Part shown: positions 1 through 64,000 of the stretch, piece by piece | How the letters are laid out: the number at the start of each line of letters is the position of its first letter | Position numbering within the stretch: the stretch's first letter is position 1 | Assembly: GCF_000422245.1 (NCBI RefSeq) | Contig: NZ_ATHI01000026.1 | Location: forward strand, 248,001 to 312,000 | DNA from: Alkalidesulfovibrio alkalitolerans DSM 16529 | GTDB taxonomy: Bacteria; Desulfobacterota; Desulfovibrionia; Desulfovibrionales; Desulfovibrionaceae | DNA: 64,000 nt | Reading direction: 5' to 3' | Program-made: the position numbers and the translations under genes | The notes under the pieces: model-generated | Told to the model about the DNA's origin: nothing | The model's database searches: none | The model's input: only the letters and a program-made list of their open reading frames with translations

Positions 1-269
1 AGGCGCTTTTGGCCATGCGCGAACTGCTCGCGGGCAAGGGCCACATCATCATGCAGCACATGGTCATGCTGAACCTGGCCGTGGCGCTCTACGTGCTGGG
101 CGAGGCAGGGGACATGCAGTCCGCGGCCATGCAGGCGCGCGGCGCGGTCTTCGACGGCGCGGCCGCGACGCTCTTCGCCCCGGCCGCGAGCGACGGCGCG
201 GAACTCGATCCCCTGGCCGGATTCATGGACCCCTTCGGCGGCAAGGGCAAACATCCGGGGGGCTGCTGA
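1..269 (+). CDS. trpD: Anthranilate phosphoribosyltransferase, C-terminal fragment (cut by window start)
   Basis: Only about 88 C-terminal residues are present; the gene enters from the left edge in the frame of base 3. The helix with LNLAVALYVLGEAG resembles the 'LNAAAALYVAG' end region of TrpD, which transfers phosphoribosyl to anthranilate in tryptophan synthesis. The strongest support is position: the stop codon overlaps the trpC start (TGATG), giving the order trpD-C-F-B-A. The Gly/Asp-rich tail (DPFGGKGKHPGGC) goes beyond the usual TrpD end. A TrpGD fusion cannot be excluded because the N-terminal side lies outside the window. Confidence 0.8.
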   Translation, partial: ALLAMRELLAGKGHIIMQHMVMLNLAVALYVLGEAGDMQSAAMQARGAVFDGAAATLFAPAASDGAELDPLAGFMDPFGGKGKHPGGC

Positions 270-1063
270 TGGCTTCCGGCATCTTGGAGCGTTTTCGGGC
301 CGCCAAGCTCCCCGAGATCGAGGCCCTGCGCGAGCGCGAGAAGCGCGGCCAGCTTCCCGGTTTCTATCTGGGCGGTCGTCCGTCGTTTTCGGATGCGCTG
401 CGCGCCAAGGGGCCGCTCGCGGTCATCGGAGAATACAAGCGCGCCTCGCCGAGCAAGGGCGACATCAACCTCGGCATCCCGGCGCTGGACGCCTGTCAGG
501 CTTACGCCAAGGCCGGGGCCGCGGCGCTGTCCATCCTCACCGAGCGCGACCACTTCAAGGGCGATCCGGCCTTTCTCACCCAGTGCCGCCCCGTGGGGCT
601 GCCCATGCTGCGCAAGGACTTCCTCTTCGACGAGGTGCAGATCAGGGAGACGGCGGCCACGCCCGCCTCGGCCCTGCTGCTCATCGCGCGCATGCTGCCC
701 GACGCGGCTGCCCTGGCCCGGCTCATGGCCCTGGCCGGAGCGGCTGGGCTCGAATCCGTGGTTGAGATCTTCGATACGGCCGATCTTGCCATGGCGCGCG
801 AGGCCGGGGCCTTGCTCATTCAGGTCAACAACCGCGATCTGGACACCCTGACCACGGACCTGGGCAATGCCGAACGCCTCATGGAGGCTGCGGGCGGCCC
901 GCGCGGGAACGAAGTGTGGATCGCGGCCAGCGGCATCACCGGCCCGGCCGACGCGGCCCGCATGCGCCGCGCGGGCTACGGCGCGATTCTCGTGGGCACG
1001 AGCCTGATGGCCGCGCGCGATCCCGGCGCGGCCCTGGCCGCGCTCGCCCGAGGCGCGGCGTGA
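269..1063 (+). CDS. trpC: Indole-3-glycerol phosphate synthase
   Basis: A 264-residue (beta/alpha)8 enzyme that closes the indole ring of CdRP, the fourth step of tryptophan synthesis. Seen: IGEYKRASPSKG at residues 53-64 with catalytic Glu55 and Lys57, LRKDF at 114-118 with Lys116, Glu166, QVNNRDL at 185-191 and the phosphate-loop motifs IAASGI (218-223) and LVGTSL (241-246). The length is normal for a monofunctional TrpC. The ATG overlaps the trpD stop by one base and its own stop overlaps the trpF GTG, so the genes are translationally coupled. Confidence 0.97.
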   Translation: MASGILERFRAAKLPEIEALREREKRGQLPGFYLGGRPSFSDALRAKGPLAVIGEYKRASPSKGDINLGIPALDACQAYAKAGAAALSILTERDHFKGDPAFLTQCRPVGLPMLRKDFLFDEVQIRETAATPASALLLIARMLPDAAALARLMALAGAAGLESVVEIFDTADLAMAREAGALLIQVNNRDLDTLTTDLGNAERLMEAAGGPRGNEVWIAASGITGPADAARMRRAGYGAILVGTSLMAARDPGAALAALARGAA

Positions 1064-1701
1064 AACGGCTCCTGGTCAAGGTCTGCGGCCTGACGCGCGA
1101 GGAGGACGTTCGCCGCGCGGACGAACTCGGCGCGGACCTGCTCGGCTTCATCTTCCACAAGAAGAGCCCGCGCAACGTGGACCCGGCCTTTGTGGCCGCG
1201 CTGCCGAAGACTTCGGCGCGCAAGGTGGGCGTCTTCGTGGACCAGGACGCGGACGAGGTGCGCGCCATCATGGACGCGGCCCGCCTGGACCTGGCCCAGT
1301 TGCACGGCGACCAGGACCGGGTTTTTTGCGCCCGCGTGGGCGCGCCGCGCGTCATCCGGGTCTTTTGGCCCGCCCGTTATGCCGCGTACGAGGCCGACGG
1401 CCTTCCAGGCCAAGCGCTCGCGGACGAGATGCGGGCCTATGCCGACGCGGCCGCCTTTTTCCTGCTCGACGCGGGAACTTCGGGCGGCGGCCACGGCCAA
1501 GCCTTCGACCCCGGCCTGCTCGCGGGCCTCGAAAGCCCTTGCCCGGTGTTCGTGGCGGGCGGGCTTGGTCCGCAAAATCTCGCCATCGCCCTGGCCCTGC
1601 CCGGCATCGCCGGGGTGGACCTCAATTCCGGCGTGGAGTCCGCGCCGGGCGTCAAAGATCCGGAAAAACTGGGCGCGGCCTTCGCGCTCCTGAAAAACTG
1701 A
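1060..1701 (+). CDS. trpF: Phosphoribosylanthranilate isomerase
   Basis: A 213-residue TIM-barrel enzyme that isomerises PRA to CdRP. Start chosen at GTG 1060, which overlaps the trpC stop in the 4-base GTGA arrangement; the frame is open further upstream but that part reads antiparallel to no known domain. Seen: catalytic Cys in KVCGLT (residues 7-12), GFIFHKKSPR, LDAGTSGGGHGQAFD with the catalytic Asp, and the phosphate loops VAGGL and VDLNSGVE near the C terminus. It follows trpC although it acts before TrpC in the pathway, which is common in bacterial trp operons. Confidence 0.96.
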   Translation: MKRLLVKVCGLTREEDVRRADELGADLLGFIFHKKSPRNVDPAFVAALPKTSARKVGVFVDQDADEVRAIMDAARLDLAQLHGDQDRVFCARVGAPRVIRVFWPARYAAYEADGLPGQALADEMRAYADAAAFFLLDAGTSGGGHGQAFDPGLLAGLESPCPVFVAGGLGPQNLAIALALPGIAGVDLNSGVESAPGVKDPEKLGAAFALLKN

Positions 1702-1713
1702 GAAGGAAACATC

Positions 1714-2916
1714 ATGCAATCCGCGCACATACCAAGCGAGAGGGGCTATTACGGCGACTTCGGCGGCCGCTACGTGCCCGAGCTGCTCATGCCGCCCATC
1801 CTGGAGCTTACCCAGGCGGTCGAGCGCATCGTGCCGTCACGGGAATTTCAGGACCAGTTCACCATGATCCTGCGCGACTACGTGGGCCGCCCTTCGTCGC
1901 TGTATCGCTGCCCGAATCTTTCGGCCGACCTGGGGCTCAATCTGTGGCTCAAGCGCGAGGATCTGAACCACACCGGCGCGCACAAGATCAACAACACCAT
2001 CGGCCAAGCCCTGCTGACCAAGATGATGGGCAAGCCGCGCATCATCGCCGAGACCGGGGCGGGCCAGCACGGCGTGGCCACGGCCACGGCCGCGGCCATG
2101 CTCGGCCTGGAGTGCGTGGTCTACATGGGCGCGGTGGACGTGGAGCGCCAAGCGCACAACGTGCGCCGCATGGAGCTTCTGGGCGCGCGCGTGGTGGCCG
2201 CGCACTCGGGCACCAAGACGCTCAAGGACGCCATCAACCTGGCCCTCAAGGATTGGATCGCCAACCAGGCCGACACCCATTACTGCATCGGCTCGGTGGT
2301 GGGGCCGCATCCCTTCCCCAAGCTCGTGCGCGACTTTCAGGCCGTGATCGGCCAGGAGGCCCTGGAGCAGTTCGCGTCCAGGGGGCTTGGCGCGCTGCCC
2401 GACGCGGTGGTGGCCTGCGTGGGCGGCGGCTCCAACGCCATGGGCATGTTCCATGCCTTCGTGCCCAAGACCTCGGTGCGCCTGATCGGCGTGGAGGCGG
2501 CGGGTACGGGCGAGCCGGGCTGCCATCATTCCGCGACCCTGAGCACGGGCTCGTTGGGCGTGTTCCAGGGCACGCGCACCATGCTCCTGCAAACCCCGGA
2601 CGGCCAGATCGAGCCCTCGCACTCGGTCGCGCCGGGCCTGGATTATCCGGGCGTGGGGCCGGAGCACGCGCATCTTCAGGCCTTGGGCCGCGCGGAATAC
2701 CACTGCGTGAACGACGCCCAGGCGCTTAGGGCCTTCAAGGCCCTGTGCCGCCGCGAGGGCATCATCCCGGCGCTCGAATCCTCGCACGCCGTGGCCTGGG
2801 TGCTGGACAACGCGGACCGCCTGCCCAAGGGTGGGCACGTGCTGGTCTGCCTTTCGGGTCGGGGCGACAAGGACCTCGGCATCGTCGAGGAGATTTTCTC
2901 CAAGGAGGGCAAATAG
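1714..2916 (+). CDS. trpB: Tryptophan synthase beta chain
   Basis: A 400-residue PLP enzyme that condenses indole with serine. Seen: Lys91 in NHTGAHKINNT binds PLP, ETGAGQHG at 113-120 carries the catalytic Glu, and GGGSNAMG at 237-244 holds the cofactor phosphate. The sequence is of the common TrpB1 type that partners TrpA, not the TrpB2 type. The ATG is preceded by AGAAGGAAAC, a good ribosome-binding site, 12 bases after trpF. The stop codon abuts the trpA start with no spacer, as expected for a stoichiometric alpha2beta2 complex. Confidence 0.98.
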   Translation: MQSAHIPSERGYYGDFGGRYVPELLMPPILELTQAVERIVPSREFQDQFTMILRDYVGRPSSLYRCPNLSADLGLNLWLKREDLNHTGAHKINNTIGQALLTKMMGKPRIIAETGAGQHGVATATAAAMLGLECVVYMGAVDVERQAHNVRRMELLGARVVAAHSGTKTLKDAINLALKDWIANQADTHYCIGSVVGPHPFPKLVRDFQAVIGQEALEQFASRGLGALPDAVVACVGGGSNAMGMFHAFVPKTSVRLIGVEAAGTGEPGCHHSATLSTGSLGVFQGTRTMLLQTPDGQIEPSHSVAPGLDYPGVGPEHAHLQALGRAEYHCVNDAQALRAFKALCRREGIIPALESSHAVAWVLDNADRLPKGGHVLVCLSGRGDKDLGIVEEIFSKEGK

Positions 2917-3681
2917 ATGGCATCCGTGCTCGAACAGCGCATCCGCGCGGCCAACGAACAGGACCGCAAGGCCGTGATCCCCTATCTTCCCTGCGGCTGG
3001 CCCGACCGTGAGCGGTTCTGGGCCGAGATCGAGGCCATGGACGCGGCCGGGGCCGACGTCATCGAGATCGGCGTGCCCTTTTCCGATCCAGTGGCCGATG
3101 GCCCGGTCATCGAGGAGGCGGTCAACGTCTGTCTGGCCAGCGGCGTGACCCTGGCCGAGATCATCGAGGGTCTTGCGGCGCGCAAGGGGCGGCTTTCGGC
3201 CGGGCTCGTGCTCATGGGCTACGTCAACCCCTTCATGCAGTACGGCTGGCAGCGGCTTGCGCGCGACGCGGCAAAGGCCGGGGTGAACGGGCTCATTGTG
3301 CCCGACCTGCCCTATGAGGAGGCGGACGAGGTGCGCGAAATCCTTTGCGCCGAGGGGCTGGACCTGATCCCCCTGGTCGGGCTAAACACATCCGCCGAAC
3401 GCATGGCGCTGTATGCCGCAAATGCCTCGGGCTTCGCCTATTTCGTCTCGGTGCTCGGCACTACGGGCGCGCGCGAGAGCCTGCCGGGCGAGGTGCGCGA
3501 GGGCTTGGCCCTGGCGCGCAGGAGCTTTTCCGTGCCCGTGGCGCTTGGTTTTGGCATCCGCACCCCGGAGCAGGCCAGGGCCGCCGGAGAGGCCGACGCC
3601 GTGGTCGTGGGCAGCGCCCTGGTCACGCACGTGGGCCAGGGAGGCGGCGCGGCCGAATTTCTCAGGCCGTTTCTGAAATAA
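2917..3681 (+). CDS. trpA: Tryptophan synthase alpha chain
   Basis: A 254-residue TIM barrel that cleaves indole-3-glycerol phosphate and channels indole to TrpB. Catalytic Glu50 lies in IEIGVPFSDP (49-58) and Asp61 in VADGPVI (59-65), matching Glu49/Asp60 of the family. FAYFVSVLGTTGAR and LGFGIRTPEQ supply the phosphate-binding loops. The N-terminal strand reads PYLPCGWPD instead of the usual PY(I/V)xAGDP. The start codon follows the trpB stop directly, and AAGGAGGGC inside trpB serves as ribosome-binding site. Confidence 0.97.
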   Translation: MASVLEQRIRAANEQDRKAVIPYLPCGWPDRERFWAEIEAMDAAGADVIEIGVPFSDPVADGPVIEEAVNVCLASGVTLAEIIEGLAARKGRLSAGLVLMGYVNPFMQYGWQRLARDAAKAGVNGLIVPDLPYEEADEVREILCAEGLDLIPLVGLNTSAERMALYAANASGFAYFVSVLGTTGARESLPGEVREGLALARRSFSVPVALGFGIRTPEQARAAGEADAVVVGSALVTHVGQGGGAAEFLRPFLK

Positions 3682-3690
3682 GGAGAGATC

Positions 3691-4974
3691 ATGGGCCACC
3701 GCTTCCTTCCCGACCTTTCCGCGGACGAGATCGCCGCGCGCCAGCTTCAGGGCCTCAAGTGGACCGTGGAGCACGCCTTCGCGGGTTCGCCGCACTACCA
3801 GCGGACGTTTCGCGAGGTGGGGCTTCGCCCCGGCGACGTGACCTCCCTCGACGACCTATCGCGGCTGCCCTTCACGAGCGTGGAGGATCTGCGCGAGGGC
3901 TACCCGCTGCCGCTGCTCTCCGTGCCCGAGGAACAGGTGGTGCGCATCCACGCCTCGTCGGGCACCACGGGCAAGAGGAAGGTGTTGGCCTACACCCAGA
4001 ACGACGTGAACACCTGGATGGACATGATGGCCCGCTGCTACGAGCTTGCGGGCTGCACTCCGCTCGATCGCGTGCAGATCTGCGTGGGCTACGGGCTGTG
4101 GACGGCCGGGGTGGGCTTTCAGCTCGGCTGCGAGCGGCTTGGAGCCATGGCCCTGCCCGTGGGGCCGGGCATGCTCGACATCCAGGTCCAGATCCTGACC
4201 GACCTTGGGGCCACCACGCTGTGCTCCACGGCCTCCATGGCCCTGCTCATGGCCGAGGAGGTCGAGAAGCGCGGCCTGTCTTCGCGCCTGAAGCTCAAGC
4301 GTGGCATCTTCGGGGCCGAACCCCACACCCCGAAGATGCGCGAGCGCTTCGAGGCGCTTTTGGGCCTTGAAGACTCCTTCGACATCGTGGGCATGACCGA
4401 ACTCTACGGTCCGGGCACGGGCCTGGAGTGCCCGGCCCACGACGGCATCCACTACTGGGCCGATTGCTACATCCTCGAAGTGCTCGACCCCGAGACGCTT
4501 CGCCCCGTGGCTCCGGGCGAGATCGGCGAGATGGTCGTGACCACGCTCTCCAAGGAAGCCGCGCCCCTGATCCGCTACCGCACGCGCGACCTCACGCGCC
4601 TTATCGAGGGCGAGTGCGCCTGCGGAGTCAGGCTGCCGCGTCACGACAAGATCCTCGGCCGCTCCGACGACATGGTCATCGTGCGCGGCGTGAACATCTA
4701 CCCCGGCCAGGTGGCCGAGGTGCTGGGGCGCTTCCCCGAGCTTTCCAGCGAATACCAGATTGTGCTCACCCGCGTGGACGGCAAGGACTACATGGCCGTG
4801 ACCGTGGAGCGCGCCGAGGGCGCGACCGGCGGCGGGGACGAGGCGCTGGCCAAGGCCGTGGGCCAAGTCATGCACAAGTCCCTGCTCGTCTCGGCCCAGA
4901 TCCGCATCGTGGACCACGGCGAGTTGCCCCGGACCTTCGCCAAGTCGCGCCGGGTGCTCGACGAGCGGCAGTAG
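3691..4974 (+). CDS. Phenylacetate-CoA ligase (PaaK)-type AMP-forming ligase
   Basis: A 427-residue member of the ANL adenylating superfamily, PaaK branch, which forms aryl- or arylacetyl-CoA from acid, ATP and CoA. Seen: P-loop HASSGTTGKRK at 87-97, the adenylation motif around MTELYGPG, the core YRTRDL, and the hinge motif GRSDDMVIVRGVNIYP; CACG in the middle is typical of PaaK. It starts 9 bases after trpA behind GGAGAG, so it is probably transcribed with the trp genes. In anaerobes such ligases activate phenylacetate or indoleacetate made from aromatic 2-oxoacids. The substrate here is unknown; indoleacetate, phenylacetate or anthranilate would all fit the context. Confidence 0.88.
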   Translation: MGHRFLPDLSADEIAARQLQGLKWTVEHAFAGSPHYQRTFREVGLRPGDVTSLDDLSRLPFTSVEDLREGYPLPLLSVPEEQVVRIHASSGTTGKRKVLAYTQNDVNTWMDMMARCYELAGCTPLDRVQICVGYGLWTAGVGFQLGCERLGAMALPVGPGMLDIQVQILTDLGATTLCSTASMALLMAEEVEKRGLSSRLKLKRGIFGAEPHTPKMRERFEALLGLEDSFDIVGMTELYGPGTGLECPAHDGIHYWADCYILEVLDPETLRPVAPGEIGEMVVTTLSKEAAPLIRYRTRDLTRLIEGECACGVRLPRHDKILGRSDDMVIVRGVNIYPGQVAEVLGRFPELSSEYQIVLTRVDGKDYMAVTVERAEGATGGGDEALAKAVGQVMHKSLLVSAQIRIVDHGELPRTFAKSRRVLDERQ

Positions 4975-4988
4975 CGGGCTTTTCGGCC

Positions 4989-7226
4989 TCAACCCTCGCG
5001 GGAGGCGGCGAGAATTCCTGAAAGGGCGCTTGCCAGGGAGTCCTGCGAGAAGGGCTTTTGCAGAAAGGCGGAAAAGCCCGCCGCCAGGGCTTCGTCCTGT
5101 TCCCAGGTTTCTATGTGCGCGGACACGGCCAGCAGCGGCAGGTCGCTTGGCCCGGCCAGTCCCGCGCGCACGGCCCTTGCGACATCGACGCCGCTTTGCC
5201 TGGGCATGGAGAGGTCGAGGATCGCGGCCGCGAAGCCGCCCTCGCGCAACATCTCCTGCGCTTCCTGGCCGTCTGCGGCGAGCACGGCCTCGTATCCCAG
5301 CTTTTCCAGAATACGCTTGACCAGATGGCGATTGACCGGGTTGTCCTCGGCCGCCAGCACGCGCGGCCGCGCGGGCGCGGAAGGAACAGGGACGTCCTCG
5401 CCTTCATCGGCCGGAGGCAGGGCCAGCGACAAGGTGAAGGTCGAGCCGCGTCCGGGGACGCTTTCGGCATGCACCTCGCCATCCATGGCCTGGGCCAGAC
5501 GGCGCGCCAGGGCGAGTCCAAGGCCCATGCCGGAGTGCTGTCGCGTGCGCGTCTCCTCAAGCTGGGTGAAGGGCTCGAAGATGCGTTCCAGATCGTCCGG
5601 CGCAATGCCCGGCCCAGTATCGGAGACGGCGAAGGACAGGCGCGTTCGGCCGTCCTTATCGGCGTGGCCCTGCACGCGCAGCCGCACGCCGCCTTGATCC
5701 GTGAACTTGACCGCGTTGCCCACGAGATTCACCAGCACCTGGCGGATGCGGCCCGGATCGCCCAGGAACACCTGGGGCAGCCCTTCGTCCACCCCGGCTT
5801 CGATCCCAAGCCCCTTGCGCGAGGCCTCCGGCGCGAAGAGTTCCCGGACCCCTGCCACGAGCGGTTCGAGCGCGAACGGCGATGTGGATATCTCCATGCG
5901 TCCGGCATCGATGCCGGACAGTTCCAGCACGTCGTTGACCACGGCCAGCAGCGAGCGGCCCGAGGAGAGCACGTATTTTAGGTTCTGGGCCTGCTCCGGA
6001 TCGAGGTCGCTTTCGAGCGTCATTTCCGTGAAGCCGATGATGCCGTTCAGGGGAGTCTTGATCTCATGGCTCATGGTCGCCAGGAATTCCGACTTGGCCC
6101 GGCTGGCCGCAAGCGCTCGCTGCGTGGCCACGGCCAATTCGGAGCGCGCTCTGTCGTGTTTCTCCACCTCGCTGCGCAGGCTGTCCAGCGCCTTTTCGAG
6201 GTCGCCCTCGACGCGGCCGATGCGCGCGTTGATGAAGAGCATGAGGAACAAGGCGATGACGAGGCCGGAAAGGCCGAGCGAGACCAAAAAACCCTGCATG
6301 GCCGCAAACCGCGCGCTCGTGTCGCGGAGCATGGCCAGTCGGGCCACGGGCTCGCCCCAGTCATCCTTTACCGGCATGGTCACGGCCAGGTAGCGGCGCT
6401 CGCCGGTTTCGATCACGAAGGGACTGTTTGCGCCTAAATTTCCGTTCAGGGTTGTGGTCAGCCCTTCGTTCGTGGACGGATCAAGGCGGCGGGCAAGGTC
6501 GTCGGGGAAGGCGGGCAAGGTCGATTGGACCACGACCGCGCCGGGCAGGCGGTCCCAGTCGCTGCCGATCTGCGCGCCCTTGCCTTGCAGCCACGAGTCG
6601 CGGTCCAGGTGGCGCTTGTCCAGGGTCAGCACGAGTTCCACGTCCAACAGCCTGGCCAGGGCGGGAAGGATGTGCTCGATGTCCTCGCTGATCTCGATGA
6701 ACCCGATCACATGGCCGTCGAGCGACACGGGGCGGACCACGCGCAGACTGAACGAGCCAAGCGGCCCAAGCTCCAAGCCGTGCGCCTCCTTTTCCGTGGC
6801 GCGGGCGTCGCGTAGGGTCTTGCGGTCGATGCGGTCGCCGAAGAGCGAAGGAGAGTGCATCCGCAAGAGCGCCGTGCCCTGCGCGTCGATGAAATACAGA
6901 TGCGTCACGCGGAAGCGGCTGTTCAGCCGCTCGTAGGCCGGACCCGCGAGCGAGGCCAGTCGTACGCGGTCGCGGGTGGCCAGCGCCGCGATGAGTGGCG
7001 GATCGCTGGCCAGGAAATCCATGAAGCCCGAGAAGAGTGCGGCGTCGTGCTCAATGCTTCGGATGATCTCGCGTTCGAGGCGCGCTCCCATGGCGAGCGC
7101 TTCGTGCTCGGACTGCGACACCATCAGCCGCCAGAATCCGGCCGTGGCCAGCCCGATGAGCGCGAGGATGCATAGCGCCACCGGCAGGAGCACGGCCTGC
7201 TTGATTGAGGGCGCGCGCTCGTTCAC
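4989..7226 (-). CDS. Membrane hybrid sensor histidine kinase / response regulator
   Basis: A 745-residue hybrid kinase. Start chosen at GTG 7226, behind CGGAGCAGCCAC; upstream in-frame codons lack a ribosome-binding site. Order: TM helix ~12-34, periplasmic sensor ~35-310 resembling a double-Cache domain (HLYFIDAQG, VIGFIEISED), TM helix ~312-333, a short coiled linker with no clear HAMP, HisKA with phospho-acceptor His387 in MSHEIKTPLNG, HATPase with the N box around residue 504, DTGPGI at 536-541 and GMGLGLAL at 566-573, then a receiver domain with Glu627/Asp628, phospho-acceptor Asp671 and Lys724. The signal is unknown. It lies downstream of fbaB on the same strand, separated by a hairpin, so it is not clearly in one operon with it. 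Confidence 0.93.
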   Translation of the reverse strand: MNERAPSIKQAVLLPVALCILALIGLATAGFWRLMVSQSEHEALAMGARLEREIIRSIEHDAALFSGFMDFLASDPPLIAALATRDRVRLASLAGPAYERLNSRFRVTHLYFIDAQGTALLRMHSPSLFGDRIDRKTLRDARATEKEAHGLELGPLGSFSLRVVRPVSLDGHVIGFIEISEDIEHILPALARLLDVELVLTLDKRHLDRDSWLQGKGAQIGSDWDRLPGAVVVQSTLPAFPDDLARRLDPSTNEGLTTTLNGNLGANSPFVIETGERRYLAVTMPVKDDWGEPVARLAMLRDTSARFAAMQGFLVSLGLSGLVIALFLMLFINARIGRVEGDLEKALDSLRSEVEKHDRARSELAVATQRALAASRAKSEFLATMSHEIKTPLNGIIGFTEMTLESDLDPEQAQNLKYVLSSGRSLLAVVNDVLELSGIDAGRMEISTSPFALEPLVAGVRELFAPEASRKGLGIEAGVDEGLPQVFLGDPGRIRQVLVNLVGNAVKFTDQGGVRLRVQGHADKDGRTRLSFAVSDTGPGIAPDDLERIFEPFTQLEETRTRQHSGMGLGLALARRLAQAMDGEVHAESVPGRGSTFTLSLALPPADEGEDVPVPSAPARPRVLAAEDNPVNRHLVKRILEKLGYEAVLAADGQEAQEMLREGGFAAAILDLSMPRQSGVDVARAVRAGLAGPSDLPLLAVSAHIETWEQDEALAAGFSAFLQKPFSQDSLASALSGILAASREG

Positions 7227-7327
7227 GTGGCTGCTCCGTGGCGGCGGGGTCTGGTCGCGCGCGGGCGGCGCGCGGAGCGCAAGACGCGTTCGGGACTCGG
7301 CGGCATGCGGTTTCCTGGTCAGGACGA

Positions 7328-7356
7328 GCGGGACGGAAAGGGATTTTCCGCCCCGC
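7328..7356 (-). terminator. GC-rich hairpin downstream of fbaB, possible terminator
   Basis: Two near-perfect arms (GCGGGACGGAAA and its complement with one mismatch) enclose a short loop, 18 bases after the fbaB stop on the minus strand. No run of T follows, so it may slow rather than stop transcription, or only stabilise the fbaB mRNA. Confidence 0.4.
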
Positions 7357-7374
7357 ATGGTCTGTTATGACGCT

Positions 7375-8430
7375 TTAGGCGATGGTCACGGAAGAGTCCA
7401 GATAGACATCCTGGATGGCGTGCAGCAGCTTCGCGCCCTCGGCCATGGGCCGCTGGAAGGCCTTGCGGCCCGAGATGAGTCCCATGCCGCCCGCGCGCTT
7501 GTTGATGACCGCCGTGCGCACGGCCTCGGCGAAGTCGTTCGCGCCCGATCCGCCGCCGGAGTTGATGAGTCCGCAGCGGCCCATGTAGCAGTTGGCCACT
7601 TGGTAGCGGGTCATGTCCACGGGGTGGTCGGTGCACAACTCGCCGTACACGCGGTCGTTGGTATAGGCGAAAGAAAAGCCGATGTTCTTGTAGCCGCCGT
7701 TCACCGTGGGGGCCTTCTGCTTGACGATGTCCGCGTGGATGGTGCTGGCGAGGTGGTTGGCCTGGCCCGTGAGATCGGCGGCGGTGTGGTAGTCAACGCC
7801 GTCCTTCTTGAAGGCGTTGTTGCGTGTGTAGGCCCACAGAATGGTGGCCATGCCCAGCTCGTGGGCCTCCTGGAAGGCTTCGGCGACCTCCTGCAACTGG
7901 CGGTTCGATTCGGGCGCGCCGAAGTAGACCGTCGCGCCCACGGCCACCGCGCCCATGTCGAAGGCTTGGCGGACGCTGGCGAAGGGAATTTGGTCGTGCT
8001 TGGCGGGCAGTGTCATGGTTTCGTTGTGGTTGAGCTTCAGGATGAAGGGGATCTTGTGGGCGTATTTTCTGGCCACGCAGGCGAGTACGCCCAGGGTCGA
8101 GGCCACGGCGTTGCAGCCGCCCTCGATGGCCAGCTTGACGATGTTCTCGGGGTCGAAATAGGCGGGCTCCGGAGCGAAGGAGGCCGCGGCCGAATGCTCG
8201 ATGCCCTGGTCCACGGGCAGGATGGAGAGGTAGCCCGTGCCGCGCAGGCGGCCGTGGTCGAAGAGGCTCTGCAGGCTGCGCAGGACGCCCGGCGAGCGGT
8301 CGGAGAGCGCCCAGACGCGGTCCACGAAGTCCGGGCCGGGCAGATGCAGGTTCTCCTTGGGGAAGGTGGTGCAGCGGTGGGTGAGCAGGCTTTCGGCTTC
8401 AGCGCCGAGCAGCGAGGCGATGTCGGTCAT
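7375..8430 (-). CDS. fbaB: Class I fructose-bisphosphate aldolase (DhnA/FbaB type)
   Basis: A 351-residue protein close over its whole length to E. coli FbaB: the same N-terminal [60 protein letters not shown] and the C-terminal [12 protein letters not shown]. It makes fructose-1,6-bisphosphate from two triose phosphates through a Schiff base, and in non-sugar-using anaerobes it serves gluconeogenesis. Start at ATG 8430 behind CAAAGGAGCATCCC; the longer frame upstream has no support. It is divergent from a receiver protein and a PEP-synthase-like gene. Confidence 0.97.
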
Positions 8431-8471
8431 GGGATGCTCCTTTGTTGGGCCGCGCGCGGCGGATGATGACG

Positions 8472-8486
8472 GAGTTTTATATATCC
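8472..8486 (-). promoter_or_regulatory. Possible -10 region for fbaB
   Basis: The AT-rich run GGATATATAAAA (minus strand) stands out in GC-rich DNA about 45 bases upstream of the fbaB start. No good -35 box is visible at 16-18 bases, so this is a weak assignment. Confidence 0.3.
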
Positions 8487-8645
8487 TACCTGCAAACGGG
8501 CCGGATGGGAAAGGCTTTTCAACTTTCACGAGCCCTGCCTGGAAAGTCGGCAGGCCGAAACGGCGAGGCTGGCAAAAGAGCGGGATTGCGGCTAGATTGA
8601 AAGGAACGCTTGGCTCGGGCCAGCGGATCATAGCGAGGAGGACGC

Positions 8646-9014
8646 ATGGCCAGGATCATAGTGCTGGACGACGTGCTGGATGCCGGAGTGATGATCAAGC
8701 GCATCCTGACGCGCAAGGGTCACGAGGTGGAGGCATTCACCGAGGAGGAGAAAGCCTTGGCCTACGTGGAGAAGAATCATGTGGACATCGCCATCCTCGA
8801 CATCAAGCTGAAGAAGATGAGCGGGGTGGAGGTGCTCGACGAGCTCAAGCGCCGCTCCCCGGGCACACGGGTCATCATGCTCACCGGCTATCCCACTCTG
8901 GAGACGGCGCGCGAGGCCCAGAAGCTCGGAGCCTTCGAGTACTGCGTCAAGCCCATCGACAAGGACGAGCTTGAAGAAAAAGTGGCCATCGCCTTGGAGG
9001 AAGGAAGCCGCTGA
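8646..9014 (+). CDS. Single-domain response regulator (receiver only)
   Basis: A 122-residue CheY-like protein with no output domain. Seen: acidic pair Asp9-Asp10, phospho-acceptor Asp52 in AILDIKL, switch Thr80 in VIMLTGYP and Lys102 in CVKPID. Its sequence is closer to the receivers of NtrC-type regulators than to chemotaxis CheY. Ribosome-binding site GAGGAGGACGC precedes the ATG. It lies 133 bases upstream of the PEP/pyruvate-binding protein on the same strand, so the two may work together, with the receiver relaying or controlling that enzyme; this is inference. Confidence 0.93.
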
Positions 9015-9147
9015 TCGGCCTTCGGGGAACGTTCTGCGCGTCTTTAGGGTCGCACGGTCTTTTGATCCGTTTATCTGCCGGCTGTTCGGCAATGCCCGGT
9101 TGAAGGGGGGAGCCTTTTCCGGGTCGGCCGGGCCATGAGGGAGCGCC

Positions 9148-11631
9148 ATGCAGCTAGCCCGCTTCCTGCGCATCTGGGCCGAGCGCCTGTTCACGCCCGA
9201 GGCGTCGCTCAGGCGTCGTTACGAGGCCTTTCGACGCCTGTTGGCCCACGACAAGCGCGCCCTGGAGAGCATGACCGAGATCGAGGAGATCCATCACGGT
9301 CAGATCGCGGCCGACTGGACCAGGGTCGCGGCCTTGCAGCGCGCTTTTTCCTGGTCCGTGCACGGACTTGTGGATGCCCTGTGCGAGATGCGGCCCGGGG
9401 TCTACGAGGCGCTGCGCGAACGTCTCGACGCCATCGAGGCCGAGGTCGCGTCCGTCTTCGCATCGCTTAGAAGTCCCTTGGGGCCGCCCTACATCCTTTC
9501 CATGGCCGAGGCGGCCGGGCGGCCGGAGCTTTGCGGCGGCAAGGCCGCCGGACTCGGCCGGATCGCATCCCTTTCCATCCCCGTGCCCGAAGGCTTTGCC
9601 GTAACCACGGCGGCCTTCGAACTGTTCCTCGAACGCGGCGGCCTGACCGGCCCCGTGGAGGAAATGCTCTCCCGAGCGCGTCTGGACGATCCCGACGGCC
9701 TGGACGAGTTGTGCGCGCTCATGCAGGAGTCCCTTGACGAGGCGGAACTGCCCGATGAGGTCGCGACCGAGGTCGAGTCGGCCGTGGAACGGCTCGCCGA
9801 GTCCGGGGCCAGGCTGTTCGCGGTGCGCTCCTCGGCCGTGGGCGAGGACGGCGTGCTGTCCTACGCCGGGCTTTACGATTCGCGTCTGTTTGTGCCGAAG
9901 AACGAAGTGGCGCGCGCCCTGCGCGAGGTCTATGCCTCCAAGTACTCGCCGCGTGCCGTGACCTACAGGATACGAAACGGCGTGCCGGACGAGGAGTCTC
10001 CCATGGCGGCCTGCGTGCTGCGCATGCTCGATCCGGCCGTCTCGGGCGTGTGCTACACGGCCGACGGCCCCCCAAACGAGCCACATTTCGCGATCTTCGC
10101 CGTGTCCGGGGTGGGCGAGAAGCTCGTGGACGGGTCGGCCGATCCCGCGGTCTGGCATTTGGAGCGCGAGGCGGGCGCGGTACAAAAGCGTCCCGAAGAA
10201 GGGGCCTTGCTCGACGATTCGCATCTGCGCGACCTCTTCGCCTGGGGCATGGCCCTGGAAAAGGACGCGGGCGTGGCGCAGGACATCGAATGGTGCCTGG
10301 ATGCTTCGGGCGGTCTTTACGTGGTTCAGGCGAGGCCGTTTCGGCGCGAGGAGGCCGCGCCCTGCGATCCGAGAGTCGAGACCTGCCCCGGCATCGCCAA
10401 TCCGGTGCTCCTTTCGGGCGCGCTGACCGCCTCTGGCGGCGTGGCAGTGGGCCGGGTCCATTTTCCCTCGCACGGCGACGACGGCCGCGACATTCCGGCC
10501 GGAGCAGTGGTCGTCTGCCGTACGCTTTCGCCCCGCCTCGTCTCGGCCATGGGCCGCCTCACGGCCGTGGTCTCGCCCGCCGGGAGCCGGGCCGGGCACT
10601 TCGCCTCCGTGGCGCGTGAGCACGGAGTGCCGGTGCTCGTGGGCGCGAAAGACGTCATGAGCGCGCTCTCGCCCGGCAGGGTGGTGACCGTGGATGCGGA
10701 CGCGGGCGTGGTCTACGAGGGCGTGGTCGAGGAACTGCGCGAGCGCGCCCGGCGAGAGCGCGCGAGGCCTCCCACGCGTCTTGGCGAACGGCTGGCCCCG
10801 GTCATGCCGTCGCTTGCGCGCCTCACGCTGCTCGACCCCGAATCCCCGAGTTTTTCGCCCGAAAACTGCGAGAGCCTGCACGACATCGTGCGCTTTTGCC
10901 ACGAAAAGGGCGTGGCCGAGATGTTCAGTCTCTCGGAGGGCGGACGCGGTCTTGGCGGCGCACGGCCCCTGGCCACGAGCCTGCCGCTCTCGTTCTACGT
11001 GCTCGATCTGGACGGCGGCGTGAATTGGGACCTAGCCGACGCCTCGGTGCCTGCCGAGGCGCTTCTCTCCGCACCCATGCACGCTCTGTGGGAAGGGTTG
11101 ACCGATCCCTCCGTGACCTGGAGCGAGGGGCTCAAGCACCTCGACTGGGAACACTTCGACCGGGTCGCGGGCGGGGTTATAAGCCTCTCGGACAAGAACC
11201 TGTCGAGTTTCGCGCTGCTGGCGCGCGACTACTGTCATGCCATGATCCGCTTCGGCTACCACTTTGCCGTGGTGGACGCCCTGAGCGGAGAGCGCGACGA
11301 GGCCAATTATGTCTCTTTCCGCTTCAAGGGTGGCGGCGCGGATTTCGACCGCCGTCTGCTGCGCCTGGAATTCCTGCGCGAGGTGCTGGCCCGCCAGGGG
11401 TTTGCGATCAAGACCAGGGGCGACCTGATCGACGCCGTGTTCTCGCGGCGTCCGGCCGCCGAGACGCTTGGCGCCCTGCGCCTGCTCGGCGTTCTTCTGG
11501 GGAAGACGAGGCTTATGGACATGGCGCTTGGCGACGCGGCCCAGGCCCAGGCCCTGGCTGAGGAATTTCTTGCCCTGCATGCCGGGAATGGTCCCTCGTC
11601 CCCCTCCACATTCGATCAAAAGATGGTATAG
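9148..11631 (+). CDS. PEP/pyruvate-binding (PEP synthase-like) protein lacking the PEP barrel
   Basis: An 827-residue protein. Residues ~1-115 are helical and of no family I recognise. Residues ~120-400 are an ATP-grasp PPDK_N domain: GGKAAGLGRI (130-139), VPEGFAVTT, FAVRSSAVGEDG (224-235), QDIEWCLD (378-385), VVQARP (392-397). Residues ~430-520 are the swivelling phosphohistidine domain, with His484 in AGHFASVAREHGVP. The C-terminal ~300 residues do not show the (beta/alpha)8 PEP/pyruvate barrel of PEP synthase or PPDK; they resemble nothing I can name. The protein could thus phosphorylate its own histidine from ATP but needs another acceptor. Start at ATG 9148 behind GGGAGCGCC. Confidence 0.85.
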   Translation: MQLARFLRIWAERLFTPEASLRRRYEAFRRLLAHDKRALESMTEIEEIHHGQIAADWTRVAALQRAFSWSVHGLVDALCEMRPGVYEALRERLDAIEAEVASVFASLRSPLGPPYILSMAEAAGRPELCGGKAAGLGRIASLSIPVPEGFAVTTAAFELFLERGGLTGPVEEMLSRARLDDPDGLDELCALMQESLDEAELPDEVATEVESAVERLAESGARLFAVRSSAVGEDGVLSYAGLYDSRLFVPKNEVARALREVYASKYSPRAVTYRIRNGVPDEESPMAACVLRMLDPAVSGVCYTADGPPNEPHFAIFAVSGVGEKLVDGSADPAVWHLEREAGAVQKRPEEGALLDDSHLRDLFAWGMALEKDAGVAQDIEWCLDASGGLYVVQARPFRREEAAPCDPRVETCPGIANPVLLSGALTASGGVAVGRVHFPSHGDDGRDIPAGAVVVCRTLSPRLVSAMGRLTAVVSPAGSRAGHFASVAREHGVPVLVGAKDVMSALSPGRVVTVDADAGVVYEGVVEELRERARRERARPPTRLGERLAPVMPSLARLTLLDPESPSFSPENCESLHDIVRFCHEKGVAEMFSLSEGGRGLGGARPLATSLPLSFYVLDLDGGVNWDLADASVPAEALLSAPMHALWEGLTDPSVTWSEGLKHLDWEHFDRVAGGVISLSDKNLSSFALLARDYCHAMIRFGYHFAVVDALSGERDEANYVSFRFKGGGADFDRRLLRLEFLREVLARQGFAIKTRGDLIDAVFSRRPAAETLGALRLLGVLLGKTRLMDMALGDAAQAQALAEEFLALHAGNGPSSPSTFDQKMV

Positions 11632-11670
11632 GATCGAAAAAGGAAGGATCCATTGATGTTTTCGATTTCA

Positions 11671-11793
11671 CAGGCCGTTCAAAAAAATCCAGATGCGCGG
11701 CGCAAGCAAGGTTCAGGGTCGGCGAGCGGCAACGTTACGCGAGAGTTTGAGCGTTTTGCGGCACCGAGGCAGCTTGGATTTTTGGGGTGGCCT
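11671..11793 (-). repeat. Long palindromic intergenic repeat, copy A (diverged)
   Basis: About 123 bases between the PEP-like gene and the lipoprotein gene. Read on the minus strand it aligns with the copy at 25240-25363: it starts CAGGCCACCCCAAAAATCC and ends TTTTTTTGAACGGCCTG. It is the most diverged of the five copies, and the central hairpin is partly lost. The lipoprotein ribosome-binding site begins directly at its edge. Confidence 0.8.
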
Positions 11794-11810
11794 GAAAAAG
11801 GAGAAACCAT

Positions 11811-12188
11811 ATGAAGCGGATATGTTTCATCATCTTGGTCGTGGGTTTTGCGACCTTCGGGATTGGAGCCTGCGGCAAGCCGCCGCCCATGACGCTTTCG
11901 GACTTCCGCTGGGAATGCAACATGGCGGGCCGCACCGGCGGCACGCAGTTGCGGGACGGGTCCGACGGCGGCCCCACCGGCTGCGACCCCTTTGCCCAGG
12001 CGGAGATCTGCCGCGGATATTCCAGCCGCATCGAGGCCTTCAGCGGCACCCTCGACGAATGTCTGCAAATGTGCCGCGACGCGTCAGCGGAAATGTACTC
12101 GCAGCAGGTCTACCACTGGACCTGCCAGGAAGTTGCCAATCAGGTCGCGACGACCTGCACGCTGTACTGCCGCCGCAACTACCAATAA
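11811..12188 (+). CDS. Cys-rich predicted lipoprotein of unknown function
   Basis: 125 residues. A basic start and hydrophobic stretch (residues 2-16) lead to the lipobox IGAC, with the lipidated Cys at 21. The mature part carries eight more cysteines, in pairs with acidic and aromatic spacing (for example ECLQMC and TCTLYC), suggesting up to four disulfides in a small secreted domain anchored to a membrane. I do not recognise the family. Ribosome-binding site AAAGGAGAAACC precedes the ATG. It is followed by the aroma-synthesis genes after 157 bases, without obvious functional link. Confidence 0.8.
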   Translation: MKRICFIILVVGFATFGIGACGKPPPMTLSDFRWECNMAGRTGGTQLRDGSDGGPTGCDPFAQAEICRGYSSRIEAFSGTLDECLQMCRDASAEMYSQQVYHWTCQEVANQVATTCTLYCRRNYQ

Positions 12189-12345
12189 ACGGCCGACAGC
12201 CAGGCATTGGGCGGGACGTCTGTTTCGGACCGGTCGGGCGTGCTTGCGGGCCGCCCGGAAAGGGCCTAGCATGCGTTCCGGCAGCCTCGTAAACCGCGAT
12301 CTCCGGTTCACGTCACGGCCGCACATCGAACGCGAGGACATCCTG

Positions 12346-13428
12346 ATGACAGTGAAGATCAAGGCCCAGGGCCTGCGCGACTGGGGCATTCCCTTCGGCG
12401 ACTATCTCGTCGTTGCAGGGCCGTGCAGCGCCGAAACCGAGGATCAGGTGCACGCCACCGTGGCCGAACTGGCCAAACAGCCCGTGAACATGCTGCGCGC
12501 GGGCATCTGGAAGCCGCGCACCCGCCCTGGCTGCTTCGAGGGCGTTGGCGAGCCCGGACTTTACTGGCTCAAGGACGCGGGCCGGGCCGCCGGGCTGCCC
12601 GTGACCACGGAAGTGGCCACCACCCAGCACGTGGAACAGGCGCTCAAGGCTGGCATCGACGTGCTGTGGATCGGCGCGCGGACCACGGTGAACCCCTTCT
12701 CCGTGCAGCCCATCGCCGATGCGCTCAAGGGCGTGGACATCCCGGTGATGGTCAAGAATCCCATCAACCCGGACATCGAGCTCTGGCTCGGGGCCCTGGA
12801 GCGGCTGAACGCGGCGGGAGTGAGCAAGCTCGTCGCCATCCACCGGGGCTTCACGGCCTACAAGAAGTCGCGTTTCCGCAACAAGCCCAACTGGAAGATT
12901 CCCATCGAACTCAGGCGGCGGGTGCCCAGCCTGCCCATCATCTGCGATCCCTCGCACATCGCGGGCACGCGCAAGCTCGTGCCCGAGGTTTCGCAGACCG
13001 CGCTGGATCTGACTTTCGACGGATTGATGGTCGAGTCGCACATCGACCCGGACGTGGCACTCTCCGACGCCAAACAGCAGCTCAAGCCAGCCGAACTCGG
13101 CCGGATGCTGGCCGGGCTCATGCCCATGCGCTCGACCCCGTCTGAGGACGAACTGGCCTATATCCAGGGGCTTCGCAACATCATCGACCAACTCGACACG
13201 ACGCTCATCGGCCTGCTCAAGCAGCGCATGGACATCGCCACGGAGATCGGCCGCTTCAAGCGCAAGACGCGGCTGACCCTGTTCCAGCCCAAGCGCTGGA
13301 AGGAGACGCTCACGACGCGCATCAGGAAGGGCAAGGATCTGGGACTGGACGAGGAGTTTTTGCTGCGCGTCTATCAGTATATCCACGAGGAATCCATCCG
13401 CCACCAGGAAGAAGGGGCCAAGGACTAG
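12346..13428 (+). CDS. DAHP synthase (class I-beta) fused to chorismate mutase
   Basis: 360 residues with two domains. Residues ~1-265 form a KDO8P/DAHP synthase barrel without the ACT or N-terminal extensions of the E. coli enzymes: AGPCSAE (24-30), RAGIWKPRTRP (51-61), WIGARTT, CDPSHIAGTR (200-209), VESHIDPDVALSDAKQ. Residues ~270-360 form an AroQ-type chorismate mutase with LRNIIDQLDTTLIGLL, QRMDIATEIGRFK and Arg/Lys near the C terminus. It condenses PEP with erythrose 4-phosphate, and the mutase part may also confer feedback by prephenate or chorismate. Start at ATG 12346 behind GAGGACATCCTG. The stop is 4 bases before aroB. Confidence 0.93.
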   Translation: MTVKIKAQGLRDWGIPFGDYLVVAGPCSAETEDQVHATVAELAKQPVNMLRAGIWKPRTRPGCFEGVGEPGLYWLKDAGRAAGLPVTTEVATTQHVEQALKAGIDVLWIGARTTVNPFSVQPIADALKGVDIPVMVKNPINPDIELWLGALERLNAAGVSKLVAIHRGFTAYKKSRFRNKPNWKIPIELRRRVPSLPIICDPSHIAGTRKLVPEVSQTALDLTFDGLMVESHIDPDVALSDAKQQLKPAELGRMLAGLMPMRSTPSEDELAYIQGLRNIIDQLDTTLIGLLKQRMDIATEIGRFKRKTRLTLFQPKRWKETLTTRIRKGKDLGLDEEFLLRVYQYIHEESIRHQEEGAKD

Positions 13429-13432
13429 CCCT

Positions 13433-14530
13433 ATGCGACGCATCAGGGTTTCGCTTCGCAAGGAGGTGGACGCCTCCTACGACATTGTGGTCGAGGCGGG
13501 GCTCATGGATCGCCTGGCAAAGGAGCTTTCGGGCCTCGTTTCGGGCGGGCGCTGCGCCGTGGTCTGCGACTTCACCACGCGCGAGTTGTTCGTCCCGGCG
13601 CTGCTCGATCGCGCCGAGGATGCAGGGCTCTCCTGCGACGTGCTGGACGTGCCGCCGGGCGAAGCCAGCAAGTCGCTGGCCGTGTTCGAGGGGCTGCTTG
13701 GCCGCCTGCGCGACCTGCGCTATACGCGCAAGGATTTCGTGCTGGCCCTGGGCGGCGGCATGGTCGGCGACCTGGCCGGGTTCACGGCCGGATGCTACAT
13801 GCGCGGCCTGCCCGTGGTCCAGGCGCCCACCACGCTGCTCTCCCAGGTGGATTCGAGCGTGGGCGGCAAGGTGGCCGTGAACCTACCCGGCGCCAAGAAC
13901 TACGTCGGGCTCTTCCACCAGCCGAAAAAAGTCCTCATCGACGTGCGCACCTTGCAAAGCCTTCCCCGGCGCGAGCTTTTGAGCGGTCTGGCCGAGGTGA
14001 TCAAGCACGCGGTCATCGCCGACGCCGGGTTCTTCGAGTTCCTGGAGCAAGGCCGGGAGGCGCTCTTGACCCTGGACGAGGAGGCCGTGGTCCGGACCGT
14101 GGCCACCTGCTGCGCCATCAAGGCGGGCATCGTGGAGCGCGACGAGCGCGAGGCCGGGCCGCGCATGGTCCTCAATTACGGCCACACGATCGGCCACGCC
14201 ATCGAGGACGCGGCCGGATACGCCCTGACGCACGGCGAGTGCGTGGCCTACGGCATGCGAGCGGAGGCCAGGATAGCGAATGCCCTGGGACTTTTTCCGG
14301 AAAGCGATCTGGCCCGCCAGGAGCGCCTTCTGGACGGCTACGGGTTGGCGCTCGATCCGCTGGACATGGACCCGGAGCGGCTGATCGACCTGGCGCATGG
14401 CGACAAGAAAAACGCGGGCGGCCGCATCACCTTCATCCTGCCCACGGCCATCGGCCAGACGACCCGGCGCGACGACGTGCCCCTCGACCTCGTGCGCGAG
14501 GTTTTGGAGGCCACGCTCGCCCGCGCCTGA
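13433..14530 (+). CDS. aroB: 3-Dehydroquinate synthase
   Basis: A 365-residue NAD- and zinc-dependent enzyme for the second shikimate step. Seen: LALGGGMVGDLAGF (105-118) for NAD binding, TLLSQVDSSVGGK (134-146), and the metal ligands Glu188 (LAEVIKHA), His251 (NYGHTIGHA) and His267 (LTHGECVAYGM). It is the classical AroB and not the archaeal-type AroB'. It begins four bases after the DAHP synthase/chorismate mutase gene, giving a two-gene unit for entry to the shikimate pathway. Confidence 0.97.
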   Translation: MRRIRVSLRKEVDASYDIVVEAGLMDRLAKELSGLVSGGRCAVVCDFTTRELFVPALLDRAEDAGLSCDVLDVPPGEASKSLAVFEGLLGRLRDLRYTRKDFVLALGGGMVGDLAGFTAGCYMRGLPVVQAPTTLLSQVDSSVGGKVAVNLPGAKNYVGLFHQPKKVLIDVRTLQSLPRRELLSGLAEVIKHAVIADAGFFEFLEQGREALLTLDEEAVVRTVATCCAIKAGIVERDEREAGPRMVLNYGHTIGHAIEDAAGYALTHGECVAYGMRAEARIANALGLFPESDLARQERLLDGYGLALDPLDMDPERLIDLAHGDKKNAGGRITFILPTAIGQTTRRDDVPLDLVREVLEATLARA

Positions 14531-14655
14531 CAGGCCGTTGAAAAGAAGCCCTCTGCCGCGCTGCCGAAAAAATTCAAGGCCGACGTGCACGCCGTGTCAC
14601 GTCGGACTTTGCGCTTTTTTCGCGCCGTGCATCCGCCACGTTTTGAACAGGTTTG
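14531..14655 (+). repeat. Long palindromic intergenic repeat, copy B
   Basis: It starts CAGGCCGTTGAAAAGAAGCC directly after the aroB stop and ends CGTTTTGAACAGGTTTG just before the nitroreductase stop. It lies between convergent genes, where its hairpin could end transcription from both sides. The centre (ACGTGCACGCCGTGTCACGT) keeps the self-complementary design with a different sequence. Confidence 0.85.
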
Positions 14656-14680
14656 CGGGGCGGCGGTTTGCAATGCCTTT

Positions 14681-15196
14681 TCAGGCGCGGTAGCCGTTGC
14701 GGTGGATCTTGGCCTCGTCGTAGCGGTCGCGGTGCTTGGGTCGTTGTCCGGGCCTGCCGATGACCACGAAGCCCAGCGGGATGATGTGGTGCGGCAGGGA
14801 CAAAAGCTTCTTGAAGCCCAGCACCCTGTCGGGCATGGGGTAGACGCCGGTCCAGACCGCGCCGTAGCCAAGCCCGTGGGCCGCGAGCAGGAGGTTCTGG
14901 ATGGCCGCGGAGCAGTCCTGCACCCAGTAGCCGGGGTACTTCTCCTGCGAGAGGTCGCCACAGACCAGCACACCGAGCGGGGCCTGCTTGGCCATGGCCG
15001 CGTAGGGGCTGAATTCGGGCACGGCGTCCAGGATGGCGCGGTCGTCCACGACCACGAACTGCCAGGGCTGGGCGTTGCCTGCGCTTGGGGCCATCATGGC
15101 CGCGCGCAACATCTCCTCCAAATCCTCGGGCGTCACCTCGCCGGGCGCGAAGGCCCGGATGCTTCGCCGCGTGAGCATGGCTTCGAAAACGTCCAT
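14681..15196 (-). CDS. Nitroreductase-family flavoprotein
   Basis: 171 residues, the usual size for small FMN nitroreductases. Seen: RRSIRAF at 11-17 and APSAGNAQPWQFVVV for FMN phosphate and ring binding, and GLGYGAVWTGVYP. Such enzymes reduce nitro groups, quinones or enones with NAD(P)H; the physiological substrate cannot be read from sequence. Start at ATG 15196 behind GAGGAGAAACC. It lies 20 bases downstream of the H-NOX chemoreceptor gene and probably shares its transcript. Confidence 0.92.
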   Translation of the reverse strand: MDVFEAMLTRRSIRAFAPGEVTPEDLEEMLRAAMMAPSAGNAQPWQFVVVDDRAILDAVPEFSPYAAMAKQAPLGVLVCGDLSQEKYPGYWVQDCSAAIQNLLLAAHGLGYGAVWTGVYPMPDRVLGFKKLLSLPHHIIPLGFVVIGRPGQRPKHRDRYDEAKIHRNGYRA

Positions 15197-15216
15197 GGTT
15201 TCTCCTCGCTGATTTT

Positions 15217-17199
15217 TCAACCGAACCTGATCTCGGCCCGGGCCGTCTCCGCGTCCAGGGGTTTGACCGTGATCCGGGCGCGGGTCTTAAAGTGCGCCGC
15301 CATGCCGTTCAGGATGCCCTCGAAGTAGTCGAACAGGCCGCGCGCGGAGCGGTAGTTCATGAACAGGACGTCGCCCTTGTCCTCGAAGGTGAAGCGCGGC
15401 GGAAGCACGCCGGGCATGTCGCGCGTGACCTGGGCGTGGGTTTCGTTCATGGCGAGCAGGAAATCCTTGAACGAGTCGGTCTTGAAGTATTTGCGATAAT
15501 ACTTGGCGAACTGGGCCGGGGTGTGGAAGCCCAGTTCGTAGAGCAGCTTTTTCATAGGCTGGCCCGAGTGGCGCGCCGCGCTCTCTGCCATCTGCCGGAT
15601 GATGTCGCCGGGATAGCTCTCCTGGGGCAGGAACACGGGCTCGCCCAGATCCTTGTGCACGGCCGCGTAAACCTTCTCGCCCAGCGCCTGGCGCAGGTGC
15701 TCCTGCATGAGCTTGGGCAGGATGCCCTTCATCAGCCCGCCCTTGCCGCTGGCGGCAGGGCGCGGGGTCTCGCCCCGCGCCGTCTGTCCGCCGATGCGCC
15801 GCGAAAGGGCCAGAAGCTCCTGGGAGTAGCGGGCCAGATCCTTGGTCGCCTGAGCCTGCTGGTCCGCGCCTTCGTAGGCGTCGCGGGCGATCTCGGCCAT
15901 CTCGCCGGTGCTGGCCTTGATCTCCTCGGCGGCGGCCGCCTGGGCCTCCGAGGCCGAGGCGATCTGCCGCACGCGGCTTGCGGCCCGCTCCACCAATTCC
16001 TTGATGTGCTCCAGCGATTCTCCGACTTGGTTCGAGATGTCCGTGCTCTCGGCCACGCGTCCGGCCGTCTGCTCCATGGAGGACACGGCCTGCGAGGAGC
16101 CGGCCTGGATCTCGCGCACGGCCTGGGCCACTTCCTTGGTTGCGGTCATGGTTTTTTCGGCAAGCTTGCGCACCTCGTCCGCGACCACGGCAAAACCACG
16201 GCCAGCGTCGCCTGCCCGCGCGGCCTCGATGGCGGCGTTGAGGGCCAGGAGGTTGGTCTGGTCCGCGATGTCGTTGATCACGCCGATGACGTCGCCGATG
16301 CGGCCCGCCCGCTCGTCCAGGGCGCGCAACACGTCGGCCAGTTTGCGCGCGGATTCGGCCACGGCGTTGATGCCCGAGAGCGAGCGCTGCACCAGTTCCA
16401 CGCCGGAAAATGCCGCCTCCCTGGCTTCTTCCGTGGCGTCCGAGGCCCCGGAGGCGTTGGCCGCCACGTCGAAAATGGAGGCCGAGACCGTCTCGGCGCT
16501 GGCGGCCACGGCGTCGGTTTGCTCTTTTTGACGGCGAGAGTTTCCGGCCTGTTCCTCGGCCGAGGCGCTCATCAACTCCGAAGCCGAAGCGAGTTGCTGG
16601 GCCAGTTGCACGATGGATCCTGCGGCCTCGGCAAATTCCTTGGCCCGGGCCTCGGCTTCCGCCACGGCCGCCAGCGCCTTGGAGCGGTCCTCGAGGACGA
16701 GCAGGAAATGGCCTTCCTCGCCCGGCAGGGGCAGGGCGGTGGCCGTCACCGGACGTGAACCGAGCGTTCCCTCGCGCGGCGCGCGCGCCTGGGCGAAGAG
16801 CCCTGCCAGGTCGCCGCCATCGAGGCGCAGAGTGTCCTTGAGGGAGCGTGAACCGGCTTGTGGAGCCAGGGCCTCGAATCCTCGGCTCACGAGGCGCGGC
16901 GCGTAATCGGGGCCGAAGAGCCCGAGCGGCAGGGGGCTCTCGCCAAGAGCCGACTGAAGTCCCTTGAGCTTGGCCTCGGCCAGGGCGGCGGCCGACTGGG
17001 CGGAGGCCGCCGTCTCGTCCACAAGGGCCGCGCGCCGGGAGGCGGACAGGCCGATGAAGACCGCGCCCGCAAGGGCGAGAACCGCGAGCGAGACGGCCAG
17101 CCACAGGGAGGGCAGGGTCTGGGCCGCGAGGATGGATGCGGCCGCAAATATTCCCAAGGCGATAACGGGCAGGGCGCTTGGTTGGACGTCGCGGGACAT
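15217..17199 (-). CDS. Methyl-accepting chemotaxis protein with C-terminal H-NOX domain
   Basis: 660 residues. Two TM helices (~11-28 and 30-52) with almost no periplasmic loop, a PAS-like segment (~85-175), then a methyl-accepting signalling domain (~195-460) with the conserved hairpin tip [19 protein letters not shown] around residue 320. Residues 490-660 form a full H-NOX haem domain: proximal His588 in NETHAQVTR, the Pro pair at 600-601 in VLPPRF, and the YxSxR porphyrin-binding motif at 616-620 (YRSAR). H-NOX binds NO (and in some anaerobes O2), so this receptor should steer motility in response to NO or O2. Described H-NOX receptors of clostridia place the domain at the N terminus; here it is at the far end. 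Start at ATG 17199 behind GGGGGAGAACC. Confidence 0.94.
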
Positions 17200-17289
17200 G
17201 GTTCTCCCCCTGGGCGTGATGTGCATCGTTTCGTGCGTGTCGGGTCCGCTCCGGCCCCTCGACCGGGGGCGGAAGCGGCGAAGTCCCGC

Positions 17290-17736
17290 CTAGATCGCGC
17301 GGGCCAGGGCCACGGCCCAGGTTTCGACCAGATTCTTGGACTTGGCCGGGTCGCGGTCGATCTTCAGGGGCTCGGCGATGATGGTCGCGCCCCGCTGCCG
17401 GACGCGCTCGGCCACGAAGTCCACGGCCTTGGCGAAACGGTCGTAGCCGGTGTCGCCGCAGCCGAAGACCGCGACGCGGCGGCCAGCGAGATCGACCCCG
17501 GCCAAGTCGGCGTAGAAGCGCTTGAAGTCCTCACAGACCTCCTCGTCGATGGCTCCCCAGGTGGAAACCCCGAGCAGCAGCGCGTCGTAGGGCTCGCCGA
17601 GGATTTCGACTCCGGTTTCGGTCACGTCGAGCACGCGGACTTCATGCCCGCCTTCGACCATGTTCGCGGCGATCATCTCCGCCGCGCGTCTGGTGTTGCC
17701 TGTTTCGCTGCCGTAGATGATGAGCGCCTGAGCCAT
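17290..17736 (-). CDS. Flavodoxin, short-chain
   Basis: 148 residues, the same length as D. vulgaris flavodoxin and aligned with it throughout. The FMN phosphate loop is GSETGNT (10-16); the ring is held by Trp in GVSTWG and Tyr in FGCGDTGYDRF. It carries single electrons in place of ferredoxin under iron limitation or between hydrogenase and other enzymes. Start at ATG 17736 behind GAAGGAGGCGGTC. The gene lies 11 bases downstream of thiM on the same strand. Confidence 0.95.
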   Translation of the reverse strand: MAQALIIYGSETGNTRRAAEMIAANMVEGGHEVRVLDVTETGVEILGEPYDALLLGVSTWGAIDEEVCEDFKRFYADLAGVDLAGRRVAVFGCGDTGYDRFAKAVDFVAERVRQRGATIIAEPLKIDRDPAKSKNLVETWAVALARAI

Positions 17737-17747
17737 GACCGCCTCCT

Positions 17748-18590
17748 TCAGGGTTGCTGAGCGACGTTTTCGAGCGGGATGATTCTCAGCCTTGCCTCGA
17801 TGTCTTCGGGGCATAGCGTGTAGAGCGCGTCGAGGAAATTGAGTTGCATGGAGCCAGGCCCCTGCGAGATGGCGGCGGCGAGCTCGCCGCACACGCCCAT
17901 GACGGCCATGGCGTGGCCCGCGGCCGCAAGTCCCGAGGTGTTGACGGCCGCAAACGCTCCGATCAGGGCCGACGCCGTGCAGCCCATGCCCGTGACCCTG
18001 GGCATGAGCGCGTCGCCGTTCTCGATGCGCAGGCCTCGCAGGCCGTCGGTGACGTAGTCCACCGCGCCCGAGACCACGACTACGCAGGCGAAGCGGCTGG
18101 CCAGCGCCGTGGCGGCGTTCAGGGCCGCCGCGCTTTCATGGGCGCTGTCCACGCCCTTGGTGCGGCCCTCGGCCACAAGGCCGCAGGTCGCCTGGGCTAG
18201 GGCCAGTATCTCGGACGCGTTGCCGCGCACGATGCCCGGCGCGACCTCAGTCAGAAGGGCCGCGCAGGTGTCGGTGCGAAGGCTCGTCGCGCCCGCGCCC
18301 ACGGGATCGAGGATCACGGGGACGCCGTGTTCCCTGGCCGCGAGGCCGGCCCGGCGCATGCCCTCGATCCAGCCAGGCGAGAGGGTACCGATGTTGATGA
18401 CCAGCGCCTTGACGATGGCCGCGAGCTCGTCCATCTCCTCCAGGGCATGGGCCATGACCGGCGAGGCGCCGATGGAGAGCAGCGCGTTGGCCGTGGTGTT
18501 CATGACCACGTAGTTGGTTATGTTGTGGACCAGGGGGGCGCTTTGGCGGATGCGCTCCACGTCCTTCCAGACTGTGCGTGCGTCGATCAT
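17748..18590 (-). CDS. thiM: Hydroxyethylthiazole kinase
   Basis: 280 residues of the ThiM (ribokinase-like) family, which phosphorylates the thiazole alcohol for thiamin salvage. Seen: PLVHNITNYVVMNTTANALL, GASPVMAHALEEM, ILDPVGAGAT, VRGNASEI, and the anion hole with catalytic Cys in TGMGCTASAL. Start at ATG 18590 behind AAAGGAGCCTTGC; the longer open frame upstream has no recognisable sequence. No thiE or thiD neighbour is present and I see no TPP riboswitch upstream. Confidence 0.95.
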   Translation of the reverse strand: MIDARTVWKDVERIRQSAPLVHNITNYVVMNTTANALLSIGASPVMAHALEEMDELAAIVKALVINIGTLSPGWIEGMRRAGLAAREHGVPVILDPVGAGATSLRTDTCAALLTEVAPGIVRGNASEILALAQATCGLVAEGRTKGVDSAHESAAALNAATALASRFACVVVVSGAVDYVTDGLRGLRIENGDALMPRVTGMGCTASALIGAFAAVNTSGLAAAGHAMAVMGVCGELAAAISQGPGSMQLNFLDALYTLCPEDIEARLRIIPLENVAQQP

Positions 18591-18972
18591 GCAAGGCTCC
18601 TTTGCGAGGCGGCGGGTCCGCCTGCGCGATGAGTAGCGCAATGCGAGGCCGCCCGGCAAGAAGCGCGGGGAAAAAATATCATGGCCCCGCCACGTGGTGG
18701 CGTGTACCGGAAGAGAGCGCCATCGCCTCGGACGGTCCGGAATTTGACTTTGCCACCTGGAAAAGGCAGATACGATGCAGTATCCAAGTCGAACCGTCAG
18801 GGCGTGGGTCTGGACGGAGCGATGTTCTTGACACCGGTTTAAACGGATGTTTAGGTGCTCCGCGTGGCGGCTTGGGCCGCTGCGGCAGCAAATGCACGTG
18901 TGGGAGGGGTTGTCGTGCAAGACGAGCCTTTTTGTGGCTCGGTGCCGCGTCAGGCAGCCATGGGGAACACGG
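18591..18972. other. Intergenic region between divergent thiM and mla operon
   Basis: 382 bases without a credible gene; the open frames here are extensions of the neighbours. It contains the thiM ribosome-binding site at one end and a candidate mla promoter (18828-18856). I looked for a TPP riboswitch (no CTGAGA or GGATAATGCC-type core on either strand) and saw none. Confidence 0.6.
18828..18856 (+). promoter_or_regulatory. Candidate sigma-70 promoter for the mla operon
   Basis: A perfect -35 TTGACA (18828-18833) is followed after 17 bases by TTAGGT (18851-18856) with TG one base upstream, an extended -10 arrangement. The -10 hexamer itself is poor. It would give a leader of about 110 bases before mlaE. 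The spacer holds the near-palindrome CCGGTTTAAACGG. Confidence 0.4.
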
Positions 18973-19764
18973 ATGATGGTCAGCGCGCCACTTGAGTGGC
19001 TGGGCCGAAGGGCCCTCTCTTTTCTGCTCGAATCCGGGCGCTACGCCTGCTTTTCCGCGCGCGCCGCGGCCCTTGCGTTACGGCCGCCGTTTCAGCCCGT
19101 CAGGGTGGTGGAGCAGGTTTATTTCATCGGTGTGCGCTCCATGTCCGTCATCCTGCTCATAGGTCTCTTCACGGGCATGGTCCTCGGCCTTCAAGGGTAT
19201 TACGCGCTGGTCAAGTTCGGCTCCGAAGGCATGCTTGGCGCGGCCGTGGCGTTGTCGCTGATTCGCGAGTTGGGTCCTGTGCTCACGGCCATCATGGTCA
19301 TCGGCCGCGCGGGTTCGGCCATGACCGCCGAGATCGGCGTGATGCGCATCTCCGAGCAGATTGACGCACTGGACACCATGGACATCAATCCCGTGCGCTA
19401 CCTGGTCAGTCCCAAGGTGGCCGGAGCAGTCATAAGCTTTCCCCTGCTCACGGCCTTCTTCGACGTCATGGGCATCATCGGCGGCTACCTCACGGGCGTG
19501 GTCATGCTCGGGGTGAACGCGGGCGTCTATTGGTACCGCATTGAGACGGCCGTGGAGATGGCCGACGTCACGGGCGGCTTCGTCAAGTCGCTGGTCTTCG
19601 CGCTCATCGTGGCCACCATGTGCTGCTACCAGGGCTATTACACCCACCTGCGCAGGCAGGGTTTCGGCGCGGTGGGCGTCTCACTCTCCACGACCACGGC
19701 CGTGGTCATTTCCTGCGTCATGGTGCTCATCAGCGATTACGTCATAACCTCTTTCTTCATGTAA
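18973..19764 (+). CDS. mlaE: Lipid-transport ABC permease MlaE
   Basis: 263 residues, normal for MlaE, with about five to six membrane helices. Seen: VYFIGVRSMSVILLIGLFTG and the conserved cytoplasmic block RELGPVLTAIMVIGRAGSA followed by EIGVMRISEQIDALDTM, diagnostic of the MlaE family. It is the inner-membrane core of the Mla complex, which moves phospholipids between the outer and inner membrane. The chosen start is the first of two tandem ATGs (18973, 18976) after GGGGAACACGG. First gene of mlaE-F-D-C-A; no STAS subunit (MlaB) is seen. Confidence 0.95.
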   Translation: MMVSAPLEWLGRRALSFLLESGRYACFSARAAALALRPPFQPVRVVEQVYFIGVRSMSVILLIGLFTGMVLGLQGYYALVKFGSEGMLGAAVALSLIRELGPVLTAIMVIGRAGSAMTAEIGVMRISEQIDALDTMDINPVRYLVSPKVAGAVISFPLLTAFFDVMGIIGGYLTGVVMLGVNAGVYWYRIETAVEMADVTGGFVKSLVFALIVATMCCYQGYYTHLRRQGFGAVGVSLSTTTAVVISCVMVLISDYVITSFFM

Positions 19765-19767
19765 GCC

Positions 19768-20967
19768 ATGGCCGAATCGCTCATTCAATTCAAGAACCTG
19801 CGCAAGCGCTTCGGCGACAACGTGGTGCTAGACGGCGTGGATCTCGAATTCTTTGAGGGCCAGGTCACGACCATCATCGGCAAGTCCGGCGCGGGCAAGA
19901 GCGTGATGATCAAGCACATCGTGGGTCTTCTGGCCCCCGATTCGGGCGAGATTTTGGTGCGCGGGCGCCCTCTTTCGACCATGGACCGCGAGGAGCGGCG
20001 GGCCTTCAAGAGCCGCGTGAGCTACATGTTCCAGAGCAACGCACTGTTCGACTCCATGAACGTCTTCGACAACGTGGCCCTGCCCCTTCGGGAGCGCCGC
20101 AAGACGCCCGAGGCCAAGATCCGAGAGAAGGTCATGGGGCTGCTCGACATCCTGGAGCTTCCGGCCGCAGCCGACCGCTATCCCTCGCAGCTTTCCGGCG
20201 GTATGCAAAAGCGTGTAGCCTTGGCCAGGGCCCTGGTCAGCGATCCCGAGATCGTGCTCTTCGACGAGCCCACCACAGGCCTCGACCCCCTGCGCAAGAA
20301 CTCGGTGCTGGCCATGGTCGGCCACTACCAGCGCCGTTTCGGATTCACGGCCATCATGGTCAGCCACGATGTGCCCGACGTCTTCTATATCTCGAACCGC
20401 ATCGCCATCCTGGACAAGGGCAAGATTCTCTTCCAGGGCAGTCCAGTGGAACTCGAACGCTCGGGCAACGAGGTGGCCGCGGAATTTTTGGCCAGCCTCG
20501 AGAACCTCGAGAACGACCTCGTGGGCCTTGTGGGTCCGCACGCCCTTTCCGTCGCGCTGGCGGAAGAGGGCGGGCAGAGCCGTCCGGCCGCGCTTTTGTC
20601 CCTGGCCGACGTGGCTGAATTGCGCTCAGGGATAGGCGACTTGGCAACGCACCGGGTGCTCGACGCCCTGGCCGGGCTGGCCCGGGCCAAGGGTGGGGAG
20701 GGCGCGCTGCTCGGCCGCACGGGGCCCGGAGAGATTTTGTGCGTTCTGCCGACGGGAGGCGATGCATCCCGCTTTCTCGACGCGGTGGGCGCGGCGCTGG
20801 GCAACGGCGAGGCTGTCTGCCGTTTCGGAGCCGAGGGCCTGTTTGCGAGTCCCGGCGTGCTCGGCGCGCCAGCGGACATATCCAAGGGATGCATTGAGGC
20901 CGCCGTCGCGGCGCGTGCCTCGGTTCATGAATTGGGCCGCATGCGATGCGGCGACGGGGAGTCATGA
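19768..20967 (+). CDS. mlaF: MlaF-type ABC ATPase fused to a degenerate GGDEF-like domain
   Basis: 399 residues; typical MlaF is about 260. Residues 1-245 are the ATPase: Walker A GKSGAGKS (38-45), Q-loop FQSNALFDSM, signature LSGGM (142-146), Walker B VLFDEP (163-168), H-loop His200. Residues ~247-392 read like a GGDEF domain in the right order: NDLVGLVGPHALSVALAEE in place of DxLTGLxNRRxLxxxL, a central THRVLDALAGLAR, then RTGPGEILCVLP where RxGGDEFxxLLP is expected. GPGEI (319-323) replaces GGDEF, so no cyclase activity is likely; it may bind nucleotide or a partner. It starts 3 bases after mlaE. Confidence 0.9.
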   Translation: MAESLIQFKNLRKRFGDNVVLDGVDLEFFEGQVTTIIGKSGAGKSVMIKHIVGLLAPDSGEILVRGRPLSTMDREERRAFKSRVSYMFQSNALFDSMNVFDNVALPLRERRKTPEAKIREKVMGLLDILELPAAADRYPSQLSGGMQKRVALARALVSDPEIVLFDEPTTGLDPLRKNSVLAMVGHYQRRFGFTAIMVSHDVPDVFYISNRIAILDKGKILFQGSPVELERSGNEVAAEFLASLENLENDLVGLVGPHALSVALAEEGGQSRPAALLSLADVAELRSGIGDLATHRVLDALAGLARAKGGEGALLGRTGPGEILCVLPTGGDASRFLDAVGAALGNGEAVCRFGAEGLFASPGVLGAPADISKGCIEAAVAARASVHELGRMRCGDGES

Positions 20968-21428
20968 GTATGAGCGGCAACAGGGTGAAACTGGAATTGG
21001 CGGTGGGCGTCTTTGTCTTCATCTGCCTTTTGAGCGTGGGTTATCTGACCATCAAGCTCGGCAAGATGGAATTGGTCGGCGGGGACAACTATCCCCTGGA
21101 GGCCAAGTTCACCTCGGTCACGGGCCTTCGCGCGGGCAGTTCGGTGGAAGTCGCGGGCGTGCCCATCGGGCGCGTGGGCTCCATCAGTCTCGACCCGCAG
21201 GACATGGCCGCCGTGGTCACCCTGCGCATCGCCAACAGCGTGCGCCTGTCGGATGATTCCATTGCCAGCATCAAAACTTCCGGCCTCATCGGCGACAAGT
21301 TCGTCGAGATTTCGCCGGGTGGTTCGGGCGACTTTCTGGCTGCGGGCGGACGAATCGTGGATACGCAATCCGCTGTGGACATCGAAGGGCTGATCAGTAA
21401 ATATGCGTTCGGTAACGTCGAAAAGTAG
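20964..21428 (+). CDS. mlaD: MCE-domain lipid-binding protein MlaD
   Basis: 154 residues: one N-terminal TM helix (~11-29), then a single MCE domain with LEAKFTSVTGLRAGSSVEVAG split by VPIGRVGSISLD, SIASIKTSGLIGDKFVEISPG, and a short C-terminal helix. MlaD hexamers form the periplasmic lipid channel above MlaFE. The chosen start overlaps the mlaF stop as ATGA; an alternative ATG follows at 20970. Its short C-terminal region after the MCE fold fits the E. coli type. Confidence 0.94.
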   Translation: MSMSGNRVKLELAVGVFVFICLLSVGYLTIKLGKMELVGGDNYPLEAKFTSVTGLRAGSSVEVAGVPIGRVGSISLDPQDMAAVVTLRIANSVRLSDDSIASIKTSGLIGDKFVEISPGGSGDFLAAGGRIVDTQSAVDIEGLISKYAFGNVEK

Positions 21429-21441
21429 CAGGGGGAGCATC

Positions 21442-22095
21442 ATGTCGGTACAGGTTTTCGTGTCCGCGCCCGGCGTGCGGACGTCGCGGCTTAGGGGGGT
21501 CTGGCGCCTCCTGGCCGCGTGCCTTGTGGCGGCCGTGTGCCTCACGCCCGCTCCGGCAATGGCGGAAAAGCCCATGGACGCCATGAAGGATTTCGTGGGC
21601 AAGGTGCTCGACGTGCTGCGCGATCCGGCCTTCAAGGACGGGGCCATGCGTCAGGAGCAGCGCAACAAGCTTTCCGCCCTGGCCGACGACATTTTCGATT
21701 GGGTGGAGCTTTCGCGGCGCACCCTGGCCCTGAACTGGAACCGGCTCGACAGCGACCAGCGCAGGGATTTCGTCGAACTGTACAAGCAGCTCCTGGAGCG
21801 GACCTACATGGACCGAATCCAAGACTACAAGGACGAGGAAGTGGTTTTCAGCGGACAATCCTCGCTCTCCGATACCCAGGTCGAGATACAGACCACGGTG
21901 CGCTCCCAAGGCAAAAACATCCCCATCAATTACAGGCTTATCAACCGCGCCGACAGTTGGCGGATCTACGACGTGCAGGTCGAGGGCGTGAGTTTGGTGC
22001 AGAATTATCGTACCCAGTTCAACAACATTCTGGCGAGCAAGTCCCCTGACGAAATGATCGAGGATCTGCGACGCAAGGTCGCGGAAGGAGCCTAG
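21442..22095 (+). CDS. mlaC: Periplasmic phospholipid carrier MlaC
   Basis: 217 residues. An N-terminal signal peptide (hydrophobic core ~23-36, cleavage after AMA near residue 41) leads to a mature MlaC/Tgt2-like domain with VLRDPAFKDG, DDIFDWVELSRRTLALNW, FVELYKQLLERTYMDRIQ and SWRIYDVQVEGVSLVQNYRTQF split over the C-terminal half. The protein ferries phospholipid across the periplasm between MlaA and MlaFEDB. Start at ATG 21442 behind GGGGGAGCATC, 13 bases after mlaD; an ATG further up would overlap mlaD. Confidence 0.94.
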   Translation: MSVQVFVSAPGVRTSRLRGVWRLLAACLVAAVCLTPAPAMAEKPMDAMKDFVGKVLDVLRDPAFKDGAMRQEQRNKLSALADDIFDWVELSRRTLALNWNRLDSDQRRDFVELYKQLLERTYMDRIQDYKDEEVVFSGQSSLSDTQVEIQTTVRSQGKNIPINYRLINRADSWRIYDVQVEGVSLVQNYRTQFNNILASKSPDEMIEDLRRKVAEGA

Positions 22096-22100
22096 ACGCC

Positions 22101-23180
22101 GTGGAAACCGGAGCCCGTCGCCCGCTGTCGCCGAGTCTGACCGTCCTCGCCGTCCTGGCCGTCCTGCTGACTCCGCTGGTCGCGGTCGCCGCGGTTGCCG
22201 GGCATGGTCCGGCAGGCCCGGCGCAGACGCAGGACTGGTCCTCGATCTGCTACTGGCACGAGCCCGGTGCGGTGGCTCCCGTCCTCCCGGCAGAACAGGC
22301 GGTCGCCCTCGAGACGGCGGCAATTCCCGCCCAGTCAGGCCAGAACCCGCGTGACGTGACCATCGTCAGCCGCAGCTACTTCGACACCTCGCTCCTGCTC
22401 GTGACTACGACCTCGGCAACCACCGGGGAGCAGAGCACGCGCGTCTTCTCCGACGCCGATCTCGACGCGGCCTACGTACCCGAGGACGACGACCTGGGAC
22501 ATCACGAGCCGCACGACGATCCCTGGGAAGGCTTCAACAGGGCCATGTTCCAGTTCAACGACACGCTTTACTTCTGGATATTCGATCCTGCGGCCACGGG
22601 CTATGCCATCCTGGTGCCCCAGCCCGCGCGTATCGGCATCGCCAACGCCTTCGAGAACATCAAGTTTCCCATCCGCTTCGTGAACAACCTCCTCCAGGGC
22701 AAGGTGGAGAACTCCTTCCGCGAACTGCTCAAATTTCTGGTGAACACCATCTTCGGCCTGGGCGGCATCGTGGAGAGCAGCCGCGACCACGCCTATCTCA
22801 ACCCGCCCAAACAGGATCTGGACAAGACTTTCCGCACCTGGGGCATCGAGAGCGGCAACTACGTGGTCTGGCCCATCTTCGGCCCCTATTCCGTGCGCCA
22901 TACCTTCGGCGACATCGGCGACACCTTCCTGTGGCCGCCGACCTACCTCAGGCCCTGGTACGTACCCACGCTCATCTGGATCGGCGAGAAGACGAACGCC
23001 CTGAGCCTGCGTCTGGGCGACTACGAGGCGATGAAGGAAGCCAGCCTCGATCCCTACGTGGCCTTGCGCGACCTCTACATGCAGTACAGGAATCGCCCTG
23101 ATTTCGATCCCTACTACGACGATCCGTCGAAGAAGCCCGACGAACCCGAATTCATGCCCCTGCGCGAGGGCGTCAAGTAG
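22101..23180 (+). CDS. mlaA: MlaA (VacJ)-family outer-membrane lipid-transport protein with N-terminal extension
   Basis: 359 residues; E. coli MlaA is about 250. The MlaA domain starts at DPWEGFNR (140-147) and runs through FNDTLYFWIFDP, RFVNNLLQGK, ELLKFLVNTIFGLGG, WPIFGPYSVR. Residues ~14-34 are a signal peptide without a lipobox, and residues 40-135 are an acidic, low-similarity extension with DDDLGHHEPHDDP just before the domain. The usual family member is a lipoprotein, so anchoring must differ here. Start at GTG 22101 behind GGAAGGAG. Last gene of the mla operon, 5 bases after mlaC. Confidence 0.93.
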   Translation: METGARRPLSPSLTVLAVLAVLLTPLVAVAAVAGHGPAGPAQTQDWSSICYWHEPGAVAPVLPAEQAVALETAAIPAQSGQNPRDVTIVSRSYFDTSLLLVTTTSATTGEQSTRVFSDADLDAAYVPEDDDLGHHEPHDDPWEGFNRAMFQFNDTLYFWIFDPAATGYAILVPQPARIGIANAFENIKFPIRFVNNLLQGKVENSFRELLKFLVNTIFGLGGIVESSRDHAYLNPPKQDLDKTFRTWGIESGNYVVWPIFGPYSVRHTFGDIGDTFLWPPTYLRPWYVPTLIWIGEKTNALSLRLGDYEAMKEASLDPYVALRDLYMQYRNRPDFDPYYDDPSKKPDEPEFMPLREGVK

Positions 23181-23188
23181 GCGTTCGC

Positions 23189-24517
23189 ATGGGCTCATTG
23201 GACGCGGTCGAGATCATCGCCGCCAAACGCGACGGCCTCCCCCTCACCGGGGAGGCCTTGTCGTTTCTGGTGGACGCCTTCACGCACGGGCAGGTGCCCG
23301 ACTACCAGATGAGCGCCTTTCTGATGGCCGTGTGTCTGCGCGGCATGTCGGTCGAAGAGACAGCCGCCCTGACCGGAGCCATGCTGCGCTCGGGCCGCAC
23401 CCTCGCCTTTCCCGGCCTGCCCCGCGTGGGCGACAAGCACTCCACCGGCGGCGTGGGCGACGCAACCTCGTTTCTCGTCGGTCCCGTGTGCGCGGCGCTG
23501 GGCGTGGCCGTGCCCATGATCGCGGGCCGGGGGCTCGGCCACACCGGCGGCACCGTGGACAAGCTCGAATCCATTCCGGGCCTGCGCACAGACCTCTCGC
23601 CCTCCGAGATGGAGGCCCAGGTGCGCGCGGTGGGCCTTTGCATGGCCGGGCAAAGCGCGGAGATCGCCCCGGCGGACCGTCGCCTCTACGCCTTGCGCGA
23701 CGTGACCTGCACAGTGGAGAGCGTGCCGCTGATCGCGGCCTCGATCATGTCCAAGAAACTCGCCGAGGGGCTCGACGCCCTGGTCATGGACGTGAAGTGC
23801 GGCCGGGGGGCCTTCATGAAGGACGAGGCAGGGGCGCGCGAGCTTGCGCGGACCATCGTGGAGATCGGCGCGGCGCACGGCGTGCGGGTCACGGCGCTGC
23901 TCACGGCCATGGACCAGCCGCTTGGCCGCGCAGCCGGAAACGCCCTGGAGATCGCCGAGGCGGCCGCGCTCTTGTGCGGCGAGGAGCCGCCCGGCACGGC
24001 TGAACTCCTGTCCTTGTCGCTGGAGCTTTCCGCTCACCTGGTTTTTCTGAGCGGCGCGGCGCTCAGCGTGGACGAGGCCAGGGGGCTCGCCCGGCGGGCC
24101 TTGGCCTCGGGCCGGGCCTTCGAGGTCTTCTCGCGCATGGTCGCGGCCCAGGGCGGCGACGCCTCGGTGCTCGAACGGCCCGAGCGCCTGCCGCAGGCCT
24201 TGGTCCGGCGCGTCGTGGCCGCGCGCGAGACGGGCTTCGTCACGCGGCTCGACGCGCTTGGGCTCGGCAAGGCCTGCGTGCGCCTGGGCGCGGGACGTCT
24301 GAGGCTCGACGACCGTATCGACCCGGCCGCCGGGATGATCTTTCTGGCCCGGGAAGGGGACGCCGTAAAGGCCGGGGAGCCGGTTCTGGAACTGCACGCC
24401 GCGAGCGAATCCCTGATCGACGCGGTGCTGCCCCTGGTGGACGAGGCCGTGGCCGTAGGCCCTCAAGCGCCCCCAATCGGCCTTCTCATGCGCGGGGTGC
24501 TTTCCGCAGTCTGTTGA
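23189..24517 (+). CDS. Thymidine/pyrimidine-nucleoside phosphorylase
   Basis: 442 residues, normal for the family, which splits (deoxy)pyrimidine nucleosides with phosphate for salvage. Seen: phosphate loop DKHSTGGVGD (82-91), MIAGRGLGHTGGT, DKLESIPG, IMSKKLAEG, DVKCGRGAFM, and the C-terminal lipoyl-like domain (LGAGRLRLDDRIDPAAG). deoA and pdp cannot be told apart by eye. The last residues (SAVC) and the TGA stop fall inside repeat copy C, so the repeat has supplied the gene's end. It starts 8 bases after mlaA and faces the cytidine deaminase gene. Confidence 0.95.
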   Translation: MGSLDAVEIIAAKRDGLPLTGEALSFLVDAFTHGQVPDYQMSAFLMAVCLRGMSVEETAALTGAMLRSGRTLAFPGLPRVGDKHSTGGVGDATSFLVGPVCAALGVAVPMIAGRGLGHTGGTVDKLESIPGLRTDLSPSEMEAQVRAVGLCMAGQSAEIAPADRRLYALRDVTCTVESVPLIAASIMSKKLAEGLDALVMDVKCGRGAFMKDEAGARELARTIVEIGAAHGVRVTALLTAMDQPLGRAAGNALEIAEAAALLCGEEPPGTAELLSLSLELSAHLVFLSGAALSVDEARGLARRALASGRAFEVFSRMVAAQGGDASVLERPERLPQALVRRVVAARETGFVTRLDALGLGKACVRLGAGRLRLDDRIDPAAGMIFLAREGDAVKAGEPVLELHAASESLIDAVLPLVDEAVAVGPQAPPIGLLMRGVLSAVC

Positions 24518-24631
24518 AAAAACGCCATCTGCTGCGTTGCGGCGAACAATCCAGTCCCTCGCGTATTTCTCGATACGCGTCGGGCCTGGATTGTCCTTGC
24601 GCCTTGCATCCGACGTTTTTTGAACAGCCTG
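24507..24631 (+). repeat. Long palindromic intergenic repeat, copy C
   Basis: It starts CAGTCTGTTGAAAAAACGCC and ends CGTTTTTTGAACAGCCTG. The inner arms differ from copies D and E (GAACAATCCAGTCCC paired with GGGCCTGGATTGTC), so both arms have changed together and pairing is kept. Its first 11 bases encode the end of the phosphorylase and its stop codon. Confidence 0.9.
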
Positions 24632-24738
24632 CGGGGTGCTCAGATTTTCAGCGATCCAAGTCGAATTCAAGAGGATGCAGGTGCGGAGCCCGGCACTTAC
24701 GCACCAACGCCGCAGCCGGTGATTCAGGATGCTATCGG

Positions 24739-25194
24739 CTAAATATTGAAGCCGAGCGGGAGCAATTCGCGGGTCGTGCGCGGGGCGCTGAAGGAGTTCG
24801 TGACCACCCAGGCCTCGGGCGCGAGTTCGGCCAGCCACTGGCGGCAGGCCCCGCAAGGCGCTGCCGCGCCCTCGGGCAATCTCCCGTCCGCGTCTGGCGC
24901 GGCGTCGAGGCAGAACACGGCCACCCCGGCGATTCCGCCGACCTTATCGCACGCGCCTTCGCTCACGGCCAGGGCCAGGGCCATGCGCTCGGCGCACAGC
25001 GTGAGGCCGTAGCTGGCGTTCTCCACGTTGCAGCCGCGAAATATCCGGCCGTCCGCCGCGAGCACGGCCGCGCCCACGCGGAACTTGGAATAGGGCGCAT
25101 AGGCCTTTGCAGCCGCCTCTTTCGCGGCGCGCAAAAGCTCCTGCTGCTCCGGGTCGAAGGCGGCCCCTGACGCGGGTTGTCCGAAATCCGTCAC
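24739..25194 (-). CDS. cdd: Cytidine deaminase
   Basis: 151 residues. Zinc and catalytic residues: Cys67-Ala-Glu69 in LTLCAERMA and Cys114/Cys117 in PCGACRQW; substrate contacts in NVENASYG (56-63). It converts (deoxy)cytidine to (deoxy)uridine and pairs with the phosphorylase facing it for pyrimidine salvage. Start at GTG 25194 behind AAGGAGCGCGAC; the longer frame runs back into repeat D and is not credible. This is the homotetrameric short type. Confidence 0.95.
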   Translation of the reverse strand: MTDFGQPASGAAFDPEQQELLRAAKEAAAKAYAPYSKFRVGAAVLAADGRIFRGCNVENASYGLTLCAERMALALAVSEGACDKVGGIAGVAVFCLDAAPDADGRLPEGAAAPCGACRQWLAELAPEAWVVTNSFSAPRTTRELLPLGFNI

Positions 25195-25224
25195 GTCGCG
25201 CTCCTTGCCTTTCCGTGGTCCTTT

Positions 25225-25253
25225 TGTATAGCTGCTTTCCAGGCTGTTGAAAA
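25225..25253 (-). promoter_or_regulatory. Candidate cdd promoter using a -35 in repeat D
   Basis: On the minus strand TTTTCA (25248-25253) and TATACA (25225-25230) are 17 bases apart, about 30 bases before the cdd GTG. The -35 hexamer lies in the terminal arm of repeat copy D; the -10 is outside it. Confidence 0.35.
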
Positions 25254-25363
25254 AGCCCCATCTGCCGCGTTGCCGCAAAAAGTTCAAACCCTCGCGTATT
25301 GGATATACGCGTCGGTCTTGAACTTTTTGTGCGCCTTGCACCTGTGGCTTTTTGAACAGCCTG
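25240..25363 (+). repeat. Long palindromic intergenic repeat, copy D (best copy)
   Basis: 124 bases, used here as the reference. Ends CAGGCTGTTGAAAAAGCC / GGCTTTTTGAACAGCCTG are complementary with one mismatch; inner arms AAAAAGTTCAAACC / GGTCTTGAACTTTTT and a central hairpin CGCGTAT-TGGA-TATACGCG pair too. The whole unit could fold into one long hairpin. It lies between the divergent cdd and trmFO genes. Confidence 0.92.
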
Positions 25364-25422
25364 AAGAAATAATTTTTGTCAACAATGTCTTTCCCTTATT
25401 CGCGAAACACCGGAGGTTCTCC

Positions 25423-26733
25423 TTGTCCCATATCGTTGTCGGCGGCGGGCTGGCGGGTGCGGAATGCGCCCTGGCCCTGGCCCGGGCCGGACTGGCCGTG
25501 ACCCTTTTCGAGATGCGGCCCGCGCGCACCACGCCCGCGCACCAGACCGACCTCCTGGCCGAACTCGTTTGCTCCAACTCGCTTCGCTCCGACGAGCCGG
25601 TCACGGCCGTGGGACTTTTGAAGGAAGAGATGGCCGCGCTGGGCTCCGAGGTCATGCGGGCCGCGCGGGCCACGTCCGTGCCGGCCGGAAAGGCCCTGGC
25701 CGTGGATCGCGAACTTTTCGCCCGCGAGATCACCCGCGCCGTGAGCGAACACCCCCTGATCCACGTCCTGCGCTGCGAGATCGAGAGCCTGGACGATCCC
25801 GCCCTGGTCGGGGCCAAGGCCGTGGCCGTGTGCGCCGGGCCGCTCGCCTCGGACAGCCTGGCCAAGAGCCTGGCCGCAAACATCGGCGGCGAGGGGCTGT
25901 ATTTCTATGACGCCATCGCGCCCATCGTGGATGCGGCGAGCATCGACATGGAGCACGCCTTCTGGGGCTCGCGCTGGCGGCCCGAGGACGACGACTACCT
26001 GAACTGCCCGCTGAGCGAGGAGGAGTACAAGGCGCTGGTGGCCGCGCTGCTCGCGGCCGAGAAGGTGCCCTGCCGCGACTTCGAGAAGGCCGTGCACTTC
26101 GAGGGCTGCCTGCCCGTGGAGGAGATGGCCGAGCGCGGCGAGATGACCCTGGCCTTCGGACCGCTCAAGCCCGTGGGGCTGGTCGATCCGCGCACGGGCA
26201 AGCGGCCCTTCGCCGTGGTCCAGTTGCGCGCTGAGAACCGCGAGCGCACGGCCTTCAATCTGGTGGGTTTTCAGACCAAGCTTAAGTACCCCGAGCAGGA
26301 CCGCGTCTTCCGCCTGATACCGGCCCTGGCCAAGGCCGAGTTCCTGCGTTTCGGCAGCATCCACCGCAACACCTTCGTGGACGCGCCACGCGTGCTCACG
26401 GATGATCTCGAACTGCGCGCCCGGCCGGGCACCTTTTTGGCCGGGCAGATCACAGGTGTGGAGGGGTATCTGGAGTCGGCGGCCTGCGGCCTGTGGCTGG
26501 GCATGGTCCTGGCGGCGCGCGAGGCGGGAAGGACGCTCGCCCGTCCGCCGCGCGAAACTGCGCTCGGCGCGCTGCTCGGCCATCTGAAGAGCGAGGCCAA
26601 AGGGTTTCAGCCGAGCAACGTCAATTTTGGTCTGATGCCCGAGCTTTCGGGCCGCGTGAAGAAGAAGCAGCGCAAGGAGACCTACGCGGCGCGTGCGCGA
26701 GAGGCCTTCGTCGCCTGGTTGGGCGCGCGTTAG
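25423..26733 (+). CDS. trmFO: Folate-dependent tRNA (uracil-5-)-methyltransferase TrmFO
   Basis: 436 residues of the TrmFO (GidA-like) family, which methylates U54 of tRNA using methylene-tetrahydrofolate and FAD. Seen: FAD motif VVGGGLAGAECALALARAG (4-22), FEMRPARTTPAHQT, ELVCSNSLRSDE with the conserved Cys, FEGCLPVEEMAERG, GPLKPVGL, RIGSIHRNT-type FGSIHRNTFV and the end PSNVNFGLMPEL. Start at TTG 25423 behind CGGAGGTTCTCC; the open frame continues upstream through repeat D but encodes only repeat sequence there. The stop overlaps the next gene on the other strand by 4 bases. Confidence 0.96.
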   Translation: MSHIVVGGGLAGAECALALARAGLAVTLFEMRPARTTPAHQTDLLAELVCSNSLRSDEPVTAVGLLKEEMAALGSEVMRAARATSVPAGKALAVDRELFAREITRAVSEHPLIHVLRCEIESLDDPALVGAKAVAVCAGPLASDSLAKSLAANIGGEGLYFYDAIAPIVDAASIDMEHAFWGSRWRPEDDDYLNCPLSEEEYKALVAALLAAEKVPCRDFEKAVHFEGCLPVEEMAERGEMTLAFGPLKPVGLVDPRTGKRPFAVVQLRAENRERTAFNLVGFQTKLKYPEQDRVFRLIPALAKAEFLRFGSIHRNTFVDAPRVLTDDLELRARPGTFLAGQITGVEGYLESAACGLWLGMVLAAREAGRTLARPPRETALGALLGHLKSEAKGFQPSNVNFGLMPELSGRVKKKQRKETYAARAREAFVAWLGAR

Positions 26734-27095
26734 GCCGCGACGCCGCCGTTTGAGCCCTGCTTGTCCTGGGTCAGCAGCACGACGCAGAGCAGGGCCAGGA
26801 CCGCGTTTAGCGCAAGCAGGCAGATGATGGCGAAGAGCGTGAGTTTTTCCGGCGTGATGGCCGCAAACAGCATGTAGACGATGCCCACCAGGCTCAGGGT
26901 CGCGCCCAGGGCCAAAGGCATGGGCAGGGGTTTGGCGCAGGCGAAGCGGCGGACGGCGTAGGGGGCGCCAAGGAAGATGGAGGCGGAAAGGGCCAGCGAG
27001 ACCGGGATGAAAATGGCTTCGGGCATGAGCACGAAATCTCCGATCACAAGAATCATATAGACGGCCAGGGCGGCGACTGCCAGGATGGTTTTCAT
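26730..27095 (-). CDS. Small four-helix membrane protein of unknown function
   Basis: 121 residues with four hydrophobic stretches (~4-20, 27-45, 58-78, 85-107) and a short hydrophilic tail (TQDKQGSNGGVAA). I do not recognise the family. Start at ATG 27095, preceded by GAGCGTTTC. Divergent from the rhomboid gene and overlapping the 3' end of trmFO by four bases; no functional link is evident. Confidence 0.75.
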   Translation of the reverse strand: MKTILAVAALAVYMILVIGDFVLMPEAIFIPVSLALSASIFLGAPYAVRRFACAKPLPMPLALGATLSLVGIVYMLFAAITPEKLTLFAIICLLALNAVLALLCVVLLTQDKQGSNGGVAA

Positions 27096-27188
27096 GAAAC
27101 GCTCCGCTCAAATAGGTTTGGACCTTGCCTACACCATCGCGGCTGGCTTGAAAAGGGTACGCGGCAGGCGGCAACCCGGAGAATCTCC

Positions 27189-28265
27189 ATGAATTCTCGC
27201 CGTGGGGGCGTGAGTCGATCCAGGGCCGAATCCGATGCCCAGCGGCGCGAGAATGCCCGGGCCGTCTGGCGGGCCCAAAGCCGCGCCTTGGGGCGTTCCG
27301 CTACGCGCGCAGCGCCGCAAGGGGCCGACAGCACCGCGAGGCCTGACGGGGAAGACGCACTCGCGCCGCAAGAACGCGATGACGGCTGGCGCGAAGTGGT
27401 TGTGGGCCTTTCGCTGCGCCGGGCCGAGGAATTCTCCCTGGTCTTGCAGGCGCGCGATGTGGAGCACATGCTGCGCCAAACCGGGCGCAACACCGTGATC
27501 GTGTCTCCGGCGCACGAGGCGGTCCGCGCACGCGAAGAACTCGACGCCTATGTGGCAGAAAACCGGCGGGGGCTGGCCTCGCTCTCGCCGCCGCCGGACA
27601 CTCGCTCGGCCATCGTGCCCGTGGGATTCTTCCTCGGGCTGCTCATCCCCTTTCATCTCCTGACGCTTCAAGTGCTGCCGCGCCAGGGCTGGTACCCGCA
27701 CATCTGGCGGCAGCAGGGCCGGGCCGACGCGGGCCTGATCTGGGCGGGCGAGTGGTGGCGCGCGGCCACGGCGCTTACGCTGCACGCCGACGCGGGCCAT
27801 CTGCTGGGCAACGTGGCCGTGGGCACGATCTTCGGGGCCGTGCTCTGCGCGGAACTCGGCCTTGGCGCCGGGCTCTTGCTGATGCTCCTGGCAGGAATCC
27901 TGGGCAACCTGGTCAACGCGGCGGTGCTGGGGCCTGATCACCTGTCCATCGGCTTTTCCACGGCCGTGTTCGGCGCGGCCGGATGCATCGCCGGGCTTCG
28001 CGCCGTGGCCGGACCCTATTCCGGGCTTCGTGGCGGCTTCGTGCCGCTCGCGGCCGGGCTCGGGCTCACGGCCATGCTTGGTACGGGCGGAGAGAACACG
28101 GACCTTGGCGCTCACATCTTCGGCTTTTTGGTGGGAGTCCCGCTGGGCGTGGCCGCGGGGCGCGCCACGAACCGCATGGGAATGCCCGGCCGGGCACTGG
28201 ACGCAGGCCTGTTGGTCACGGCGCTTGCGCTGCCCGTGTTGGCCTGGATGCTGGCCTTCACTTGA
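27189..28265 (+). CDS. Rhomboid-family intramembrane serine protease
   Basis: 358 residues. A hydrophilic N-terminal part (~1-140, Arg/Ala-rich, with a small alpha/beta-like segment at 68-125) precedes a six-helix rhomboid domain. Seen: EWWRAATALTLHADAGHLLGN (188-208 region) with the HxxxN motif at His204/Asn208, catalytic Ser257 in GFSTAVFG and catalytic His309 in GAHIFG, the expected Ser-His dyad. The motif has Phe at the position where most rhomboids have Ala (GASG). Start at ATG 27189 behind CCGGAGAATCTCC. The 3' end overlaps the GH57 gene by 8 bases, convergent. Confidence 0.9.
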   Translation: MNSRRGGVSRSRAESDAQRRENARAVWRAQSRALGRSATRAAPQGADSTARPDGEDALAPQERDDGWREVVVGLSLRRAEEFSLVLQARDVEHMLRQTGRNTVIVSPAHEAVRAREELDAYVAENRRGLASLSPPPDTRSAIVPVGFFLGLLIPFHLLTLQVLPRQGWYPHIWRQQGRADAGLIWAGEWWRAATALTLHADAGHLLGNVAVGTIFGAVLCAELGLGAGLLLMLLAGILGNLVNAAVLGPDHLSIGFSTAVFGAAGCIAGLRAVAGPYSGLRGGFVPLAAGLGLTAMLGTGGENTDLGAHIFGFLVGVPLGVAAGRATNRMGMPGRALDAGLLVTALALPVLAWMLAFT

Positions 28266-30573
28266 GATCGAGCAGGCCGGGCACGAAGCCGAAAGCCTCC
28301 TCGGCTAGACGGGCCGCGTCCGGAGGAAGATCGCCGCGCCGCGACCACAGGGCGTTTTCGGCCAGCCATGGAGAGGGCGAAAGGCCGATGCGCCGCGCCC
28401 TGGCGTAAACGTCGGCCGCGTCGCGTACGCCTTCGAGCGCGTCCTCGGTATCTGCGATCAGCCGGGCCAATTCGCGCTCCAGGCGGAACGTGAGTTCGCC
28501 GGTGCCGGGGTGCGAGACCGCGCGTCTGCCCAGGTAGTCGGCCAGATGCTCCTCGCCGGCATCGCCCCTGGGCAGACCTAGACAATAGTTCCAGCACAGG
28601 GCGGGCAGAAGGGTCATCCACGAGTTGCCCAGCGGCTGGTCGGTCTGGGCCTCCTGCCAGGGCAGGAACATGCGGCAGCCGCCCAGGGCGGCGAGCACGG
28701 AATCGCGCCATAAGACGCGCTCGGACTGGCGCGCCCACTCCACGGCCAGGGCCTGCTGCTTGCCCCAGGGCAGGTCGGTGGCCGGGATGCAGACTCCGTT
28801 CGCATCGCCGCCGTTTCGCGCGGGGCCGTTTTCGGCCTCGACCTCGAACCGGCAAGCCAGGGGCGAGAAGCTCAGGTCCGTGCACATCCGCCAGCGGTAT
28901 GCAGGGCTGTCCGCGCGTAGCCGTTCGCTTACGATCATGACTCCGCTCCTGGGGGCCACGGAATCGGCCTGCCCGTCAGGATCGGCGGTGAAGGTCAGGC
29001 CAAGGCCCGACCATTGCACGGACGCGGTCTCGCCCGGTTCGGGTAAGGCGTGGCGCGCCCACAAGGTCAAGAGCCCCTGCGCGGCCAGTCGGGCGGGCGT
29101 CTCGCGTCGCACGGCCACCTGCGAGCGCCACAGGTCCGCGCCGCTGCCGAACTCGGGCCGGTTCGAGCGCGCTGCGGAAAGCACGTCCATGACCTGGCGC
29201 TCCATGTCCGGCGCGCCGGTCTCGCGCGCAAGCTCCATGGCGCGAAGCGCATAGGTCAGGGCGTTCAGCGGTTCGATGCGCGATATTTCATCGAAGAACC
29301 AGGCGCAGGAGGCGAACGCCGACAGGGCGTGGGCTTGCATGGCCAAAAGCGTCCAGCCCAGTCGCCGTTCGGCCGGGCCGCACTTTTTCTTGCAGTGGGC
29401 GGCCTCGAACGCCGCCTGGTCGAGGCTGCCCGCGAGTACCCGGCCGTATTCGCGCAGCGCCGTCTGGGGATCGGCGAAGCACTCCCGGCCCCGGGTGAAG
29501 TAGTGGCCGTCCACGTTCTTCTTCACCATATCCAGGGCCTGGCGCAGGGGGCCGCGCCATTTCTGGTCGTACTCCGGGTGGCCGCCGTCGGTGCAGCCGC
29601 AGTCCGTGCGCCAGCGCTCCACGCCGTGCACGCAGCTCCAGGACGAGGGCTCGTGCAGCCGCGCGCGCATCACGGGCGGGTGCTCGGCCAAGAAGGCAGC
29701 GAAGTTGGTCAGGCGCACGTCGTCGCGCCCCAAGCGGGCCTGTTCGATGACGTAGGCCAGGGCCATCTCGCCGAAGGCGAAGTGATGCCCGTAGGTCTCG
29801 CCGTCCGTGCCCACGGCCCGAAGGCCGGGCGCGGGATCGCCGGTGAGCCGCTGCCAGAATTTTTCCCCGTCGCGCAACAGGCCCTCGAAGGCCACGGCCT
29901 GCGAAATGGGGCCGTGGTAGAAGAACACGGCGATGGAGCGGCCCGAGGGCAATTCCACGAGATAAGGCCGGGTGATGTCCACTTCCCACTCGGCCACGTC
30001 ACGCCACTCGCCGTCGTCGATGGGCGCGACCGACCTGATCTGGCGGGGAGCGAGCAGGGTGTAGCGGATGCCGTGCGCGGCCAGGACTTCCAGGGTGGGC
30101 ACGTCCACTGCGGCCTCGGAGAGCCACATGCCTTCCGGACGTCGCGAAAAGCGGCGCTCGAAGTCGTGGATGCCCCAGGCGACCTCAAGCTCCTTGTCCA
30201 GTGACGAGGCCAGGGGCATGATCACGTGATGGTGGATCTGGGCCATGGCGTTGCCGTGGCCCAGGCGTTCGACGCTTCGCCTGTCGGCCTCCACGATGCG
30301 CGCGTAGGTTGCGGGGGCGTGGTTCTCCAGCCAGTGCATGAGGGTCGGGCCGACGTTGAAGCTCATCCACTCGTAGCAGTTGACGATGTCCGCGACCCGG
30401 CCCTGGCCGTCGAGCCTGCGGGCGAAGGCCAGCGGCGTGTAGGACTCGCGTGTGATCCGTTCGTTCCAGTTCATGGAGGGCGCGGCCGAGGCTTCGGGAA
30501 GGACCGCGTCGAGCCAGGGATCTTCGCGCGGGGGCTGGTAGAAATGCCCGTGCAGGCAGAGGTGGGTGTGCAT
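28258..30573 (-). CDS. Glycoside hydrolase family 57 protein with DUF3536 tail
   Basis: 771 residues. The N-terminal GH57 (beta/alpha)7 domain has HLCLHGHFYQPPRED (4-18), MSFNVGPTL, EGMWLSEAAVD, and GTDGETYGHHFAFGE; the second half matches the DUF3536 region that follows GH57 in such proteins (CGCTDGGHPEYDQKWR, LGWTLLAMQAHALSAFASC split, MTLLPALCWNYCLGLP). GH57 enzymes act on alpha-glucans such as glycogen. No signal peptide, so a cytoplasmic role in storage glucan turnover is likely. The gene lies 3 bases downstream of the AI-2E family permease gene. Confidence 0.9.
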   Translation of the reverse strand: MHTHLCLHGHFYQPPREDPWLDAVLPEASAAPSMNWNERITRESYTPLAFARRLDGQGRVADIVNCYEWMSFNVGPTLMHWLENHAPATYARIVEADRRSVERLGHGNAMAQIHHHVIMPLASSLDKELEVAWGIHDFERRFSRRPEGMWLSEAAVDVPTLEVLAAHGIRYTLLAPRQIRSVAPIDDGEWRDVAEWEVDITRPYLVELPSGRSIAVFFYHGPISQAVAFEGLLRDGEKFWQRLTGDPAPGLRAVGTDGETYGHHFAFGEMALAYVIEQARLGRDDVRLTNFAAFLAEHPPVMRARLHEPSSWSCVHGVERWRTDCGCTDGGHPEYDQKWRGPLRQALDMVKKNVDGHYFTRGRECFADPQTALREYGRVLAGSLDQAAFEAAHCKKKCGPAERRLGWTLLAMQAHALSAFASCAWFFDEISRIEPLNALTYALRAMELARETGAPDMERQVMDVLSAARSNRPEFGSGADLWRSQVAVRRETPARLAAQGLLTLWARHALPEPGETASVQWSGLGLTFTADPDGQADSVAPRSGVMIVSERLRADSPAYRWRMCTDLSFSPLACRFEVEAENGPARNGGDANGVCIPATDLPWGKQQALAVEWARQSERVLWRDSVLAALGGCRMFLPWQEAQTDQPLGNSWMTLLPALCWNYCLGLPRGDAGEEHLADYLGRRAVSHPGTGELTFRLERELARLIADTEDALEGVRDAADVYARARRIGLSPSPWLAENALWSRRGDLPPDAARLAEEAFGFVPGLLDLK

Positions 30574-30576
30574 GTT

Positions 30577-31704
30577 TTATTCCGGTGATATCGAAGGTGG
30601 CGGCGTGCCCAGGCGTGCCAGATAGCGGCGGTACCAGGCGAGCACGAGGCAGGTGGCCGGGATGGCGATGATCAGGCCTAAAAGACCGAGCAGCTTGCCC
30701 CAGATGGAGAGGGAGAGGAGCACGAGCCAAGGCGCGAGTCCCGTGGCGTCGCCCACGAGCTTGGGGATGAGGAAGCCGTCCTGGAGAACTTGAACCAGCG
30801 CGAAGACCAGCGCCACGAGGCCCAGGGCCATCCAGACGCTCATGTCGCCCTTGGCGGCCATGACCAGGGCCAGGAAGAAGGCCGGGGGCATGCCCAGAAG
30901 TTGGAGGTAGGGGACCATGTTCATGAGCCCCAGGAGCAGCCCGTAGACGATGGCGAAGGGCAGGCCGATGAGCCAGAAACCGGTTGCGAAACAGACGCCC
31001 ACGATGCTGGCCACAAGCGCCTGGGCGCGGAAGTAGCGGGCCATGGCGTTTTCGAACTCGCGCAGGAATCCGGCCACGCGCTCGCGCCATTCGCCGGGCA
31101 GGTATTCCTTCCAGGTCCGGGCCACGCGTTCGAAGTCCACCAGCAGCAGGGCCAGATACAGGACGATGACGGACAGGCCGACGAAGCCCAGCAGAAGACT
31201 CGTGGCCCCGCTGACCACGTTCCAGACGCCGGGCACGAGGCGTTGCAGGATGGCCTGGGCCGCGTCGAGCGCCCGGCCCGAGCGCAGCATTTGCTGCACG
31301 TCGCTGTGCAGGAGCAGGCGGCGTATCTCGCTCCAGATGTCCTCAGGCAGGTAACGGGCCAGAAATTCGGCCCAGTCGGAGCGGGCGGCGGCCTGGGCCA
31401 GCAGAGCGGCGGATTGGGCTGTCTCGCGGACGACCATGGGCAGGAGCAGCCAGACGAGAAAGCCGAGAATGCCTGCGACCAGGGTCAGCGTGAGCAGTAC
31501 GGCCGGGACGCGGCGGCCGCCCAGGCGGTTTTGCGCCGCGCGCACCACGGGGTTCAGGAGGTAGGCCAGAACCAGGGCGATGGCGAAGGGCAGGAGGACG
31601 TCGGAGAACCAGCGCAGCGTGAGCACCAGACCCACGAGGAAGACAACGCCGACTGCGATGCGGAAGATGCGGTCGAGAGTGTAGGGTTTGTCGTCGAGGA
31701 TCAT
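30577..31704 (-). CDS. AI-2E transporter (PerM) family membrane protein
   Basis: 375 residues with about seven to eight TM helices in the family pattern: two near the N terminus, a soluble segment (~125-190), then GLSVIVLYLALLLVDFERV, the PYLQLLGMPPAFFLALVMA-type region and QVLQDGFLIPKLVGDATGL, the family's signature. Family members export AI-2 or act as Na+/H+ antiporters; the role here is open. Start at ATG 31704 behind TGGAGGCGCG. Confidence 0.9.
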   Translation of the reverse strand: MILDDKPYTLDRIFRIAVGVVFLVGLVLTLRWFSDVLLPFAIALVLAYLLNPVVRAAQNRLGGRRVPAVLLTLTLVAGILGFLVWLLLPMVVRETAQSAALLAQAAARSDWAEFLARYLPEDIWSEIRRLLLHSDVQQMLRSGRALDAAQAILQRLVPGVWNVVSGATSLLLGFVGLSVIVLYLALLLVDFERVARTWKEYLPGEWRERVAGFLREFENAMARYFRAQALVASIVGVCFATGFWLIGLPFAIVYGLLLGLMNMVPYLQLLGMPPAFFLALVMAAKGDMSVWMALGLVALVFALVQVLQDGFLIPKLVGDATGLAPWLVLLSLSIWGKLLGLLGLIIAIPATCLVLAWYRRYLARLGTPPPSISPE

Positions 31705-31784
31705 CGCGCCTCCAGGGGCTTTCCTAGCACGAAGGACGGCGGGAAGAGAAGGCGAAATCAGCGCAGCCCGGAAAATGGAGCCGG

Positions 31785-31825
31785 TGACAAACAAAGGCCC
31801 CGCGCCTGATTTGGACGCGGGGCCT
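31785..31825 (-). terminator. Rho-independent terminator of lon
   Basis: On the minus strand GGCCCCGCG and CGCGGGGCC form a perfect 9-bp stem around an 11-base loop, followed by TTTGTTTGT. It lies about 28 bases after the lon stop. Confidence 0.8.
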
Positions 31826-31852
31826 GAATCGTCTGGCAGGCAATCGGAATTT

Positions 31853-34396
31853 CTAGGCGGGAACTTTCCGGGCTTTGCCGCCAGCCTTTTTCGCGGCGGG
31901 CTTTCCAGGTTTGGCTACGGTTTTCCTGCCCGGCTTGGACGCGGGTTTTTCATCTTGTCGCGTGGCACAGGCCAGGGGCCAGACCTCGTCGATGCGCTCC
32001 ACGAGCCGTACCTCGATGCGGCGGGCCAGTTCGGGCGGCACGTCGCGCAGGTCCTTCTCGTTGTCCTTGGGGATGATAACGGTTTTCATGCCTGCGGCCA
32101 CAGCGGCCAGGATTTTCTCCTTGATGCCGCCCACGGGCAGCACCCTGCCGCGCAGGGTGATCTCGCCGGTCATGGCCGTCTCGGCGCACACGCCCTGGCT
32201 GGTGAGAGCCGAGACGAGCGCCGTGACCAGGGTCACGCCCGCCGAGGGGCCGTCCTTGGGCGTGGCCCCGGCCGGGACGTGGATGTGGATGTCGAGCTTT
32301 TCAGAGAAGTCCGGGTCGATTTTCAGCGACTCCGCCTTGGCCCGCGCCCAGGACATGGCGGCCTGCGCGGATTCCTTCATGACCTCGCCGAGCTGTCCGG
32401 TGAGGGTCAGCTTGCCTTTGCCCTTCATGGTCGAGACCTCGATGTGCAGTATCTCGCCGCCGTAAGGGGTCCAGGCCAGGCCGTTGGCCACGCCAGGAGG
32501 CAGGTCGCGCTCGCGCTGGTCCTCGCGGAAAGGCGGTACGCCCAAGAGTCTGGTCAGCGAGGCCGCGGTGACGCGGAACGGCCCTTTCTGCCCCTCGGCC
32601 TTCTTGCGCGCGAACTTGCGGAAGATGGAGCCGACCTCGCGTTCGAGGTTTCGCAGCCCGGCCTCGCGCGTGTATTCGCGGATGACCTTGGCGAGCACCG
32701 CGTCCGACATCTGGACCTCGCCCTTGGCCAGACCGTTCTCCTTGGCTTGGCGCGGGAAGATGTAACGCTTGGCGATGCGGGTCTTCTCCTGCTCTGTGTA
32801 GCCGGGGATGCGGATGATCTCCATGCGGTCGCGCAGGGGGCCGGGGATGGTGTCGAGCACGTTGGCCGTGCAGATGAACATGACCTTGGAGAGGTCGTAG
32901 GGCACGTTCAGGTAGTGGTCCTGGAAGGTGTGGTTCTGTTCGGGGTCCAAGACTTCGAGCAGGGCCGAGGAAGGGTCGCCCCTGAAGTCGGCGCCCACCT
33001 TGTCGATTTCGTCGAGCATGATGACCGGGTTTCTGGCTCCGGCCTGCTTGATGTTCTGGATGATGCGGCCGGGCATGGCCCCAATGTAGGTCCGGCGGTG
33101 GCCCCGGATCTCGGCCTCGTCGCGCATGCCGCCAAGGCTCATGCGCTGGAATTTACGGCCCAGGGCCCGGGCGATGGAGCGGCCCAGGCTGGTCTTGCCC
33201 ACGCCCGGAGGGCCGACGAAGCACAGGATGGGGCCTTTCATGCCCGGATTGAGTTTTCGCACCGAGAGGTATTCGAGGATACGCTCCTTGACCTTGTCCA
33301 GGCCGTAGTGATCCTCTTCGAGGATGCGCTTGGCCTCCACGATGTCCAAACGGTCCTTGGTGGCCTTTTTCCAGGGCAGTTCGACCATCCAGTCGATGTA
33401 GGTGCGGATGACCGAGGCCTCGGATGAGTCGGGGTGCATGGACTCCAGGCGCTTGAGCTGCTTCTCGGTCTCGGCGCGCACGTCCTTGGGCATGCCCGCC
33501 TTGGCGATCTGCTTCCTCAGTTCCTCGAATTCCTCGGATTCGTCGCCGGTCTCGCCAAGCTCCTTGCGGATGGCTTTCATCTGCTCGCGCAGGAAGTAGT
33601 CCTTCTGCGCCTTGTCCATACCCTCTTTGGCCATGGACTGGATCTTGGCCTGCATGGTGGCGACCTCGGCCTCTTTCAGGAGCTGGCGATTGACCAGCCG
33701 TAGCCGCTCCACATGGTCGCCGCATTCGAGGATGGCTTGGGCCTCGTCCACGCGCATACGCAGATTGGAAGCGATAAGGTCGGCCAGACGGCCCGGGTCG
33801 TCCACCGAGGCCAGCACACCGGCGATATCCTGGCTCTGCACGCCGCGCAGGGCCATGATCTTCTCGCTTTGTTCGCGCGAGGAACGCATCAGGGCCTCGA
33901 CCTCGGAGGTGGTCTCGGTCATGGGCTCTTCTTCGATGACCTCGATGGAGGCCTTGTGGAAGGGCTCGGAAGCCGTGAAGTCGCGTACCTTGGCACGCGT
34001 GAGGCCCTGCACGAGCACTTTCAGGCGCCCGTCGGGCATCTTGAGCATGCGCATGATCATGCACACTGTGCCGGTCCGGTGCAGGTCGTTCGGGCCGGGA
34101 TCATCCACGGCCTCGTCCTTTTGCGTCAGGATGAGGATGAAGCGGTTGGAGTTGAGCGCCGCGTCGACGGCCGCCACGGATTTTTCGCGGCCCACGAACA
34201 GGGGCAGGATCATGTAGTTGAAAACCACGATATCGCGCACGGGCAGCACGGGCAGTTCGTCTGGAATGTCCAGGCGCGCCTTGTCCTCCTCCCCGGAGGA
34301 TTCCCCATCGGGCAGAGAGGCCAAAAGCTCCATTTTCTCGATCTCTTCGGAGAGCTTTTCCGCGTCCTGCCGGTCGCGGTCGGTATCTTTGGTCAT
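31853..34396 (-). CDS. lon: ATP-dependent protease Lon
   Basis: 847 residues. Order: N-terminal LON substrate domain (~45-240; [19 protein letters not shown] split at 48-66), coiled segment, AAA+ module with Walker [12 protein letters not shown], Walker [10 protein letters not shown], and the C-terminal protease with Ser718 in DGPSAG and Lys761, 43 residues apart as in E. coli Lon. After the protease domain comes a Lys/Ala/Pro-rich basic tail (~812-847, e.g. [16 protein letters not shown]) absent from E. coli Lon. It degrades damaged and regulatory proteins. Start at ATG 34396 behind CTAGGAGGTCTCG; a terminator follows the gene. Confidence 0.97.
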
Positions 34397-34660
34397 CGAG
34401 ACCTCCTAGATATTCGGTAAGATAGGTCGCCGGATATTTCCGGCGGCAGGGAAGACCGCATTCCCGCCCCGAAGGGCTTGCGGTCCTTCCGAAAGTCGAA
34501 GAGTAAGCATTTTTGCGCGGGCGTAAAGGGAAATAAACCGGAAAACAGCGTGCAGGCGCGCAAAACCTTCGCAAAAGCGGGGCGAACCGACGGGTTGATG
34601 GCGGAAAGTGCTGGCGCGAGGCGGTTTCTGGAGGAGGCGGAGGTCTCGGCGAAGCCTTCT

Positions 34661-34936
34661 TCAGCGCGTGATGCTGAACTCACGCAACGCAGGATCGAGC
34701 TCGGCGGGGGTGCAGGCGACGTCCGTGACCATGCTGCCGGGCGAGCCTTCCTCGGCGAGCCAGCGGGCGAGTTTCGCCACGTCCTCGTCCGGTCCCCTGG
34801 CCACGACCTCGACCCGGCCATCAGGCAGATTGCGCACCTGGCCGACAAGCCCAAGCGAACGGGCCTTGTCGCGGGTGAAGGCGCGGAAGAACACGCCCTG
34901 CACCCGTCCGGAAACCAGACAGCGGATGGTCTTCAT
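34661..34936 (-). CDS. acyP: Acylphosphatase
   Basis: 91 residues with the complete family signature: VSGRVQGVFFRAFTRDKA (8-25; catalytic Arg18 in FFRAF) and GLVGQVRNLPDGRVEVVARG (29-48) with the catalytic Asn36. It hydrolyses acyl phosphates such as acetyl phosphate or 1,3-bisphosphoglycerate. It lies 264 bases upstream of lon on the same strand. Ribosome-binding site GGGAGAGACAT precedes the ATG. Confidence 0.95.
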   Translation of the reverse strand: MKTIRCLVSGRVQGVFFRAFTRDKARSLGLVGQVRNLPDGRVEVVARGPDEDVAKLARWLAEEGSPGSMVTDVACTPAELDPALREFSITR

Positions 34937-35057
34937 ATGTCTCTCCCGGCTTTTGCGCGGCCGTAGGCTCGATCTTCATTCCACCATACGCCGCCACGAA
35001 CCTCCGGGCAAGACACGGCGCAGATTTTCCGCCTTCCCGTCCGGATCGCCTCGGCTT

Positions 35058-35091
35058 GGTTATGGTACATTTATATAAATGTACCATAACC
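35058..35091. promoter_or_regulatory. Perfect 34-bp AT-rich palindrome, possible operator
   Basis: GGTTATGGTACATTTAT is followed immediately by its exact reverse complement, a 17+17 perfect inverted repeat with no spacer, in a 271-base gap between acyP and radC. It is very AT-rich against a GC-rich background. Its inner part GGTACATTTATATAAATGTACC has the size and symmetry of TetR/AcrR-type operators. No T run follows on either strand, so a terminator is unlikely. No regulator gene is adjacent. A -10-like TATAAA lies in its centre on both strands. Confidence 0.6.
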
Positions 35092-35207
35092 GAACGCCGC
35101 TAATCGCGGAAGCAGGGCGGTTGCAGGCAGGACTTGAGTCTGGCGGATCGGGGGGAATCGCGTTTTTCGCGACAGTTTAGCAGATGACGCTTGTGGGGCG
35201 GTTTGAG

Positions 35208-35891
35208 CTAGAGCATGCCTTCCTGCTGGAAGCTGTAGAAGGCCGTGTCCGTGACGATGATGTGGTCGAGCACGCGCACGCCGAGGTCCGAGGCCGCGCG
35301 CACCATGCGCCGCGTCAGTTCCACGTCCTGGCTTGAGGGCCTTGGGTCGCCGCCGGGGTGGTTGTGCACGAGCACGATGCCGCTGGCCTTGACCTCCAGG
35401 GCGCGCGAGAAGACCTCGCGCGGGTACACGATGGTCTGGTCCACCGTGCCCTGGCTGGCCCGCTCCCAGGCCATGATGCGGTTCTTGTTGTCCACCATGG
35501 CCACCCAGAACTCCTCGCGGCGGCAGGGGCCGAGCCTCGCCTTGGCGAAATCGGCCACGTCCTGCGGGCTCTGGATGGACAGCCGCTCGGCCACCGGGGA
35601 TTCGTGCAGCCTGGCCCAGGTCTCGCGCCACAGCCGCCAGAAATCCTCCAGGCTTTGGCCGAAGCCGTCGAGATTGCGCAGTTCCGAGGGATCGGCCAGG
35701 AACACGCCGCGCAACGTCTTGTGGCGGGCGATGAGTTCCTTGGCCAGAGGCTTGGTGTCGCCGCGCCGGATGACGTGGCCCAGCAAAAGCTCAAGGACCT
35801 CGTAGTCGGCAAGCTGGCTTGGATCGCGGGTCAGCCGGTCGCGCAGGCGCTGCCGGTGGCCGTGGTAGTGGGGGTCCTTGGCCACGATCAC
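35208..35891 (-). CDS. radC: RadC/JAMM-domain (MPN+) protein
   Basis: 227 residues. An N-terminal helix-hairpin-helix-like part (HRQRLRDRL, LELLLGHVIRRGDTKPLAKEL, LDGFG) precedes the JAMM metalloprotease-like fold with metal residues His176, His178 and Asp189 in VHNHPGGDPRPSSQD. The family is conserved but its biochemical role is unsettled; the name does not imply proven DNA repair activity. Start at GTG 35891, which overlaps the holA stop (GTGA). It is the last gene of the long minus-strand operon. Confidence 0.92.
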   Translation of the reverse strand: MIVAKDPHYHGHRQRLRDRLTRDPSQLADYEVLELLLGHVIRRGDTKPLAKELIARHKTLRGVFLADPSELRNLDGFGQSLEDFWRLWRETWARLHESPVAERLSIQSPQDVADFAKARLGPCRREEFWVAMVDNKNRIMAWERASQGTVDQTIVYPREVFSRALEVKASGIVLVHNHPGGDPRPSSQDVELTRRMVRAASDLGVRVLDHIIVTDTAFYSFQQEGML

Positions 35892-36853
35892 GCCCCGCGC
35901 CGGGCCGGGGCGAAGAGCCGGGAAAGTTCCGCCACGAGGTTTTCCAGGGCCTGGGCCTCGGTGCGTTCGCCTGACTTGACCCCGTGCTCGGCCTCCATGA
36001 GCAGCCCGAAGAGGGCGGCCACGCGAGCCGGACCCGCCGCGCGGGCCAGCGGTTCCTTCTTTTGCGTCATCCAGCCGGGCAGCCCCGTGTTCTCGCCCGA
36101 GAGGATCATCCACATCAGCCGGGCGTCGCGGGCCATGTTCGCCAGCAGCTTGAAGAGCAGGCCGTCGGACGAGGAACGCTCGCGCAGCACCTCGCGCAGC
36201 ACCCTGGTCTCCAGGCGGCCGCGCAAGAGCGCGTCAAGCAGGCTGAAGAAGTCGATGGAACTCTCCGAGGCCACGAGGTCGAGGTCTTCGGCCCTGAGTT
36301 CGCGCCGTCCGGCCAGGGCCAGCTCGAGCTTGGCCAGTTCGCTGTCCACGGCGGCCGCGTCGGGCGGCAGCATGGCGGCCAGATCGCGCAGCACGGGCTG
36401 CGGCACGGCGATGCCCGTGTCCTTGCTCCAGGCGCGCAGATAGTCGGGCAGCGTCTTCTCGGTCAGGCCCGGCGACGTCCAGACCCATCCCTTTTTCTCG
36501 GCGAATATCCAGTATTTCTGTTTTTTGAGCGCGGCAGGAATCTTCGGCCCTCCTTTTTCGAAGGGCACCTCGACGCAGAAGATCGGCCAGGCGGATTCGT
36601 TCATGCCCGCGAGCAGCGGCGAGAGCTGGGCCAGGGTCTTTTCGGGCAGGGCCTGGGCGTGGCGCACGACCACGGCCTTGCAGCCGCCGAACAGCCCCTG
36701 GCTGGACATGTCCTGCCAGAATTTGGGGGGCAGATCCTCGTCGCCCCAATAGACCCGGCGCTCCAGCCCCTGGCCGTCGAGCATCGAGCGGATGCGGCGC
36801 CGGATCAGTTCACTGTCCGGACAGGCGAGGAAGCTGAATCCGGGGCGGGTCAT
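35888..36853 (-). CDS. holA: DNA polymerase III subunit delta
   Basis: 321 residues. The family is weakly conserved, but length, fold pattern and context agree: an N-terminal Rossmann-like AAA+ part (FSFLACPDSELIRRRIRSML, VVVRHAQALPEK, PIFCVEVPFEKGG), no Walker A as expected for delta, and the helical C-terminal collar with FFSLLDALLRGR and LLFKLLANMARDARLMW. Delta opens the sliding clamp in the clamp loader. It lies 19 bases downstream of lptE, the order leuS-lptE-holA also known from E. coli. Confidence 0.9.
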   Translation of the reverse strand: MTRPGFSFLACPDSELIRRRIRSMLDGQGLERRVYWGDEDLPPKFWQDMSSQGLFGGCKAVVVRHAQALPEKTLAQLSPLLAGMNESAWPIFCVEVPFEKGGPKIPAALKKQKYWIFAEKKGWVWTSPGLTEKTLPDYLRAWSKDTGIAVPQPVLRDLAAMLPPDAAAVDSELAKLELALAGRRELRAEDLDLVASESSIDFFSLLDALLRGRLETRVLREVLRERSSSDGLLFKLLANMARDARLMWMILSGENTGLPGWMTQKKEPLARAAGPARVAALFGLLMEAEHGVKSGERTEAQALENLVAELSRLFAPARRGA

Positions 36854-36872
36854 GAAGGGTTTGGGGCTCCGG

Positions 36873-37406
36873 TCAATAGGCGTCCGTCAACTGGTCCACG
36901 AGGCGCTGCACGGCCAGATCCAGGGCGCGCTCGCGGGCCACTTGGTCGTTGGCCGCGAGAAACGTCTCGCTCCAGGAGGACGAGCGCTGCCACAGGAGAT
37001 TGTTGTCCGCCCGGCCGTAGGCGCGAGCGTTCAGGGTGACGCTGGCGCTGTATTGCAGGGTTGTCTCCTCCTTGGTGAGCAGGGAGGAAGAGATGGCGAA
37101 GCGGACGATCTCCAGATCCACTAGGGCGTCGGCTGCATCGCGCGTGGACCATTCGAGCATGTGGCGCTGCGTGACCTCGTCGCGGAATGTCGAGACAAGT
37201 CGCGCGGGCAGCCAAGTGAGCATGGTCGGATTTTCGACGCTACGCACGTAGACCGTGTGCACGTCCTCCGGAAGGGCGAGCTTGCCTTCCTGTGCCGTGA
37301 AGCCGTAACGCCCGCAGCCCACCAGCAGACACGCCGCGGCCAGCACGAGCAGGAGCAACGCGGAAGGGGCGATTCGGCGGGGCGTGGGTCTGGCGGCGGC
37401 GTTCAT
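36873..37406 (-). CDS. lptE: LPS-assembly lipoprotein LptE
   Basis: 177 residues. Signal peptide with lipobox LLVGC (lipidated Cys31), followed by GRYGFTAQEG and the LptE pattern VRSVENPTMLTWLPARLVSTF, with two beta-strands and a C-terminal helix rich in Ala/Arg. With LptD it inserts LPS in the outer membrane. The call rests on weak family similarity plus the leuS-lptE-holA order seen in many Gram-negative bacteria. Confidence 0.87.
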   Translation of the reverse strand: MNAAARPTPRRIAPSALLLLVLAAACLLVGCGRYGFTAQEGKLALPEDVHTVYVRSVENPTMLTWLPARLVSTFRDEVTQRHMLEWSTRDAADALVDLEIVRFAISSSLLTKEETTLQYSASVTLNARAYGRADNNLLWQRSSSWSETFLAANDQVARERALDLAVQRLVDQLTDAY

Positions 37407-37425
37407 GGCGATTCGACCTCGGATG

Positions 37426-39921
37426 TCACGCTACAACGATATTGACCAGTTTACCAGGGATGACCACGACCTTTTTCACGCTTTTGTCCTCAAGGTGGCG
37501 CACGACGTTCTCTTCGGCGAAGGCCAGCCGCTCGATCTCGGCCTTGTCGGCCGCAGCGGGCACGGTGAGGCGGCCGCGCAGCTTGCCGTTGACCTGGATT
37601 ACGACCTCTATCTCGTCGCGGACCAGGGCCGACTCGTCGTGGCGCGGCCAGGGCCGCTCGGAGATGAGCCCCTCGTTGCCGAGCCTGGACCAGATATCCT
37701 GGCAGACGTGCGGCGTCATGGGCGAGAGCACCGTGAGCACGCTGGCCATGGCCGAGGAGAGCACGGCCTTGCCGTCGTCCGTGGCCTTGAGCGTCTCCTT
37801 GGCCTGATAGATGTCGTTGACCAGTTCCATGATCGCGGCGATGGCCGTGTTGAACTGGAATCCGCGCTCCAGGTCGGACCCAACCTTGCGCACGGTCTCG
37901 TGCTCCTTGCGGCGAAGATCCTTGGCGGCCTGCGAGAGTCCGGCCGGGGCCGGGGCGCAGGGCGGGCACGGCGTGACGACCTCGGCCAGTTCCTCGGCCA
38001 GCCGCCAGACGCGGCCGATGAAGCGGCCCGCGCCCTCGACGCCGGTCTCATGCCAGTCCAGGTCCTTTTCCGGCGGCGAGGCGAAGAGCATGAACAGCCG
38101 GGTGGTGTCCGCGCCGTAACGGGCGACCATCTCGCCGGGATCGACGATGTTGCCCTTGGACTTGGACATCTTGGCCCCGTCCTTGAGCACCATGCCCTGG
38201 GTCAGAAGCGCCTTGAAGGGCTCGTCCGCGCTCGTGTAGCCCAGATCGCGCAGGGCTTTCACGAAGAAGCGGGCGTAGAGCAGGTGCAAGATGGCGTGCT
38301 CGATGCCGCCGATGTACTGGTCCACCGGCATCCAGTAGTCCAGAGCCGCGCGGTCGAAGGGCGCGTCCTCGGTGCGCGGCGAGCAGTAGCGCATGAAATA
38401 CCACGACGACTCCATGAAGGTGTCGAAAGTGTCGGTCTCGCGCCTGGCCTCGCCACCGCAGGCGGGGCAGGTCGTTTTCAGGAACGACTCGGTGACCGTG
38501 AGCGGCGAGCGGCCGTCGGGCAGGGTCTGCAGATCCTCGGGCAGGACCACGGGCAGATCCTTTTTGGCCACGGGAACCATGCCGCAGGCGTCGCAGTAGA
38601 CCACCGGGATGGGCGCGCCCCAATAGCGCTGGCGGCTCACGTTCCAGTCGCGCAGGCGGTAGTTGGCCGTGGTGGTTCCCAGGCCCTGGCGGGCCAGATG
38701 CCCGGTGATGGCCGCCTTGGCCTCTTCGTTGTCCAGGCCGCTGAACTCGCCCGAGTCCACGAGAACCCCGGGCGCGGTGTAGGCCTCGGTCAGGTCTTCG
38801 GCGCGCAGCGCCGCGTCCTTCGGGGTGATGACGACCTTCAGCGGCAGGCCGTACTTGCGGGCGAACTCGAAATCGCGCTGGTCGTGCGCGGGCACGGCCA
38901 TGACCGCGCCGGTGCCGTAGCCCATGAGTACGAAGTTGGCCACGTAGATGGGCATGCGCGCGCCGCTGACCGGATTGACGCAGTAGGCGCCGGTGAACAC
39001 GCCTTCCTTCTCCAGGTCGTCGGCCGTGCGCTTGATGCGGTCCATGTTGCGGACCTTGGCGCAGAAGGCCTTGACCTCGGCCTCTTCCGGTCGTCCGGCC
39101 ACGAGTTTTTCGATCAGCGGATGCTCGGCGGCCAGGCTCATGAAGGTCGCGCCGAAAAGGGTGTCGGGCCGGGTGGTGAAGACCTTCACGGTCTCGTCCA
39201 GGCCCTCGATCTTGAAGCCGAGTTCCGAGCCCAGGCTCTTGCCGATCCAGTTGCGCTGCATGGCCAGCACGCGCTCTGGCCAGCCCTCGCCGAGCTTGTC
39301 GAGCCAGTCCAGAAGCTCGTCGGCGTAGGCCGTGATGCGCAGGAACCACTGCTCCATGTCGCGGTTTTCGACCACGGCGTCACAACGCCAGCAAAGGCCG
39401 TCCTCGACTTGCTCGTTGGCCAGCACCGTGTGGCAGTCCGGGCACCAGTTCACGGGCGACTTCTTGCGGTAGACCAGCCCCTTTTCGAGGAATTCGAGGA
39501 AGAAAAGCTGCTCGAAGCGGTAATATTCGGGACGGCAGGTGGCCACCTCGCGCTCCCAGTCCAGGGAATAGCCCATGCGCTTGAGCTGCGCGCGCATGTC
39601 CGCGATGTTGGCGTAGGTCCACTTGGCGGGCGGAATGCCGTGCTTGATGGCCGCGTTCTCGGCGGGCAGGCCGAAGGCGTCCCAACCCATGGGGTGCAGC
39701 ACGTTGAAACCCTGCATACGCCGCACGCGGGCCACCACGTCGCCGATGGTGTAGACGCGCACGTGCCCCATGTGGATCTTGCCCGAGGGGTAGGGGAACA
39801 TTTCGAGCACGTAGTACTTGGGCTTGTCGGAGGCGTCCGGGGCGGCGAAGATGTTCTTCTCCGCCCATTCTTTCTGCCACCTGGTCTCAATTTCCTCGGG
39901 ATCGTACTTGCCGAAGCGCAT
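37426..39921 (-). CDS. leuS: Leucyl-tRNA synthetase
   Basis: 831 residues, class I. HIGH motif as HMGH at 50-53 in [13 protein letters not shown], zinc-type [13 protein letters not shown] and CPACGGEA segments, the CP1 editing domain in between ([29 protein letters not shown] with the editing Asp), KMSKS at 584-588, and the C-terminal anticodon and LeuS-specific domains ending KLVNIVVA. The length is normal. It lies 30 bases downstream of nusB and 19 bases upstream of lptE. Confidence 0.98.
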
Positions 39922-39951
39922 GCGTATGGTTTCCGTGCCGTCCGTGCGGGT

Positions 39952-40437
39952 TCAGATGTTCTTGCGCACGCCGAAATCCCCTTTCTCCACGGAGCGGGCG
40001 GCGGCGTCCAAAATGCCGTTCACGAAATTGGGCGAGTTGTGGTCGCCGAACTGCTTGGCCAGTTCGATGGCCTCGTTGATGGAGACCTTGAGCGGGATGT
40101 CGGGCATGTGCAGCATCTCGAAGAGGGCCAGGCGCAGGATGGTCAGTTCGATGCGCGCGATGCGGCCCACCTTCCAGTGCTGCGAGAAGCTCCCCACGGC
40201 CTTGTCGAGCTCTTCCAGGCTGCCGTAGACCCCGCGCACCAGTTCCCAGGCGAAGGACTGGTCCTTCTCGGGCAGTTCGGGGGCCTTGGCCTTGGCGTTC
40301 TCGGGGTCCGTGAAGGCCGGGCTGTCCGTGAAGACCTGCTGCAGCCCCTCGCTCGAATGGCCGGTGGGAAAGGTGAGGCCGTAAAGCGTCTGGAAGGCCC
40401 GTTGCCGGGCCTCACGGCGGGTGCCGCCCTTCTTCAT
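39952..40437 (-). CDS. nusB: Transcription antitermination factor NusB
   Basis: 161 residues, all-helical NusB fold. Seen: RREARQRAFQTLYGL at the N terminus (boxA RNA-binding Arg-rich helix), FAWELVRGVYGSLEELD, RIARIELTILRLALFEML, and SINEAIELAKQFGDHNSPNFVNGILD. It binds boxA with NusE in rRNA antitermination. Its ATG abuts the ribH stop, and ribH-nusB is a widely conserved pair. Confidence 0.96.
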   Translation of the reverse strand: MKKGGTRREARQRAFQTLYGLTFPTGHSSEGLQQVFTDSPAFTDPENAKAKAPELPEKDQSFAWELVRGVYGSLEELDKAVGSFSQHWKVGRIARIELTILRLALFEMLHMPDIPLKVSINEAIELAKQFGDHNSPNFVNGILDAAARSVEKGDFGVRKNI

Positions 40438-40908
40438 TTAGATCTGCTCCATGACGCGGACCATCTCCAGGGCGGCGGCCGCGGCCTCCACGCCCTTGTT
40501 GCCCGCCTTGGAGCCGGAGCGCTCGATGGCCTGCTCCAGGGAGTCGCAGGTCAAAACGCCAAAGCCCACGGGAATCCCGTGCTCCATCATCACGGCGGCC
40601 AGGCCCTTGGAGCACTCGGAGGCCACGAAATCGAAGTGCGGGGTGGAGCCCCGGATGATGGCCCCAAGACAGATCACGGCGTTCACGCCGCCCTTCTCGG
40701 CCAGCCGCTTGGCGGCCAGGGGCAGCTCGAATGCGCCGGGCACGCGCACCAGGGTGATGCGCTCGCGCTCCGCGCCGTGACGCATGAGGTAGTCCACGGC
40801 GCCGCCCACCAGGCGGTCCACCATGATGTCGTTGAAGCGCGCCGCGACGATGGCGAAGTTGAGGCCTTTGGCGTCGAGCATTCCTTCGATGGTCTTCAGG
40901 TGATGCAT
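40438..40908 (-). CDS. ribH: 6,7-Dimethyl-8-ribityllumazine synthase
   Basis: 156 residues, the normal size. Seen: [20 protein letters not shown] (18-37), [66 protein letters not shown]. It makes lumazine from the RibA and RibB products, the penultimate riboflavin step, and usually assembles as a capsid of 60 subunits. It lies 4 bases after ribBA. Confidence 0.97.
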
Positions 40909-40912
40909 GGCG

Positions 40913-42142
<1,230 letters not shown>

Positions 42143-42250
42143 AAAGACTGCTCCTGTGCCGCGACCGCTCGGGCGATCTGTGCGGCGGGCGATCATGTTA
42201 CATGGAAATCGCCCGTATTGAAAGATGTGGGCCAGGGCCCTCCCCGGCCA

Positions 42251-42374
42251 TAGGCCGTTGAAAAAACACCATCTGCTGCGTTGCCGCGAAAAGTTCAAAT
42301 CCTTGCGTATTGGCAATACGCGTCGGCCTTGAACTTTTCTTGCGCCTTGCATCTGGCGCTTTTTGAACGGCCTG
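42251..42374 (+). repeat. Long palindromic intergenic repeat, copy E
   Basis: It starts TAGGCCGTTGAAAAAACACC and ends GCGCTTTTTGAACGGCCTG. Terminal arms, inner arms (AAAAGTTCAAATCC / GGCCTTGAACTTTT) and the central CGTATTGGCAATACG hairpin are all preserved. It is the only copy inside an apparent operon, between ribE and ribBA. Confidence 0.92.
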
Positions 42375-42409
42375 TGGAACGTCCTGTGGAATTGAGTTTC
42401 AGCGGTCTG

Positions 42410-43081
42410 CTAGAAACCGTGGTCGCGCAGGAACGCCTCGGTCAGGCCGCCGCCGGGCTTTGGGCCCGTTCCCTCCCTGGCCGCGCGGGCCGCGAACGGC
42501 CCGACCATGCGGGCCACGTACTTGCCGATGATGTCCACCTCCATGTTCACGGCCCGGCCGTTGCTCCAGGAGGCGATGGTCGTGGCCTTTTGCGTCTCGG
42601 GGATGATGTTCACCGAGAGGTGGTCGGCCCCGCATTCGTTCACGGTCAGGCTGATGCCGTCCAGGGCCACCGAACCCTTCTCGACCACGTAGATGCCCAG
42701 TTCCTCGGGAAAGCGCAGCACGTAGCGCCGGGAGAGCCCGGCCTCGCCGGACTCGGCCACGCGCGCCAGGCAATCCACATGGCCGCTCACCAAGTGTCCG
42801 CCCAGCCGGTCGCCAAGGGCCAGGGCTCGTTCCAGGTTCACGAGGCTGCCCGAAGACAATTCGCCCAGGTTGGTGCGGCGCATGGTCTCGGCCGAGGCGT
42901 AGGCCGTGAACGCGCCGCCCGAGAAAGTCTCCACGGTCAGGCAGACGCCATTGACCGCGATGGATTCGCCGATCACCACGTCGTTCAGGGAGAACTGCGG
43001 CCGGATGGTCAGCCGTGTCTCCTCGCCCTGCCGTCTGGCCGCCTCGATGCGGCCCATGCCCTGCACGAGTCCGGTGAACAT
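42410..43081 (-). CDS. ribE: Riboflavin synthase, alpha subunit
   Basis: 223 residues made of two lumazine-binding beta-barrels: MFTGLVQGMGRIEA, VIGESIAVNGVCLTV, SLVNLERAL and GGHLVSGHVDCLARV in the first, GSVALDGISLTVNEC and VNIIPETQKAT in the second. It dismutates two lumazines to riboflavin. Ribosome-binding site GGGAGTAGAACG lies in the end of ribD, 4 bases upstream of the ORF. The repeat-containing gap of 267 bases separates it from ribBA. Confidence 0.97.
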   Translation of the reverse strand: MFTGLVQGMGRIEAARRQGEETRLTIRPQFSLNDVVIGESIAVNGVCLTVETFSGGAFTAYASAETMRRTNLGELSSGSLVNLERALALGDRLGGHLVSGHVDCLARVAESGEAGLSRRYVLRFPEELGIYVVEKGSVALDGISLTVNECGADHLSVNIIPETQKATTIASWSNGRAVNMEVDIIGKYVARMVGPFAARAAREGTGPKPGGGLTEAFLRDHGF

Positions 43082-43085
43082 CGTT

Positions 43086-44207
43086 CTACTCCCTTGGCCG
43101 CAAGGTCAGCATCATGTCCTCGCCCGAGGTCTCAGCCCCGGTGAAGCGAAAGCCGAGCGCCTCGTTCATGGCCGGTGCCCAGTCGCCCTGAAAGGACGGC
43201 ACGGCCCGCGCATCGCCAAGCACTTTCGGGGCCACGAAGACGCGAAGCTCGTCGGCTACGCCCTGCCGCGCCAGGGCGAAGGCCAGGCGGCCGCCTCCCT
43301 CGCACAGGGCGCGGTGCACGCCCGTCTCCGAATGCAGGCGCGAGAGCCCCGCGCGCAGATCAAGCCCATGCCCGGTCTCGGGCAGCGGCCAGACGCGCAC
43401 CTGGCTGGCTGAAAGCGCCTTGCCCTGGTCCGAGTCCGCGCCTTCTTCCGAGGTCCAAAATATCAGCTCGCGGTGGCGGTGCATGAGCAGCCAGAAGCGC
43501 TCCTCGTCCGGCCAGGGCAGCGAGCGGGTCACGACCACGGCCAGCGGCTGGCGCTCGGCCTCGGGCAGGCGGCAGGTCAGGCGCGGATTGTCCGCGCGAA
43601 GCGTGCCGCCGCCCACGACGACCGCGCCGCACAGCCTGCGCAGCTCGTGCACCCGGCACTGGGAATCCGGCCCGCTCACGGCCTCGGGCAGGGCGCTGCG
43701 CGAGGCGATGCGGCCGTCCAGGGTCTGGGCCAGCTTGAGGATGCAGTAGGCGCGTTTTTGCAGCGTCCAGGTCGTGAAGTCGGCGATCAGGTCGCGGCAT
43801 TCGCGCTCAAGCACGCCCATCTCCACCGCGACGCCGCGCTGGCGCAGAAAGTCCGCGCCGCCGCCCGCGACCGCAGGGTTCGGGTCGGCGCAGCCGACCA
43901 CCACGCGCCTGATGCCGGCTTCGAGCACGGCTTCGGTGCAGGGCGGGGTTCTGCCGTGATGGTTGCAGGGTTCGAGCGTCACGTAGAGGTCGCAGGCGGC
44001 CGTGTCCACGCCCTTTCGCCGCGCGTCGGCAATGGCCTCGCGCTCGGCGTGGGGGTGGCCGTGGGCCGTGTGCCAACCCTCGGCCACGATCTCGCCTTCG
44101 CGCGCGAGGACAGCGCCCACGCACGGGTTGGGAGCCGTGGCCAGAAGGCCCCTTTGGGCAAGCTCGATGGCCCGGGCCATGAGGCGCTCGTCAGTCCGCG
44201 CAGCCAT
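43086..44207 (-). CDS. ribD: Bifunctional diaminohydroxyphosphoribosylaminopyrimidine deaminase / reductase
   Basis: 373 residues. N-terminal deaminase with zinc motif HAERE and [15 protein letters not shown]-terminal reductase with [32 protein letters not shown] and [11 protein letters not shown]. It carries out steps 2 and 3 of riboflavin synthesis. Its start overlaps the end of the dCMP deaminase gene by 17 bases; an internal ATG (44180) is a possible alternative start. No FMN riboswitch can fit upstream because that DNA is coding. Confidence 0.96.
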
Positions 44208-44652
44208 CCGGCATCTCGCTGAAGACGATGCCCGACTCGCGGATCATCTCCCGGGACAGTTCGTCGGGGTAGCTGTGCTGGAAATATATCTCGCGCACGC
44301 CCACGTTGATGAGCATTTTGGTGCAGATCAGGCAGGGCTGGGTGGTGCAGTAGATGGTCGAGCCCTCGATGTTGATGCCGTGGCGCGCGGCCTGGACGAT
44401 GACGTTCTGCTCGGCGTGCAGGGCGCGGCAGAGCTCGTGGCGTTCGCCTGAGGGCACCTTGAGCTTTTCGCGCAGGCAGCCGATGTCCAGGCAGTGGGCA
44501 AGGCCCGAGGGCGCGCCGTTGTAGCCCGTGGCCAGGATGCGGCGGTCCTTGACGGCCACCGCGCCCACCTTGCGGCGCAGACAGGTGCTGCGCTCGGCCA
44601 CGATGTGCGCGATCTTCATGAAGTATTCAGGCCACGGCAACCTGCTGTCCAT
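44191..44652 (-). CDS. dCMP/cytidine deaminase family protein (ComEB-like)
   Basis: 153 residues. Zinc and catalytic residues in LHAEQNVI (His-Ala-Glu) and [11 protein letters not shown] (two Cys); [10 protein letters not shown] and a Cys-rich insert ([11 protein letters not shown]) are typical of dCMP deaminase. It makes dUMP for thymidylate synthesis. Start at ATG 44652, behind TTGGAGTCAGCG; a longer frame to 44799 has no ribosome-binding site. It lies between glyA, which supplies methylene-THF, and ribD. Confidence 0.92.
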
Positions 44653-44803
44653 CGCTGACTCCAATGAGCATTCTTGGTCGTGCATGGTCGCGCCGCGCGC
44701 CCCGGAAACGGAACGGACGGCGCGGCCGGTGCGGGCGTATGGCCCGCCGCGTCCGGCGCGCGGAGAGGAGACGTCTTCCTCCCCGCGCCCGGAGGCCATT
44801 ATT

Positions 44804-46042
44804 CTACCACGCGAACAGCGGGAACTGGCGCGCGAAGGATTCGACGTGGCGGCTGATCTCGGTCAGCCTGGTCTCGTTGCCGGTGTTGGCCAGGGCGTCC
44901 ACGATGAAGCCCGCGACCTTGACCATGTGGTCTTCCTTCATGCCGCGCGTGGAGAGCGCGGCCGTGCCCATGCGCACGCCCGAGGTCACGAAGGGCGAGC
45001 GCGTCTCGAAGGGCACGGTGTTCTTGTTCACGGTGATGCCCGCCTTGTCCAGGGCGATCTCGGCGTCCTTGCCCGTGATCTCCTTGTCGCGCAGATCCAT
45101 GAGGAAGAGGTGGTTGTCCGTGCCGCCGGAGACGAGGTTGTAGCCCGCGTCGGTCAGGCACTTGGCCAGCACCTTGCAGTTGTTCACCACCTGGGTCTGG
45201 TAGGTCTTGAACTCGGGGCGCAGCGCCTCGCCGAAGGCCACGGCCTTGGCCGCGATGACGTGCATCAGCGGGCCGCCCTGGATGCCCGGGAAGATGTTCG
45301 AGTTCAGCGGCTTCATGTTCTCCTCCTCGGAGAGGATGAGGCCGCCGCGCGGGCCGCGCAGGGTCTTGTGCGTGGTGGAGGTGGTGAAGTGGGCGTGGCC
45401 GATGGGCGAGGGATGAAGCCCGGCCGCCACGAGTCCGGCGATGTGCGCCATGTCCACGGTGAGTTGCGCGCCCACCTCGTCCGCGATCTCGCGGAAGCGC
45501 TTGAAGTCGATGATCCGGGGATAGGCCGAGGCCCCGGCGATGATCATCTTGGGCCGGTGCTCCTTGGCCTGGGCCAGCACCTGGTCCATGTCGATCAGGC
45601 CGGTGTCCTTGTCCACGCCGTAGAAGACGACCTTGAAGAGCTTGCCCGAGAAGTTCACGGGCGAGCCATGGGTCAGGTGGCCGCCGTGGGAGAGGTCCAT
45701 GCCCAGGATCACGTCGCCGGGGGTGAGCGCGGCGAAGTACACGCCCATGTTGGCCTGCGAGCCGGAGTGGGGCTGGACGTTGGCGTAGGTGCAGCCGAAG
45801 AGGCGCTTGGCGCGCTCGATGGCCAGATCCTCGGCCATGTCCACGTATTCGCAGCCGCCGTAGTAGCGCTTGTGGGGGTAGCCTTCGGCGTACTTGTGGG
45901 TCAGCACCGAGCCCTGGGCTTGGCGCACGGCCGTGGAGACGAAGTTCTCGGAGGCGATGAGCTCAAGCTTGCCCATCTGCCTGCCGCATTCGAGTTCGAT
46001 GGCCTTGGCCAACTCGGGGTCGCGCATGATAAGCTCTTCCAT
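44804..46042 (-). CDS. glyA: Serine hydroxymethyltransferase
   Basis: 412 residues. PLP-binding Lys226 in [14 protein letters not shown], substrate and folate motifs LIASENF (28-34), [39 protein letters not shown]. It turns serine to glycine and charges tetrahydrofolate. Start at ATG 46042 behind GAGGAGAGGTGGTGAC; an upstream in-frame GTG is less likely. It sits between fabF and the deaminase, in the same strand order as the rest of the block. Confidence 0.97.
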
Positions 46043-46088
46043 GTCACCACCTCTCCTCACGCGACCGCGAACGGTCGGATTTGTGTAT

Positions 46089-46118
46089 CCCCGCCGCCGG
46101 GTCGGCCGTGCGGCGGGG
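46089..46118. other. Perfect GC hairpin between glyA and fabF
   Basis: CCCCGCCG pairs with CGGCGGGG around a 14-base loop in the 124-base gap. No T run follows on either strand. It could stabilise the upstream fabF mRNA or act as an attenuator. Confidence 0.4.
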
Positions 46119-46166
46119 CGATATTTCGCAAAGCGGCGAATGCGCGCCGTCTTCGTGCTTTGGCCG

Positions 46167-47411
46167 TCAGTCCGCGTACTTGGCGTAGATGATGCTGCAG
46201 TTCGTTCCGCCGAAGCCGAACGAGTTGCACAGCACCGAGCGTACGTCCTGATCCCGGCTGCCGGTTATCAGGCAGTCGAGGTCGCATTCGGGATCGAGGT
46301 TGCTCACGTTGGCCGTGCCCGGAACCTTGCCGTCGGCGATGCTCATGATCGAGAAGACGCTCTCGATGGCTCCGGCGGCGCCCAGGCAGTGGCCGATCTG
46401 CGACTTGTTGGCCGTGATGGTGAGCTTCCTGGCGTGCTCGCCGAAGACCGTGCGCAGCGCCCTGATCTCGCACATATCGCCCACCGGGGTGGACGTGGCG
46501 TGAGCGTTGACGTGATCGACGATCTCGGGGTTCACGCGGGCGTCGCGCAGGGCGGCCCTCATGGCCAGGGCCATGCCCGAGCCGTCCTCGGGCGGGGCGG
46601 CCATGTGGTAGGCGTCGCCCGAGGCGCCGTAGCCGATGATTTCGGCGTAGATGCGCGCGCCGCGCGCTTTTGCGCGCTCCAGCGTTTCGAGGATGAGCAC
46701 GCCCGCGCCCTCGCCCATGACGAAGCCGTCGCGGTCGCGGTCGAAAGGCCGCGAGGCCGTGGCCGGGTCGTCGTTGCGCGTGGAGAGCGCCTTCATGGCG
46801 TTGAAGCCGCCCACGGCCATGGGCGTGATGGTCGATTCCGAGCCGCCCGCGATCATGACTTCGGCGCGGCCGAGCAGGATCTCGCTGTAGGCCGTGCCGA
46901 TGCCGTGCAGACCCGAGGCGCAGGCCGAGGTCGTGCAGATGTTGGGGCCGCGCGCGCCGGTGGCGATGGAGACCTGGCCGGCGGCCATGTTGGCGATGAG
47001 CACGGGGATCATGAAGGGGTTGATGCGGCTTGGCCCCTTCTCCAGGAGAACGGAGTGGTTGTCCTCCAGGGTCCGAAGGCCGCCGAGCCCCACGCCGATG
47101 ATCACGCCCGTGCGCTCGGCCAACTCGCCGTCGAGCGTCAGGCCCGCGTCGCGCAGGGCGACGTGGGAGGCGTACATGGCGTAGCGCGTGAAAGGTTCGA
47201 GCCTTCGCGCGCTCTTCTTGTCCAGGAACTCCGAGTCGTCGAAGTCCTTGACTTCACAGGCGAAGGTGGTGTCCGTGGGGTTCTTCTCCACGTCGTAGCG
47301 GGTCAGGGGGCCCGCGCTGGTCTTGCCGGCCAGGAGATTCTCCCAGCTCGTCTTGACGTCGTTGCCTAGGGGCGAAACCACCCCAAGGCCGGTGACGACT
47401 ACTCGCTGCAT
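46167..47411 (-). CDS. fabF: Beta-ketoacyl-ACP synthase II
   Basis: 414 residues. Catalytic Cys164 in [10 protein letters not shown], His in [11 protein letters not shown] and second His in [13 protein letters not shown], the Cys-His-His set of condensing enzymes for chain elongation. The C-terminal [12 protein letters not shown] is the usual gatekeeper loop. Start at ATG 47411 preceded by GAGGCTCATCACG. It lies directly downstream of acpP, a pair seen in most bacteria. Confidence 0.97.
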
Positions 47412-47442
47412 CGTGATGAGCCTCACTGTCGCCGCGTCCGGG

Positions 47443-47490
47443 CAAAAACGCAGGGGCGTCCTACGGGGCGTGTGCCGCCATAAGACGCCC
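47443..47490 (-). terminator. Hairpin after acpP, possible partial terminator
   Basis: On the minus strand GGGCGTC and GACGCCC form a 7-bp stem with a 22-base loop, followed by CTGCGTTTTTG. The stem is short, so it may end only part of the transcripts, raising acpP over fabF. Confidence 0.4.
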
Positions 47491-47519
47491 TTGATGCCGT
47501 AAGGGGACGCGGATGCGGT

Positions 47520-47750
47520 TTACTGCTTGGAGGAAATGTAGTCGATGGCGTCCTGCACCTTGACGAGCTTCTGGGCTTCCTCGTCGTCGATCTCGATGTC
47601 GAACTCCTCTTCCATGGCCATGATCAGCTCGGTGAGGTCCAGGGAATCGGCTCCCAGGTCGTCCACGAACTTGGCTTCGGGCTTGACTTCGTCTTCGGAG
47701 ACGCCGAGTTGGTCAACGATGATCGATTTCACTTTGGCTTCGATGGACAT
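47520..47750 (-). CDS. acpP: Acyl carrier protein
   Basis: 76 residues, acidic. Phosphopantetheine Ser36 in [34 protein letters not shown] is the usual helix IV. Carries the growing acyl chain in fatty-acid synthesis and donates to PlsX. Ribosome-binding site AAAGGAGCACACA precedes the ATG. Confidence 0.98.
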
Positions 47751-47807
47751 TGTGTGCTCCTTTGGCGGTGTTGCCGTGCGCGTTTTTCGGCGTGTAGCCG
47801 GGTGATG

Positions 47808-48545
47808 TTACATGTACATGCCGCCGTTCACGGCCAGAACCTGGCCAGTGACGTATCCGGCGGCGTCGGAAGCGAGATAGGAGACCGCGGCCGCGACATC
47901 CTCGGCGGAGCCGAAGCGGCCGAGCGGCACCGAGGCGCGCATGGCCTGCTTGATGTCCTCGGGCAAATCCTTGGTCATGTCGGTCTCAATGAATCCGGGC
48001 GCCACGGCGTTGACCGTAACGGCGCGCGATCCCAGTTCACGGGCGGCGGTCTTGGTCAGACCGATGAGTCCGGCCTTGGCGGCCACGTAGTTGGCCTGGC
48101 CGGGGTTGCCCATCTGGCCCACGATGCTTGCGATGTTGATGATGCGGCCTCCACGGCGCTTGCTCATGAGCTTGGCGGCCTCGCGCAGGGTGGTGAAGGC
48201 GCCTTTGAGGTTCACGTCGAGCACGCGGTCGAAATCCTCGTCCTTCATGCGGATGAGCAGGCCGTCCTTGGTGATGCCGGCGTTGTTGACCAGCACGTGC
48301 AGCGGCTCGTCCTTGAGGGACTTGAAGAAGTCAGCCGCGGCCTCGCGGTCGGCGGCGTCGAGCTTCACGGCCCTGGCCGCGCCGCCCGTGTTCTCGATCT
48401 CGCGCACCACCTCGGCGGCGAGTTCAGGCTTGCTCACGTAGGTCAGCACGACCGTAAACCCGTCGCGGGCAAGCGAAAGGGCGCAGGCCCTGCCGATGCC
48501 CCGGGAGCCTCCGGTGACCACTGCGATGCGTCGCGTCGTTTCCAT
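47808..48545 (-). CDS. fabG: 3-Oxoacyl-ACP reductase
   Basis: 245 residues of the SDR family. NADPH motif VVTGGSRGIGRA (9-20), NNAGITKDGLL, and active site Ser...Tyr-x3-Lys in INIASIVGQMGN and ANYVAAKAG. The C terminus VLAVNGGMYM is characteristic of FabG. Start at ATG 48545 preceded by GAGAAGAAATACA, a weak ribosome-binding site; an in-frame start 5 codons upstream is possible. Confidence 0.97.
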   Translation of the reverse strand: METTRRIAVVTGGSRGIGRACALSLARDGFTVVLTYVSKPELAAEVVREIENTGGAARAVKLDAADREAAADFFKSLKDEPLHVLVNNAGITKDGLLIRMKDEDFDRVLDVNLKGAFTTLREAAKLMSKRRGGRIINIASIVGQMGNPGQANYVAAKAGLIGLTKTAARELGSRAVTVNAVAPGFIETDMTKDLPEDIKQAMRASVPLGRFGSAEDVAAAVSYLASDAAGYVTGQVLAVNGGMYM

Positions 48546-48724
48546 TGTATTTCTTCTCAATCCGGCGTTTTCATCCCGAACCCGGCTTGGGCGGCGCGGC
48601 CGCGCCTGCGGTATTCAGGGCGTTCGTTTCGGTGCGCTGGCGGAAAGCTCGTCGGCTGCGTGTTCCGTGCCCTGCCGCGCAAGGTCGGCACGTTGTAGCC
48701 CAAAGCCCCCCCGACCGCAACAGA

Positions 48725-49723
48725 TCAAAAGCGCACCAGGGCCGCGCCCCAGGTGAAGCCTCCGCCAAAGGCCGTGAGCAGCGCGAGCGAACCCGCGGGC
48801 AGGCGGCCCGAGGCCCGCGCCTCGGCCAGGGCGATGGGCACGGAGGCGGCCGAGGTGTTGCCGTAGCGGTCCACATTGACGTAGACGCGCTCCCCTGAAA
48901 GCCCGAGCTTCTTGCCTACGGCCTCGATGATACGGTTGTTGGCCTGGTGCGGGATGAGCAGGGCCACATCGTCGATGGACAGGCCGTTGCGTTCGAGGAT
49001 CTCCCGGCTGACCGACTCCATGGAGCGCACGGCCAGCTTGAAGACATCCTGACCTTGCATGCGGATGAAATGGCTCGGCCCGACCACGTGGCCCATGGCG
49101 TAGGGCTCGCTCGACGCCCCGCCGGTGATCATCAAAAGGTCCGCGCCCGCGCCGTCGGAGTAGAGCAGGGTGTCGAGGATGCGGCCGGAATCGGCGGCAT
49201 CGGCGCTGCCCGTGACCACCACCGCGCCCGCGCCGTCGCCGAAGAGGACGCAGGTGGCCCGGTCCTCCCAGTTGGTGCGGCTGGTGAGCACTTCCGCGCC
49301 AACGAGCAGGACGACGGACTCGGGCTTGAGCGCGATGATCGCGCGGACCTGTTCGAGTCCGTAGAGAAATCCGGAGCAGGCCGCGTTCATGTCCATGGCC
49401 ACGCGGCCCGAGATGCCAAGCTTGTGCTGCAGGATGCAGGAGCAGGCCGGGGTGAAGCTGTCGGGCGTGACCGTGCTGACGATGAGGTGCGTCAAGTCCT
49501 CGGGGGCGAGTCCGGCGTCGGCCAGGGCGGCCTTGGCCGCCTCGAGCGCCAGATCCGATGCGGCCTGGCCCTTGGCCACGATGTGGCGTTCCTTGATGCC
49601 GGTGCGCGTGGTGATCCATTCGTCGGATGTCTCGACGATCTTTTCGAGGTCGGCGTTGGTCAGGATGCGTTCGGGAACGTAGAATCCTGTGCCCCTGATG
49701 CGGGCATGGGAGAGGGTGTTCAT
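48725..49723 (-). CDS. fabH: Beta-ketoacyl-ACP synthase III
   Basis: 332 residues. Catalytic Cys116 in MNAACSGF, His259 in IPHQANNRI, Asn289 in DRYGNTSAAS, the FabH triad. It starts fatty-acid synthesis from acetyl-CoA and malonyl-ACP. The frame is open far upstream, antisense-like over plsX, but ATG 49723 has GAGGAATGCCACGATC before it and gives the normal length. A gap of 14 bases separates it from plsX. Confidence 0.97.
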   Translation of the reverse strand: MNTLSHARIRGTGFYVPERILTNADLEKIVETSDEWITTRTGIKERHIVAKGQAASDLALEAAKAALADAGLAPEDLTHLIVSTVTPDSFTPACSCILQHKLGISGRVAMDMNAACSGFLYGLEQVRAIIALKPESVVLLVGAEVLTSRTNWEDRATCVLFGDGAGAVVVTGSADAADSGRILDTLLYSDGAGADLLMITGGASSEPYAMGHVVGPSHFIRMQGQDVFKLAVRSMESVSREILERNGLSIDDVALLIPHQANNRIIEAVGKKLGLSGERVYVNVDRYGNTSAASVPIALAEARASGRLPAGSLALLTAFGGGFTWGAALVRF

Positions 49724-49737
49724 GATCGTGGCATTCC

Positions 49738-50826
49738 TCAAGCGCCGTTCCCGTTGGCCGCCTTGGCGCGGCTGAAACGGGTCAGATCGCTGTTTTGGGC
49801 GAGGGTCTGGGCGATGGTCTCGTTGGCCTTGTTGGACACGTAGTCGGCGGCCATGCGCATGGCGGTGTGGATCGACCGGGGATTGGACGAGCCGTGGCAG
49901 ACGATGGTGATGGCCGAGAGGCCGAGCAGCAGCCCGCCGCCGTATTCGGAGACGTCCACCAGCCGCTTGAAGCGCTTGAGCGCGCCCATGGAGAGGACGG
50001 TGCCGAGCTTGGAGAGCAGGCCAGTGGTCAGCTCGCGCTTGAGCATGCGCCCAAGGGACGAGGCCAGGCCTTCGGAAAGCTTGAGACAGACGTTGCCGAC
50101 AAAGCCGTCGCAGACCACGATGTCGGTCTCGCCCCGGAAGATGTCGCGGCCCTCGACGTTGCCCAGGAAGTTGAGGGAGGAGGCGCGCAGCATCTGGAAC
50201 GCCTCCTTGACCTGGCTGTTGCCCTTGCCCTCCTCCTCGCCGATGGAGAGCAGGCCCAGCCGGGGTTTCTCGTAGCCGAGCACGGCGCGGCACATGGCGT
50301 CGGCCATGACCGCGAACTGAAAAAGATGAAAGGACTTGGCTTCGAGGTTGGCGCCCACATCGGTGAGCACCATGGGGCGCTTCTCCGTGGGCATGATCGA
50401 GGCCAGGGCCGGACGGTCCACGCCGGGCTGCCGCCCGAGGATGAACATGCCGCAGGCCATGGTGGCCCCGGTGTGGCCCGCGCTGACGACGCCGTCGGCC
50501 CGGCCGTCCTTGACGAGCCGGGCGGCGACCACGATGGAGGCGTCCTTTTTGCGGCGCACCACATCGGCGGGCTTGTCGGTCATCTCCGCGACCTGGGTGG
50601 AATGCACCACTTCCACGGAAAGACCGGAGACATCGAGCTTTTTCAGCTCGGCCTCGATGCGCGGCGTGTCGCCGACCAGGACCAGCCGGATGGGCCGCTC
50701 CCTGGCCGCCGAAACGGCCCCCGGCACGATGGCCGAAGGGCCGAAGTCTCCCCCCATGGCGTCCACCGCGATGCGGGGCGCCGACTGCACGGACAGGGGG
50801 AGCGCCTCTGAAGCGCTATTCGTCAT
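49738..50826 (-). CDS. plsX: Phosphate acyltransferase PlsX
   Basis: 362 residues; converts acyl-ACP to acyl phosphate for phospholipid synthesis. Seen: IAVDAMGGDFGP (19-30), GVVSAGHTGATMA, VLTDVGANLEAK, GLLSIGEEEGKGN, NFLGNVEGRDIF, DIVVCDGFVGNVCLKLSEG split, and GGGLLLGL. An N-terminal 18-residue and a C-terminal 25-residue extension are longer than in E. coli. The start overlaps the end of rpmF by 11 bases, giving tight coupling. Confidence 0.97.
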   Translation of the reverse strand: MTNSASEALPLSVQSAPRIAVDAMGGDFGPSAIVPGAVSAARERPIRLVLVGDTPRIEAELKKLDVSGLSVEVVHSTQVAEMTDKPADVVRRKKDASIVVAARLVKDGRADGVVSAGHTGATMACGMFILGRQPGVDRPALASIMPTEKRPMVLTDVGANLEAKSFHLFQFAVMADAMCRAVLGYEKPRLGLLSIGEEEGKGNSQVKEAFQMLRASSLNFLGNVEGRDIFRGETDIVVCDGFVGNVCLKLSEGLASSLGRMLKRELTTGLLSKLGTVLSMGALKRFKRLVDVSEYGGGLLLGLSAITIVCHGSSNPRSIHTAMRMAADYVSNKANETIAQTLAQNSDLTRFSRAKAANGNGA

Positions 50827-50998
50827 TGGCCTTGGTCAGCATCTGGCGGCCCTTGTAGGTGCCGCAGGACGAGCAGATGCGGTGCGGCAGGGTGGGCTCG
50901 CCGCAGGAGCAGTAAACCACGCCGGGCTTGGCCACCTGGTCGTGGGAACGGCGCATGCCCTTGCGGGACTTGGAAGTGCGTTTCTTGGGAACTGCCAT
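50816..50998 (-). CDS. rpmF: 50S ribosomal protein L32
   Basis: 60 residues. MAVPKKRTSKSRKGMRRSHD is the classical L32 start, and a zinc ribbon is visible as YCSCG and CSSCG. The partner Cys pairs show the C+ (zinc-binding) paralogue. rpmF between yceD and plsX is a widely conserved order. Ribosome-binding site AAGGAGAAACAGCC precedes the ATG. Confidence 0.97.
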   Translation of the reverse strand: MAVPKKRTSKSRKGMRRSHDQVAKPGVVYCSCGEPTLPHRICSSCGTYKGRQMLTKANDE

Positions 50999-51057
50999 GG
51001 CTGTTTCTCCTTACTATATGCAATCCGGCCACAGGTCTTCGCCCGGGCCGCTTTTGC

Positions 51058-51579
51058 CTATTGGCGCAATTTGAGGTTCCGCAGCACCGCCAGACGGGGG
51101 TCGCCCTCGTCCGGGCCGCACTCGCAGGCGCCCTCGTTGAGGTTCACCCCGCATCCGGGGCACAGGCCCTTGCAAGCCTTGTCGCACAAGGTCTTCACGG
51201 GCAGGTCGAGCAGGAACTGCTGCCACAAAAGCCCGGCCGCGTCCAGAAGGAGGACGCCCTTCTCCTTGCGCACCAGATTCTCGCCCGGACCAAGCTCCGC
51301 CGCGTCGACTTCCTCGAATGCCTCGAAGGTCACGTCGAGCGTGTGCGAAACGTCCGCGGCGCAACGGTCGCAGGGAAGGACCACCGAGCCGACGAGACTG
51401 CCCTCGACCAGCGCTCCGTCGCCCTGCACGCGAGCCTTCAGCCTGCCCACAAGGGGCTCCCCGGGCGCGACGGCCAGCTTGTGTTCCGCAAAGAATGCGG
51501 CCCACAGGGCTTGGTCGTCCACCTCTATCTCACGGACTTCGTCCGGGTTGGTGGGGAGTTCTATCCAGAGTTCGGGCAT
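51058..51579 (-). CDS. yceD: YceD family protein (DUF177)
   Basis: 173 residues. It has the DUF177 centre LPCDRCAADVSHTLDV and a C-terminal Cys cluster CDKACKGLCPGCGVNLNEG, likely metal binding. The protein is conserved next to rpmF and is linked to 23S rRNA maturation in the family literature. Start at ATG 51579 behind GCGAGGACGT; a longer frame to 51750 overlaps the promoter region. First gene of the long minus-strand operon. Confidence 0.92.
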   Translation of the reverse strand: MPELWIELPTNPDEVREIEVDDQALWAAFFAEHKLAVAPGEPLVGRLKARVQGDGALVEGSLVGSVVLPCDRCAADVSHTLDVTFEAFEEVDAAELGPGENLVRKEKGVLLLDAAGLLWQQFLLDLPVKTLCDKACKGLCPGCGVNLNEGACECGPDEGDPRLAVLRNLKLRQ

Positions 51580-51598
51580 ACGTCCTCGCGGAGAGGGC

Positions 51599-51627
51599 AA
51601 ACTAGTGGCTCGCGTCGTCATTGTCAA
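51599..51627 (-). promoter_or_regulatory. Candidate promoter of the yceD-rpmF-plsX-fab operon
   Basis: On the minus strand TTGACA (51622-51627) and TAGTTT (51599-51604) are 17 bases apart. Transcription would start about 13 bases before the yceD ATG. Confidence 0.5.
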
Positions 51628-51637
51628 GAAAAATGGC

Positions 51638-51666
51638 TTGCCATTTTCTGCGTGAGAGGCTAAAAG
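51638..51666 (+). promoter_or_regulatory. Candidate rpmB promoter
   Basis: TTGCCA (51638-51643), a 17-base spacer and TAAAAG (51661-51666), about 100 bases before the rpmB ATG. It lies back to back with the candidate operon promoter on the other strand, -35 boxes 10 bases apart. Confidence 0.5.
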
Positions 51667-51767
51667 CCTTGGTCTTCGCGCCCGCCGTGGCGTGAGCAAC
51701 CAGTTCGACCACCATCCGCCGCCCGCCGCACAGGCCCGCGGCGCGGTCATACAAGGAGGACCAGGCC

Positions 51768-51980
51768 ATGGGCAAGGAATGTTTCATCTGCGGAAAGACC
51801 CGCCAGACGGGCCAGAACGTTTCGCACTCCAACATCAAGACCAAGCGCGTCTTCAACGCCAACCTGCAGAAGGTGCGTGTGGTGCTCGCCAGCGGTGAGG
51901 TGTGCTCCAAGAACGTCTGCACTTCCTGCATCCGTTCCGGCTTCGTCACCAAGCCTTCCCCCCGCAGCGCCGCCCAGTAG
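51768..51980 (+). CDS. rpmB: 50S ribosomal protein L28
   Basis: 70 residues. Seen: MGKECFICGKTRQTGQNVSHSN split, KTKRVFNANLQKVR, and C-terminal Cys in EVCSKNVCTSCIRSG. Four cysteines in two pairs mark the zinc-binding L28 form. Start at ATG 51768 behind AAGGAGGACCAGGCC. It stands alone on the plus strand with a strong terminator behind it. Confidence 0.97.
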   Translation: MGKECFICGKTRQTGQNVSHSNIKTKRVFNANLQKVRVVLASGEVCSKNVCTSCIRSGFVTKPSPRSAAQ

Positions 51981-52041
51981 CTGGCCCAGGCGGAGCACGC
52001 TCCGCCGCGGGAACGCGCCGCACGCGCGCGGCGCACGCCGA

Positions 52042-52098
52042 AAGCCCCTCGCCCTTTTCCGCAACATGCGGCATAAGAGCGAGGGGCTTTGCGTTTTC
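52042..52098 (+). terminator. Rho-independent terminator of rpmB
   Basis: An 11-bp stem AAGCCCCTCGC / GCGAGGGGCTT encloses a 26-base loop that itself contains a small hairpin (CCGCA...TGCGG); TTTGCGTTTTC follows. It lies 62 bases after rpmB and 30 bases from the convergent glycosyltransferase stop, and may serve both. Confidence 0.8.
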
Positions 52099-52129
52099 GC
52101 GTGTTGGGACGCGTCGGGCTGCTTCTGGT

Positions 52130-53776
52130 TCAGGCCGGACAGGGCAGCCGTTCCAGGCCGGGCAGGGGCGGTGGCAGCGCGGAAATTTCCTCGGCATTGT
52201 TCAGCCGCGCCAACTCTCCCAGCCGTTCCATGAAGCGGTAGTAGAACTTGACGTCGTTGCCCTGCACGCCGAGTTGGCTGCCCAGAGACGATTTCGCACC
52301 CCGACCGTAGCCCGACATCTGATGATGCACGCAAGCCACGAGGCCGCAGTAGACGACCTCAAATCCCTTCAGCCGCAGGTCGAGGTCGTGGGCGATGTCG
52401 TCCATCTGTGAGGGCGTGAAGCGGATGTCGAACTCGGGAACCGCGTCGAGCGCGGCTCTGGTGAAGGCGTGGCAGCAGCCCATGACCGAGGCCGTGGGCC
52501 GGACGAAGTCGTACAGCCCGTCGTCCCTGTTGTCGTGCGGGGAGTCCAGGCTCAGACGGAGCAATCCCTGCGAGGCATGGGCCACGTTGCGGTAGAGGTA
52601 CTGCGCGCGCCGGGGCAGCCCCGGCATGAGAACCTTGGCCCCGACCACGCCCGCGCCGGGCGTGTCGCGCAGCGCCGTCAGCAGGCTTTCGAGCCAGTTT
52701 TCCGGCACCTCCACGTCGTCGTCGAGAAAGGCCACATGGTCGGCTGTCCTGCCGCGCTCGGTGGCCAGCAGCCAGTTGCGGGCCGCTGGCGCGCCGATGT
52801 TGATCGGCAATTCCACGATTTCGATGCGTCCGCCGAACATCTCGCGGTTGATCTGATCGACCATGTTCCGCGAGCCGTCGCTGCAGCCGTTCAGGAGCAC
52901 GGCCACGCCCGCGCCGCCGATCCGCGAGGCGGCCAGGCTGGCGAGGGTGCCGCGCAACAGGTCGCACTTGTTCCAGGAGTAGAGGAAGATTTCGGTTTTG
53001 GCGTCGAGTGTGGCCGGATCGGGCCTGAAGGGGTTCTCGATTTCGGCCAGGCGGCGGCGCACCGGGTCCTGCAAGGGGTCGAGATCGAGCGAGGTGCGGT
53101 AGAGTTCGGCTGCGCGGTCCGTATCGCCCGTGCGGGCCGCGATCTCGGCTTTGGTGTTCAGCCAGTACTCGTTGTCCGGCTCGTCCGGGGCCTGCTCCAT
53201 GGCTTCGCGCGCGGCCGCATGATCGCCCTGCAACAGGAGCGCGCGCACGCGCATGCGTTCCAGCGGGGCGCGCAGGAGCGCGGGCATGCGCAGCAGGGAG
53301 AACCATTCGCCGCCTGCGGGAACACCCGTCTCGACGTCGCTCTCCAGCAGCCGTTCCGCGATGGCGGGCACGAAGGGCGTGGCGCGCAGGGCGTCGATAA
53401 GCCTGGCGCGGCGAGCCGAGGGCTGCTGCTTCTCGCGCGGGCGGGCCAGCCATTCGGCGACGGCCTGCGGCGGCTGGCATTTGGCCAGCGCGCGCTGCCT
53501 GGCGTGCAGGTCGAAACCCATCTGGATCATGAGTTGCGCGGTCTGCTCGTCGAAAGGGTTGAGCAGGGAGTATTTACGCAACAGATAGCGAAGCCAGCGG
53601 ACAGTGGTTTCATTGCTTTCGTGACCGGAGATTTCGGTCAGCCGGTTCAGGTAGACGGCGCAGATTGGGCTGTCGAGCAGGAAGTTGCCGAGATGGTTGC
53701 GCAGGTGGCGCAACACGTCGTCGGTGGAGATGGCCGAAAGCTCGGTCGGCAGTCCGGGTTGAACGAACCTGAACAT
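52130..53776 (-). CDS. Family 2 glycosyltransferase with helical/TPR N-terminal part
   Basis: 548 residues. Residues ~1-160 are helical and unassigned, ~165-245 contain TPR-like units (EYWLNTKAEIAARTGDTDRAAELYRTSL split; DPLQDPVRRRLAEIE), ~255-480 are a GT-A fold with IFLYSWNKCDLL, GVAVLLNGCSDGS, APAARNWLLA and the metal/nucleotide motif FLDDDVEVP (Asp352-354). No TM helices. It probably glycosylates a protein or surface glycan; the acceptor is unknown. Start at ATG 53776 behind GCGGAGGAGTC. Confidence 0.85.
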   Translation of the reverse strand: MFRFVQPGLPTELSAISTDDVLRHLRNHLGNFLLDSPICAVYLNRLTEISGHESNETTVRWLRYLLRKYSLLNPFDEQTAQLMIQMGFDLHARQRALAKCQPPQAVAEWLARPREKQQPSARRARLIDALRATPFVPAIAERLLESDVETGVPAGGEWFSLLRMPALLRAPLERMRVRALLLQGDHAAAREAMEQAPDEPDNEYWLNTKAEIAARTGDTDRAAELYRTSLDLDPLQDPVRRRLAEIENPFRPDPATLDAKTEIFLYSWNKCDLLRGTLASLAASRIGGAGVAVLLNGCSDGSRNMVDQINREMFGGRIEIVELPINIGAPAARNWLLATERGRTADHVAFLDDDVEVPENWLESLLTALRDTPGAGVVGAKVLMPGLPRRAQYLYRNVAHASQGLLRLSLDSPHDNRDDGLYDFVRPTASVMGCCHAFTRAALDAVPEFDIRFTPSQMDDIAHDLDLRLKGFEVVYCGLVACVHHQMSGYGRGAKSSLGSQLGVQGNDVKFYYRFMERLGELARLNNAEEISALPPPLPGLERLPCPA

Positions 53777-54076
53777 GACTCCTCCGCAGGGAAGCCTCTG
53801 GTGTTCATGACGCATCACGGCGAGCGGAAAAAAACTCCAGGCCAGGCCGCAAGGGGAGCGAATGCAGGAACGATGCCGCGCCGAGAGGATGGAATTGCCG
53901 CCCAAGGCAGCCTGAAAAACGCCATGCGGCCCGGATGAATAATCCGGGCCGCATGACGTTATGCAACCCACTGGCTTTCTCGGACGGGAACGACGCCCGT
54001 CGCGTTTTGGACGCGAACCGAACACGCCGCGCCCCTGGAAAGGGCGACGGGAGCGCTCGGGTCGCCCTCAAAAGGC
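53777..54076. other. Intergenic region with one terminator
   Basis: 300 bases without a credible gene. It holds the terminator at 53914-53954 and, near 53780, the glycosyltransferase ribosome-binding site. No promoter with both boxes stands out. Confidence 0.6.
53914..53954 (-). terminator. Rho-independent terminator (minus strand)
   Basis: ATGCGGCCCGGAT and ATCCGGGCCGCAT form a perfect 13-bp stem with a 5-base loop; on the minus strand GGCGTTTTTC follows. It would end transcripts of the small membrane protein gene at 54077-54241. Confidence 0.8.
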
Positions 54077-54241
54077 CTAGTGGTGGTGATCTTCCTTCAG
54101 GTTCTCGGCGATGCGGCGGGTGGCCATGCTGACCATCCAGACCAGGTAAATGAAGATCAGACCGACGCCCAGAAAGCCCTGGGGCGTGGATTTCATCATA
54201 TTGGAAACGAGCGTCGTAATGACTTCCCAGGTCCAGGCCAT
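54077..54241 (-). CDS. Small single-span membrane protein, unknown function
   Basis: 54 residues. One TM helix (~19-41, [20 protein letters not shown]) with an amphipathic N terminus and a charged tail ending KEDHHH. Start at ATG 54241 behind GAGGAGGACGGC, a strong ribosome-binding site; the longer frame to 54481 has no such support. A terminator follows at 53914-53954, so it looks like a genuine monocistronic gene. I do not recognise the family. Confidence 0.7.
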
Positions 54242-54480
54242 GCCGTCCTCCTCGTTCGCCCCGGCGGGGCGGTTCGGCTCGCGCGCGGGGCATGACCCGC
54301 GCTGCTTGTGAAATAAGGCGCGCTGAACCGTCTGATTGGCCCGAAACGCCGCGCTTGTCAAGAGGGATGCGGCAAAAACGGCCGCTTCGTGGCTTTGGGG
54401 CGCAAGGTCGCGCACGGCTCTTGGCCCCCGGCCGTGTGTGGTGTATGGCAGGCGCAACATTTCGCGAAGTGGAGTCGGCA

Positions 54481-55758
54481 ATGCTGGATATCAGATTCGT
54501 GCGCAACAATCCCGAGAAGGTGCGCGAGGCCCTGGCCAAGCGCGGGGCCGCCATCGACATGGGCGGCTACGACGCCCTGGACGCCAAGCGCCGTGCCGTG
54601 ATCTCCGAGGTGGAGGAGCTCAAGGCACGGCGCAACCAAGCCTCCAAGGAGGTTGCCCAGGCCAAGCGGACCGGTGGCGACGCCTCGGCCATCATAGAGG
54701 GGCTGGCTGGCCTTTCCGAGCGCATCAAGGCGTTGGATGAGGAGGCCGCGGCCATCGACGCCGAGGTGCAGGACCTGCTCCTGGCCATGCCCAACATCCC
54801 GCACGAGTCTGTGCCCGTGGGCAAAAGCGAGGCCGACAACCCTGTTGTCCGCACCTTCGGCGAACCCACGCGCTTTTCTTTCCCTGCGCGCGATCACGTG
54901 GACCTCGGCGTGGCGCTTCACGGCATCGACTTCGAGCGCGCGGCCAAGATCAGTGGAGCGCGCTTCGCGGTGCTTTCCGGCTGGGCGGCGGCGCTGGAAC
55001 GGGCCTTGACCCAGTTCATGCTCGACCTGCATACCCGTTCGCACTGCTACCGCGAGGTCATGCCGCCGGTCATCGTCAATACCCGCGCCATGACCGGCAC
55101 GGGCCAGCTCCCGAAGTTCGCGGCCGACCTCTTCAAGCTCGCCGAGACCGACTACTGGCTCATCCCCACGGCCGAGGTGCCGGTGACGAACCTCTACGCA
55201 GGGGAGACCCTTGCGGCCGAGGCGCTGCCGCTGGACCACTGCGCCTTCACACCGTGTTTCCGTTCCGAGGCGGGCTCCTACGGCCGCGACACGCGTGGGT
55301 TGATCCGCCTGCACCAGTTCAACAAGGTGGAGTTGGTGCGTTTCGTCCGGCCCGAGGAGTCCTACCAGCGCCTGGAGGAGTTGACCGGCCACGCCGAGGC
55401 CGTGCTCAAGGCGCTCGGGCTGCCCTATCGGGTGATCGAGCTGTGCACGGGCGACCTGGGCTTCTCGGCCGCCAAGACCTACGACATCGAGGTCTGGTTG
55501 CCAGGGCAAAACGCCTACCGCGAGATATCCTCGTGCTCCAATTTCGAGGATTTCCAGGCGCGCCGGGCGGGCATCCGCTTCAAGGAGAAGGGCGGCAAGG
55601 GCAGCGCGCTCGTGCACACCCTGAACGGATCGGGCTTGGCCGTGGGCCGGACCATGGTCGCGGTCATCGAGAACGGCCAGCAGGAGGACGGCTCCGTGGT
55701 CATCCCCGAGGCGCTGCGGCCCTACATGGGCGGCCTGGACATTGTTAGGCCCGTGTGA
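54481..55758 (+). CDS. serS: Seryl-tRNA synthetase
   Basis: 425 residues, class II. N-terminal antiparallel coiled coil (~30-100; [19 protein letters not shown]), then motif 2 [20 protein letters not shown] and motif 3 [20 protein letters not shown], plus [13 protein letters not shown]. Normal length. Start at ATG 54481 behind GTGGAGTCGGCA; the frame is open upstream but carries no SerRS sequence. The next gene starts 25 bases downstream. Confidence 0.98.
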
Positions 55759-55783
55759 CCCGCATCATTATAAAGGAATGCGC

Positions 55784-56389
55784 ATGAGCGGCAAACGCAT
55801 CGTCTTCATCCACGGCAGCCCGCGCTTGCAGGGCAACACCCGCGCCGCGGCCCGCGCGGCCATGGACGCGGCGCGCGCCTGCGGGGCCGAGGTGGCCGAG
55901 ATCGAGGCCGTGAAGCTCGACTTTCGCGCGCCGGGCTGCATCGGCTGCCACAAGTGCCAGGAGAGCCGGGAATACGCCTGCGCGCTGGGCGACGAACTCG
56001 GCCGGGCCGTGGCCGGACTGCCCGCCCACGACGTCATCGTGCTTTGCACGCCTGTTTTCTGGATGAGCTACACCGCGCAGCTCAAGATGTTCATCGACCG
56101 CATGTATTCGCTCTTCAAGTTCACGCCCGACGGGATCAGGACGCCGCTTGCGCGCAAGACCCTGGCGCTTTTGGCCGTTGCGGGCGGACCCATCGAGGAC
56201 AATCTCGACCTTGTCGAGCGCCAGTTGCGGGTTCCGGCCGACATGGTGGAGTGCTGTTTCGAATCCTGCCTGATCCCGTTCGCGCCGTGGGAGCCGGGGG
56301 CGCTCGCGGCCGACGCCGAGGCCATGGCCAGGGCGGCCGCGTTCGGCAGGCTGCTGGCCGGGTGTCCCGATGAACCGGGCGCGGCTTGA
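55784..56389 (+). CDS. Iron-sulfur flavoprotein / NADPH-dependent FMN reductase family
   Basis: 201 residues, flavodoxin-like. FMN loop GSPRLQGNTRAA (11-22) and TPVFWMSYTAQLKMFIDRM. Cysteines 52, 55, 58 and 66 form CX2CX2CX7C (GCIGCHKCQESREYAC), the compact motif that holds a 4Fe-4S cluster in archaeal iron-sulfur flavoprotein (Isf). Isf passes electrons between ferredoxin and O2/H2O2 or other acceptors in anaerobes. Start at ATG 55784 with AAGGA at the right distance; an ATG two codons earlier is too close to it. The gene follows serS by 25 bases. Confidence 0.88.
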   Translation: MSGKRIVFIHGSPRLQGNTRAAARAAMDAARACGAEVAEIEAVKLDFRAPGCIGCHKCQESREYACALGDELGRAVAGLPAHDVIVLCTPVFWMSYTAQLKMFIDRMYSLFKFTPDGIRTPLARKTLALLAVAGGPIEDNLDLVERQLRVPADMVECCFESCLIPFAPWEPGALAADAEAMARAAAFGRLLAGCPDEPGAA

Positions 56390-56430
56390 CAGGCGGGAGT
56401 ACGGCGGGTAGAAGGCTGTTCCTTTTCCAT

Positions 56431-56505
56431 GGGCCGTTAACTCAGCGGTAGAGTATCTGCCTTTTAAGCAGAGAGTCGTTGGTTCGATCCCAACACGGCC
56501 CACCA
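56431..56505 (+). tRNA. tRNA-Lys(TTT), CCA encoded
   Basis: Full cloverleaf: acceptor GGGCCGT / ACGGCCC, D arm ACTC...GAGT, anticodon stem TCTGC / GCAGA with loop CTTTTAA (anticodon TTT), five-base variable loop, T arm GTTGG TTCGATC CCAAC, then discriminator A and CCA. 75 bases with the CCA. Confidence 0.97.
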
Positions 56506-56521
56506 GAAAAGCCAGATGAAG

Positions 56522-56560
56522 CGGCTGCTTCGGGGAAATCCCGAGGCGGCCGTTTTTTTT
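56522..56560 (+). terminator. Rho-independent terminator of tRNA-Lys
   Basis: CGGCTGCTTCGGG pairs with CCCGAGGCGGCCG (13 bp, two G-U pairs), loop GAAAT, then eight T. It lies 16 bases after the tRNA. Confidence 0.85.
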
Positions 56561-56837
56561 GCGGTGCCGTTTTCGCGTGTCGGAGGTCCTGCGCCGTGCT
56601 TCGGGCGTGTATCCGCGCAAATTTTTCCCATCGGGTCTTCTCCATCCGGGGCGCTCTCGCCCTTGGCCGTCGCGACGGCAGGACGTTTGGCAGGGCGGAC
56701 TGGCGGCCCTTCTTCGGGGCGCGCGCGTTCCGCGACTTCGGTCGTCCGTATGTACCTCGGCGTTGGAACCTGCTATCCTCATTATAAAGGCCCGCTGCGG
56801 GCCGATTGCGACGCGAACGGGGAGCAGGGGGCCGGAG
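56561..56837 (+). other. Intergenic region upstream of the SLC13/RCK gene
   Basis: 277 bases with no gene. At 56772-56780 CTGCTATCC reads as an extended -10 (TGnTATCCT) with no -35 at 17 bases; ATTATAAAGG follows closely. The phrase CATTATAAAGG also occurs before the iron-sulfur flavoprotein gene (55766-55776). Nothing else stands out. Confidence 0.45.
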
Positions 56838-58781
56838 ATGACCCACGATCAGATGACGATCATCGCTATTCTCGTGGCTGCCATGGGTATGTTCATTTGG
56901 GGCCGCTGGCGGCACGACATGGTGGCGGGCGGCGCTCTTTTGGCGTGCGTCTTCGCGGGGATCGTGCCCGGGGCCGAGGCTTTCGAGGGGTTCGGGCATC
57001 CGGCCGTGATCACCGTGGTCTGCGTGCTCGTGCTCAGCCACGGCCTGCAGATCACCGGCGCGGTGGACGAATTGTCGCGGCGCGTCCTGCCGTCCTCCTC
57101 CGGGCAGACGGTGAGCATCGCCGCCTTGACGGGCCTTGCCGCCGTGCTCTCCGCGTTCATGAACAACGTCGGGGCCATGGCCCTGCTCATGCCCGTGGCC
57201 GTGAAGCTGGCGGCCAGGCAGGGGCTGACACCGGGCAAGGTGCTCATGCCGCTGGCCTTCGGTTCCATCCTCGGCGGCACCATGACCCTGATCGGCACTC
57301 CGCCCAACCTGATCGTCTCCGGGTTCCGGAACGAGTCAGGGCTTGGTGGCTTCGGTATGTTCGACTTCTCGCCCGTCGGAGCGTCCGTGACCCTGGCTGG
57401 ACTCGTCTTCATCTCCCTTATCGGCTGGCGGCTGGTTCCGGCGCGCGAACAGTCCGACACTGGCGATTTCGACACCGCCGCCTACACCACGGAAGTGCGC
57501 ATCACCGAGGACAGCAAGGCCGTGGGCAAAAGCCTGCGCGAAGTCGAGCGGATGCTGGACGAGACCGACGCCTTGGTCGTGGGGCTCGTGCGTGGCGGAT
57601 TTCGGCTTTCCGCGCCGTATCCAGGCCGCATACTGCGCGATGGAGACATCCTGGTCATCCAGTCCGAGCCTAAGTCTTTGTCTTCCATCCTTTCCGGACT
57701 GGGGCTGAAACTTGAGGAGAATGTTCCTCCGGAGCCGGAGGTGGCCGAAGCGAAAGACGAGGAGGAGGCGACGCAGTCCGACACGAAAGGGGATGAGGCG
57801 GAAAAAGCCGTGGGCGAGGGCGAGAGCCGGGTTTCTGGAAATACTTCTGCGGAGCGCGAACCGGAGGAAGGCGGCAAGGAAAAGAACGGCAATGGCAAGG
57901 ACAACGGTGAGAAAGCCAAGCACAGCGAGATACTCATCCAGGAAATGGTGGCCATGCCAGGGGGCATGATCATCGGACGTTCGGCCCGGGACATGGAGTT
58001 GCGCACCCGCTTCGGCATCAACCTGCTCGCCATCTCCCGCCAGGGTCACCGCTCCATCAGGCGGTTGCGTTCCACCCCCATCCAGGGCGGCGACGTGCTG
58101 CTCATGCAGGGTGCGCCGGAGGTCCTGTCCAGCTTCGCCTCGGAGTTTGGCTGCGTGCCGCTTGCCGCACGCGATGTCCATGTGCCGGGCAAGGGACAGG
58201 CCGTGCGGGCCACACTGGTCATGGCGGCGGCCATCGCGGCCGCCGCGCTCGGATTGGCGCCGGTGGCCATCGCTTTTGCGGCCGGTGTGCTGGCCCTGAT
58301 GGCCATGCGCATCGTTTCGCTGCGCTCGGTCTACCAGGCCGTGGACTGGCCGGTCATCGTGCTGCTCGGGGCCATGCTGCCGGTGGCCGGGGCCATGGCC
58401 TCCACGGGCGCGGCGGATCTCATCGCCCGCTTCCTGCTTGAAAACGTGGCCAAGGGGCAGGCCGTGTTCGGTCTGGCCGTGATCCTGGCCGCGACCATGC
58501 TCATGACCGACTTCATGAACAACGCGGCCACGGCGGCCGTGATGTGTCCCATCGCCCTGAGCACGGCGGCGCAGTTGAACGTGAACGCCGACTCCTTCCT
58601 GATGGCCGTGGCCATCGGGTCGTCCTGCGCCTTTCTCACGCCCATCGGGCACCAGAACAACACCTTGATCCTGGGGCCGGGCGGTTTTCGTTTCGGGGAC
58701 TACTGGCGCATGGGGCTGCCCACGGACATCCTGGTCATCGCCGTGGGCCTGCCCATGCTGCTTCTGGTCTGGCCGCTGTAG
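56838..58781 (+). CDS. SLC13-family transporter with two RCK_C (TrkA-C) domains
   Basis: 647 residues. Two hydrophobic halves (~5-200 and ~455-647) with the repeated motifs MNNVGAMALLMPV / GGTMTLIGTPPNL and MNNAATAAVMCPIA / GHQNNTLILG, typical of SLC13/CitMHS permeases with inverted repeats. Between them are RCK_C domains at ~216-290 and ~366-440, joined by a 70-residue acidic/charged low-complexity linker (~293-362; e.g. EAKDEEEATQSD). The RCK_C pair is usual in this bacterial branch and may gate transport by binding a ligand; the linker is not. Family members carry dicarboxylates, sulfate or other anions; in a sulfate reducer sulfate would be attractive, but it is not shown. Start at ATG 56838. 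Confidence 0.88.
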   Translation: MTHDQMTIIAILVAAMGMFIWGRWRHDMVAGGALLACVFAGIVPGAEAFEGFGHPAVITVVCVLVLSHGLQITGAVDELSRRVLPSSSGQTVSIAALTGLAAVLSAFMNNVGAMALLMPVAVKLAARQGLTPGKVLMPLAFGSILGGTMTLIGTPPNLIVSGFRNESGLGGFGMFDFSPVGASVTLAGLVFISLIGWRLVPAREQSDTGDFDTAAYTTEVRITEDSKAVGKSLREVERMLDETDALVVGLVRGGFRLSAPYPGRILRDGDILVIQSEPKSLSSILSGLGLKLEENVPPEPEVAEAKDEEEATQSDTKGDEAEKAVGEGESRVSGNTSAEREPEEGGKEKNGNGKDNGEKAKHSEILIQEMVAMPGGMIIGRSARDMELRTRFGINLLAISRQGHRSIRRLRSTPIQGGDVLLMQGAPEVLSSFASEFGCVPLAARDVHVPGKGQAVRATLVMAAAIAAAALGLAPVAIAFAAGVLALMAMRIVSLRSVYQAVDWPVIVLLGAMLPVAGAMASTGAADLIARFLLENVAKGQAVFGLAVILAATMLMTDFMNNAATAAVMCPIALSTAAQLNVNADSFLMAVAIGSSCAFLTPIGHQNNTLILGPGGFRFGDYWRMGLPTDILVIAVGLPMLLLVWPL

Positions 58782-58791
58782 GAGGCTGGAT

Positions 58792-59799
58792 TCAGGGCCG
58801 TTGCAGCCAGTCCAGGTAGTCGCGGTGGAGGCGGGCGGCTTCGGGCCCGGCCGTGGGCGACATGTACTCGGGCATGGAGAAGGCGAAGACGTCCTGCGAG
58901 ACCGAGAAGTCCATGGCCAGACGCGCGGTGAGGTCGTCGATGGAGATGGGACGGGCCGCGAAGGGACGATCGCTGAGCGGCGGGCCGTCGGTCTGCTCGA
59001 ATATCTCCACCACCGGCGCGAGCCTGACCCCGGAGTTTTGAAGGCCCTTGCCGAGCGCGCGCAGGTAGATCGCGGCGTCTTTGGGCCCAAGCTTGCCCGC
59101 GCCCACGCCGTCCTGGAAGAGGAGCAGGTCGAAGCCCGTGTCGCGCAAAAGGTCGCGCCAGAAGGCGGCCAGGGTCGCGGGATCGGCGAAGGCGTTGGAA
59201 AAGCCCGAGACGGCCAGGCCCTTGCCTGGCGCGAGGGGCGAGAGTTCGGCTCCGAGCAGGGAGAGGTGTTCGGCCAAAAGGGCGCGCTTTTCGCGTTCGG
59301 CAAAGGAGGCGTCGTCGATCTCCTGGGGGATGAACCAGCCAGCGAAGGCCGGATCGTGCGCCACGAGCGGCGCGAGTTCGCGCGCCGTTACGAGATGCCG
59401 CTCCCGAAGCCGGAAAAGCGAGAGGTTGAGTAGCACGGGCTCGCGCCTGATCATGCTCCACCAGTTGGGATCCTCGACCAGTCCGAGGCGGTAGGACATG
59501 CCGCGTCGTGCGCACTGGTCGGCCACGATCCGCACCAGGGGAAACACGGCCGGGCCGAGCGCCTTCGAGTCGTAGAAGGGCGTGTGCTCGTGCACGGTCC
59601 ACTGCACCACCACGCTCTTTACGCCCGCTTCGGCCAGGGCCGCGAAGAGCCGTTCCCAGTGTTCGGCGGGCAATGCGGCCTGGGCGCGCAGGGGTTGCAG
59701 GAAGGTGCCATGCAGGGCTGGCGTGTCGCGGGCCGCCGCAGGGAGAACGCAGGCGGCCAGGGCAAGGGCCAGGGCGAGGATGAGGGCGCTCTTTTTCAT
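58792..59799 (-). CDS. Secreted DUF4434 (TIM-barrel glycosidase-like) protein
   Basis: 335 residues. Signal peptide with either a lipobox (LAAC, Cys17) or a standard cut after PAAA near residue 23. The mature part reads as a DUF4434 barrel: LHGTFLQPLRAQ, AGVKSVVVQWTVHE, FAGWFIPQEIDD, VSGFSNAF, FDLLLFQDGVGAG, LAPVVEIFEQ. Conserved acids at strand ends suggest a glycosidase-type active site. The ATG overlaps the upstream nfrA-like stop (TGATG), so it is in one operon with it. It probably trims or holds the exported glycan; inference from context. Confidence 0.8.
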   Translation of the reverse strand: MKKSALILALALALAACVLPAAARDTPALHGTFLQPLRAQAALPAEHWERLFAALAEAGVKSVVVQWTVHEHTPFYDSKALGPAVFPLVRIVADQCARRGMSYRLGLVEDPNWWSMIRREPVLLNLSLFRLRERHLVTARELAPLVAHDPAFAGWFIPQEIDDASFAEREKRALLAEHLSLLGAELSPLAPGKGLAVSGFSNAFADPATLAAFWRDLLRDTGFDLLLFQDGVGAGKLGPKDAAIYLRALGKGLQNSGVRLAPVVEIFEQTDGPPLSDRPFAARPISIDDLTARLAMDFSVSQDVFAFSMPEYMSPTAGPEAARLHRDYLDWLQRP

Positions 59800-62700
59800 C
59801 AGTAGGTCAACACCGTGGTCACGAAGACCCCATCGGATTTTTTGGCCGAGCCGAGGCGGTTGTAGAGTTGGCCGATGCGATACTGGGCCGTGACTTCGAC
59901 GGACGAGCGCGGAGCCGAGTAGGCCGTCTCGTTGAACAGCCAGGAGAAAGTGAGGCCCGGCCCGGCCTCGTAAAGCGAGGACTTGTCGCGGTCGGGCGAC
60001 CAGACTCGTGCCGCTGCGAAGACGTGCGGCCGGAAGAAGAAGCGGTCGTCGTGGTTCAGGGTCAGTCCCTGGCGCGCCTCGCCGTAGAACATGGAGCGCG
60101 AGGGCTTGTCCGTATAGTGCGCTCCTTCCACGTAGAGCAGGGTGTAGTTGTACAGCGGCTCCTTCAGGCGCACGTCGGTCCCGTCCGCCACCGAGCCCAG
60201 GACCCTGAGCAGCCAGTTGTCCTCGGCGCGTCTGCCGATTTTGAAAAGCCGCTCTACGCCCAGGTGGACGTTGTACTCGCGCAGGGGCTTGTAACGCAGG
60301 CCGATGGCCCCCTGCATGGAGCGATCGTCCATGCTCAGCGAGTCCTTTTCCAGGTTCCAGACCACCCGGGCCAGGACCTGGAACAGGCGGTCGTCGCGCA
60401 GACCGATCACGGGCGGGATGAAGGCCGCCTCGATGCCGCTGTTGGAGCGCACCACCTCGGAGCCGCCGGTGCCCGCGCCGCCGCTCTCGCCGCTGTGAAA
60501 GGTCATGAAGGCCGTGGCCGTGAAGGTCTTTTCGAGTTTGGCCACTTCCTGGCGCAGACCGTATATGTCGCGCTCAAGCTCCAGCCGCTCCGCGTCGTCA
60601 CGTACCGGTTTCTTCGGGGCCGTGTCGATAGCCGTCTTGAAGCGCGTGAGCGCGGTCTCGTTCTCCCCGGCGCGGTACCAGGCGTAAGCCGCGTCCTGCC
60701 ACAGGTTCAGGTAGTCGGGTTCGAGCATGAGGGCCGAGTCGAAGGCCTGGGCCGCCTCGCGGAAATATCCGGCGCGATACAGCGCGTAGCCCATGTCGCT
60801 GTGGTTTCGAGGCGTCTCGCTCAGTTCGAGCGCGCGGCCGTAAGCCGCGATGGCTTCGTCGAGCCGGGGCCTGGGATGCTTCTCGTAGGCCCGCGCCAGG
60901 CGGTGGAAGAGTTCCGGATCGGCCTGCCGCGACACGGCTTCCTCAAGATAGCGCGCCTCGTCCTCGTGCATTTCCTTGGCCCCGGCCAGAGCCGCTTTCT
61001 CGGCCAGCACCAGCGGGGCAAGGTCTGGCCGCGCGGCAGGGGAGGCCGGATCGAGCGGGTCCAGCGGATCGATATGCCCGGCCGCGTCATCGATGCGCCC
61101 GGCCAAGCGCAAGGCCCGGCCGAGCCGGAAGGCGGTCTCGTCGTCGTATCCAAGGGCCAGGGCCTTGCCGTAGGCCTCGGCCGCCTGGTCGAACTGTAGT
61201 GCCGTGTCCAGGAAAAAGCCAAGCTCAGCCCAATAGAGCCGCTGTTCGTTGCGGGGCAGGGTTTCGATGCGCGGCCCTGCCAGAAGATAGTGGTGCACGG
61301 CCAGTCCCGGCCTGCCAAGTTCCGCCTGGGAACGCCCGAGGCCGAGCCGGGCGTCGAGCGAGTCTTCTTGTTCGAGGGCCCGCGAATAGGCAAGCACGGC
61401 CTCGTCGAAACGTCGCAGGTTGTACGTGATGAGGGCGATGCCGCGCCAGGCGTTCGGGTCGCCGCCATCGAGGACCACGCTGCGGCGAAGCGCTTGGAGG
61501 GCCTCCTCATCGCGCCCCAGCCTCGCCAGGGCCTGGCCGACGCGAAGCGAGGCCTGGGCCGCCATTTCGGGCGGAAGGTCGGGGAGCGCGAGGAGGCTTT
61601 CGCCCGTGGCGATCACGGCCACGTGGTCGTGGCGCTCGATGCGGGTTTCCATGAGGCCGAGCAACAGTCCGGGCCGGGCGCGCGGATCGAGGTCGGGCGC
61701 GCTCAAGGCCTCCACGAAGGCAGCTTCCGCGCTTGCCCAGTCACGCTCTCTGGCGCGCAGATGACCAAGGCTGGCCCAGGCCGACGAGATGCGGCCCGGC
61801 TCGCCGCCCTGGTCAAGGTATTCCTCGAAAAGATCGCGCGCCATGGCAGTCTCGCCCGCTTGTACGGCGGCGGTCGCGGCCATGAACAGGCGCGGCCGGG
61901 CGTCGTCGGGATGGATGCGCGCGGCCAGGATGAAATGTTTTGCCGCCTCGGCCTGCCTGCCTTGCTTCACGAGCAGATGCCCCATGTGCTCATGGGCCAG
62001 GGCGGCTTGCGCGGGGGAGAGACCGGGCCGGGAAAGGACGTTTTGCAGTTCGGCGAGCGCGCCGGGGATATCGCCCGTGCGTTCGAGGAGCAGCGCTTCG
62101 GCCAGCGGCGGAATGCCGTTCGCGCCCAAGGCGCGCGCGGCGCGAAGCTCGTCCAGGGCTTGCGCATGAAGGCCCTCGGCGGACAGCGCCTCGGAAACGG
62201 CCAGTCGCGCCTGCTGCTCTCTTTCGGGCGCCAGCCCAAGGCTAATGGCCGAGCGGAAGTGGTCGATGGCCGGGCCGCGCTGGTCCGCGAGGATGTGGAT
62301 GTAGCCCGCCTGCAGGTGCACGGACGCGTCGTCGGAGAGTGCCACGGCCCTGGCGATGGTCGCGGCCGCAGCAACGACGTCGCCGCCTTGCTGCTGGGAC
62401 AGGGCCGCGGCCAGAAGCGGTTCCGGCTTGCCGGTCTCGTCGGCCGCGCGCAGGTAGGCAGCCGCGGCCTGGGAGGAAAGCCCCGCTGCCGCAAGCGCAT
62501 TGCCCTGGGCCAGCAGAAGGCGGCCGCGCGTCTCGCCCGGCTCGGCCTGCTCGGCCAGTTCGGCATAGATGGACGCAGCCTCGCGGCCTTCGCGGTTCTT
62601 GACCAGCAAAACCGCCATTCGTTCCCGGTTTTCGGGAGTCGGTTCGACTTGGGTGAGGCGTCGGATGGCGTCAAGCGCCTTCACGTCCTGCCCGGCGACC

Positions 62701-63515
62701 ACGAAGAGGTCGCTCAACGCGCGCAGGGCGGAGAGATCGCCAGGGTCGGCGTTGAGCCTGGCCGTAAGGCGCGCCTCGGCCTCTGCGAACTGGCCACTTG
62801 CCTTGAGCAGGTCGTCCACCACCATTCGCGTCTCGGGCGAAGGGTCGAGACGTTCGAGGGCTTGGGCGCGTGTGAGCGCCAGTTCGGGACGGTGCATGGC
62901 GCGGTACAACTCGATCAACGAGCGCAGGGCCTCCTTGTCGGCAGGATCCTGTTCGACAAGGGCCAGGAGTCTGCGCTCCGATTCCTCGACCAAGCCTTGG
63001 GTCCTGCCGAGTTCGGCCGCCGAGAATAGAGCCAGCCTGCGCCCGTCGCGGTCCAGGCCGGGCGTGGACGCGGCCCGCTCGTATTCCCTTCTGGCCGCGT
63101 CCAGATCGCCGAGACGTTCGAGCGACATGGCCAGCAGCAGGCGTGCCTCGGCATGGTCGGGATTCGCGCCGAGCAGGCGACGGGCGTCCTCGGTTGCTGC
63201 CTCGTGGCGGTCGAGCGCGTTCAGAAGGCGAAGCCGCATCAGTCGGGCGTCCTGATCGTCGGGCACGAGGTCCAAGTAGGTATCGAGTTCCTTCACGGCC
63301 TCGGCCCGCCTGCCCTGCTCAACCATGCGTCCGGCCATGTCCAGGTGCGGATAGGCCTTGAAGTGCAGGTATTCGCGGCGCAAAAGGCCCGGCTCACGCT
63401 GCTCCTGCTCCGGTCCGGTCCGGGACTGGGCGAGGCAGTCCGAGGCGAAGGCCACGGCAAGAAGCGCGAAGAGGACAAGAACGGCGGGGTAAGGGAACGC
63501 GCGATTTTTCGTCAT
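59799..63515 (-). CDS. NfrA-like TPR outer-membrane protein (polysaccharide export channel)
   Basis: 1238 residues. Signal peptide (MTKNRAFPYPAVLVL..., cut after residue ~28), then about 25-30 TPR-like helices across residues ~50-1000 (e.g. AEAVKELDTYLDLVPDD, EAVLAYSRALEQED, PEKHPRPRLDEAIAAYGRAL split), then a C-terminal beta-barrel (~1030-1238) resembling the NfrA C-terminal domain and ending VFVTTVLTY with aromatic last residue. E. coli NfrA (990 aa) is the phage N4 receptor and outer-membrane exporter of the NGR glycan. Start at ATG 63515, which overlaps the upstream nfrB-like stop as ATGA. Confidence 0.85.
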   Translation of the reverse strand: MTKNRAFPYPAVLVLFALLAVAFASDCLAQSRTGPEQEQREPGLLRREYLHFKAYPHLDMAGRMVEQGRRAEAVKELDTYLDLVPDDQDARLMRLRLLNALDRHEAATEDARRLLGANPDHAEARLLLAMSLERLGDLDAARREYERAASTPGLDRDGRRLALFSAAELGRTQGLVEESERRLLALVEQDPADKEALRSLIELYRAMHRPELALTRAQALERLDPSPETRMVVDDLLKASGQFAEAEARLTARLNADPGDLSALRALSDLFVVAGQDVKALDAIRRLTQVEPTPENRERMAVLLVKNREGREAASIYAELAEQAEPGETRGRLLLAQGNALAAAGLSSQAAAAYLRAADETGKPEPLLAAALSQQQGGDVVAAAATIARAVALSDDASVHLQAGYIHILADQRGPAIDHFRSAISLGLAPEREQQARLAVSEALSAEGLHAQALDELRAARALGANGIPPLAEALLLERTGDIPGALAELQNVLSRPGLSPAQAALAHEHMGHLLVKQGRQAEAAKHFILAARIHPDDARPRLFMAATAAVQAGETAMARDLFEEYLDQGGEPGRISSAWASLGHLRARERDWASAEAAFVEALSAPDLDPRARPGLLLGLMETRIERHDHVAVIATGESLLALPDLPPEMAAQASLRVGQALARLGRDEEALQALRRSVVLDGGDPNAWRGIALITYNLRRFDEAVLAYSRALEQEDSLDARLGLGRSQAELGRPGLAVHHYLLAGPRIETLPRNEQRLYWAELGFFLDTALQFDQAAEAYGKALALGYDDETAFRLGRALRLAGRIDDAAGHIDPLDPLDPASPAARPDLAPLVLAEKAALAGAKEMHEDEARYLEEAVSRQADPELFHRLARAYEKHPRPRLDEAIAAYGRALELSETPRNHSDMGYALYRAGYFREAAQAFDSALMLEPDYLNLWQDAAYAWYRAGENETALTRFKTAIDTAPKKPVRDDAERLELERDIYGLRQEVAKLEKTFTATAFMTFHSGESGGAGTGGSEVVRSNSGIEAAFIPPVIGLRDDRLFQVLARVVWNLEKDSLSMDDRSMQGAIGLRYKPLREYNVHLGVERLFKIGRRAEDNWLLRVLGSVADGTDVRLKEPLYNYTLLYVEGAHYTDKPSRSMFYGEARQGLTLNHDDRFFFRPHVFAAARVWSPDRDKSSLYEAGPGLTFSWLFNETAYSAPRSSVEVTAQYRIGQLYNRLGSAKKSDGVFVTTVLTY

Positions 63516-64000
63516 GCGATTTCGCAGGGTTGGTCTTTCCTGAAGGCGAGCAGTTCCCGGACCTCCTCGGGGGTGAGCTCGCAGGCCGTGACGAGCGCTT
63601 GTCCGAGTTTCAACTGGCTTTCGCGTTGCGCTTTCAGGGCCTCGTCGAGCTGTTCCTGGCCGATGCGGCCGGTATGGACCAGGAATTCGCCGAAGCGGTG
63701 GCCGTTGGACTTGGCGAAATATTCGTCCTCGGCCGCAAGCAGATCCTGGTAGCCAAGGGCGCCCCTGGAGACCAGCACGTCGCCCAGGCGGGCATAGGCG
63801 CGGCGTTGCAGGCGCAGGGCCTCTGCAAGTTGATTCTCGGTGCAAAGATTCCTTTTCAGGGCTTCGCGGCCCGTCCAGGGGCATTGTGGCGGCACCTTGG
63901 CGTTGAGCCGTTCGTATCCCCGGCTGATGGCGAAGCTGAGGTCGCTTTTCGCGGCCAGGCACTGCGCCAGGGGACGGCTGATGGTCTCTTCTATCCCCTG
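63512..64000 (-). CDS. NfrB-like glycosyltransferase, C-terminal MshEN part (cut by window end)
   Basis: The frame is open to the window edge (about 162 residues seen). It contains three repeats of the MshEN type: RLGDVLVSRGALGYQDLLAAE, RFGEFLVHTGRIGQEQLDEAL split, and KLGQALVTACELTPEEV, matching RLGxxLxxxGxxxxxxLxxxL, a c-di-GMP-binding motif. In E. coli NfrB the same kind of domain follows a membrane glycosyltransferase. The visible upstream residues (ISRGYERLNAKVPPQCPW) fit the link between the two parts. Stop overlaps the nfrA-like start. Confidence 0.78.
   Translation of the reverse strand, partial: QGIEETISRPLAQCLAAKSDLSFAISRGYERLNAKVPPQCPWTGREALKRNLCTENQLAEALRLQRRAYARLGDVLVSRGALGYQDLLAAEDEYFAKSNGHRFGEFLVHTGRIGQEQLDEALKAQRESQLKLGQALVTACELTPEEVRELLAFRKDQPCEIA

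Follow-up and report, generated by a model that had tools for sequence, protein, structure and literature searches.

A degenerate GGDEF domain at the C-terminus of an MlaF-type ABC ATPase in Alkalidesulfovibrio alkalitolerans and other Desulfobacterota

The mla operon

Using Pfam, an mlaE-mlaF-mlaD-mlaC-mlaA operon has been identified at positions 18847-23180 on the plus strand of the 64,000-nucleotide stretch of the Alkalidesulfovibrio alkalitolerans DSM 16529 genome that was analysed (called the window here). The permease gene, mlaE, lies at 18847-19764 (+; PF02405, E 1.2e-78); its product carries no fused STAS domain, PF02405 being the sole family found at E <= 0.01. The open reading frame at 19768-20967 (+) encodes a 399 aa fusion of an MlaF ATPase (ABC_tran over residues 21-170, E 9e-34; the top NCBIfam model is MlaF) to a degenerate C-terminal GGDEF domain, referred to below as the tail. 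It is followed by an mlaD of the short type at 20964-21428 (+; PF02470, E 2.4e-22; TIGR04430 above its cut-off), whose in-frame ATG overlaps the mlaF stop codon (ATGA, 20964-20967), the start given by the ORF tool being 20946. Next come the genes for the periplasmic lipid chaperone MlaC (21403-22095, +; PF05494, E 3e-45) and the outer-membrane lipoprotein MlaA, or VacJ (22101-23180, +; PF04333, E 8.9e-62), and the operon is a complete Mla lipid-transport system in the order E-F-D-C-A. The mlaC product scores 88 bits with the model for HpnM, a hopanoid-associated protein, against 35 bits with the E. coli MlaC model, both scores being below the respective cut-offs.

No MlaB or other STAS gene was detected in the window's operon with Pfam and a STAS profile, as the initial annotation had stated. 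Six STAS_2 domains above the Pfam cut-off are encoded elsewhere in the same genome, and a STAS partner for this MlaF may be encoded in trans. At a distance of about 180 kb (contig C26, 87859-88914), a single open frame of 452 aa encodes a second MlaE together with a STAS domain; this is probably part of another MCE-type system with a STAS part of its own.

The ATPase part of the fusion

Residues 1-242 of the fusion protein (19768-20493, +) match positions 6-245 of the 270 in the NCBIfam MlaF model NF008809. Walker A (GKSGAGKS), the signature (LSGGMQKR), Walker B and the H-loop are all intact, and Walker A, the signature, DEPTTGLDP and H200 lie in columns that are invariant among 31 aligned sequences, the window's included. 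The signature carries Met (SGGM), a residue described for this position as well conserved among Mla- and TGD-like systems (PMC7367683). By sequence the protein is classed as MlaF-type and not as an equivalog of the E. coli protein, because NF008809 outscores the other NCBIfam models among the 185 that matched but its score, 194.3 bits, is below the equivalog cut-off of 441. The best PDB chains by sequence are the mycobacterial ATPase 8j5q (8.8e-54) and 7d06 (1.5e-53; named "ABC transporter ATP-binding protein"), while the chain named MlaF in 6xbd matches the ATPase domain at E 5.1e-50. The match to the MlaF model stops at residue 242, model position 245, and this is where the tail starts.

Identification of the tail as a GGDEF domain

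The tail comprises the last 157 residues, 243-399 (20494-20964, +), and is joined to the ATPase part by a predicted helical linker, residues 235-252 (20470-20523, +; helix H7-24 in the tail model). The initial annotation had read a degenerate GGDEF-like domain into residues 245-399, a boundary that is right to within a few residues, from motifs that are indeed present: NDLVGLVGPHALSVAL at 249-264, VLDALAGLAR from 297 on and RTGPGEILCVLP at 317-328. Such a motif reading was insufficient by itself, since the window tail scores only 4.6 bits against a profile built from six canonical GGDEF domains encoded in its own genome, below the best shuffled sequence (6.4 bits). Likewise, Pfam gave no match for the window tail alone, and a phmmer search of PDB with it returned a single match at E 1.4.

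The homology is established by way of its relatives, which match PF00990 and to which the window tail belongs. MlaF proteins were collected within the window's order, where 83 of 150 genomes have a match at E <= 1e-50 and tails occur in several families, and 27 tails, including that of the window, were aligned (set A1). Taken singly, 25 of these 27 match PF00990 at a lax E <= 1, the window member giving no match; in a partly overlapping set A2, with the window among its 16 members, 14 match at E <= 1e-3, the best at 1.6e-21, and one tail reaches 58.6 bits against the PF00990 gathering cut-off of 23.8. The six-domain canonical profile mentioned above recognises 54 of the 69 tailed relatives with E < 1e-3. 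Conversely, a tail profile built without the window's genus finds the window tail with 47.1 bits (E 1.9e-13), the best of 2000 shuffles scoring 7.0. The PDB matches of the 27-tail profile, at E 8.6e-20 to 1.5e-4, nearly all have GGDEF, diguanylate cyclase or c-di-GMP-related names, FimX among them (a few are named only "uncharacterized protein" or "ammonium transporter"), and clearly unrelated names start at E 0.26. The same profile matches 18 further places in the window's genome, the best at 5.1e-17.

The AlphaFold model of the tail alone (pLDDT 91.5, pTM 0.85) has a GGDEF fold. When it was compared with known structures, all 50 listed Foldseek rows and all 50 listed VIA rows were GGDEF proteins, including a few (e.g. 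3bre and DosP) whose titles do not name them as such; the structure check proposed in the initial annotation gave no indication of another fold in these rows. The best VIA match is 4zmm_B (Z 12.9, rmsd 3.0 over 141 residues). FimX is again among the fold matches, as are two PleD structures with ppGpp or pppGpp (9g85 and 9g86). In the full-length monomer model (pLDDT 86.2) the junction is less well defined, with pLDDT 74 for residues 231-240 and 67 for 241-250, and the orientation of the two domains is uncertain (pTM 0.66). On sequence comparison and predicted structure together, the identification of residues ~243-399 as a degenerate GGDEF domain is confirmed.

Active-site residues and conserved positions

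In the alignment to the six canonical domains of the same genome, the GGDEF motif is replaced by G319-P-G-E-I323 (20722-20736, +), in which the second Gly and the metal-binding Asp/Glu are gone and Glu322 is retained, and S278-L-A280 (20599-20607, +) stands where the canonical domains have the metal-binding DxD. These losses are general. Among 69 tailed proteins, a number that includes near-identical relatives, none has the metal Asp, the GG pair or a GG[DE]EF motif, and a second scan, overlapping in part with these, likewise shows no GG[DE]EF at any of its 80 loci. In active cyclases a particular Asn binds guanine, and the c-di-GMP I-site, RxxD, sits just before the GGDEF motif. Here N occupies the guanine-binding position in 5 of the 69, and RxxD is seen in 4, the window not being one of them, against all six of the canonical domains. 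With the metal Asp and the GG pair missing from all 69, the tail should not work as a cyclase; on this the initial annotation, judging from residues, appears to have been correct.

Other features are kept or are new. The [LIV]TG[LIM] turn is retained in 49 of the 69 tails and the Gly of the "GH" position in 65, and the hairpin in place of GGDEF is fairly conserved, with Arg in 84 and Pro in 76 of 98 non-redundant tails (from a total of 148). Close to the C-terminus lies Cys394 (20947-20949, +), in a family-conserved column that is Cys in 69 of the 87 non-redundant sequences having a residue there; the commonest residues at this place in the canonical GGDEF domains aligned are G, R and K. A second Cys, likewise not shared with those canonical domains, is conserved in 64 of the 98 tails; the window and its genus have none in that column. 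Both cysteines are present in 59 of the 98 tails, neither in 17, the C-terminal one alone in 17 and the other alone in 5, which is suggestive of coupling, though the relatives are not independent of each other; the two could form a redox or metal site.

Occurrence and history

The initial annotation had suggested looking for the same fusion in other Desulfovibrionales mla operons. It is found there, but that scope proved too narrow, as the fusion extends beyond the order. Across the phylum, 297 genomes were sampled; an MlaF-like match at E <= 1e-60 occurs in 180 of them, and most of those listed have short frames. Of the best-scoring 29 loci from other families that were read, 28 have the tail, and the phylum search added 5 further tailed genomes (L155-L159). 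Tailed MlaF is thus a minority form, seen in at least 33 of the 296 other genomes, across many families. In a scan of named genomes the best 80 of 222 loci carry the tail (one is cut by a contig end); their titles are those of Deltaproteobacteria, Desulfobacterota and groups of these, among them Desulfatibacillum alkenivorans DSM 16219, Smithella, Syntrophus and a Desulfohalobiaceae bacterium, whose family belongs to Desulfovibrionales in Thermodesulfobacteriota.

The trimmed lengths of the MlaF proteins fall into two classes, 245-271 residues and, for the 69 tailed ones, 383-416, with two incomplete cases between them. Proteins of the shorter class stop about 3-30 residues past the point where the tail starts. 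Two that are short by length have the tail all the same, L019, which hits the locus end, and L050, which is 5'-incomplete and near a contig start, giving a tailed total of 71.

In a tree made from the ATPase part only of 114 sampled proteins (midpoint rooting), all 71 tailed proteins lie in one clade with support 0.741, the next wider nodes having 0.914 and 0.999. Nested within it are tail-less proteins: a 13-member clade from the window's own family (0.99) and two single proteins, L182 and L183, which sit where the support of the tree is weak. One gain of the tail followed by two or three losses fits best, while the modest support of the node that holds all the tails leaves room for several independent gains. 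For the 13-member clade, 10 loci were looked at (L162-L168 and L170-L172). They carry orphan tail-less mlaF genes, 54-58% identical to the window's MlaF, and none has mlaE, mlaD, mlaC or mlaA nearby; 8 are flanked by more than 4 kb in each direction, L170 and L171 being at contig ends. In these genomes mlaE is encoded elsewhere.

Among three genomes of the window's genus, dN/dS (NG86) is 0.37-0.45 for the tail against 0.19-0.21 for the ATPase part, a rough figure given that synonymous divergence in the tail is about 1; amino acid identity within the genus is 52-57% for the tail and 82-85% for the ATPase part. The tail of these genomes is under constraint, though it changes faster than the ATPase part does.

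Gene neighbourhoods of tailed and tail-less mlaF

The gene content of tailed operons was examined for Mla and STAS genes in a hand-picked set, not a random sample, of 40 tailed and 40 tail-less loci plus the window, about one per genus, some of them cut by contig ends (e.g. L138, L144, L171 and L184). Near the 41 tailed genes, counting the window, MlaE is encoded at 40 loci, MlaD at 41, MlaC at 39, MlaA at 33 and a STAS protein at none; near the 40 tail-less genes the corresponding figures are 30, 30, 15, 10 and 1. The 10 tail-less loci that have no mlaE include L170 and L171. A STAS gene is therefore absent near 39 of the 40 tail-less mlaF genes, or 29 of 30 when only those with a neighbouring mlaE are counted, and the single one found (L169) had itself been a seed of the STAS profile. 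As controls, the STAS search found E. coli MlaB at E 1e-9 and recovered 30 of 30 seeds in a leave-one-out test; at maximum sensitivity it gave one sub-threshold partial match near a tailed mlaF (L124, E 0.041).

A large MlaD is present in 15 of the tail-less systems, never with MlaC nearby, and at none of the tailed loci, so the tail accompanies the chaperone-type Mla system, though systems of this type can also be tail-less. At one locus, L146, there are two tailed mlaF genes on the minus strand (477-1829 and 4731-6062), one within an mlaE-F-D-C-A operon and the other just after it.

Proposed function

In E. coli, an extension of about 25 residues at the C-terminus of MlaF wraps around the neighbouring MlaF and touches MlaB. 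This extension dimerises MlaF; function is abolished when it is deleted and comes back substantially when a GCN4 dimeriser is placed at the MlaF C-terminus (PMC7367683). A dimerising domain at the MlaF C-terminus can therefore serve. By alignment and by the end of the MlaF model match, the tail begins where this extension begins in the E. coli K-12 protein, and it is this placement that leads us to propose, with middling confidence and by analogy, that the dead GGDEF domain is a dimerisation or regulatory module that holds or tunes the ATPase pair. A domain of about 155 residues replaces the short extension of E. coli-type MlaF. Each ATPase of the MlaF2 pair would carry one; the two would meet through the helical linker and GGDEF surfaces, and the paired tails would, with no MlaB, take over what the "handshake" does in E. 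coli. With its catalytic site lost, the domain would remain as a structural or allosteric module, its role comparable to that of the MetN C-terminal domain. In favour of this reading are also the lack of STAS genes near all 41 tailed mlaF, the retention of structural motifs alongside the lost catalytic residues, the constraint on the tail sequence and the grouping of all tailed proteins in one clade. Dimerisation of the ATPase by the tail, one of the roles offered in the initial annotation, is by this comparison plausible. Against it, isolated GGDEF domains are often monomeric. A construct with the degenerate GGDEF domain of BcsE stays monomeric (PMC7439463). Nor is the tail indispensable: it has probably been lost two or three times, and many MlaF proteins of this phylum lack both it and a STAS gene in the vicinity.

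The tail could instead be a ligand sensor, its degenerate pocket binding a nucleotide (GTP or ppGpp) or another small molecule and so switching the ATPase on or off. Regulatory C-terminal domains are known on ABC ATPases such as those of MetNI and ModBC (PMC7367683), PleD with ppGpp or pppGpp is among the fold matches, and the hairpin that replaces GGDEF is still fairly conserved in its Arg and Pro; set against these are the complete loss of the metal Asp and the GG pair and the rarity of the Asn and of RxxD, and such a sensor is possible but doubtful. The last of these weakens the c-di-GMP part of the nucleotide sensing that the initial annotation had envisaged, the window itself having no RxxD. 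Also doubtful, and together with the sensor the main rival to dimerisation, is a docking platform, in which the tail would bind another protein (a regulator, or MlaE or MlaD) in place of MlaB and would not dimerise. E. coli MlaB does bind MlaF and its extension (PMC7367683), and no tailed mlaF of the 41 has a STAS gene near it, but such genes are also missing near 39 of the 40 tail-less mlaF. For the same reason, that tail-less loci of the phylum mostly have no STAS gene either, the suggestion in the initial annotation that the tail stands in for a missing MlaB is weakened. We regard as unlikely a combined form in which this widespread Mla transporter is controlled by exapted cyclase domains, paired beneath its two ATPases and switching them when they receive some signal that is not c-di-GMP; that signal might be redox or metal state, received through the two cysteines that would have become conserved once catalysis was lost.

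That the tail is a fading relic, a once-active fusion now drifting without function, would account for its degenerate active site, its faster evolution than the ATPase part and its two or three later losses. It is nevertheless a very improbable reading in view of the dN/dS values, the open frames and narrow length range across many families, and newly conserved positions such as the two cysteines. An active diguanylate cyclase has the GGDEF fold in its favour and is hardly conceivable with no metal Asp in any of the 69 proteins and no GG[DE]EF motif there or in the 80 loci of the second scan. As for the usual MlaF extension with no relation to GGDEF, the absence of a significant GGDEF match for the window sequence alone is outweighed by the PF00990 matches of its relatives, by the GGDEF proteins in every listed row of both fold comparisons and by the ending of tail-less MlaF within about 30 residues of the tail start, and this reading, contradicted by family matches and fold alike, can be set aside.

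The preferred reading, a dimerising or regulatory tail, bears on how the Mla ATPase stays paired and is regulated without MlaB in most bacteria; MlaA, MlaB and MlaC are sparsely distributed among diderms (PMC10665443). Members of many families of one phylum have an identifiable, different domain at the site of the handshake extension, and the question can for this reason be put to the test by swapping domains in E. coli K-12. With this fusion, an ABC transporter ATPase also joins the settings in which a catalytically dead GGDEF fold has found another use.

Comparison with known systems

The kinds of component seen here -- MlaF, the GGDEF fold and C-terminal regulatory domains on ABC ATPases -- are known, but their combination was not met in the literature searched: no description of an MlaF-GGDEF fusion was found among the listed titles and abstract openings of open-licence PMC papers. 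The architecture may well sit unremarked in databases, since Pfam would flag GGDEF in many such proteins.

With E. coli MlaF and the MlaFEDB complex (NF008809; PDB 6xbd and 6xgy) the window's system shares the ATPase domain, the LSGGM signature with its Met and the partners MlaE, MlaD and MlaC. It differs in having a GGDEF-fold domain of about 155 residues in place of the handshake extension of about 25, and in an operon without MlaB but with mlaA included. The tail shares both fold and sequence family with the GGDEF domains of diguanylate cyclases (PF00990; SadC 4wxw, Dcsbis 4zmm, PleD), from which it is set apart by the loss of the metal Asp and of the GGDEF motif itself, by an I-site in only 4 of 69 tails and by its fusion to an ABC ATPase.

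PelD, BcsE, FimX and GdpP have degenerate GGDEF domains that are used as sensors or scaffolds, and none of the four is known to be part of an ABC ATPase. PelD and BcsE, like the tail, have kept the GGDEF fold after catalysis was lost, though PelD senses c-di-GMP through an I-site (PMC7439463), which the window tail does not have. Among ABC ATPases, MetN and ModC (PMC7367683) and FbpC (PMC2896483) are comparable in having a C-terminal domain, which is thought to control ATPase pairing; the domains of MetNI are ferredoxin-like and those of ModBC are TOBE (PMC7367683), whereas the predicted fold of the window tail is that of GGDEF.
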